A DNA stretch of 34,237 nt from IMG/VR virus record IMGVR_UViG_3300031566_000207, positions 1-34,237 of that record; one strand, given 5' to 3'. The notes beneath the pieces were generated by a model that saw nothing but the letters and a program-made list of their open reading frames with translations, had not been told where the DNA came from and ran no database searches. Shown here piece after piece: positions 1 through 34,237 of this stretch. Positions within the stretch are counted from its first letter, which is position 1, and each line of letters starts with the position of its first letter. This DNA comes from a virus. A program made the position numbers and the translations under genes.

Positions 1-2370
1 TATTCTATTAGCAGAAGGTGTTGCACCTGTAGGGAAGATATTTGTAGCAACTTTAACTTCAATAGTAGAAGAAGCTGCTTCAGAAACTGCACTGTTTTCA
101 TATTGATTGATTACATCAACAGGAGCAGCCCATACGAATTGACCACCTCCGGCGGATGTTAAATAATCACCAGTACTAGGAGTATTAGTAACATCTAATT
201 TAACTTCACCAATGGTACCATCTATAACTTCTGCAGTTACGGATGCACCTGCTGTTACTGTGAAACCAATAGTTGTACCATTTACGAAATTTCCTGCATC
301 GAAGATTTCACTTGAAACATCTGCTGCAAAATTTGTAATTTGTGATGTTGCAATAGTTAATGCACTTTCAATAACGTATAAATCACCGTTACCATTAACA
401 CTTATTGTAACACCATCATATAATACATTAACTGAACTGTCTGTTGCAATATTAATAGCTTGACCTGCTATTAATCCAGCACCTGATGTGAAAGATACCC
501 ACTGACCGCCCATATAACCTTCGTAGTCACTACCTGTCCATCTAATATCACCTGCTGAAGGTGTTGCTGTAATATTACCAATTTTAATACCACTATCAAA
601 AGTTGCTCTATCAAAATCAAGTGTAATAGTATTTGCAAAACCATTGTTTGGATCATCTAAATCAAGAATAATATTACTAGAATTAACTGTTATCGTATTA
701 GTAACGTTTGTAGAAGTGTTTGCATATGTAGATACTACACTCGATGAATTAGCAGCAATGCTAGTAGTCATATCACTAGTATTAAAATAACTTATAATAG
801 CATTAGTTGAATTTGCAGTTAATCTAGTTACAGCAGATATGTCATTTGATGAAAAATCAACAGTACCTGTTGCATAACCATAAAGGTTTGAAGCATTAGA
901 ACCAGATGTACCTAGACTAATATCAAATCCTGCTCCTGCAATAGTTGCATTCTTATCAAGAGTACCTGTCCAGTCTACGTTTGTACCATTTAATGTAGTA
1001 CCACTACCTGCAGTAACAATTGCCGATTGAACAACTTCAAGTTGATCAGCAGTATTAACAATAATACTTGTACCATCTACGTTTACATTTAATGTAATTG
1101 AACCTGAAGTACCACCTCCTGATAATCCAGTACCTGCTGTTATGTCTGTTATATCACCTGCAGGAATTGCCCAACCTGGAACACCTCCAACTAATGTTAA
1201 TACATAACCATTAGTACCTGCTGCTAATTTACTTAATGTATTTGGAGCAGATGCATAAAGAATATCACCAGTTGCATAAGTTGATTGACCAGTACCGCCA
1301 TTAGCATTTGGTAAAGTACCAGATACCATTGATGTTAGGTCTACAGAACCCCATGATGGAGAAGCACCTCCAATTAATACCTGAGATGATGTACCTGCAG
1401 CTAATGTAGTTAATGATGTTGTACCATTAGCATAAATAATATCACCTGCAGTATAAGAAGTAAGTCCAGTTCCACCGTAAGCAACACCAATAGTAGTAGC
1501 ATTCCAGGTACCTGTTGCAATTATACCTAAAGTAGTAATTGAAGTTTGTCCTGTATATGTTGATGCTATATCAAATGTTGGATTACCAGATACACCGTCA
1601 CCGTTAGTAATAGTAATTCTGTCAGTAGTACCTGTAAGTGTTCTTGAGGCATAAGTATCATTTGCAGTTTTTGTAATAATACCATTACCACCAGTAGCTC
1701 TAACAATATCAAGGTTATTAATAAAATCTGTTATGGTTGATTTAGCCATTGCTGTACCTGTTGCATCATAAAATGCAATCGTGTCAGCAACATCAATAGT
1801 TTGTGTAGTTAAACTAGTAAAATCTAATTGAAAATCATTACCTGATAATGTAATACCTGTACTTCCTGTATATGCAGTTGCACTAGCAAATTGAGTCCAG
1901 TTTAAAGGATCAGTATCAGGTACTTGTATACCATCGCCTAATAATATCCAGCTACTTCCAGAATTTTGTGTACCATTAGTAACGAATACTAAGTCACCAG
2001 AACTTACTTCATTCGATGGTGTACCGTCAGCGTCTTGTGCTCTTACAGGTCCTGATGTTGTAATTTCATAAATACCATTTTGAACAGGATTGCCTTGATT
2101 TTTAATTAATAATCTATCACCTATTGCTAATACAATACCATCTATTGTATCGCCTGCCTGGAAGTCAGTAGGGAATGTACCTGCAGTTGTAGTTCCAACT
2201 TTTACTGCAGGGTGAACATTTAAACCTGCTGCTACGTTATCTACATAACTTTTTGTTGCTGCGTCTTGAGCCGCAGTCGGATCTAGCATATTCTTAATTT
2301 GATAGCCTGGGGCATCAAACGTAAATGTTGAATCCTTAGCAAATTGTTTTAACCTTAATTGATTAGCCAT
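1..2370 (-). CDS. Tail fibre / adhesin protein, 3' end cut by window edge
   Basis: Reading the minus strand from ATG at 2368-2370 gives an uninterrupted frame of 790 codons that leaves the window at base 1, so the C-terminus is missing. The protein starts MANQLRLKQFAKDST. Residues 35-44 read QDAATKSYVD, a motif common near the N-terminus of phage tail-fibre proteins. It is followed by a GDRLLIKNQ...NGIYEIT segment (about residues 90-110). The rest is Thr/Ser/Gly/Asn-rich and low in charge, as expected for an elongated beta-structured fibre. Two consecutive units of about 60 residues begin GGTG and contain YxxGDI-YA, LAAGT and a closing PxW. It is the third of three fibre-like genes in a row. 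Host-receptor binding is inferred from composition and context, not from a recognised receptor-binding tip. Confidence 0.8.
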   Translation of the reverse strand, partial: MANQLRLKQFAKDSTFTFDAPGYQIKNMLDPTAAQDAATKSYVDNVAAGLNVHPAVKVGTTTAGTFPTDFQAGDTIDGIVLAIGDRLLIKNQGNPVQNGIYEITTSGPVRAQDADGTPSNEVSSGDLVFVTNGTQNSGSSWILLGDGIQVPDTDPLNWTQFASATAYTGSTGITLSGNDFQLDFTSLTTQTIDVADTIAFYDATGTAMAKSTITDFINNLDIVRATGGNGIITKTANDTYASRTLTGTTDRITITNGDGVSGNPTFDIASTYTGQTSITTLGIIATGTWNATTIGVAYGGTGLTSYTAGDIIYANGTTSLTTLAAGTSSQVLIGGASPSWGSVDLTSMVSGTLPNANGGTGQSTYATGDILYASAPNTLSKLAAGTNGYVLTLVGGVPGWAIPAGDITDITAGTGLSGGGTSGSITLNVNVDGTSIIVNTADQLEVVQSAIVTAGSGTTLNGTNVDWTGTLDKNATIAGAGFDISLGTSGSNASNLYGYATGTVDFSSNDISAVTRLTANSTNAIISYFNTSDMTTSIAANSSSVVSTYANTSTNVTNTITVNSSNIILDLDDPNNGFANTITLDFDRATFDSGIKIGNITATPSAGDIRWTGSDYEGYMGGQWVSFTSGAGLIAGQAINIATDSSVNVLYDGVTISVNGNGDLYVIESALTIATSQITNFAADVSSEIFDAGNFVNGTTIGFTVTAGASVTAEVIDGTIGEVKLDVTNTPSTGDYLTSAGGGQFVWAAPVDVINQYENSAVSEAASSTIEVKVATNIFPTGATPSANRI
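1168..1488 (-). repeat. Two tandem ~60-residue repeats inside the tail-fibre gene
   Basis: Unit one lies at about 1488-1349 and unit two at about 1303-1168, on the minus strand. Both encode GGTG, then YxxGDI(I/L)YA, then TLxxLAAGT, then a GGxPxW-like end. They are diverged at DNA level. Such repeats usually build a repeated shaft module. Confidence 0.6.
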
Positions 2371-2414
2371 TTTTTAAGTTTTGTTTTTTATTTGTTTATT
2401 TATTCTTAGTTATG

Positions 2415-3647
2415 TTATATTGTCACCATATACATCAAAGATATTCTTGATCCTGACTGTAATGCAAATCCAGCTATTGATTCATTAAAATAAAGTTCAT
2501 CTCCTGCTTGTATTTGACCATTAGGATGACCAGATGAAAATCCTCTAGCTGATGTACCACTATCTCCTGAGAAATAGAATACTTTTGTTTTTACACCATC
2601 TCCAACTTCTAATTCTTGACCATTATAATATACTGCTACATAACATTCATCGATAGGTGTATTAGTTATTGTATCATTAGTAGCTAATTGATTATCACCT
2701 ATTGTTGCTAATGATGTTAAAAACTTATCATCGGGTGTTAATATGGAAATATTAGAAATAGGTATAGCAATTACTTCTAATTCACCTGCTGTATTTAAAC
2801 CTATTGTAACATTGTCAGGTTGGTAACCTCCGCCTCCTGATGATTGCCATGTTGCATTTCCTAATGCATCTGACGTTAATACTTTACCTAAACCTTCATT
2901 ACCTTCAATTATTTGTAAATCTCCAGTTAATATAGTTTTATTAGTAGACGTAATTTCAATGTCAGTACCACCTGTAATTTGTAAAGTGTTTGTAAAATTA
3001 ATATTACCACTTAGATATAAATCTTTCCATGCTAGTAAACTTGAACCTAAGTCATTTGTATTATCTAAATTTGGTAAAGTATTACCAGTTGGAATCATTT
3101 GAAGATCACCTGCAGTAGTTGTTAACCAATCAGGTTCTGTTAATGCTATTGAACCAACTATATCAGAAAGTAAATCTCCAGTATATACATATAATTCAAT
3201 TGTAGTAGGAGTTCCTGTTAATGAACCTGGGTCTTGAAAATAAAATACTCCAGATTGATATTGATAAATCCAATCTATTGGATCATTTATTGGAATAGGA
3301 CTAGCGCCTGCATAGGGTTTAGCTTCATATCCTGAACCATAACTAGGTGAAATTGCATTTACAATTCTTTGTCCTACTTTAGGATGACCTATTGGATATG
3401 TTGCAAAATATGCTTGACTATTTGATGTAACGTCTAATGTCAAATCAGCTATTACAAATTCTGCTACTCCTAAGAATACAGCTGTAGCTGGAGTTGAATC
3501 TATTTCATTTACAAATACAGAACTTGCATCAATATTTAATTTTATCCCCTCAGCTTCATTGCCGACACCCTTGTTGATATCAGTCATTGACTTGCCTTGC
3601 AGTTGTTTAAATGCAACCAGTGATAATGTAGCGTCATTCAATGCCAT
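2415..3647 (-). CDS. Tail fibre / virion appendage protein
   Basis: A 410-residue protein rich in Thr, Gly, Asn and Ile with few charged residues, lying between two larger fibre-like genes. Around residues 200-215 it has the DLGSSLLAWKDLYLSG motif, a form seen in many phage tail-fibre proteins at the start of a beta-helical shaft. A glycine patch (SSGGGG, about residue 276) separates this from a C-terminal part containing YYNGQELEVGDG and GDELYFN, which resembles a small beta-sandwich tip. The N-terminus (MALNDATLSLVAFKQLQGKS) would be the attachment end. Role as a fibre or baseplate appendage is inferred from composition and position. The exact T4 counterpart (gp12, gp34-37 or none) cannot be assigned. 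Confidence 0.7.
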   Translation of the reverse strand: MALNDATLSLVAFKQLQGKSMTDINKGVGNEAEGIKLNIDASSVFVNEIDSTPATAVFLGVAEFVIADLTLDVTSNSQAYFATYPIGHPKVGQRIVNAISPSYGSGYEAKPYAGASPIPINDPIDWIYQYQSGVFYFQDPGSLTGTPTTIELYVYTGDLLSDIVGSIALTEPDWLTTTAGDLQMIPTGNTLPNLDNTNDLGSSLLAWKDLYLSGNINFTNTLQITGGTDIEITSTNKTILTGDLQIIEGNEGLGKVLTSDALGNATWQSSGGGGYQPDNVTIGLNTAGELEVIAIPISNISILTPDDKFLTSLATIGDNQLATNDTITNTPIDECYVAVYYNGQELEVGDGVKTKVFYFSGDSGTSARGFSSGHPNGQIQAGDELYFNESIAGFALQSGSRISLMYMVTI

Positions 3648-3664
3648 GAGTTATATATAAATTT

Positions 3665-6600
3665 TTAAGAGAACGTCCAGGTTATTTTATCAATATTACC
3701 AGTAAATGAAGCACCTACTGTAATTCTGATAACCATATATCCTCCTGTATTCGCTGTGTTCTTTGTTCCTATTGTTAATCCCCAGTTTGTACCAAATGCT
3801 CTTCCTACTCCACCTGTTGCACTTCTTGCACCATCTCCATCTAAAAATAATCCAGTTGAAAAATCTTTATAAGCATCCATCCAACCAGTTTCAGTTGGTC
3901 CTTTAATATGTACATGTATATTATTTCCAGTTAATGCAGTAGCATCACTTACAAATGTACCACCTGAACCATCAATCTTCATTACAAAGTTTGCAGTAGT
4001 TGGTGAAACTTGTCTAAAGTGTCTAATATAAGTTCTACTTCCAGTTAATGCTGTATAATTTCTTGCGCCACCGCCTGTACCACCGTCATTAAATGTTGAA
4101 CCGTTAATTATATTACTTGTTCTATAATCTAAACTTCCACCTGCTGTACTTGGATAAATTAATTTTCCATCTGTTACTTGTAATCCAGTAGTATGTCCTG
4201 CTGAACCGTCGAATAATGATTGAGTAGAATCCCATAGATTACCAGATGAAGTAATATCAGATATTAGATTATAACTAGAATTAGTATTTAATCTATAATT
4301 CTCATCATCAAAATTTTCAATAGAAGCTGCAGTTGCTGAAGCTGTTACATTATCAAGTAATAAATTATTAATAGATGAACTACCTCCAGATGAGTTTCCC
4401 TGTACTGTTCTCTTACCTGTAGTATTAAGACTTATAGAATTATTAATTATTCTTATACCAGTAGGTGTAATAGTTGCTACTTTATTAATTATATCTACTG
4501 ATTTTGCTTCATCGCCTGCACAGCTTAATAATGCCTGTTGAGGTGCAGTTAATAATACACCATATGAGTTTGAATTTCCAGTATGTGTAATAGCATCAGC
4601 GCCTGAATAATAAGTATTTCTATATAAATTATCAACAGTAACATCATATAATGCGGTACCACTTGTATGATAATCAATACCTGAAAGTTTCTTTGTTCCA
4701 CTCATTGACAATCCATGTAAACTAGCCCCTGTAATTGAAGTTGCTGTAGTATTATCATCTATAATCCATTCGAATCTTGCAAGTGTTCTAGTAAATGTAC
4801 CATTTGTATGTACAGCATATACATAATTATAACCTTGTACTAAATTAGAATCATTATCTACAACTCTCCATGTTCCTGTTCTATTTTGGAATGCAGCAAA
4901 TCCACCTCCTGTACTAAAATAAGAAGGTACCTGTGCTGATACTATAAATCCACTTACTGTTCCACTTGATGTTGAATCAATAGAACTAGTTGAACTTGTT
5001 AAATCTAAAGTATTTGTTAATATACCATTTACATATAATTTTAATTCACCTTTTTCGGCATCACCAAAACTATTAGCACTATATGCAGGCGTAGGTGATC
5101 CGCCGTGTATTGCTACTTGGTCGTTAAGTACTCCTGTTACATCTCCTGTTAATGCCGGTGCAATTGCTAATCTTTTACCACTTGCAGTCCATTGACCATC
5201 AACTGATATAGGACTTGATGGCGCTGTATCAGCACCTACATAACTTGCCGCAGCAATTGGATTAACACTATCAAAGCTTAATTTACCATTTGCTAATGTT
5301 CCAGCCTTTGAGCCAGTCCAATCAGAAAGGATTGGAGCTGAAGGTGGAATTAAATATAATAGCAACTCATTTAAATCATCGAATGCATCTACTAATTTAG
5401 TAGTAGTTTGCCACTGAAATACACCGTCTGTAAATGTACCATCTGTAGGCAATGATGTTCCTAAATCAGCGAATGTATCTACTGTGCCGCCACTTCCTCC
5501 AATTCCAGCACAACTAACTAAAACAACTTTTACATTATTTAAATTAACAGCTGACTGTAAAGTAACATCAGTAGTAGTAATATTAGTATCTATTTCTATA
5601 ACATTATTAGATGAATCATAGAGTGTAACAACTATATCAGAACTTCCAATTGGATGTCCAAATATAAAAGGAGTATCTGCTACTAGTGAAGTAACTATAT
5701 AAGTATAACAGCCATCGCCTGATGCTCCTAGGAATGTCAATTGTCCTGCTGTATTAAATCCTATTGTAGTTCCATCTACATCTACACCAATCTTAACTAT
5801 ATTATCTGTTAAGTCAGTTTCTAAAATTATACCACTGTCAGTTTGAAATTTAAGCGGTACTAAATTTGAAGGATTAATAGTTTGGTCCGTTGCTGAAGTA
5901 TAAGTTCCTAGTGTTGTATAATTATTAATTACAGTAGAGAATCCTCCGCCACCTCCTGGATTTGGAAGAGCTTCCCAATATTGATAAGTACTATTCCATA
6001 TTAATATATCACCATTATTAGGTGGTGTAAATTGATAATTTTTAACATCTGTAATTTGCCACAAATAATGACTATGTGATGCTGGTGCAAATGAAGGTAC
6101 TCCTGTTAAATTTAACCAATGTACTAGCGCTCCACTTGCTGGAGTACTTAATTCAGTTTCTGTATAATATAAATTATTAAGCTGACCAGCATTCAATTCA
6201 GTTGCTGTATATAAATCAGCATCTGCTGCTGAGCCATTTACCCATAATCCAGAAAATTGATCGTAATATAATAAATTCTTATCAACTAAAGAAGTTGTTC
6301 CAATTTCAACATCTAATATATCATCTAAATAAATATTAGATACTGCGGCTATTAAAGCACTTGCTGGTACGTTAACCCATTTACTAATATCATCATCATA
6401 TACTAAAAGATTTGATAATGGATTGTAAGGTGAACCAACTCCAACTCCAGGAAATAAAAATGGATTAATTACAACATCATCCATGTCAGCAATACCTAAT
6501 GATACATTGCCTAATTGTGTATTAACTGATAATACAGGTGCAGGTGGTATAATAGGAGGTACAGTATTAACTTGTACATTAACAACATCATTAAATGAGT

Positions 6601-7858
6601 CGTCTGTTATTGTATAAGTTGTACCTGAACCAGGTGTTACAAAATTAATTCTAGATCTTATACCTACATTTACATTATCTTTAGATATTTGAACTAGCTG
6701 ATGCGTTGATTTAGGTATAGCTGTTAATGTTACTGGTGAATTTACTCCACTGTCTGTAATTAAAATACTTGAACTACCTGTAAGAACTCTTTCATTTGTT
6801 AATGTTGCATCTAGTCCTATAACAACATATGATGCATTACTTGGTGCTCCTACTGCAGGCGCTCCAAAAATATTTGAATAATTAATTATAGGGCCTGTAA
6901 TAGCCGATAATTGAGATTTTGTCCAATATCTTCCATCATGGTTATGTGAAAATGGTGCTGTAGAAAAACCATTACTAGTATCTAATGCAACAGTTACATT
7001 TTCCCATTTAGAAGTTCCTGAATTATATCTAAGAATTTGATTACTTAACGGCGCTACACTAACTGAAGGATTAACATCAGTATGTGAACCTAAATTATGA
7101 GGTCCGGTAGTTAATGTTTTATTAATCCATCTTTTAATTGTATTATCCCATGCTAAAACATCATCTGTTACTAAAGTTCCTGTATTAACATTAACGTCAG
7201 CAAGTGCTCCGTTTGAATTAGGATATAAAGCATTATAATTAACGAGTGTCTGTGGTACAATTGTATGAGTATGTAAACTATAATCATTAAAGAAGTTTAC
7301 TAAATTTATACCATTTATTAAACCTGAAACATTTAAATTACCTGTAATGATTTGATTACCTGCAACTGAAAGTTTATAACTACTACTTATTGGAGTATCA
7401 GTTCCTATTAAAACACTATCGTCATAATGTATTGTACTACTGTCTGATGGGCTAGGTGCCCAAAATCCAACAGAACCTGGGTTTAATTCTACCTTAGCAG
7501 TATTGCCATTATATGTTAAAATAAAATCATCAGTAAACTCTAATACACCTGTAGTATTAATAATATTATTACTATCTTTTACAAATATTTGTCCACTGAT
7601 TCCATTAGCTCCAATTGGATCCCATTTACTAGGGTCAAATAATAAGCTAGGACCATGGTCCTGATTAGCTCTAAACCAAGTTAAATTTCCAGACCCTCCA
7701 GTAGAAGTATCACCGTAATAAACGATCATTCCTTCTTTGTATAAGCGTTTTTCACTCCACGGGTTAGAAACAAATAAAGCATGCTGATCAAGCTCTAGAT
7801 GAGTTAACTCACGAATGAGTTCAGTCCTAAGTTTAATATATTCATTCAAAGGATTCAT
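3665..7858 (-). CDS. Large tail-fibre protein
   Basis: The largest gene in the window, 1397 residues. The N-terminus has a charged helical stretch (residues 1-30), then a GMIVYYGDT segment, plausibly the particle-binding end. Five copies of a short motif, (I/L)L-x-(Y/W)-(D/N)-x4-5-(K/Y)-W, occur near residues 244, 286, 493, 537 and 626, giving an irregular repeated shaft. Gly-rich hinges are seen near residues 630 and 770. The last third (SxNTTGKRTVQGNSSGG onwards) is Ser/Thr/Asn/Gly-rich and ends GNIDKITWTFS, which may be the distal domain. It lies directly upstream of the 410-residue fibre gene. This is a long-fibre-type protein by size, composition and context. No enzymatic (depolymerase) motif was recognised. 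Confidence 0.75.
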   Translation of the reverse strand: MNPLNEYIKLRTELIRELTHLELDQHALFVSNPWSEKRLYKEGMIVYYGDTSTGGSGNLTWFRANQDHGPSLLFDPSKWDPIGANGISGQIFVKDSNNIINTTGVLEFTDDFILTYNGNTAKVELNPGSVGFWAPSPSDSSTIHYDDSVLIGTDTPISSSYKLSVAGNQIITGNLNVSGLINGINLVNFFNDYSLHTHTIVPQTLVNYNALYPNSNGALADVNVNTGTLVTDDVLAWDNTIKRWINKTLTTGPHNLGSHTDVNPSVSVAPLSNQILRYNSGTSKWENVTVALDTSNGFSTAPFSHNHDGRYWTKSQLSAITGPIINYSNIFGAPAVGAPSNASYVVIGLDATLTNERVLTGSSSILITDSGVNSPVTLTAIPKSTHQLVQISKDNVNVGIRSRINFVTPGSGTTYTITDDSFNDVVNVQVNTVPPIIPPAPVLSVNTQLGNVSLGIADMDDVVINPFLFPGVGVGSPYNPLSNLLVYDDDISKWVNVPASALIAAVSNIYLDDILDVEIGTTSLVDKNLLYYDQFSGLWVNGSAADADLYTATELNAGQLNNLYYTETELSTPASGALVHWLNLTGVPSFAPASHSHYLWQITDVKNYQFTPPNNGDILIWNSTYQYWEALPNPGGGGGFSTVINNYTTLGTYTSATDQTINPSNLVPLKFQTDSGIILETDLTDNIVKIGVDVDGTTIGFNTAGQLTFLGASGDGCYTYIVTSLVADTPFIFGHPIGSSDIVVTLYDSSNNVIEIDTNITTTDVTLQSAVNLNNVKVVLVSCAGIGGSGGTVDTFADLGTSLPTDGTFTDGVFQWQTTTKLVDAFDDLNELLLYLIPPSAPILSDWTGSKAGTLANGKLSFDSVNPIAAASYVGADTAPSSPISVDGQWTASGKRLAIAPALTGDVTGVLNDQVAIHGGSPTPAYSANSFGDAEKGELKLYVNGILTNTLDLTSSTSSIDSTSSGTVSGFIVSAQVPSYFSTGGGFAAFQNRTGTWRVVDNDSNLVQGYNYVYAVHTNGTFTRTLARFEWIIDDNTTATSITGASLHGLSMSGTKKLSGIDYHTSGTALYDVTVDNLYRNTYYSGADAITHTGNSNSYGVLLTAPQQALLSCAGDEAKSVDIINKVATITPTGIRIINNSISLNTTGKRTVQGNSSGGSSSINNLLLDNVTASATAASIENFDDENYRLNTNSSYNLISDITSSGNLWDSTQSLFDGSAGHTTGLQVTDGKLIYPSTAGGSLDYRTSNIINGSTFNDGGTGGGARNYTALTGSRTYIRHFRQVSPTTANFVMKIDGSGGTFVSDATALTGNNIHVHIKGPTETGWMDAYKDFSTGLFLDGDGARSATGGVGRAFGTNWGLTIGTKNTANTGGYMVIRITVGASFTGNIDKITWTFS

Positions 7859-7893
7859 TTCCCTATTTTTATATTTATTTATTTATCGAACCT

Positions 7894-8598
7894 TTAGTCT
7901 ATCTTTTTTAATAATCTCGGTTCTAATACACTTAGTCTTAATCCAGAGCCCAGGCGTTCTTTTACAAGGGCAAAAAATATATTATAAAGTGAAATTGATT
8001 CCGCAACGTATCCCATTTCAACGTAACACAGGTCAACATATAGATTTGCATTATATGCTCTGTACAGACGTTTTAAGATAGTCTGATAGTCTTTTATAAA
8101 TGACTTTAATGTTTCTTTATGTCTATTTACATCAACTGTTCTAGTTGTATTCTTTCTGAGATTTAATTCTCTGTTTTCTATAACTGTAAAAAGGTCACTG
8201 ACATCTTTACATAAAAAACCAACACCATAATTAAATGTTGATGATTGTAATTTAAAACTTTCTATTGATATGAATTTACCAAGCTCACATAAGCCTGGTA
8301 CTTTAGCGTCATTAACTGGGGCAGGTTGTTTACCTATTATTAAACCATTCTTAAGTAAAGGCACTGTCTGTGCTTTTTTTCTATCTTTAGTAAAAGGATC
8401 TCTTTTTGAATTAACTAAGCGGGAATAATTGTCATTATAAAATTGAACCAATGATTCTAGATCATTGAATGTTTTAAACATAGTTGTTCCTCTCTTACTT
8501 ATAAAGCTAACTCTAATTTCAGTTGCAGTAAGTTTAAATTTTCGTAATGATTCTAATAAATCTATTGCTAGACGTGAGGAAGCTGCTTCTATTAACAT
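7894..8598 (-). CDS. Unknown protein next to tail-fibre genes
   Basis: A 234-residue protein that I do not recognise. It is fairly basic and Leu-rich, without signal peptide, membrane segment or cysteine cluster. The predicted content is mixed: a helical N-terminus (residues 1-30), a central segment with Pro-containing turns (residues 80-105), and helices towards the C-terminus (KETLKSFIKDYQTILKRLYRAY, from about residue 160). It is the first gene of the fibre block, 35 bases upstream of the 1397-residue fibre gene. This suggests a structural, assembly or chaperone role, but that is context only. Confidence 0.6.
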   Translation of the reverse strand: MLIEAASSRLAIDLLESLRKFKLTATEIRVSFISKRGTTMFKTFNDLESLVQFYNDNYSRLVNSKRDPFTKDRKKAQTVPLLKNGLIIGKQPAPVNDAKVPGLCELGKFISIESFKLQSSTFNYGVGFLCKDVSDLFTVIENRELNLRKNTTRTVDVNRHKETLKSFIKDYQTILKRLYRAYNANLYVDLCYVEMGYVAESISLYNIFFALVKERLGSGLRLSVLEPRLLKKID

Positions 8599-8663
8599 CT
8601 AATGCCATTAGTTTCTTTGATGTATATATTCAAATAGAAACTTTATAAGCAGGGAATAAAGTA

Positions 8664-9140
8664 TTAGATTTTATGGGATGTCAGTTCTTTTATTAAATTG
8701 TCTATAGAACCATACTTAACGCCGCATCTATTGAATATGTCTAGATGACTTTGGTCTCTGTAATCTTCGTACCAGTATACTTCTTTAAATCCAGCATTAA
8801 TTAATCTGATAGTACAGTCTCTACATGGTGACATTGTTACAAATACTATATAATTTTCTGGATCTCTTTCATGAAATTTAGATATCATATTATCTTCTGC
8901 ATGTAAAAACCCTGATTTCCCAGGTTCAAGAGATAATTCTTCACCTTTAGTCTCCGGGTTTATAGGAGCACCTGGATAAGTGCCATTATATCCAAAACTT
9001 GAAATACTTGAAAAGTTCTTCTTAAACGCAATACATGCAACCTTTTTAGTTTGCGATACAGATAATGATGATATGCTTTTAAGTATATCTGCGAATACTA
9101 ATATCTTTTCTATTTTACGTGTAATTTTCCTATTATCCAT
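8664..9140 (-). CDS. Deoxycytidylate (dCMP) deaminase
   Basis: A 158-residue zinc-dependent deaminase that would convert dCMP to dUMP and so feed dTMP synthesis during phage DNA replication. The cytidine-deaminase motifs are complete: H80-A-E82 supplies one zinc ligand and the proton-shuttling glutamate, and S-P-C106-R-D-C109 supplies the two cysteine ligands. The following segment, TIRLINAGFKEVYW, matches the usual helix and strand after PCxxC. Length fits the dCMP deaminase family (T4 Cd is slightly longer). It sits at the end of the DNA-metabolism block. A ComE-type or other cytidine deaminase is possible, but the phage context favours dCMP. Confidence 0.85.
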   Translation of the reverse strand: MDNRKITRKIEKILVFADILKSISSLSVSQTKKVACIAFKKNFSSISSFGYNGTYPGAPINPETKGEELSLEPGKSGFLHAEDNMISKFHERDPENYIVFVTMSPCRDCTIRLINAGFKEVYWYEDYRDQSHLDIFNRCGVKYGSIDNLIKELTSHKI

Positions 9141-9247
9141 GTGAGTTATATTGTAAGAACATATAAAGTTTAAAATGAAAGAGGTTAACCGCCAAAGCTT
9201 CTATAGTCAGTTAATTAATTTAAATAAATGGAAACCACATTTAATGA

Positions 9248-9535
9248 TTAGGCTGTAATAGAACTGATATCTTCAAATTTAACCTGAACAGATTTTCCAG
9301 CTTTATTTAAAGGAAAGAAATATTCATCATTGCCCTTTTCTAATTTACCTTTAATATGCATATGAGGTGCGATAAAATAATTTACCTTATCTCTGTCTAC
9401 GTAAATAGAAACATCTTTTTTAGATTTAAGTATCTTTTCGACATCGTCTTTTGTAAAACCATTATCAGGTGCTTTAATGAGCTTTTCATTTAAGCTATTA
9501 TTAAACTCTTCGAATGATTCAATTATACGTTCCAT
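9248..9535 (-). CDS. Small protein with divergent head-tag-like N-terminus
   Basis: A 95-residue protein of unknown function. The first 18 residues (MERIIESFEEFNNSLNEK) resemble the tag of the large tagged bank at 24.9-34 kb: a basic residue near the start, a Phe-Glu-x-Phe core, and then a Leu-Asn-Glu site where a gp21-type protease could cut. The remainder is a small charged domain with a C-terminal KSVQVKFEDISSI strand-like end. It lies between dCMP deaminase and DNA ligase, far from the main bank. The head-protein idea is inference from the N-terminus only. Confidence 0.55.
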   Translation of the reverse strand: MERIIESFEEFNNSLNEKLIKAPDNGFTKDDVEKILKSKKDVSIYVDRDKVNYFIAPHMHIKGKLEKGNDEYFFPLNKAGKSVQVKFEDISSITA

Positions 9536-9567
9536 TAAATAATAATTCTTTATCTATATATTGCCAG

Positions 9568-9768
9568 TTATTTAGCCTTTAAACTGTATACATGTTTATT
9601 TTCTATAGAATATAAGTATTCAGCATCGAAATGCTTTTTTAATTCAACTATTTCAGCTTCTGTTAATGCGTTTACAATACGATAACTGCCTGTCTTTTCT
9701 ATTGCTATTTTAGCAAGTCTAATAATAAGGGATATCTTTTCAAAATCAAATATATTCTTTGAGTCCAT
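9568..9768 (-). CDS. Small hypothetical protein
   Basis: A 66-residue protein starting MDSKNIFDFEKISLIIRLAK. It has two probable amphipathic helices separated by a SYRIVNALTEAEIVELKKHF stretch. No family recognised. It sits 10 bases downstream of the DNA ligase stop and is probably co-transcribed with it. No membrane segment or metal site is visible. Confidence 0.45.
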   Translation of the reverse strand: MDSKNIFDFEKISLIIRLAKIAIEKTGSYRIVNALTEAEIVELKKHFDAEYLYSIENKHVYSLKAK

Positions 9769-9778
9769 ATAATATTTA

Positions 9779-11173
9779 TTAGGAAACTAGACCTTTTACC
9801 ATAGCTTCAATTTGTATTATAGATTCTAAAGAGTCACATGTATTCTTATCATCTCTTAATCTAATAAATGCCGGGTGTAATAATGAGTAGTTACCATTAC
9901 TATCATGTGAAAGTCCACATGATTTACATTCTAATATAGTACCCATTAATTTATCTTGATTTTTAGTTACGTAATCCATCATGTCTTCTTTAAGACCCTG
10001 TGGCCTTGTTATAACTTTACCGTCACTTGATTCACATGTAAATGAAGATATTAAATGCTCGTTCTTAGTTCCTTTAGTTCCATAATTAAAACCTACAATC
10101 TTTAAGTCGACATCCATTTCAAGTTTCATTTTAACTTGCCAATTTGGCTTACCATCTTTCCATTTACCATTAGCTGATTTAAGTATTGTACCTTCTTCAC
10201 CTGATTTTAATACTTCTTGGAAATGAGACATCGCTTCTTCATAAGTCTTAACTTCACGTGATTCAATTAAAACTACTTTTGTAGAACCTGCGTCTTTTAA
10301 TAATTCAACGACTCTAGCTCTACGTTGATAATAAGGAGTATCTGATGCGGCATCAAAATATTCATCTACTGTAATAGTGTCCCATACAGTATACTGAATT
10401 GAATTAAGAGCTTGTTCGTAAGACATGTTATTTTCTTTTACAAATTTACTTATTTCTTTTTTAGTATCTTTACCTTCTAGTGTTTTCTTTCCAATACTTA
10501 TTAATGAAGCAATTATTCCATTGCTCTCATATCGACTAATACCTGGTATAGTTAATTCTCCGTTTAATACACAATCTTTAAATTTACTAAGCTCATTAAG
10601 AAATTGAGCTCCTGTTAAAATACTTGGTTCACCTCCGCGACTTTCTAGTTCAACATCACCTGAACGAACTATCGCATTACAATAGCGACCGTCCATTTTA
10701 ACATCTGAATATCCATATCCTTTTTTATCGAAAATCTTTTTAGCTAAATCTATATCGTATGATTTAGCACCCATATATGGAGTTTCTTCAATAAGACCTT
10801 TAAAAATCTTATTCATGTTAGTAGTGCCCATCCCAATCTTACAATCTTTCTCAATGATACGTTCAATGATATATGCATCATCTTCACTAACACTTTCCAA
10901 TAAACCTTTTAAAAATCTACGAGCATCATCGCCTGTTACATCTCTATTAGACAAATGACCTAACTCACTTAATATAAAACTTAAATCATTCAGCTTTGTG
11001 TTTTTAGTACCCTGTTCAGGTATTTGTTTAATATAGAATTTAATTCTCTTTGAGTTTGCTAAATACAATACTCTTTGTAAAGTTTCATTATTAACATATT
11101 TGCGCATAATATCCATTTTGGCATTTGTGCCAGGTTCATTTGCGATTTCATCGAAGATTTGTTTGATAGTCAT
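9779..11173 (-). CDS. ATP-dependent DNA ligase, T4 gp30 type
   Basis: A 464-residue ligase that seals nicks in duplex DNA, such as those between Okazaki fragments, using ATP. The adenylation motif I is K159-M-D-G-R163, with K159 the expected site of AMP attachment. Later motifs are recognisable: LNGELTIPG (motif III region), EEGTILK (motif IV) and WQVKMKLEMDVDLKIVGF (motif V). The N-terminal 140 residues match the helical DNA-binding domain of T4 ligase, with similar phrasing such as 'LQRVLYLANSKRIKFYIK'. A C-terminal OB-fold ending is present (IRLRDDKNTCDSLESI). Length is close to the 487 residues of T4 gp30. It follows RNase HII in the operon, which fits primer removal and sealing. Confidence 0.93.
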   Translation of the reverse strand: MTIKQIFDEIANEPGTNAKMDIMRKYVNNETLQRVLYLANSKRIKFYIKQIPEQGTKNTKLNDLSFILSELGHLSNRDVTGDDARRFLKGLLESVSEDDAYIIERIIEKDCKIGMGTTNMNKIFKGLIEETPYMGAKSYDIDLAKKIFDKKGYGYSDVKMDGRYCNAIVRSGDVELESRGGEPSILTGAQFLNELSKFKDCVLNGELTIPGISRYESNGIIASLISIGKKTLEGKDTKKEISKFVKENNMSYEQALNSIQYTVWDTITVDEYFDAASDTPYYQRRARVVELLKDAGSTKVVLIESREVKTYEEAMSHFQEVLKSGEEGTILKSANGKWKDGKPNWQVKMKLEMDVDLKIVGFNYGTKGTKNEHLISSFTCESSDGKVITRPQGLKEDMMDYVTKNQDKLMGTILECKSCGLSHDSNGNYSLLHPAFIRLRDDKNTCDSLESIIQIEAMVKGLVS

Positions 11174-11222
11174 AGTTTTAATTTATTAATTAAATATAAG
11201 CAATTAGATTTATTACCCAAAG

Positions 11223-11849
11223 TTAGAATAGGGGTTTCAATCCCATTTCAATTGTCAGTGCGCCAAGAAATGATTTGCGATGCCATTCAGTAATACCATA
11301 TTGTTTAATAGCATCTCGATGTTTTTGTGTAGCATAACCTACATTTGTTTCCCAACCATATTGAGGGAATGATAATGCAAGAGTATGCATCATTTTATCT
11401 CTAGTAACTTTAGCCATAATAGAGGCTGCAGCTATTGAATAATACTTACTATCACCTTTAACTACAGTAGCATGAGGTACCTTCTTAAATGTCTTTCCGC
11501 TATAATAATCTTTAAATTGATTACCATCAACAATAATATGTTCAGGCATAATATCTAAACATTCAATTGCACCATGCATAGCTAGAATAGTAGCATTAAG
11601 TATGTTATGTTTATCAATCATTTCAGGTGAATGCTGAAATACAGACCATGATATTGCTTGCTCATTAATTATTTTATAAGCTTCTTCTAATTGTTTCCAC
11701 TTTAATTTCTTTGAATCTTTAATCAACGGGTTATCAAAGTCTTTAGGTAATATTACAGCTGCTGTAACAACAGGGCCTGCTAGGCAACCTCTACCTACTT
11801 CATCTACACCACATTCGATGCAGTCCTTCATATATGCTTGTAGTTTCAT
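11223..11849 (-). CDS. rnhB: Ribonuclease HII
   Basis: A 208-residue RNase HII that cleaves the RNA strand of RNA-DNA hybrids, including single ribonucleotides. The type-2 active site is complete: D16-E17 in GVDEVGRG, D108 in IIVDGN, and D133 in VVKGD, followed by the conserved SIAAASIMAKVTRD segment. The C-terminal W-H-R-K-S-F motif typical of the family is also present (EWHRKSFLG). T4 itself uses a different RNase H (Rnh, a FEN-like 5' nuclease), so a bacterial-type RnhB here is an addition or replacement. It lies 3 bases from the DnaQ-like exonuclease and immediately upstream of ligase, pointing to Okazaki-fragment maturation. Confidence 0.95.
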   Translation of the reverse strand: MKLQAYMKDCIECGVDEVGRGCLAGPVVTAAVILPKDFDNPLIKDSKKLKWKQLEEAYKIINEQAISWSVFQHSPEMIDKHNILNATILAMHGAIECLDIMPEHIIVDGNQFKDYYSGKTFKKVPHATVVKGDSKYYSIAAASIMAKVTRDKMMHTLALSFPQYGWETNVGYATQKHRDAIKQYGITEWHRKSFLGALTIEMGLKPLF

Positions 11850-11852
11850 AAT

Positions 11853-12434
11853 TTAATATTTAACTCTTAAAACTTGTATAACATCCCATGCATCTTCAAT
11901 AGCATCATGTGATACTTTTGTATTTACCAAACCAGCACGCTGTTTACATGTTTCTAGATTTGGAGTAATCCAATCTTTTTTAAAGTCTACGAATAATACG
12001 CCAGGGTCAATAACTCTTTGATGTGCACTTGGCCAATTATCAATTTTCTTTAAAAATAAATTATCAAACCCTGCATAGTTTTTACCAGCAGCTGAATATC
12101 CAGATTCAATGCCATTAGATTTTAAAAATTTACTAAATTCTAATGATGCTTGTGAAAGAGTTAAAATATTATTTCTTACTTTATATTCACAATGTAATAC
12201 AAGATCTTTTTTCATCGGGGGTATATTTGCTAAGATATTAAATATTCTCTGGTTAAGATTTATAGCAAATGCATTACCAGTATACTTAGTGTGTTCAATT
12301 ATACATTTAAATTTAGGTATCTTATCAAAAGATAATAAATTATTAGTGTCTTCTATAATAGCTCCAATTTCTAATATTTGGTCTACTTCTGGATCAATGC
12401 CAGTTGTTTCAATATCAAGCGATACGTATTTCAT
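11853..12434 (-). CDS. DnaQ-like 3'-5' exonuclease (DEDDh)
   Basis: A 193-residue member of the DEDD exonuclease superfamily. Motif Exo I is D7-I-E9-T-T-G, Exo II includes D124 in the NYAGFD segment, and Exo III is H176-D-A-I-E-D181, giving the histidine (DEDDh) subtype found in the epsilon proofreading subunit and in oligoribonucleases. No extra domain is present. It could act as a stand-alone proofreading or repair exonuclease, or degrade host nucleic acid. Its position between a UvrD-type helicase and RNase HII supports a role in DNA replication or repair. Confidence 0.88.
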   Translation of the reverse strand: MKYVSLDIETTGIDPEVDQILEIGAIIEDTNNLLSFDKIPKFKCIIEHTKYTGNAFAINLNQRIFNILANIPPMKKDLVLHCEYKVRNNILTLSQASLEFSKFLKSNGIESGYSAAGKNYAGFDNLFLKKIDNWPSAHQRVIDPGVLFVDFKKDWITPNLETCKQRAGLVNTKVSHDAIEDAWDVIQVLRVKY

Positions 12435-12444
12435 ATATTTTATT

Positions 12445-13893
12445 TTAGTCTAATTCGTTCATATCATACATCATGAAGTATAATTCATTCTTAGCTCTAG
12501 TTACAGCAACATAATGTACATTTAAAGCCTCTTGGTCTTCAGGATCGCCTGGGTCAAAAGATACTTTCTTAATTTCTTTTTTATCAAGTGTTATACCATT
12601 TTTTTCTAAAACATAAGGTGATAATGAATTTACAACTATACAAACCGGAAATTCTCGACCTTTACTTTTATGAATTGATGTTATAAATGTTCTGCTGTCC
12701 TGATTATCTTCTATAAACTTAACTAGTTCATCTGCTCTTCCTACTAATGGTAATATCTTTTTAAGTTTTCTATTTAATTTAGGCGTCACAGCTTTTTTCT
12801 TTTTAATAATTTCTAATTCATCATGGGAAAATAAATTAAAATACCTCATTGGTATCTTTTTCATTAGAAATTTTAATTCAAGGTCTTTAATAACTTTATT
12901 AGTTCTAGCTAATATAACTACATCCTTTTCTTTCATCATAGAATATACTTCATTCTCAGTTAAGACTTTGAAATCTACTTTACCCGGAAGTATACTATTA
13001 GGTACAGCTTTTAATCCTGAAAAATTATTTGAGTGATTAACTATATTAACATCAGACCTGAAGTTTACAGATAATGAATAATCAACAGTAGGTTTAGCTT
13101 GCTTTAATAATTTTTCAATCATATCACAATTAGAACCTGTAAACCCATAAATACTTTGATTTCTATCCCCTATAAGATGATATACTTTACCTTTAAGTGC
13201 TAACAGAATCCTCATCTGCATAGAAGAAGTATCTTGGTATTCATCTACAAATACATAATCATATTTATGTGCGTAATTATTTTCCCAATATTTACCATCT
13301 TTCATTCTATGAACTTCAATAAGCATATCTACGAAGTCACGGCTATTAGTTGCTTTAAGGAATGCAACATATGCTAAAAAGAAATCAGGCATTCTGCCTT
13401 TAGTATTTTCAGCTTGCATGATTTTAAACTTAGAAATTTGTGAAGCATAGTACTCAGGTTCTTCTTCTAACTTTTCCGATAATCTATTAAACCTTGTAAT
13501 CTCTTCCCATTTAGCATTTGCTTTAGGCTTATACTTCTTTTTAAACCATCGTATAAAACCATGGAAGTCAGCTATGTTTTTAAACTTTCCTGAGCGAGCA
13601 AGTGCTGATAAGCAAAATGAGTGAATTGTAGTAATCTCAACCTTGTCATTATTAATACGACTTCTTAATTCATTAACTGCGTCATTTGTAAATGAAAAGA
13701 ATATTATTTTTTCTGGTCTAACTTTATTATTTAATAGCCAAACTAATCTACCTGTAGCACATGACGTTTTACCAGAACCTGCAGTTGCTGTTAACAGAAC
13801 AGATTCAGGCCCATTGTGCCTAATAAACTTAAGCTGCTCAGGTGTAAATGTCGATTTTTCTTTTTTAGACTTGTTTGCCATTTTACTTTGCAT
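12445..13893 (-). CDS. SF1A UvrD/Rep-like DNA helicase
   Basis: A 482-residue ATP-dependent helicase. Motifs in order: Q-motif at about residue 20 (FTPEQ), Walker A A36-TAGSGKT-43, motif Ia FFSFTN, Walker B V-D-E-Y-Q-D-T at 216-222, motif III GDRNQSIYGF (242-251), motif IV-like VNFRSD, motif V SIHKSKGREF (about 410) and motif VI VAVTRAKNELYF (462-473). This is the UvrD/Rep/PcrA pattern, though at 482 residues it is shorter than bacterial UvrD (about 720), as phage versions often are. It might replace T4 Dda or UvsW in remodelling forks. A second possible start (MANKSK) lies four codons downstream. Confidence 0.92.
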   Translation of the reverse strand: MQSKMANKSKKEKSTFTPEQLKFIRHNGPESVLLTATAGSGKTSCATGRLVWLLNNKVRPEKIIFFSFTNDAVNELRSRINNDKVEITTIHSFCLSALARSGKFKNIADFHGFIRWFKKKYKPKANAKWEEITRFNRLSEKLEEEPEYYASQISKFKIMQAENTKGRMPDFFLAYVAFLKATNSRDFVDMLIEVHRMKDGKYWENNYAHKYDYVFVDEYQDTSSMQMRILLALKGKVYHLIGDRNQSIYGFTGSNCDMIEKLLKQAKPTVDYSLSVNFRSDVNIVNHSNNFSGLKAVPNSILPGKVDFKVLTENEVYSMMKEKDVVILARTNKVIKDLELKFLMKKIPMRYFNLFSHDELEIIKKKKAVTPKLNRKLKKILPLVGRADELVKFIEDNQDSRTFITSIHKSKGREFPVCIVVNSLSPYVLEKNGITLDKKEIKKVSFDPGDPEDQEALNVHYVAVTRAKNELYFMMYDMNELD

Positions 13894-13936
13894 ATCTATT
13901 CACTCAGATAAGTTATATCTCTATAAATGTTATTGT

Positions 13937-14656
13937 TTAGTAAAATTTAAGGAGCTCATTAATTAATGGGTCACGTATAGAATCACTATCATTAAATTTG
14001 AATATGCCAATTTTATCGAAATTTTCAAATCTAGACAATGCATCATCGAGTCCACTTTTTTCTTTACCAAATGATTTGTCCATTTGACCAGTATCACCTA
14101 ATAAAACATATTTACTCGTTGAACCAATTCTAGTTAAAATAGTTTTAACTTCATGCATTGATAAATTTTGACATTCATCTATTATAACAAATGCGTTATT
14201 TAAAGTACGTCCTCTTAGAAACTGATACGGTAAATCTTTAATTAAACCCATTTCTTTTAGATATTTAGTATTATCTTCACCAATCATTGATTCAAATATA
14301 TCATAAAAGGAAATCATATACATATAAATCTTTTCTTCAACAGTACCTGGTAAAAATCCTAATTTTTCACCTACTTCAACATTAGGTTTAACTAGATATA
14401 TTTTTTCAATAGTTGATTTATTATCTCTAAGCATTTCTAATGCCTTGAATATTGCAATATGAGTTTTACCGCATCCTGCAAGTCCGCTGCATATGCTTAT
14501 TTTATGTTCATCTATTATATTAGAAAAAGTCTTTTGACTTTCTGTCTTATAGGTCGTTGAAAACCTTATGTCGCTAAAAGCGTTTTGTATAGTATCTTTT
14601 TTATTAAATTCCTTTTCAGTACTGAATCTGGTTTTAGGTTTTTTAGATTTACTCAT
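13937..14656 (-). CDS. PhoH-like ATPase
   Basis: A 239-residue P-loop protein of the PhoH family, common in marine and T4-like phages. Walker A is G58-LAGCGKT-65, the PNVEVGEKLGFLPG segment (91-104) is the family signature, Y-x-F-L-R-G-R-T-L occurs at 144-152, and Walker B is V-I-I-D-E-C-Q-N at 157-164. A sensor-like LLGDTGQ (186-191) follows. The first 30 residues are basic and low-complexity. PhoH proteins are related to SF1 helicases. Their role in phages is unsettled, with RNA metabolism or phosphate response both suggested. It precedes the helicase by about 40 bases. Confidence 0.9.
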   Translation of the reverse strand: MSKSKKPKTRFSTEKEFNKKDTIQNAFSDIRFSTTYKTESQKTFSNIIDEHKISICSGLAGCGKTHIAIFKALEMLRDNKSTIEKIYLVKPNVEVGEKLGFLPGTVEEKIYMYMISFYDIFESMIGEDNTKYLKEMGLIKDLPYQFLRGRTLNNAFVIIDECQNLSMHEVKTILTRIGSTSKYVLLGDTGQMDKSFGKEKSGLDDALSRFENFDKIGIFKFNDSDSIRDPLINELLKFY

Positions 14657-14669
14657 ACATTTTTTATTT

Positions 14670-14969
14670 TTATTTTATGCCCCATTGCCTCTTGGCCAAA
14701 CCTCTAAACAATAAAAGTTCTTGGCATTTCTCATACTCTTCAGTTATTTCAAAATAACTTAAAAGTTTATTTATAAAATCTAATCGTTGATTTAAGTCTT
14801 CAGGTATGTCGACTACTGTATCGCCCTCCTCGTAAATAACAAAATATCTTAATGCTCTAGTTTTGTTACTTATTATTGTTGTAAAGATGGCCTTCATTAA
14901 AAAGTCAAGCTCACCTTTTGGTATATCTTCATCCATAATCGAAATAATATAATTCTTCTCAAATGCCAT
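14670..14969 (-). CDS. Small protein with UVR-like C-terminal motif
   Basis: A 99-residue protein of unknown function. The C-terminal third contains EEYEKCQELLLFR, which resembles the UVR motif of UvrB/UvrC and Clp-type proteins (Y-E-x-A/C-x-x-L-R). A nearby gene at 15436-15711 ends with the closely similar EEYEKCSNLKQIKKY, so the two are probably distant paralogues. The N-terminal part (MAFEKNYIISIMDEDIP) is acidic with a helical core. It sits 13 bases upstream of the PhoH gene. A protein-protein docking role is only a guess from the motif. Confidence 0.55.
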   Translation of the reverse strand: MAFEKNYIISIMDEDIPKGELDFLMKAIFTTIISNKTRALRYFVIYEEGDTVVDIPEDLNQRLDFINKLLSYFEITEEYEKCQELLLFRGLAKRQWGIK

Positions 14970-15006
14970 ATGTATTATATATTTTCGGCAATCAAGAAAT
15001 GAAGGA

Positions 15007-15246
15007 TTATTTCTGATTATTGTCGTCCCCTTTGTTACGTTTATTCCAGAGACTTAGAAGGTCATTAAATACACCCTGGTTAACCTGAGGTGGCGTATTA
15101 GATACAGGTGTATTTGATTTGTTATTTATTTCAAAAAGTCTAAAAGATTTCAGCATATTTGAGAGTGTTCCGCCGATAACGAATATTAAAAATACTGAAC
15201 CGACAAAATGCCAAAAACTTTCAAAAATAAAATTAATGATTTCCAT
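15007..15246 (-). CDS. Small single-pass membrane protein
   Basis: A 79-residue protein with one hydrophobic segment at about residues 8-28 (FESFWHFVGSVFLIFVIGGT) followed by a polar tail rich in Asn, Lys and Asp (ending KRNKGDDNNQK). No lipobox cysteine. Function unknown. A holin-like, spanin-like or superinfection role is possible, but nothing in the sequence decides this. It lies one base from the bS21-like gene start-stop junction. Confidence 0.55.
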   Translation of the reverse strand: MEIINFIFESFWHFVGSVFLIFVIGGTLSNMLKSFRLFEINNKSNTPVSNTPPQVNQGVFNDLLSLWNKRNKGDDNNQK

Positions 15247-15247
15247 A

Positions 15248-15439
15248 TTATTCGTTTTTTAAATTATATTTATTCTTTCTAATTGCATTCTTTTTAATAT
15301 CACGTTTCTTAACTGAAGGTTTTGTATAAGATTTTCTTTCATATAATTCTTTAGATACTTTAATATCTCTGAATTTCTTTTTTAACTTTTTCATAGCTTT
15401 ATCAAAGCTACCTTCATCTTTTACGTTTACTATTATCAT
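15248..15439 (-). CDS. Ribosomal protein bS21 homologue
   Basis: A 63-residue, highly basic protein that matches the bS21 pattern. It has a short N-terminal strand (MIIVNVKDEGSFDKAMKKLK), the helical Lys-rich middle, then E-R-K-S-Y-T-K-P-S-x-K-K-R, which aligns with the R-R-E-F-Y-E-K-P-T-x-x-R-K region of E. coli bS21. It ends in a basic helix. Length is close to the usual 60-70 residues. bS21 sits on the 30S subunit near the anti-Shine-Dalgarno end of 16S rRNA. Phage-encoded bS21 genes are known, and the protein would probably exchange onto host ribosomes. The stop overlaps nothing; the start overlaps the upstream gene by four bases. Confidence 0.75.
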   Translation of the reverse strand: MIIVNVKDEGSFDKAMKKLKKKFRDIKVSKELYERKSYTKPSVKKRDIKKNAIRKNKYNLKNE

Positions 15440-15711
15440 ACAATTATAATATATTTTTTAATTTGCTTTAAGTTACTACATTTTTCATATTCTTCAACAG
15501 ATTGAAAATGCTCTATCATTTTATCTATATTTTCTAACATAAAAATGTAAATTGACGGATTAGTCTTAATATCATCTATATTATCCATTAATATTTCATA
15601 TGATTTTATTATAGCATACTCATTCCATAAAGGTGAATTAAGGTCTATAACTTCGTTAATGAAATTTCTAAAATTAATATCCGTTTGATATTTTAAACTA
15701 AACTCATGCAT
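15436..15711 (-). CDS. Small protein with UVR-like C-terminal motif
   Basis: A 91-residue protein of unknown function, starting MHEFSLKYQTDINFRNFINE. It shares the C-terminal element H-F-x-S-V-E-E-Y-E-K-C-x-x-L with the 99-residue protein at 14670-14969. The two also have similar length and a similar helical layout, suggesting an old duplication. It overlaps the bS21 start by four bases and the preceding gene's stop by eight, so it is translated within a tight operon. Confidence 0.55.
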   Translation of the reverse strand: MHEFSLKYQTDINFRNFINEVIDLNSPLWNEYAIIKSYEILMDNIDDIKTNPSIYIFMLENIDKMIEHFQSVEEYEKCSNLKQIKKYIIIV

Positions 15712-15940
15712 TTACTTCAGGCTCATTTAATTCTTTAACGATTGATAATACACTATTACTTAATAAATCTTCAATGTTAGTTATATTATATCTAGTAAAT
15801 GTTGCACATTCATCGAACATATCACTTTGATATTTAACTTTAATTTGAATATAACCTAAACCTGTTATAATAATATCTTCTAAAATACCTTTACCCTTAG
15901 GCGTATTTAGATAAACTGGAGCTTCATTAATTTTTATCAT
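15704..15940 (-). CDS. Small hypothetical protein
   Basis: A 78-residue protein, mostly beta-like by its alternating hydrophobic pattern (ILEDIIITGLGYIQIKVKY), with a helical C-terminus. No family recognised. Its start lies 14 bases inside the end of the dnaJ gene, which suggests translational coupling. The N-terminal MIKINEAP contains an Ile-Asn-Glu, but it lacks the aromatic core of the head tag, so I do not count it as tagged. Confidence 0.5.
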   Translation of the reverse strand: MIKINEAPVYLNTPKGKGILEDIIITGLGYIQIKVKYQSDMFDECATFTRYNITNIEDLLSNSVLSIVKELNEPEVNA

Positions 15941-16871
15941 TTATTTCTTTTATCTTTTTAAGTTGATTAAATAATTCTCTTTCTTTTTCTGTAATCTTAT
16001 CTGGCATAATTATATTAACTTCTATAATCATATCTCCAAATCTTTCTGGTATACTATCAAACGTATCTGAATCGCTCCAGTTATAGTTAGGGTCGTATAT
16101 TGGTAAACCTTTATTTTTAAGTTTTAATAATTGACCTTGTTTTGCTATTTCAGGTATCTTAACTTTTAGCTTACTACCACTTACAATACTTGGTATATGT
16201 ATATCACCTCCTAGTAACGCAGTATAAAATGGAACACTTGCTCTATAATATATAGTACTTCCTTCTCTCCTAAATAATACACTATTTATAACATTAATAG
16301 TTACAATTAAATCACCGCGTGGTAATTCTGAATTAAATGGACTAACATGTCCTTTACCTTTTATTCTAAGTTTCTGCCCGCTTTCTATACCTCTTTTAAT
16401 TTTAATTGATATAGGATTTGATTGATTAGTTTGACCGTCTGAACCTCTTTCATAATATGAAAAGTGTTTCTCACATCCCTTGTAGACATCTTCTAATGTA
16501 ATATTTAATTCGACTAGAATATCACCGCCTCTAGCACTATTTTTACCAAAACTGCCACTGAAATATTTATCAAAGTTTTCTGCAAATCCAGTACCCTGTA
16601 AATCTTCCATTATATCATTCATATTCATTCCAGCCCAATCACCATATACATGTTGATTATTGCCAAATGAAGTTGCATCATATTTTCTCTTCTTCTCTGG
16701 ATTTCCTAGAACATCGTATGCTTCAGCTAATTGTTTAAATTTATCTTCAGCTTCTTTATTGCCCTCATTTTTATCAGGGTGATATTCCTTAGCAAGCCTG
16801 CGATAAGATTTTTTAATCTCATCAATTGTTGCACTTCGCTCTAATTCTAGTATTTTATAATAGTCTACCAT
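15927..16871 (-). CDS. DnaJ/Hsp40 co-chaperone without zinc finger
   Basis: A 314-residue J-domain protein. Residues 1-66 form the J domain with H31-P-D33 in the DnaK-stimulating loop and the usual YDVLGNPEKKRKYD end. A short Gly/Asn linker follows, then the two substrate-binding beta domains (VELNITLEDVYKGCEKHF; GDLIVTINV; LKIPEIAKQGQLLKLKNKGLP-like end). The four CxxCxGxG repeats of type I DnaJ are absent, so this is a CbpA/type II form. It would recruit host DnaK, probably to fold phage structural or replication proteins. T4 instead encodes a GroES analogue, gp31. Confidence 0.92.
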   Translation of the reverse strand: MVDYYKILELERSATIDEIKKSYRRLAKEYHPDKNEGNKEAEDKFKQLAEAYDVLGNPEKKRKYDATSFGNNQHVYGDWAGMNMNDIMEDLQGTGFAENFDKYFSGSFGKNSARGGDILVELNITLEDVYKGCEKHFSYYERGSDGQTNQSNPISIKIKRGIESGQKLRIKGKGHVSPFNSELPRGDLIVTINVINSVLFRREGSTIYYRASVPFYTALLGGDIHIPSIVSGSKLKVKIPEIAKQGQLLKLKNKGLPIYDPNYNWSDSDTFDSIPERFGDMIIEVNIIMPDKITEKERELFNQLKKIKEINDKN

Positions 16872-16886
16872 TTATTCTATCTCTTA

Positions 16887-17087
16887 TTAAGAGTTAGACT
16901 TCTCGTTAACTTTAGTAGACTCAAGGTATTTTTTCTTCTCAAATAAGAATAATTTTTCATTAAGCTTATTTTGATTTTCCATAGCATCAGCTAGTCGAGA
17001 TACTTGTCGTAATAGTTCCGGGAAATGTCGTTCGAAAAATAGCTTCTCCTCTTTTGGTTTCATAGTAATGTCTTTTGTATTATACAA
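16887..17087 (-). CDS. Small coiled-coil protein
   Basis: A 66-residue, highly charged protein. Residues 10-60 form a probable amphipathic helix with heptad-like Leu/Phe spacing (LFFERHFPELLRQVSRLADAM). No family recognised. An alternative start (MKPKEEK) lies eight codons downstream. It lies 15 bases upstream of dnaJ. Confidence 0.45.
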   Translation of the reverse strand: MYNTKDITMKPKEEKLFFERHFPELLRQVSRLADAMENQNKLNEKLFLFEKKKYLESTKVNEKSNS

Positions 17088-17104
17088 ATAGTATTTCTAA
17101 TGTT

Positions 17105-17680
17105 TCAGATAGACTCTGTGATTTTGGTGCCATCTGGTTTACTATAAACAAATTTAACTGGTTCTAATTCGAAGTTCATTCCTTCTAAGATATCGATATA
17201 CTTCTGTGCCATCTTAGGTTTAAGATATGCTATAGTCATATGGGGATGATAGTCTGGGTAATCTGTAGTAAAAGGTAACTCTTTACATAGAGTACTATTA
17301 ATTTCATGTAATACATCACCTTCCGCATCAAATTTTAAAACTTCAAATTTAGAATTTTCAAACTTAGAAACTTTAGTTAATTTAATAGTATTCAATGTAC
17401 TTTTAAATGAGTTTAATAATTTCATTACTTCATCGTCTGAAACCTCATCTGAATGTATTCCATACAGTAATGTTACATGGGGTTCATTTTCTAATCCGTA
17501 TGAATTATCTCCATCTTCCATATAAATATCACGTTCTTCAATTTTAGCATGTAGGTCATCCATTTCAGGCATATTAAAATAAATCATTGCACACCCGTAT
17601 GAGTATGTGTTTCCGCTTGCTTCATTTATTTTACGTAACTCCTTAAAGCTTTCAAATGTTTTTAATAAAAATTTACTCAT
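17105..17680 (-). CDS. 2H phosphoesterase with divergent head-tag-like N-terminus
   Basis: A 191-residue protein of the 2H (two-histidine) phosphoesterase superfamily, whose members include LigT, cyclic phosphodiesterases and the phage anti-CBASS protein Acb1. Both catalytic motifs are intact: H68-V-T70 in EPHVTLLYG, and H147-M-T149 in HPHMTIAYL, about 79 residues apart. The first 22 residues (MSKFLLKTFESFKELRKINE, then AS) contain KTFESF followed by Ile-Asn-Glu, a lengthened version of the tag shared by the bank at 24.9-34 kb, so it may be packaged and trimmed. The substrate is not determinable here: 2',5'-linked or 2',3'-cyclic RNA ends and cyclic oligonucleotides are all possible. It overlaps the upstream small gene by four bases. 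Confidence 0.8.
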   Translation of the reverse strand: MSKFLLKTFESFKELRKINEASGNTYSYGCAMIYFNMPEMDDLHAKIEERDIYMEDGDNSYGLENEPHVTLLYGIHSDEVSDDEVMKLLNSFKSTLNTIKLTKVSKFENSKFEVLKFDAEGDVLHEINSTLCKELPFTTDYPDYHPHMTIAYLKPKMAQKYIDILEGMNFELEPVKFVYSKPDGTKITESI

Positions 17681-17892
17681 ATTGTTTTTCCTTTTGATGT
17701 TGGTAATAATCCATATTTAGTATCATAGAACTCAAAGTAAGTAACTGGTCTTCCGCATCCACAGTCTTCTTTAATTCTAGTTATTGCAAAATAATCTATT
17801 TGTAAACCGGGTCTAAATATAAAACCTTTCTGTGTTCTATGTCTTTCAAGTACTTCTACTTTACCCTGTGGTTTCTTTGTAATAGTTTTCAT
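17677..17892 (-). CDS. Small hypothetical protein
   Basis: A 71-residue basic protein with a Cys-Gly-Cys-Gly patch (KEDCGCGRPVTYFEF) near residue 44-48 and a beta-rich pattern. Two cysteines alone do not make a zinc site. It overlaps the 2H phosphoesterase by four bases and the upstream tagged-like gene by one base, so it is in the same translation-coupled run. No family recognised. Confidence 0.5.
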   Translation of the reverse strand: MKTITKKPQGKVEVLERHRTQKGFIFRPGLQIDYFAITRIKEDCGCGRPVTYFEFYDTKYGLLPTSKGKTI

Positions 17893-18215
17893 TAGTTTCC
17901 GAATCCTTGTTCTTCTTCCCTTTTCTCTTCTTCTTTACTCTTAATATCTTCTCTGCCTTGGATAGATCTTTTAAGTTTTTGTAAATTATCGTTTACACTT
18001 GAAATAAGTTCAGACTGTTCTGGGTCTAATTGTTCACCGTCAGATATAACCCTTAATAGTTCTTCAATAACAGTCATCGATTGTCTTAAGTTATCTTTAT
18101 CTTTATAATCTTCGCTTCTGAATGAAGATACAGGGGGTCCTTCTTGTTCATCATATGATATCTCATTTAAAAATCCCTCAAATGTAGGCATAAAATATTT
18201 TTTATTATCTTCCAT
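17892..18215 (-). CDS. Acidic protein with divergent head-tag-like N-terminus
   Basis: A 107-residue protein, acidic and glutamine/glutamate-rich, with a coiled-coil C-terminus ending KSKEEEKREEEQGFGN. The N-terminus, MEDNKKYFMPTFEGFLNE, ends in Phe-Glu-x-Phe-Leu-Asn-Glu, the same core as the bank's tag (FE-x-F-I-N-E) but preceded by extra residues. A gp21-like cut after Glu18 is plausible. It overlaps each neighbour by one base. T4 scaffold and core proteins (gp22, gp67, gp68) are also acidic and processed, so a prohead-core role is an alternative to an injected effector. Confidence 0.6.
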   Translation of the reverse strand: MEDNKKYFMPTFEGFLNEISYDEQEGPPVSSFRSEDYKDKDNLRQSMTVIEELLRVISDGEQLDPEQSELISSVNDNLQKLKRSIQGREDIKSKEEEKREEEQGFGN

Positions 18216-18562
18216 TATTCTTTACCTTTTTTATCTTCAGACTTATCATCTTTCTTTTTATTATCATCTTTACTAATAGGCTCTTTACCTTTTTCGATTA
18301 ACATTATATCTACAGATGCATCTAGCATAGTAGATTGTGCTTTAAATTTAGTATGTTTTAATAATTCTATTTTAGCTTCTTTATGGGAACCATCCTTTGT
18401 AAATTTTTCATATTTATTTTTAGCTTCAACTGCCTTTTCGCGAGCCTCTTTTGCTTGCTCGCCCATGTCTTTAATTTTCTTGTTAAATTCGGCAATCTCT
18501 GAGGCTTCATCAATTTTAACATTACCTCTGAAATCATCAAATGATTCTATAAACTTTTCCAT
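18215..18562 (-). CDS. Charged protein with divergent head-tag-like N-terminus
   Basis: A 115-residue, very Lys/Glu-rich protein, predicted almost entirely helical, ending in a run of alternating Lys and Asp/Glu. The first 21 residues (MEKFIESFDDFRGNVKIDE, then AS) follow the tag pattern: basic residue, Ser-Phe-x-x-Phe, then an Ile-Asp-Glu site. Composition resembles prohead-core or internal head proteins. Function unknown. It is one base from its downstream neighbour, and the gene upstream ends three bases before its start. Confidence 0.55.
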   Translation of the reverse strand: MEKFIESFDDFRGNVKIDEASEIAEFNKKIKDMGEQAKEAREKAVEAKNKYEKFTKDGSHKEAKIELLKHTKFKAQSTMLDASVDIMLIEKGKEPISKDDNKKKDDKSEDKKGKE

Positions 18563-18565
18563 AAT

Positions 18566-18856
18566 TTATGTATTTTCTTTTTTAATACCTTTTTTTCTAG
18601 TCTTTAAATTATATTTAACTACTGAACTTTCGCCATTAACGAAATCTTGATAAGGTAGTGATTTATCTTCTTCTTTCCTATCTGTCGGGTACTTGTAGTT
18701 TACTTCACCATGTGGATTAAATGGTACTTTCATTTTTCTTTCCCAATAATCTTTAAACTGAAGTATACTGCCTTTAAAATGTCTGATGTCTTCTAAGTCT
18801 TTATCTATATATTCATTTTCAGCGACTATATCAGAATATCTCTTATGAATCTTCAT
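18566..18856 (-). CDS. Small basic hypothetical protein
   Basis: A 96-residue protein rich in Lys and Tyr (for example KYNLKTRKKGIKK near the C-terminus) with a helical N-terminal half. No family recognised and no tag. It is the first gene after the terminator at 18905-18933, so a promoter for the 18.8 to 8.6 kb operon probably lies in the roughly 50 bases between them. I could not identify that promoter with confidence. Confidence 0.5.
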   Translation of the reverse strand: MKIHKRYSDIVAENEYIDKDLEDIRHFKGSILQFKDYWERKMKVPFNPHGEVNYKYPTDRKEEDKSLPYQDFVNGESSVVKYNLKTRKKGIKKENT

Positions 18857-18904
18857 TATACCCTATTATTTTAATTATATATCGGGTAAAACACATAACA
18901 TAAA

Positions 18905-18933
18905 AAAGCCTTCTCCTGTTAAGAGAAGGCTTT
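18905..18933 (-). terminator. Rho-independent terminator
   Basis: An 11-base perfect inverted repeat, AAAGCCTTCTC and GAGAAGGCTTT, with a 7-base loop. On the minus strand it is followed directly by T residues (18904-18902). It lies 30 bases after the stop of the zinc-ribbon protein gene, ending transcription of that unit. Confidence 0.9.
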
Positions 18934-18963
18934 CAGCCACGTGAATGTTAGAGTTTATTATTG

Positions 18964-19893
18964 TTATTCGTATTTATTTCCGCATGTTGGGCAGAATTTC
19001 CACGAAGTTTTCTTTTGTTTAGTACTACATGAAGTACAGTATACACTAATTTCAGAAGCTACAACAGGCTTCTTGGATATAGGTAATAACTTATATTCTA
19101 CTGATGATGATACCCATGATTCAAAATCCATATCAACATATGTAAATGATTGATTTGAATAAGAACCTTCTTCAATACGACCTGTTTCTTCAACTTCAGA
19201 TTTCTTTGCTTTATTAGAATTTAAAGATTGGCCTAGAAATGTTTTAGTAGATTCTTCATTCAAGATATCTCCAGTAAAATTATACTGACCTGAAATTGTA
19301 TTATTACAATTTACAAATGTAGTATCTCCTGTTGAACAGTTTAAATTAAGCGACCCAGCATCCGCATTCAATGTAGTTTTAGTACCTATTACTCCAGTAC
19401 TTGTAGTAATAGTCCCATATAATGGATTATATGAAGGTCCGAACCAAATATCTGGCTGAGGTGGAAACGAAGGTGGCATTTGCCAATTTGGTATTGGCTG
19501 AAATGGAAATGGTTTATTCCAACTGCCATCTAAAATTAGATAATTACCATCATTTTTAGTTTTTTCCTTATAGAACTCAACTTTAATAGACCCATTATTT
19601 TTGATAGCAGCTTTAACATCGCTGTTACCTGCTTCAACCTCATAGGTATCAAATTTAAATTTTCTAGGTTTATCAATATAACGCTCAAGCCATTCTCTTC
19701 TTCCTGGTTTAATAATTAAACCGGTTTCACTTACTGCTTCACCATTAATATAGATTTTAGCCAAGATGTTGTGTTGTGTGGGATTGAATAGTTCTATCTC
19801 AAATTCTTGACCTGATTTAAGATAAACATTAGTACCTGATGGCACTAGACTTTTGTTGACGCCTATTCTGGCCGTCGGTTTTAAATTACTCAT
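18964..19893 (-). CDS. Probable virion protein with C-terminal zinc ribbon
   Basis: A 309-residue protein in three parts. Residues 1-115 form a beta-sandwich-like domain (SGQEFEIELFNPTQHNILAKIYING and LIIKPGRREWLERY) of a type I associate with virion surface or appended proteins, though I cannot name the family. Residues 125-150 are a Pro/aromatic-rich linker (PFPFQPIPNWQMPPSFPPQP). The C-terminus holds a zinc ribbon with C286, C289, C301 and C304 in a C-x2-C-x11-C-x2-C pattern. It stands alone between two intergenic gaps, with a terminator just behind it, so it may be expressed on its own. A transcription-factor role is possible because of the ribbon, but the rest looks structural. Confidence 0.6.
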   Translation of the reverse strand: MSNLKPTARIGVNKSLVPSGTNVYLKSGQEFEIELFNPTQHNILAKIYINGEAVSETGLIIKPGRREWLERYIDKPRKFKFDTYEVEAGNSDVKAAIKNNGSIKVEFYKEKTKNDGNYLILDGSWNKPFPFQPIPNWQMPPSFPPQPDIWFGPSYNPLYGTITTSTGVIGTKTTLNADAGSLNLNCSTGDTTFVNCNNTISGQYNFTGDILNEESTKTFLGQSLNSNKAKKSEVEETGRIEEGSYSNQSFTYVDMDFESWVSSSVEYKLLPISKKPVVASEISVYCTSCSTKQKKTSWKFCPTCGNKYE

Positions 19894-20008
19894 ACGTTCT
19901 TCTCGTTTTTTATTTTTTATTTGCTAATCTTTTCGTAGCTTTTTACAACTACTCGAGGGCTTTGGACCCAAGATATAACAAGCACGAGGCTTCTTTTTAT
20001 ATATCCGA
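19894..20008. other. Intergenic gap with GC-richer block
   Basis: A 115-base gap between the terminase-like gene and the zinc-ribbon gene. The block at about 19935-19992 is clearly richer in G and C than its surroundings and contains a weak GTAG/CTAC stem. It may hold the promoter or 5' leader of the zinc-ribbon gene. No tRNA T-arm or known riboswitch motif is visible. Confidence 0.3.
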
Positions 20009-20890
20009 CTATTTAGATTTGTTTCTAAATTTTAGATTACATTCTTCATCAAATGCATCTTGTCCAATGTTTTTAATTTGCTGATCAGCCCATAAATCAT
20101 CCCAGCCATCTCTCTGGAACCACATTAATTTAATGGGATTAAAGTTATAGGTATTTTTCTCTAATGAATTTTTCCATAAATTGTAAAAATTATTCATACC
20201 ATTAGGGGTAGAAGTCATAATAACTTTACCTTTAAATCTTAACGTTCTTTCTATATCTGCTAAGTCAGCATTGCATAACCATGCAGCGTTATCAGCTACA
20301 GTAACAAAATTCTTAAGACTAATATCTTTAGGTTTTAATTTTGCTCTTAATGAAGTAATTCTAGAATAATCATCACATACTATTTCATGTTTGTTAAATC
20401 TAGTTATTCCCTTTTGCATATAATATGGTATTTTAATATATGCAGCTCTTAATGATTCTATAAAATTATAATGAGTATTCATAGGTTCAGTTACAAATTG
20501 AACATATACTGGATTAAATAAAATAGACCAAAGTGAAAATATTTTATTTAATGTAGTTGTGCCCATTTGTCTACTAGAACAAACTATAGTTCTACCATTT
20601 ACATATGATTCTAAAACTTTCTTTTGATAATCTCTTAACTTAATAAGTTCTAATACACCTTCTATATTTAAGTTGTAATAATAATTTTCAGCAAAATAAA
20701 TAATATCATTTGCACATTTATTACATTCTTCTTGTTCAGTTGTTGTTCTTTTGAATTTTAAATAAGGTGCCCTATAATATGAAGAGACATATGGATTTCT
20801 TTTAAAGAAATATTTTTTCAATAAATTCTTTATCCAAGTATCTTCTCCTTTAAAAAGATACTCAATTCTTTTAGTTGAGTACTTTGACAT
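20009..20890 (-). CDS. Stand-alone terminase ATPase-like domain, catalytic motifs degenerate
   Basis: A 293-residue protein that aligns by eye with the N-terminal ATPase half of T4 gp17. Shared features are FAENYY (66-71), the adenine-binding L-R-D-Y-Q (85-89), the P-loop region S-R-Q-M-G-T-T-T (106-113), an IPYYMQKGITRFNKHEIVCDD segment, the Walker B region FVTVADN (195-201) and the coupling motif S-T-P-N-G with MNNFYNLW (227-238). The P-loop lysine (T4 SRQLGKTT) is replaced by T111, and N201 follows the Walker B aspartate D200, where a catalytic glutamate would be expected. The nuclease domain is absent: the protein ends at the domain boundary. It therefore looks like an inactive paralogue. 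A real terminase must lie outside the window. Confidence 0.75.
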   Translation of the reverse strand: MSKYSTKRIEYLFKGEDTWIKNLLKKYFFKRNPYVSSYYRAPYLKFKRTTTEQEECNKCANDIIYFAENYYYNLNIEGVLELIKLRDYQKKVLESYVNGRTIVCSSRQMGTTTLNKIFSLWSILFNPVYVQFVTEPMNTHYNFIESLRAAYIKIPYYMQKGITRFNKHEIVCDDYSRITSLRAKLKPKDISLKNFVTVADNAAWLCNADLADIERTLRFKGKVIMTSTPNGMNNFYNLWKNSLEKNTYNFNPIKLMWFQRDGWDDLWADQQIKNIGQDAFDEECNLKFRNKSK

Positions 20891-20899
20891 CGTCGATAT

Positions 20900-21121
20900 T
20901 TATTTTTCATTTTTCTTAGATTTACTAAATTCTTTATCTAATAATTTAATAGCTTCAACTTCTTTTTTATCAATTATTAAATCATATACTTTACTTGATT
21001 TATTGTCTTCAAATATAAATCCATCTATTTTATCGAACGTCTTTTTAATTCCCTTTATGCCATCTAAACTATAGATATTTATAAAGCCTTCTATATTGAA
21101 GTACCTTTTATTAAAACTCAT
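20900..21121 (-). CDS. Small hypothetical protein
   Basis: A 73-residue Lys-rich protein, MSFNKRYFNIEGFINIYSLD at the start, with a helical C-terminal half ending KSKKNEK. It lies between the cell-wall enzyme and the terminase-like gene. Its stop is 9 bases before the latter's start, and its start overlaps the former's stop by one base. No family recognised. Confidence 0.45.
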   Translation of the reverse strand: MSFNKRYFNIEGFINIYSLDGIKGIKKTFDKIDGFIFEDNKSSKVYDLIIDKKEVEAIKLLDKEFSKSKKNEK

Positions 21122-21870
21122 TATGCTAAATCTTTTTCTTCAATTAATGTATAAGTCACCCAACCATTGTTAACTCCTTTATATGAATCTATGATATTCA
21201 TCATATTTTCTTTATCAGTCCAATTATTATAAACCTGACAGCCTGCACTCCACGGTCCAATCTTAGCTGTAATTCCGGCTTTCTGTGAACCATGTATATT
21301 TGCACCAACAGTATAACCTTCAACCCACTTAGCCGCTGCAGCGTCTGAATCATTACCAGCAATTCCATCTAAGTCATTGTCACGCATACCAAAGATTTTG
21401 CCGAAACTTTGTAAACATCTATGGTCTTTTTTGTTTTGATGATATCCTGACTTATATCCATTTATCATTTGTGCTGGCATCATTACCCAGCATCCGTCTT
21501 TATTTAATAATTTCTTTTGATACGCTATACCTGGTTCAGTAGTGATAACACCCATTATAATTCTTTCTTTACCTAAAACTGCCTCGTACTGAGCATACGC
21601 ATGTTGACTATTAGATCCAAAATCACCATCAACTTTAAGTGGTTTACCTGTCTTACCTGTAAATAAATTAAGATTTAACCATTCTTGTTTTTGACTAGCT
21701 GTTAATCCATTTGGCATTGGTCTTTGCTTCCATATAACACTCATTATATCATTAAAGATATCTGGTACGTTTAGAGCCGACCTAACTGCTATTAAATTAG
21801 GCTGGTCATCAAACCACTTATAACCTTTTTTAGCAATAGCTGCCTTCAGTGTAGGGATATCTAATTTCAT
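21121..21870 (-). CDS. Peptidoglycan-binding + L,D-transpeptidase-like protein
   Basis: A 249-residue protein. Residues 75-100 contain LKVDGDFGSNSQHAYAQYE, which fits the DGxFG...A...Q signature of peptidoglycan-binding domain 1. The C-terminal part has H193-G ... S208-A-G-C211, a spacing and motif like the YkuD L,D-transpeptidase active site (H-G-x14-S-x-G-C). C211 would be the nucleophile. The enzyme could cut or modify meso-diaminopimelate cross-links in the cell wall during lysis, or act as a virion-carried wall enzyme. No signal peptide is seen, so it would need a holin or delivery within the particle. The transpeptidase assignment is moderate, because motif agreement was judged by eye. 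Confidence 0.55.
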   Translation of the reverse strand: MKLDIPTLKAAIAKKGYKWFDDQPNLIAVRSALNVPDIFNDIMSVIWKQRPMPNGLTASQKQEWLNLNLFTGKTGKPLKVDGDFGSNSQHAYAQYEAVLGKERIIMGVITTEPGIAYQKKLLNKDGCWVMMPAQMINGYKSGYHQNKKDHRCLQSFGKIFGMRDNDLDGIAGNDSDAAAAKWVEGYTVGANIHGSQKAGITAKIGPWSAGCQVYNNWTDKENMMNIIDSYKGVNNGWVTYTLIEEKDLA

Positions 21871-21889
21871 AATTTATTCATTTATTTTA

Positions 21890-22948
21890 TTATTTATTGT
21901 AGCGAATGTAGGCATTGTCTGTTATCTGAATTAATTCAACAGTACCTGTAAATTCTAGTAAGTTAATTTTATCAGTATATGACATTGCACTTTTTAAGTA
22001 ATCAATAAGGTTATTTGTCCAGCCAGACAATGTATATTCAACTTCCCTGTATCTAACTACACCTTCTGATGTCTTTAATTTTCCTTTATTCCAAGTTTTT
22101 TGAACTTCTTTAGTTGACATTCCTCTAAATTTCTTTTTCAACTTAAATCCTTTCTTATATAACCATTTTGCATAATCTGCATGTTGGTCAATTTCAATTC
22201 CCATGAAATAAGTAGGCCCGGCTGATTCTAAAGCTTTATTTAAAATACTACCAACCATTACATAATCAGAACCTAGCGCTAGGGCTTTTATAATATCACT
22301 ATACCCTTTCATTCCCCCATCAGCTACTATCTTAGCTACACTATAAATCTTATCTGCAGAAAGTTTTTGTTTTATTAAATAGCATTCTTTAATCAAAGAA
22401 GCCATAGGATAACCTATACCTAATTGCTGAGTTGTTAAACATCCATTACCATTACCTATACCTATTCTTATATAGTCTGCACCCATTATAGATAATAATT
22501 TATAAGTCTCAGGATTCGCAACATTACCAACCATTAATGTATAATAGCTACCGTACATATCTTTAAACTTCTTAATAGCTATAGCCATTTTGGACATATG
22601 TCCGTTTGCAATATCTATTAAAATAAATCTGTTTTCTATATACGTTTCTCTTTCAATAAAGACTGATATAAACTCATCTAATCCATAACTCTTAAAAGAC
22701 ATAACACCATAATCATTTGCTGAAACTGGTTCACTTGTACTGCCTCTAGGTATACAGTAATTTATACGATTAGATTCAAATATTGTTATATTACTATTAT
22801 CAATAACTGTGTCCATTGGAGACGCAATAATAGGTAAATGCCATTTATAGCCTGTTTCTGATTGATAAAATGGAGTAACTTCAGACCTGCTTTCTATATC
22901 TGATTGTACTGCAGGTACAATCAGTAAATCATTAAAATCTAATTTCAT
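21890..22948 (-). CDS. IMP dehydrogenase / GMP reductase family protein
   Basis: A 352-residue TIM-barrel protein. Recognised elements: FNDLLIVP (5-12), LPIIASPMDTV (38-48), GNVANPETY (141-149), the active-site loop R-I-G-I-G-N-G-N-G-C170-L-T-T, V-A-D210-G-G (phosphate/IMP binding), SDYVMVGSIL (227-236) and F-R-G-M-S (274-278). There are no CBS domains. Length is closer to GMP reductase (about 345) than to bacterial IMP dehydrogenase (about 490). Either reaction would change the balance of guanine and adenine nucleotides in the infected cell. Which one it catalyses cannot be settled here. This gene is uncommon in T4-like phages. Confidence 0.85.
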   Translation of the reverse strand: MKLDFNDLLIVPAVQSDIESRSEVTPFYQSETGYKWHLPIIASPMDTVIDNSNITIFESNRINYCIPRGSTSEPVSANDYGVMSFKSYGLDEFISVFIERETYIENRFILIDIANGHMSKMAIAIKKFKDMYGSYYTLMVGNVANPETYKLLSIMGADYIRIGIGNGNGCLTTQQLGIGYPMASLIKECYLIKQKLSADKIYSVAKIVADGGMKGYSDIIKALALGSDYVMVGSILNKALESAGPTYFMGIEIDQHADYAKWLYKKGFKLKKKFRGMSTKEVQKTWNKGKLKTSEGVVRYREVEYTLSGWTNNLIDYLKSAMSYTDKINLLEFTGTVELIQITDNAYIRYNK

Positions 22949-22954
22949 AAAAAT

Positions 22955-23719
22955 TTATTTTTTTGTTAATGCGATTAGATGATTAGCACCTATATAAGAT
23001 ATAAATGCGCCTAATCCTAGAATTGTATACATTAATGGTAATCCATCCTGACCTGTTACAAATAAATTAAAATCATATAAGCCATGTACAAACACTGCAG
23101 TTGAAATTCCAATAAATGTTAATATTATCTTCTTTAATCTTTTATTTTTATTAAAAATTACACCGATAATTGATTTTGTATAACTTATATTTATTCTAGA
23201 TAATGCTATCCAATATCCCATCATTAAGCCTACTTCTATATGTAATAATACAGCACTGAATAATCTAGAAAATAAAACACCTGAACCATATGTTGCTCCA
23301 TAGTGTACATTTTCAAGTATAGCAAATCCTAATGAAACCATTGCACAATAAATCATAGTAGCCATTGGTGAATCTTTTTCCACACCATCATCAGATACAT
23401 TTCGTATTGAACATATAAAAATAAATGCTAACCATTTTGAAACCTCTTCAGTTATTCCTACTTGAAAGAAACTTAATCTATGTAAGAATAAAACATCACC
23501 TAATTTACTTTTCATAGCAATTGTAATAGACTCATCATATAATGGGGCAAAAAAACTGTGTGCTAAATTAACAAATGTTATTGATAACATTCCCAATAAA
23601 ATATGCGAATAAGCTTGTCTTAAACTAAAAGACTTATACGGTACAGTAATCCAAATAATGAATGCGTATAGAGCGCCAGGTATAATTGATAATAATATTG
23701 CTACAAGTGCGTCCATCAT
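22955..23719 (-). CDS. PrsW-family intramembrane protease
   Basis: A 254-residue membrane protein with about seven or eight hydrophobic segments. The PrsW signatures are all present: E91-E92-x-x-K95 (GITEEVSKW), G-F-A-x-x-E136-N137, R152 with H160 (SRLFSAVLLH), and H212-G-L-Y-D216. In Bacillus, PrsW cuts the anti-sigma factor RsiW in the membrane. The broader family belongs to the CAAX-protease/glutamic intramembrane protease clan. In a phage the substrate is unknown: host anti-sigma factors, membrane defence proteins or phage membrane proteins are all possible. It is 7 bases upstream of the IMPDH-like gene. Confidence 0.85.
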   Translation of the reverse strand: MMDALVAILLSIIPGALYAFIIWITVPYKSFSLRQAYSHILLGMLSITFVNLAHSFFAPLYDESITIAMKSKLGDVLFLHRLSFFQVGITEEVSKWLAFIFICSIRNVSDDGVEKDSPMATMIYCAMVSLGFAILENVHYGATYGSGVLFSRLFSAVLLHIEVGLMMGYWIALSRINISYTKSIIGVIFNKNKRLKKIILTFIGISTAVFVHGLYDFNLFVTGQDGLPLMYTILGLGAFISYIGANHLIALTKK

Positions 23720-23731
23720 ATTTTATATATC

Positions 23732-23923
23732 CTATGGGACTAATGATAAGAGTTCTTCTAATGTATCTTTTGTTTTATTATTTATTATAGGCTTCTGTAC
23801 TTCAGGGTACCAGTACATATCGACACCTTTATAGGTAATATCATAATCCGGAGATGGTGTACTGATACTCTGGCTATCTACCATTTCTAGTGCAATGTCA
23901 TTTTTATTTCTTTTCTTTCTCAT
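23732..23923 (-). CDS. Small hypothetical protein
   Basis: A 63-residue protein with a basic start (MRKKRNKND) and an acidic, Pro/Tyr-containing remainder (SPDYDITYKGVDMYWYPEVQ). It overlaps the upstream gene by four bases. No family recognised. It lacks any membrane segment, despite its position before the PrsW gene. Confidence 0.45.
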   Translation of the reverse strand: MRKKRNKNDIALEMVDSQSISTPSPDYDITYKGVDMYWYPEVQKPIINNKTKDTLEELLSLVP

Positions 23924-24558
23924 ACTAAATTTTCTATGGGTACCTTAATCTCAAATAGATTAACAGGTTTATTATTTAAAATATATGCTTTAATGTTTGT
24001 TTCTACTTTAGGTAAACTAAGTCCTACTAGGTCATTGCTTACGGAATCTAAATATAATGCAACTTGAATATCACTCTTAGTATATGTTATAATTTTAGTA
24101 TCTGTCCACTTTAAATAGGGGTCTACTATAATTTTGATGTTATTTATATTTCCTACATTATATGGAATGCCTGATGTGTATTCGTTTTTTTCTTCATGTA
24201 CTATAATAGTAAATTCAGGGTGCTCTATAAGATGGCTAGCGATCGCAGCGTTAGTGATTAAAACTAAATCTTCTTTATTTGTAAGTAATGTATTTATTAA
24301 TTCATGAATTGATTTTATGTCTAATATATCATTACTTTTTTCAAATTTAATTTGATTTATTACTTTATTATATACACCCATGTTTCTATCTGTTCTGAAG
24401 AAAGCTTCAGCAGCTGGATCAAGTTGACTTGAAACGTTAGTGTATACTTTAATATCACTCTCACTATTCCTTAATTCTTCTGATAGTGAATTTAAATCAT
24501 CTTCAGTTAATAGGTATTTAAAATCAAATAACTCATCGAGCAGAGCAAAATATTTCAT
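23920..24558 (-). CDS. Unknown 212-residue protein
   Basis: A 212-residue soluble protein, acidic, with helices in the first half and beta pattern in the second. Residues around 135-155 (NINNIKIIVDPYLKWTDTKIIT) resemble a V-Y-V-D-P-x-x-x-W-D motif that occurs in phage capsid-type proteins, but the protein is far too short for a major capsid protein and other capsid landmarks are not seen. I cannot name it. It overlaps the small gene that follows by four bases. Confidence 0.5.
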   Translation of the reverse strand: MKYFALLDELFDFKYLLTEDDLNSLSEELRNSESDIKVYTNVSSQLDPAAEAFFRTDRNMGVYNKVINQIKFEKSNDILDIKSIHELINTLLTNKEDLVLITNAAIASHLIEHPEFTIIVHEEKNEYTSGIPYNVGNINNIKIIVDPYLKWTDTKIITYTKSDIQVALYLDSVSNDLVGLSLPKVETNIKAYILNNKPVNLFEIKVPIENLV

Positions 24559-24598
24559 AGTATTATTTTAGAGTTATACGTATAAAAAATAAATGGTT

Positions 24599-24847
24599 TT
24601 AATTCATATGAACTTTTTGTAAATTATTAATAGTTTTAGTTGCGACTATTAATTCATCTGCAAGTTTTATTGCCTTCTCAGAATAGAATTTATTATTATC
24701 TCTCAATTCTTTAATTATTTTATCACGTTCATCAATCTGAGATAGAAGTGATTTACAATTATTCGCATAATCATTACACATCTCTTTATATCTGTCAACC
24801 ATTTCCTGTAATCTAATGTTGTCCATTTTTAATAATTCTTCTTTCAT
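24599..24847 (-). CDS. Small coiled-coil protein
   Basis: An 82-residue, nearly all-helical protein with Leu/Ile at heptad positions from residue 5 to 80 (for example DNIRLQEMVDRYKEMCNDY). It is the first gene after the terminator near 24903-24924. Function unknown. An oligomerisation or scaffold-type role is possible from the coiled coil alone. Confidence 0.5.
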   Translation of the reverse strand: MKEELLKMDNIRLQEMVDRYKEMCNDYANNCKSLLSQIDERDKIIKELRDNNKFYSEKAIKLADELIVATKTINNLQKVHMN

Positions 24848-24902
24848 AGTATTGATTTTAGTTTAAAATAATAAATTGTTTCGATAACCCAAAGACCCTA
24901 AA

Positions 24903-24924
24903 AAGCCTGTATCTAAACAGGCTT
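24903..24924 (-). terminator. Rho-independent terminator closing the tagged bank
   Basis: An 8-base inverted repeat, AAGCCTGT and ACAGGCTT, with a 6-base loop. On the minus strand it is followed by TTTTT, counting the stem's last bases. It lies just after the stop of the last tagged gene (24929), so it ends the 34-25 kb transcription unit. Confidence 0.85.
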
Positions 24925-24928
24925 AAAA

Positions 24929-25291
24929 TTATTCAGGTGAATTTTCATTCTTATCAGTTATCTCGGATTCCTCGATATGTATCTTAAGGAAGTGTGTTAC
25001 TTCATCAATATCATCTTTTGCAGTAGCAATATGATCTGCAGCCCAGTCATGGCCATCAATTAATATATCATCAATAGTATTATGGTCCATTGATAGTAAC
25101 TTATCTATATTTTCTTTAATTTCTTTTAGATTTTGAAAAAACATGTAATTTTGAAGTTGAGGTTCTTCGTCCTCTTCTTCTTCTTTGTTAATATCGTCAG
25201 TATCTTCATTTACATTTTCTTTTATATCCTTTTCATCTATAGGTGTTTCTGGACCTGATACAAAGTCTTCGAATGTTTTTATATATTTCAT
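24929..25291 (-). CDS. Acidic tagged protein with altered cleavage residue
   Basis: A 120-residue, strongly acidic protein (long Asp/Glu runs at residues 25-45). It starts MKYIKTFEDFVSG, the bank's tag except that Gly replaces the Glu after which a gp21-type protease would cut. Downstream Ile-Asp-Glu (about residue 20) and Val-Asn-Glu (about 29) could be used instead. The remainder is helical (NLKEIKENIDKLLSMD). Function unknown. It is the last member of the bank, before the terminator. Confidence 0.65.
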   Translation of the reverse strand: MKYIKTFEDFVSGPETPIDEKDIKENVNEDTDDINKEEEEDEEPQLQNYMFFQNLKEIKENIDKLLSMDHNTIDDILIDGHDWAADHIATAKDDIDEVTHFLKIHIEESEITDKNENSPE

Positions 25292-25292
25292 A

Positions 25293-25670
25293 TTACTTAT
25301 TTGGGTATTTTATCATTGTGCTTTTAAATCTAAAATCTTTATTCTTGGCTTTATTATAAACAAATCCAAAACTTTTATAAAAACTTGTAAGTCTATCTAA
25401 ACTTGCTCCAAAATCTTTACTAGGGGTGAGATGTATAATCATATTATTTGAATCTGCGTAATCTATCAAATCTTTAATAATTTTAGTAGCACATCCTTTA
25501 CCCCTCTTCTCCGGTTTGATTCTAATTAAATTTAATTCTAAACCATTTTCTTTTTGAAAAATGAATAACTTTTCTATACAGTCTTCGTACTTATGCCTTA
25601 AATCCATTTGAATTTTCGGCGGTTTCTCTAGTGATTCACTTACAAATTCTACTAGTGATTTAAGTTGCAT
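25293..25670 (-). CDS. GNAT-family N-acetyltransferase
   Basis: A 125-residue acetyltransferase that would transfer an acetyl group from acetyl-CoA. The CoA-binding motif A is K-R56-G-K-G-C-A61 with ATKIIKDLIDYA after it, preceded by LNLIRIKP (strand 4). The closing Y98-K-S-F-G-F motif of GNAT proteins is also present. The N-terminal strand region is short, since the first 12 residues (MQLKSLVEFVSE) look like a divergent form of the head tag (V-E-F-V-S-E). It sits inside the tagged bank and overlaps the upstream gene's stop by one base. Substrate unknown: a host protein, a toxin or an aminoacyl-tRNA are possible. Confidence 0.75.
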   Translation of the reverse strand: MQLKSLVEFVSESLEKPPKIQMDLRHKYEDCIEKLFIFQKENGLELNLIRIKPEKRGKGCATKIIKDLIDYADSNNMIIHLTPSKDFGASLDRLTSFYKSFGFVYNKAKNKDFRFKSTMIKYPNK

Positions 25671-26446
25671 TATTTTAAGGTTTGATTTTTAATTTCAATT
25701 GAAATTTTTGAATCAAGTCCTTTAATATCGCGTTTAATGTTTTCCATTTTTGCTTTTGCAAATGTACCAACTATTTTACCAGTCTTATCATAAAACTCAC
25801 ATTTAGAATTAGGGTCAGCTTTATCAATAAACTTTAAAATTTTGTCTGAGTTCTTTTTAACAGAATCTCCTGATATTACTATTCTAACCTGCTTCATTCC
25901 AAGTGCTGCATGTCCAGCTTTACTTAAACCGTCATCACTTTCTAATATGCTTTCATCTATTGCTTCTCTAACGTAATCATCCTGGCCATCATCATATCTA
26001 TATGTAGATTCACCATCTTCATCAGATTCACCTTTAAATTCAATAATAGCATTATTAATATGCTTATAAATTTCAAGTACTCTAACCTGTACACCTTTTA
26101 TATCAACAACATCTCCTACTTTAACACCTGACATATTTAATACAGGTGCGTTTTCATAGATATTAACAAATGATTCATATATTTCAATAAATTCAATATC
26201 TGATAATTCGATTTCATGCTCTCCACCATCCTCATCAGTACCAAATACACTTTTATCTTTAAGTTGTTTGCTATTAATATCTTCAGGTGTTATACCATAG
26301 TGTCTACCATTAGCAAAAAATTCCGCGCTCTTTACGTTCTTTATTACCTTTAATAAATCTCCAGCAGTTTTACCTTTAAAGTTAATTCTCTTTTCATTTA
26401 CAACACTTTCTGCTATAAATTGTTCGAATGTTTTAATGTATTTCAT
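25670..26446 (-). CDS. Tagged probable internal head protein, 258 residues
   Basis: The tag is MKYIKTFEQFIAE, with FIAE identical to the T4 internal-protein cleavage site. A second candidate site is Val-Val-Asn-Glu at 15-18. Beyond it is an N-terminal segment with NFKGKTAGDLLKVIKNVKSA, then a beta-type module (GVKVGDVVDIKGVQVRVLEIY) reminiscent of a small SH3-like barrel, an acidic linker, and a C-terminal part with KQVRIVISGDSVKKNSDKILKF. One of the largest members of the bank. No enzyme family recognised. Confidence 0.7.
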   Translation of the reverse strand: MKYIKTFEQFIAESVVNEKRINFKGKTAGDLLKVIKNVKSAEFFANGRHYGITPEDINSKQLKDKSVFGTDEDGGEHEIELSDIEFIEIYESFVNIYENAPVLNMSGVKVGDVVDIKGVQVRVLEIYKHINNAIIEFKGESDEDGESTYRYDDGQDDYVREAIDESILESDDGLSKAGHAALGMKQVRIVISGDSVKKNSDKILKFIDKADPNSKCEFYDKTGKIVGTFAKAKMENIKRDIKGLDSKISIEIKNQTLK

Positions 26447-26460
26447 GTTTTCTATTTTAA

Positions 26461-26958
26461 TTATCTTTTATCGTTCATTACTTCCTTGAATACCTTATCA
26501 GTATATACAAACCATGATTGCATCTTTTTCAATAAATCACCTTCATCTTTGTATTTTTCTTGATTGTATAATTTAGGATGATCCTTTTTAATTTTATCTA
26601 GTTCTAATGGATCAAATTCATCATATGCTATTACAAATGTAACTATATTCTTAGTATCTTCTATTATAGCAAGTGAAGTTAATGATGTCCAGTCATCAGA
26701 GTTTCTATAAGTCTCAGCCATTTTTTCATATTTAATAACACGACTCTTGTCTGGCATTCCAGATAAAATTGCTCCATGAGATACTTGTACTTTAGGTGTA
26801 TTGTATATGAAAGCACCAAAGTCTTTTCTATATTTAGCTGGAAGTTTAGCCTTTAATGCAAATACATTATTCTTATCAGATAAATCTAATTTATCATTCT
26901 TAGCTTCATGAATCTTAGACTCATTAATAAAATCTTCAAATGTTTTTATATGTTTCAT
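26461..26958 (-). CDS. Tagged probable internal head protein, 165 residues
   Basis: Starts MKHIKTFEDFINE. A second possible site, Ile-His-Glu, is at about residues 16-18. The rest is a mixed alpha/beta domain with KAKLPAKYRKDFGAFIYNTP and NIVTFVIAYDEFDPLELDKIKKD. Basic N-terminal half and helical C-terminus. No family recognised. It overlaps the upstream gene by four bases. Confidence 0.7.
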   Translation of the reverse strand: MKHIKTFEDFINESKIHEAKNDKLDLSDKNNVFALKAKLPAKYRKDFGAFIYNTPKVQVSHGAILSGMPDKSRVIKYEKMAETYRNSDDWTSLTSLAIIEDTKNIVTFVIAYDEFDPLELDKIKKDHPKLYNQEKYKDEGDLLKKMQSWFVYTDKVFKEVMNDKR

Positions 26959-27344
26959 ATATCAAAAAATTCTTTATTATTCGTAGGCCATAATGATTCA
27001 CTACCTTCTATTTCTTGATGTACACTAAAAGATATTTTATTATTTTTAATATCTTCTTTGTTTTCCTCTTTGAATTTATCTGTAAATTCTTTAGCTGCAT
27101 CCTGTAATTTTTTAGGAACTACTATAACTATATTATATCTAGTTTCTTTTCCTTTATTCAGACCTTTTTGTACTGATACTTTCATTTTATGGATCTGAGA
27201 TTCACTAACCTTGAACTTTGACTTAGTAGAACTAAGATAATCTCTAGCTATTTTCTGAACATCTGAAAATTTAACACCTTCATTTAAATCAGAATCTTCT
27301 GAATGTTCATTTATAAAATCTTCGAATGTTTTAATGTATTTCAT
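26955..27344 (-). CDS. Tagged internal head protein, copy A of a duplicated pair
   Basis: 129 residues, starting MKYIKTFEDFINEHSEDSDLNEG. FINE and the later DLNE are both candidate protease sites, which would remove about 22 residues. The mature part is Lys-rich with a helix-strand pattern (YNIVIVVPKKLQDAAKEFTDKF) and ends WPTNNKEFFDI. The gene at 28070-28462 encodes a paralogue with the first 35 residues and last 11 residues identical. No family recognised. Small basic proteins of this kind would suit DNA-bound head cargo. Confidence 0.75.
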   Translation of the reverse strand: MKYIKTFEDFINEHSEDSDLNEGVKFSDVQKIARDYLSSTKSKFKVSESQIHKMKVSVQKGLNKGKETRYNIVIVVPKKLQDAAKEFTDKFKEENKEDIKNNKISFSVHQEIEGSESLWPTNNKEFFDI

Positions 27345-27355
27345 AAGATTGTATA

Positions 27356-27640
27356 TTATTTTTCGTCAGGCCACTCAGTATTCCTTAAAGTGTCTTTTAA
27401 TTTGTCTAAAGTCTTTACAGAATCAAGTAATACTGTATATCCCTTCATCTTCTTAATTTCAGCCACCGAATAATTATCGTTAATTTCACCTCTAATATTA
27501 TCCAGATTAACTATCATTCTTTGAATATCATTAAGAATCGGGTCTACTTTTTTCCATATTTTTGGAGAAGCTTTTTTGGCTTCATTGATTTCAGAATTGT
27601 TTTCATTTATGAAATCTTCAAATGTTTTAATATTCTTCAT
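27356..27640 (-). CDS. Tagged small helical protein, 94 residues
   Basis: Starts MKNIKTFEDFINE, with a second Ile-Asn-Glu at about residues 18-20 (NNSEINEAKK). The mature portion is a single helical domain (WKKVDPILNDIQRMIVNLDNIR and LDSVKTLDKLKDTLRNTEW). Function unknown. Confidence 0.65.
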   Translation of the reverse strand: MKNIKTFEDFINENNSEINEAKKASPKIWKKVDPILNDIQRMIVNLDNIRGEINDNYSVAEIKKMKGYTVLLDSVKTLDKLKDTLRNTEWPDEK

Positions 27641-27641
27641 A

Positions 27642-28073
27642 TTATTGAATATTTTTTAATTTATCAAGTGCCTCTTCAGCTTCTTTGATTTTAAGTTTAA
27701 GAGCACCTGTTGATATTTCATCTGCATCATAAAAACCTGTAGCGTAAATTTCAACGTTATTGAAAATTATTGAAGCTTTAAGTCTTGCATGTTGATCTGA
27801 TACGCCATTAAACAATCCTAGTAATCTTACCTCTCTGCCATAATCATCACTCTCATATACTTTCCATATTTTAGTTTTGCCTTTAGTGCTAGCTAATAAT
27901 TCTAAATCATTTTGTAAAGATTCAGCCCATGGCTCGTTTGAGAGTATTGATTTTTTTTTACCGAACTTTCTTTTAAAAACTTCGATATCATCTAAAACAG
28001 ATTCAGTGATTAGACTTATACCAGAACTTTCAGCTTCATTTATAAATTGCTCAAATGTTTTTATATGTTTCAT
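27642..28073 (-). CDS. Tagged probable internal head protein, 143 residues
   Basis: Starts MKHIKTFEQFINEAESSG. The mature part begins with a helix, contains KTKIWKVYESDDYGREVRLLG and VEIYATGFYDADE (beta pattern), and ends in a Glu/Lys helix (KLKIKEAEEALDKLKNI). No family recognised. It overlaps the upstream copy-B gene by four bases, so the two are translationally coupled. Confidence 0.65.
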   Translation of the reverse strand: MKHIKTFEQFINEAESSGISLITESVLDDIEVFKRKFGKKKSILSNEPWAESLQNDLELLASTKGKTKIWKVYESDDYGREVRLLGLFNGVSDQHARLKASIIFNNVEIYATGFYDADEISTGALKLKIKEAEEALDKLKNIQ

Positions 28074-28462
28074 ATATCAAAAAATTCTTTATTATTCGTA
28101 GGCCATAATGTTTTACGTCCTTCTATTTCCTGTGAGATACTAAAGCTTATTTTATTATCTTTAATAGACTCTTTATTATCTTCTTTAAATTTATCTGCAA
28201 ATTCTCTAGCAGAATCAACTAGCTTTTCAGGAACTACTATTGCTATATTATATCTAACTTCTTTACCTTTCTTAGCCATACCTGACATTTTAGGTACTTT
28301 CATTTTATGAATTTGAGAATTACTAACTTTAAATTTAGATTTTGTACTAGTAAGAAAGTCTCTAGCAATCTTCTGTACATCTGAGAATTTAACACCTTCA
28401 TTTAAATCAGAGTCTTCTGAGTGTTCATTTATAAAATCTTCGAATGTTTTAATATACTTCAT
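28070..28462 (-). CDS. Tagged internal head protein, copy B of a duplicated pair
   Basis: 130 residues, about three-quarters identical to the product of 26955-27344. The identity is total over residues 1-35 and over the last 11 residues, lower between them. Differences concentrate in the middle, for example KVPKMSGMAKKGKEVRYN here against KVSVQKGLNKGKETRYN there. Both copies are followed by a tagged gene with a four-base overlap and near-identical junction DNA. It overlaps the upstream membrane-protein gene by four bases. Confidence 0.75.
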   Translation of the reverse strand: MKYIKTFEDFINEHSEDSDLNEGVKFSDVQKIARDFLTSTKSKFKVSNSQIHKMKVPKMSGMAKKGKEVRYNIAIVVPEKLVDSAREFADKFKEDNKESIKDNKISFSISQEIEGRKTLWPTNNKEFFDI

Positions 28463-28758
28463 CGTGATATACCTTTTTTACCTTCTTTATAATCTCTTCT
28501 TAATAAGAATCCAATTAATACAGGCGCAAATATTCCAAAGAATCCAATGACACCATAACTTATCCAATCTGGATTTTCGTTATGTTCAGCGAAGGAACTA
28601 ATTCCTCCAGCCCATCCTAATATCAGGTTACCAAAGAATCCTAATAAATATCCTTTTCTCATATACCATAACCACGGCCACCATTCATAGCCACCTGTAT
28701 AGTCTCTTGCTGCAACTGCCGCATCAACTTCAGCTTGTGTTCTTTTCTTCCAATTCAT
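28459..28758 (-). CDS. Small membrane protein within the tagged bank
   Basis: A 99-residue untagged protein with two probable membrane spans at about 35-55 (GYLLGFFGNLILGWAGGISS) and 67-87 (ISYGVIGFFGIFAPVLIGFL). A Trp-rich segment precedes the first (GGYEWWPWLWYM). The ends are basic (MNWKKR, LRRDYKEGKK). Two-span topology and closeness to the lysozyme gene make it a possible holin, but an alternative is a membrane-anchoring defence or exclusion protein. No recognised family. Confidence 0.55.
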   Translation of the reverse strand: MNWKKRTQAEVDAAVAARDYTGGYEWWPWLWYMRKGYLLGFFGNLILGWAGGISSFAEHNENPDWISYGVIGFFGIFAPVLIGFLLRRDYKEGKKGISR

Positions 28759-28785
28759 TAGTCTTTAATTTTTTCAATTAATATT

Positions 28786-29253
28786 TTAATAGGTTTTAAT
28801 TTTCCCACCATAAGATAGGCCAACCTTTCCACCACCCTTTGAATACGGTTCAATAATTAATTCACCAGTATCAAATTTAATAGTAAGTTTATCCCATCCT
28901 TTTACATCTTTTACTTCAACATCTTCTATTGTTTTGCCTTTATATTTATAAAGGTGGTTTAAAGCACTTGCTTCATTGACAGAATTTACATCTTCAATTG
29001 AAGAACTTTCTTTAACCATAGATTTAAGGTCGTTTTTAGATATAGCAAAGAATACGAATTTATCACCAGGACCTTCTGATACTCTAAACATATAGTCTTG
29101 GTTATTAGTATCGAATCCTAGATATTCACAATCTTCAATCCACTCATCTGTACCGGAATCTAATATAGAATAATCTTTCTTAAGTTTTAGATTTAAAGAT
29201 TCATTAATATTAGATTCATTAATAAAATCTTCGAATGATTTAATATTTTTCAT
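28786..29253 (-). CDS. Tagged probable internal head protein, 155 residues
   Basis: Starts MKNIKSFEDFINESNINES, with FINE and a repeated NINE site. The middle (YSILDSGTDEWIEDCEYLG and YMFRVSEGPGDKFVFFAISKNDL) looks like a compact alpha/beta domain. A further VNEAS at about residue 92 could be a third site. The C-terminal domain has YKGKTIEDVEVKDVKGWDKL and a Gly-rich end. Function unknown. Confidence 0.65.
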   Translation of the reverse strand: MKNIKSFEDFINESNINESLNLKLKKDYSILDSGTDEWIEDCEYLGFDTNNQDYMFRVSEGPGDKFVFFAISKNDLKSMVKESSSIEDVNSVNEASALNHLYKYKGKTIEDVEVKDVKGWDKLTIKFDTGELIIEPYSKGGGKVGLSYGGKIKTY

Positions 29254-29263
29254 ATAATAGTTT

Positions 29264-29560
29264 TTATTCTTCGTCTGATTTTAATTCTGCGGCTTTATCA
29301 AGTTCTTCAATAGCATTATTTAATTGCTTTTCGAAATCTTTCTTCTTTTCTGTTAGTTCTTTAAGTTTATCTTTAAGGTCGGTTTTCTTTTTATCGTCCT
29401 TTTCAGCTTTCCATTTTTCAACGGTCTTCTTCATTTCTAACATAGTTTTCTCTAATTTATTAGAAATAGAACTAATAGAAGCACTTTCGTTCATAGTCTC
29501 ATCATTAACCTCTTGGTTATTTTCTGCTATAAACTGCTCAAATGATTTGATGTTTTTCAT
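29264..29560 (-). CDS. Tagged coiled-coil protein, 98 residues
   Basis: Starts MKNIKSFEQFIAE, the FIAE form of the site, with Met-Asn-Glu a second possible site at about residues 23-25. After that it is one long Lys/Glu coiled coil (for example KLEKTMLEMKKTVEKWKAEK). This composition is like phage prohead core or scaffold proteins, as well as small internal proteins. Confidence 0.65.
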   Translation of the reverse strand: MKNIKSFEQFIAENNQEVNDETMNESASISSISNKLEKTMLEMKKTVEKWKAEKDDKKKTDLKDKLKELTEKKKDFEKQLNNAIEELDKAAELKSDEE

Positions 29561-29594
29561 ATTCTTTTGTTTTTTATCTAGTTTTAATATATAT

Positions 29595-30056
29595 CTACTT
29601 TTTAAAGTATAACTCTGCTTCAGCGTTTCTTCTTCTAACTAAGCCAGGTAATGTTTTACCACCTGCTTTAACCCACTTTTTAAACTCACCTGCTATACTA
29701 GGGTCATTTGGATTAATATTTAATTTCTTTAAAAGTGTAGAAGATTTTAAACTACCATTACCTAAATTATATGCAAATGATACAAGTGCATCAAATTGAT
29801 TTTGTGTTATAGTGTCAATGCAAAATGAATCAACTGCTCTTTCATATGTAACTAACATTTCAGCTAATAGTTTACTAGCTTCTTCTTCTGTTATGGGACT
29901 ATCATTCATAGTAACTTTTTTACCGTTAGTATAATATGTTGCGCCATATCCTATTGTTGGTACTTTAGCCGGACATAAATAAGGCTTTGCTCTAAACCCC
30001 TCAAACGACTTAATTAAGTCTATTCCATTTTTACCAGTTTTAGTTATCTTTTCCAT
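29595..30056 (-). CDS. Lysozyme / endolysin, GH24
   Basis: A 153-residue muramidase that cuts the peptidoglycan glycan backbone. I place the start at ATG 30056, one base after the upstream stop. The longer frame starting at 30092 would overlap the upstream gene. The active site fits E-8aa-(D/C)-5aa-T exactly: E19 in SFEGF, C28 in LCPAKV and T34 in TIGYG. A Cys in place of the usual Asp is a known variant. The later elements (FDALVSFAYNLGNGSLKSSTLL and LPGLVRRRNAEAELY) match lambdoid and P22-type lysozymes. No signal peptide or SAR segment, so a holin would be needed. It lacks the head tag of its neighbours. Confidence 0.9.
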   Translation of the reverse strand: MEKITKTGKNGIDLIKSFEGFRAKPYLCPAKVPTIGYGATYYTNGKKVTMNDSPITEEEASKLLAEMLVTYERAVDSFCIDTITQNQFDALVSFAYNLGNGSLKSSTLLKKLNINPNDPSIAGEFKKWVKAGGKTLPGLVRRRNAEAELYFKK

Positions 30057-30057
30057 T

Positions 30058-30705
30058 TTAATATCCATTTCTTTTAATCGACGCTTGTACAAATCTCACA
30101 GCATCTTCGACTGGGATATCCCAGTCCTTAGCAAGTCTTTTTAAGAATGATAATACTTTAGCATCACCTTCATCATTTGAACCTTCATTAACTTCTGATT
30201 CATTTAATTTAGTACCTATAACCATATTATGTGGAATTTTATCCCAACCTACAACATATACAGGTTCACCTCTACCATCTTTAGTAACTTTATCAATACG
30301 TGCATAATATACATTCTTACTTGTTTCAGATTTACTATTAGCTACCATTGTACTAGCCGGGAAAATAACTCTATAAAATATACCTTCACCTTTCTTATAC
30401 TTATCTTTAACTTGAATATCTTTGGCTTTCGGCTCTTTAACTGTTTCTGGGCCACGACCTTCATTAACAGATTCGCTTAAATTACTATTAGTAACTTCTA
30501 TATCAATATCTTCGAAGTCCTGTAATACATTCATTGCTGTATCTTCATCTTTAAAAGTATAATGATTAGAGCTATCTTTTTTATATTCTTTTCTATAAGA
30601 ATCATCTAGATAATTTAAAGCTTTTTTAGCATCTCTTGTAGCAACTTCAATAAAATAAATTTTAGCTTCATTTACAAATTGTTCAAATGTCTTTATATGT
30701 TTCAT
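30058..30705 (-). CDS. Tagged probable internal head protein, 215 residues
   Basis: Starts MKHIKTFEQFVNE. Additional candidate sites are S-E-S-V-N-E at about residue 80 and L-N-E-S-E-V-N-E near residue 170, so cleavage could yield several pieces. Between them, residues 14-70 (VATRDAKKALNYLDDSYRKEY) resemble a small alpha/beta repeat. Residues 95-165 form a beta-rich domain (IFYRVIFPASTMVAN; GEPVYVVGWDKIPHNMVIGT). The C-terminal helical domain (VLSFLKRLAKDWDIP) completes it. Function unknown. Confidence 0.7.
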   Translation of the reverse strand: MKHIKTFEQFVNEAKIYFIEVATRDAKKALNYLDDSYRKEYKKDSSNHYTFKDEDTAMNVLQDFEDIDIEVTNSNLSESVNEGRGPETVKEPKAKDIQVKDKYKKGEGIFYRVIFPASTMVANSKSETSKNVYYARIDKVTKDGRGEPVYVVGWDKIPHNMVIGTKLNESEVNEGSNDEGDAKVLSFLKRLAKDWDIPVEDAVRFVQASIKRNGY

Positions 30706-30706
30706 A

Positions 30707-31519
30707 TTATTGACTTATTGTTATAGTTTTATTTCTTAAGTTAATAGATATGAAACCTCTTTCAAACTCAATATTTACTTGATTTTCTGAATCTGCTTCT
30801 ATACTATCAATACGACCTATGCGTTCTAATATATCTTCAATTTCTTCTTCAGTATCAGGATCTTTACCACCTCCGCCGAATAATTTAGATAAATCCTTTG
30901 TTGTTAGTGTTACACTTGAAGCACCTTCATTAATTACTGATTCATTTAATTCAATATCACCGGCGTCAGTTAAGGCTTTAAAATCTATAAGGGCTATTTC
31001 AAATTCCTTAGGTGCACCATTTGGATATCCATCTAATTTACCTTTAGTAATCTTAAATGTAGTAGACTTATTTTTACTATTAAATCCAGTAACTTCAATT
31101 TCAGCTTTATGTGGAATTGTAAACTTCTTATTATTAATAGTAGTAAATGTAAATCCATTTCTAACAATGAAGTACTTATCCATATCTGCACCTTCATCTA
31201 AGAACACTTCTGTTGATTCTTCTGATTCATTTGTACCAATATTTTTAAATCCACCTCTAACATTTTGCCATATTGTATAGTAATACTTATTAGCTGGATA
31301 ATCTTTTAAGACTTGTCTCTTAACTTCATTATAGTCATCATTCTTACCTACGCTAACTCTATGTTTTTCACGGTTACCATCTTTGTCTGCTTCACGTGCA
31401 AAGATTTGAAAGAAAAATGGCATACTAGCCTTACTTGGTTTTTTTGGTTTAAATCTTTTATCTAATTCATTAATATTATTCTCATTAACAAATTGCTCGA
31501 ATGTTTTAATATATTTCAT
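30707..31519 (-). CDS. Tagged probable internal head protein, 270 residues
   Basis: The largest tagged protein here. Starts MKYIKTFEQFVNENNINE with two candidate sites, and has a later L-N-E-S-V-I-N-E-G at about residue 195. After the tag comes a domain starting FFFQIFAREADKDGNREKH with EVKRQVLKDYPANKYYYTIWQN. A second beta domain has KYFIVRNGFTFTTINNKKFT. The C-terminal part has LFGGGGKDPDTEEEIEDILERI and a beta-rich end. The site near residue 195 would release the C-terminal domain separately. No enzyme motif recognised. Confidence 0.7.
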   Translation of the reverse strand: MKYIKTFEQFVNENNINELDKRFKPKKPSKASMPFFFQIFAREADKDGNREKHRVSVGKNDDYNEVKRQVLKDYPANKYYYTIWQNVRGGFKNIGTNESEESTEVFLDEGADMDKYFIVRNGFTFTTINNKKFTIPHKAEIEVTGFNSKNKSTTFKITKGKLDGYPNGAPKEFEIALIDFKALTDAGDIELNESVINEGASSVTLTTKDLSKLFGGGGKDPDTEEEIEDILERIGRIDSIEADSENQVNIEFERGFISINLRNKTITISQ

Positions 31520-31524
31520 AGTAT

Positions 31525-31935
31525 TTAATAATTTGATTTTGAGATATAATTCATATATAGATTCATGATATTAACCATTAGTGGTTCACTTGATTTCATC
31601 TGTCTTTCAATTTCCTTTTCATTTATTCTAATCTTAGCAGGACTTGAACCAAATTTAATAGTCATTGTATAACTACCATCATCATAGCCATGTAAATTAA
31701 TGATATCATTATTAGTCATAATAACTTCAATAGTAATTCTAGTTTCAGGGTCAGAATAATAAACACCATCTACGCTTTTGATTTTTACATCTTTAGTAGG
31801 AGGCGTCCAACTAAAGCTATTAATAAAATTCACATCAGGCTTTTTATCAAAACCTTTTTCAAAGTCTATTGAAACCTTAGCTTCATTTAATATGCTTTCA
31901 TTAATAAAGCTTTCGAATGTTTTAATATGCTTCAT
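31525..31935 (-). CDS. Tagged probable internal head protein, 136 residues
   Basis: Starts MKHIKTFESFINESILNEAK, with FINE and ILNE as successive sites. The mature protein is beta-rich (KIKSVDGVYYSDPETRITIEV and GSYTMTIKFGSSPAKIRI) and ends with helical IEDRQMK-like and MNLYMNYISKSNY segments. Its start overlaps the upstream stop by one base. Function unknown. Confidence 0.65.
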   Translation of the reverse strand: MKHIKTFESFINESILNEAKVSIDFEKGFDKKPDVNFINSFSWTPPTKDVKIKSVDGVYYSDPETRITIEVIMTNNDIINLHGYDDGSYTMTIKFGSSPAKIRINEKEIERQMKSSEPLMVNIMNLYMNYISKSNY

Positions 31936-32414
31936 TATTTAATTAATATATTTTTAGGAAATTCCTCAACTATAAACTTACTACCCGTTTCAGGGTGAGT
32001 AATTTCTAATGTAACACCAAATGAAGATTGACCACCTTTAACTACACATGTAGCACCGTTTAAATCTTCCCAACCACCTGCTAAATCTAAGTCATATGAT
32101 TTAATAGCCTTCTTATCTAATACTTTAATAGCTTTCTTAGATACAATTTGCTTTGCTTCTTTGAAATTAATTTTTAAAGTAAACTTCTTGCCATTACTAA
32201 ATGTTCCAGCTTCATTAACTATCTGCTCATCGACCGATTTTTTAAATTTCATCGAATTAATTTTATTACTTAAATCATCTATTTCTTTATCATATTTAGT
32301 AGTCTTTTCAAATTCCTTTCTTCTATAGAGTTGATTTAATTTATAGCGTAATTTATTAACACCAACCATGTTTCCTTCAGAAACAAACGCCTCAAATGTT
32401 TTAATGTGTTTCAT
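31935..32414 (-). CDS. Tagged probable internal head protein, 159 residues
   Basis: Starts MKHIKTFEAFVSE, the Ser form of the site. A Lys/Arg-rich helix follows (VNKLRYKLNQLYRRKEFEK), then I-V-N-E-A at about residue 67, a second site that would release the C-terminal beta domain (KFTLKINFKEAKQIVSKKA and GGQSSFGVTLEITHPETGS). Function unknown. Confidence 0.65.
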   Translation of the reverse strand: MKHIKTFEAFVSEGNMVGVNKLRYKLNQLYRRKEFEKTTKYDKEIDDLSNKINSMKFKKSVDEQIVNEAGTFSNGKKFTLKINFKEAKQIVSKKAIKVLDKKAIKSYDLDLAGGWEDLNGATCVVKGGQSSFGVTLEITHPETGSKFIVEEFPKNILIK

Positions 32415-32415
32415 A

Positions 32416-32949
32416 TTACTTTAATTGCTTTTCAATATATTTTAATAACTCTTTACGTGCAGGTTCAATATGCTTTCTTTCAGTAGCAGGACCCTCTTTC
32501 CATTCTAAGAATATTCTTCTGATATCCATAACTGCTGTATCTAAATCTGGATCCATTGCTTCTATATAACCCGCTGATTCAATAACTGACTCACTTTCTT
32601 TAAGTGCATCTTCAATTTCTTTCATTACCTCATCTTGGGTTTTAGTTTCGCCGTCACCTTCGATAGTTATGTATTCACCATTTACTTGAATAGAAATATA
32701 ATTCTCATCGTCTTTCCATTTCTTATAAGTCTTACCATTCTTAGCTCTATAAGTACCAACGTATTTAAGACGCTCACGTTCATTTAATTCCTGTTCAGAT
32801 TCATTAGTAACATCTTCAGGTTTAATTTCTTCCTGTTCTTCATCTTCTGTTTTAGGAGTATCAGAAGTTCCTGCTTCAATATCTAATGGAGCATCGCCTG
32901 AACCATTCTGCTCACCGGTAAACTCCTCAAATGTTTTAATGTATTTCAT
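32416..32949 (-). CDS. Tagged acidic probable internal head protein, 177 residues
   Basis: Starts MKYIKTFEEFTGE, where Thr-Gly-Glu is the most diverged of the clear sites. An acidic region follows (residues 17-55, many Glu and Asp, including E-L-N-E). The central part is a small beta module (YVGTYRAKNGKTYKKWKDD and YISIQVNGEYITIEGD). The C-terminus is helical (DIRRIFLEWKEG and ARKELLKYIEKQLK). Acidic composition suits a core protein. No family recognised. Confidence 0.65.
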   Translation of the reverse strand: MKYIKTFEEFTGEQNGSGDAPLDIEAGTSDTPKTEDEEQEEIKPEDVTNESEQELNERERLKYVGTYRAKNGKTYKKWKDDENYISIQVNGEYITIEGDGETKTQDEVMKEIEDALKESESVIESAGYIEAMDPDLDTAVMDIRRIFLEWKEGPATERKHIEPARKELLKYIEKQLK

Positions 32950-33074
32950 ATTATTTAATTATTTTCATGTTATATTTATCTTAGTATTAATAGTCTTATA
33001 TGGTCTCAAGGCTTTCGAGCGAAATTTTTGAACTGTTTCTTCTTTTGCGCGCACTAGCTTGGGTACCTGGGACT
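32950..33074. other. GC-richer intergenic gap inside the tagged bank
   Basis: A 125-base gap, the longest in the bank. The block at 33001-33073 is visibly richer in G and C than its surroundings and holds a short inverted repeat TTTCG-AG-CGAAA at about 33013-33024 and a GGTACC palindrome at 33062-33067. It could contain a promoter or structured leader for the genes that follow. No tRNA, ORF or terminator with a T-run is recognisable. Confidence 0.35.
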
Positions 33075-33419
33075 TTATTTATTTTTATTTAATTCTCTAT
33101 ACATATCATTACGTCCATTTTCATAAGATTGTTTAATTTTAAATTCTTCTAGCTCTTGTTCAAGTTTTAAACCCTCTTTTTTTAATTCCTCATACATTTC
33201 ACTAGCACGTTGATATCTCTTATCACTTCTTTCATCTCTAATATTAAATTCCTTTTCAACATGTTGTTCATATAGTTCTTGACGAACTTCAATATCTTTA
33301 ACAGTAATCAACATACCTGATACTTCATATATCAATAATATGACAGCGCCAATGATGGTTAGTATCTTCCACCATGAATCTGCAAATGATGCAACTCTCT
33401 TAACTGTTTCTTCTGGCAT
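33075..33419 (-). CDS. Membrane protein with long coiled-coil tail
   Basis: A 114-residue protein with one membrane span at about residues 16-38 (WWKILTIIGAVILLIYEVSGML) and a long charged coiled coil after it (VEKEFNIRDERSDKRYQRASE, then KKEGLKLEQELEEFK). No tag. A single N-terminal span with a large soluble tail is the plan of T4 holin T and of inner-membrane spanin subunits, so a lysis role is possible. No sequence identity to those is claimed. Confidence 0.55.
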   Translation of the reverse strand: MPEETVKRVASFADSWWKILTIIGAVILLIYEVSGMLITVKDIEVRQELYEQHVEKEFNIRDERSDKRYQRASEMYEELKKEGLKLEQELEEFKIKQSYENGRNDMYRELNKNK

Positions 33420-33433
33420 ATTAGTATTTTTAT

Positions 33434-33931
33434 TTAAATTTGAGGGGGCTGAGTATTTTTAGCTAACCAATCAATGAAAGCCATAGGGTCTTTATCGATT
33501 GTCTTATGTGTAGTTTGATTATAGGCATGATATACTAGTTGCCAGCCATCATAATCATATTTAAATCTATTCTTACCTTCTTCAAGGGGCACATCGTTAT
33601 CTTTACCTTCAACTACATGCTTAAGAACATCAACCAGATTTTTACTATCTGCATATAGTCTCTTATAGTTCTTAGCCTTTAAGTCTCTATTCATACCATC
33701 CAAGTATTTAGATATCTCATCTGAAAATCTATCTTCATTGACAATATCTTCTGAAACTGCCGCAGAAGATTCTTTAATATGTATTACATATCCCTTCTTA
33801 CCATCTTTTACAAATGAATAACTTACCTTAGCTTTAGGATTCTTAGCCTTAGCAACTTTTAATTCTCTTTGTAATTCTTCCATGTTTACACCTTCATTAA
33901 TAAATGCCTCATATGTTTTAATGTGTTTCAT
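33434..33931 (-). CDS. Tagged probable internal head protein, 165 residues
   Basis: The start at ATG 33929-33931 gives MKHIKTYEAFINEG, the bank's tag with Tyr for the first Phe. The longer frame from 34012 adds 27 residues of a Met-rich, unlikely sequence that overlaps the upstream gene, so it is rejected. Candidate second sites are S-E-D-I-V-N-E at about residue 62. The mature part is Lys-rich (VAKAKNPKAKVSYSFVKDGKKG), with a C-terminal domain containing YDYDGWQLVYHAYNQTTH-like residues. No family recognised. Confidence 0.7.
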   Translation of the reverse strand: MKHIKTYEAFINEGVNMEELQRELKVAKAKNPKAKVSYSFVKDGKKGYVIHIKESSAAVSEDIVNEDRFSDEISKYLDGMNRDLKAKNYKRLYADSKNLVDVLKHVVEGKDNDVPLEEGKNRFKYDYDGWQLVYHAYNQTTHKTIDKDPMAFIDWLAKNTQPPQI

Positions 33932-33932
33932 A

Positions 33933-34237
33933 TTAATAATCCTGTCCATTATTTTTTCCTTCATCATAACCTTCATCATAACCATCACTATATTTAAATT
34001 GACCAAATTCATCTAAAGCATCTAGTATAATCTTAACTGAATCTTTATCCATAGTTTCTAATAGTTTAATAAACTTAGGAAACTCATGTTTACCATGGTG
34101 GCTTTTAATAGCATCTTTAATTTGATTATCCATATAGCTATTATTTAAACCTTCATTTACAGATGCTTCAAATACTATACTATTCTTACCTTCTTGGACT
34201 ATTGATTCAGATTCCAATACAATACTAGCAGAACCGT
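33933..34237 (-). CDS. Probable internal head protein, 5' end beyond window
   Basis: The frame is open to the right edge of the window, so the true start lies beyond it. A TTG at 34217 is not needed as a start. Visible residues read GSASIVLESESIVQEG, then IVFEASVNEG, both with the Val-x-Glu/Gln-Glu form of second cleavage sites seen in the tagged proteins. The tag itself would be outside. The C-terminal portion is helical and ends in a D-E-G-Y-D-E-G-K repeat-like acidic tail. It ends one base before the next tagged start. Confidence 0.55.
   Translation of the reverse strand, partial: GSASIVLESESIVQEGKNSIVFEASVNEGLNNSYMDNQIKDAIKSHHGKHEFPKFIKLLETMDKDSVKIILDALDEFGQFKYSDGYDEGYDEGKNNGQDY

Follow-up and report, generated by a model that had tools for sequence, protein, structure and literature searches.

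A nuclease-less, motif-degenerate copy of the large terminase ATPase in a huge-phage fragment, and its counterparts in other large phages

The packaging motors of tailed phages have been described as rings of one large terminase protein (TerL). Mitchell and Rao are said to have reported, in 2004, deviant Walker A motifs in TerLs with a displaced P-loop lysine. In IMG/VR, dozens of intact TerLs of 530-560 aa carry KSRQMGIST instead of GK[ST], the lysine being displaced upstream. A shorter type of protein is also on record. The product CBB_274 of phage CBB has an incomplete gp17 domain and was considered a truncated large terminase, which Buttimer et al. (2017, PMC5259590) called unusual; truncated large terminases also occur in other Rak2-like phages, phiM12 and phiN3 (PMC5259590). 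Beyond this remark on truncation, no paper on catalytically dead TerL copies, on members of this kind in huge phages or on their recurrence was found in the open-licence literature. Catalytic loss, recurrence and presence in phages of 460-735 kb appear undescribed in the open-licence literature searched.

This gene lies on a 34,237-nucleotide stretch of viral DNA (IMG/VR record IMGVR_UViG_3300031566_000207), hereafter the window. The features of the gene are as follows:

20009..20890, minus strand: nuclease-less, motif-degenerate gp17-type ATPase half of 293 aa (ORF list, homology and fold).
20552..20575, minus strand: degenerate Walker A, residues 106-113, SRQMGTTT (SRQLGKTT in gp17), with the classical and the displaced lysine both absent (motif alignment).
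20282..20308, minus strand: degenerate Walker B, residues 195-203, FVTVADNAA, with Asn201 in place of the catalytic Glu (motif alignment).
20198..20215, minus strand: coupling motif kept, residues 226-231, TSTPNG (motif alignment).
20021..20122, minus strand: lid-end segment, approximately residues 257-290, W...IGQDAFDEECNLKF (alignment); the stop codon comes next, where TerLs run on into the nuclease domain.

The frame is intact, as the preliminary description had stated: it runs from an ATG start to the stop codon without interruption over 293 aa, and the gene is also intact in a second, almost identical contig (99.9% over 12.3 kb). Apart from that contig, no close relative and no moderately diverged homologue of the gene was found in viral_contigs, and the search of genome_contigs returned nothing real. 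All strong family matches of the protein are to terminase-large-subunit families (phrog_5989 'terminase large subunit', 1e-26; phrog_2, 3e-15). TerL is the only named function among the families matched, and no profile of the small terminase subunit (TerS) was matched. The protein aligns to residues 109-342 of T4 gp17 (~2e-23; PDB 2o0h/3ezk/3cpe), and it matches 2516 phage records, which are mostly annotated TerLs among the matches listed. Its AlphaFold2 model (pLDDT 79.5, pTM 0.83) has the T4 gp17 ATPase as top PDB fold match (E 1.6e-16, TMq 0.72). Homology to TerL is thus far above chance, and retention of a gp17-like ATPase half, as first proposed, agrees with both the gp17 alignment and the fold.

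The window protein has in common with T4 gp17 (PDB 2o0h, 2o0j, 3cpe) the ATPase fold, the Q motif, the SRQ arginine, STPNG and the end of the lid. Q89, R107, Q108, G110, D200 and S227-TPNG are kept, as are 34 of the 50 conserved TerL columns when compared with the full-length TerLs aligned. Unlike gp17, it lacks the P-loop lysine, which is replaced by Thr (SSRQMGTTT versus SRQLGKTT), carries Asn201 instead of the Walker B Glu (FVTVADNAA versus MIYIDECAF) at a position where 100% of the reference TerLs aligned have Glu, and has no RNase H nuclease domain. Both substitutions and the kept coupling motif had been read correctly in the preliminary description. However, the change of Lys to Thr alone is no proof of inactivity, and was rejected as sufficient evidence of it, because many intact TerLs without GK[ST] carry the upstream lysine (KSRQMGIST). 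Such TerLs share with the window protein an SRQMG core without GK[ST], but they keep the upstream lysine, DE and the nuclease, whereas the window protein has none of these: with Ser at the displaced position, it is left without either lysine, and without the Glu. The earlier term 'catalytically dead' finds support in the combined loss of both lysine positions and of the Glu, and the protein has, judging from its motifs, very probably lost ATP hydrolysis.

The nuclease half is indeed missing. None is present in the gene, and no nuclease domain scored above the inclusion threshold in any of the six frames of the 34 kb window. A fragment of a split-intein TerL was considered and rejected, as there is no intein half at the C-terminus of the window protein and no nuclease in the window. 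Elsewhere, many ORFs for the TerL ATPase do end with the N-half of a split intein, close to where ATPase and nuclease meet, as in contigs L102, L115, L124, L132 and L145; such ORFs are easily mistaken for nuclease-less TerLs.

The neighbours of the gene encode an IMP dehydrogenase (IMPDH)-like protein, a peptidoglycan-binding-like protein and small unknown proteins; no recognised packaging gene adjoins it. The IMP dehydrogenase/GMP reductase-like gene (21890-22948, minus strand) is closest to those of LR756502, LR756500, LR745206 and LR756504 (45-50% identity), followed by Lak phages, and is thus common to the window, to phages of 460-642 kb and to Lak phages. The window represents part of the genome of a huge phage, a relative of LR756500/LR756501/LR756504. 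A full TerL is present in LR756502, LR756500, LR745206, LR756504 and Lak phages. No full TerL was found within the 34 kb fragment, where the gene does not lie beside a TerL. The gene would be a paralogue, as originally proposed, in that every complete relative checked has a full TerL, the fragment itself having none.

Other features of the window were also noted. At 24929-34012 (minus strand), at least 14 ORFs begin with MK[YHN]IK[TS]FExF[IV]xE or near it, a start that we take to resemble the capsid-targeting peptide of T4 internal proteins; by this analogy, they are likely to be a large set of prohead-packed proteins. LR756500 has comparable tags (MKYIQTYKDFL, MKYIKSYENF) next to its TerL. 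A 2H phosphoesterase gene at 17105-17680 (minus strand) also matches anti-CBASS Acb1 (Pfam 4e-7) and is a possible counter-defence gene. T4 late promoters (TATAAATA) are not enriched.

Nuclease-less copies were found in other phages. LR756500 (462 kb) encodes, immediately after its full TerL, a copy of 270 aa (SSRQMGISM, IDN), and it also has a 61-aa broken fragment. In LR756504 (636 kb) a strongly degenerate copy runs across the record end, and a full TerL is again present. In LR756501 (735 kb) the copy is 390 aa long (KSRQMGITA, IDEF) and lies some 76-90 kb away from the TerL pieces of this phage; contigs L172 and L196 carry homologues of it. Like the window protein, the short copies of LR756501, L172 and L196 lack the nuclease and, where complete, stop once the lid is finished; their motif reads SRQMGI. 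Unlike it, they keep the displaced upstream lysine and DE, and the complete ones contain an insert of about 80 aa found in their own TerL. On contig L204 the gene order is TerS (phrog_445), copy, TerL. The TerLs of some of these phages are themselves unusual: that of LR756500 is in two genes (L036:6237-9825), apparently joined by a P-loop split intein (GK/C...N/T), the halves in LR756501 (609433-611265 and 624027-624242) lie about 13 kb apart, apparently joined in the same way, and the single TerL ORF of L204 (2024-4663) contains at least two inteins, one of them in the P-loop.

Profile searches identified copies besides a full TerL in Sinorhizobium phage Phosso (469 kb; GRSMGIT, ADNAS) and in CBB (E 4.8e-20). 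In Phosso, the copy is found close to the major capsid gene, under the annotation 'terminase small subunit'. At PV764938.1 249808-250653 (L332:4309-5154), a gene with that annotation has a TerL ATPase-like sequence. In Atu_ph07 (490 kb) the profile search gave a weak match to a second, short TerL-like ORF besides the full TerL, and this phage probably carries a nuclease-less copy too. The copy of Hallingskeid (366 kb; SRQRGTTS, MDNTW) was weak by single-sequence search and that of RaK2 (PRQTGTTT) was assigned by position. The CBB and RaK2 copies overlap the start of TerL by 14 bp, and a profile of the CBB, RaK2 and Hallingskeid copies matched the TerL profile at 99.4% (E 5e-21, hhalign). In Sinorhizobium phage phiM19, gp83 is a copy of 196 aa between TerS and TerL; it keeps the Walker motifs intact and ends earlier than the window protein. 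CBB_274, its Rak2-like equivalents and the short TerLs of phiM12, phiN3 and phiM19 are, like the window protein, gp17-like ATPase halves without nuclease, and all are additional to a full TerL. However, the Rak2-like and phiM12-type copies adjoin TerL, whereas the window gene is unlinked in the fragment, and the trees show no joint clade.

No second copy was detected by searching LR756502, LR745206, Lak-A2, Lak-B5, XacN1, PTm1, PAU, T4, PA5oct, phage G, Vibrio 2.275.O and CM1. As none is detectable in LR756502, LR745206, Lak and several other jumbo phages, a huge genome does not in itself require a copy. ORF256 of XacN1, upstream of TerL, was considered as a copy and rejected as unrelated.

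Trees were built after exclusion of the motif columns. Grouping all short copies in one clade, and with it a single origin, was rejected (AU p 5e-9), long branches limiting the detail. The shared Asp-Asn was likewise rejected as a clade marker (AU p 0.004 for joining its four carriers in one clade). A clade restricted to the window, LR756500, LR756504 and L204 copies was not rejected in the smaller tree (p 0.41). The LR756501-type copies group with their own TerL (99/95). As these copies are nearest to their own TerL and share its insert, and as a single origin is rejected, nuclease loss has recurred. The best reading is that nuclease-less copies arose repeatedly, long branches limiting trust in the detail.

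We give about half of our confidence to the window protein being a pseudoenzyme accessory of the DNA-packaging machine, derived from a T4-type TerL. Such a protein would keep the ATPase fold and lid, having lost ATP hydrolysis and the nuclease that cuts DNA. Through its inherited TerL surfaces it may attach to TerL, TerS or the portal; when very long genomes are packaged, it could thereby modulate assembly of the motor, its processivity or the headful cut. The inherited surfaces, the lost hydrolysis and cutting and the linkage to TerS and TerL in several lineages would together point to an accessory packaging part. The earlier suggestion that the protein regulates packaging or binds the portal gains some ground from the operons, namely the TerS-copy-TerL order in L204 and phiM19, the TerL overlaps in CBB and RaK2 and the copy beside TerL in LR756500. 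Against such a role, the window gene has no packaging neighbours, the copies of LR756501/L172, Phosso and Atu_ph07 are unlinked to TerL, the ATPase motifs of phiM19 gp83 are intact, and the copies are patchy and very divergent. More tentatively, large T4-like phages may have repeatedly evolved a dead, nuclease-less TerL subunit that works in the motor or initiation complex, in which case motors would be hetero-oligomeric.

The protein could instead replace or assist the small terminase, forming a TerL-like but dead subunit of a ring, by which DNA is recognised or presented to TerL. The Rak2-like copy, which sits at the TerS position and overlaps TerL, and the annotation of the Phosso copy are in line with this; however, in L204 and phiM19 a TerS of its own lies upstream of the copy, and the window protein matches no TerS profile, and we consider this function unlikely. 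It is likewise unlikely that the protein has left packaging for a DNA-binding, replication or host-takeover role. The window gene does lie among non-structural genes, and several copies are unlinked to TerL, but linkage to TerS and TerL is repeated in other lineages and the C-terminal lid region is conserved.

That the gene is a decaying duplicate without function appears rather improbable. Catalytic motifs lost to varying degrees, patchy presence and the broken fragment in LR756500 are what decay could produce, and the end branches of the copies (0.8-3.7 outside the LR756501 type) indicate strong divergence, which fits relaxed constraint too. However, the 293-codon frame of the window gene is intact at 26% GC, its GC3 is ordinary for the window, its end point is conserved and such copies recur in many phages. 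The LR756501-type copies are under purifying selection, with dN/dS of 0.137 and 0.127 (Nei-Gojobori; 0-0.20 for neighbouring genes), values not simply transferable to the window gene because that subtype keeps DE and the displaced lysine. The initial view that the gene is not mere decay is thus strengthened by recurrence and intact frames, the selection estimate of about 0.13 applying to the LR756501 subtype and not to the window gene.

A decoy for terminase-sensing defences of the Avs type, also proposed initially, found no support and is very improbable: the fold is TerL-like and its weaker matches include Avs3-bound TerL (8dgc), but nothing ties the gene to counter-defence, a TerL-like epitope could equally trigger an Avs sensor and the nuclease half is absent. 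An ATPase still active through an unorthodox P-loop is scarcely credible, for although displaced-Lys TerLs exist and Q89, R107 and TSTPNG are kept, the lysine is absent at both positions and the catalytic Glu is Asn.

Genes of this kind are labelled TerL, TerS or hypothetical, which calls for caution in annotation. The cultured carriers CBB, RaK2, Phosso and Hallingskeid make the role of these proteins directly testable. Recurrent pseudo-TerLs in phages that package about 190-735 kb would suggest an extra part of the motor, or a regulator of it.
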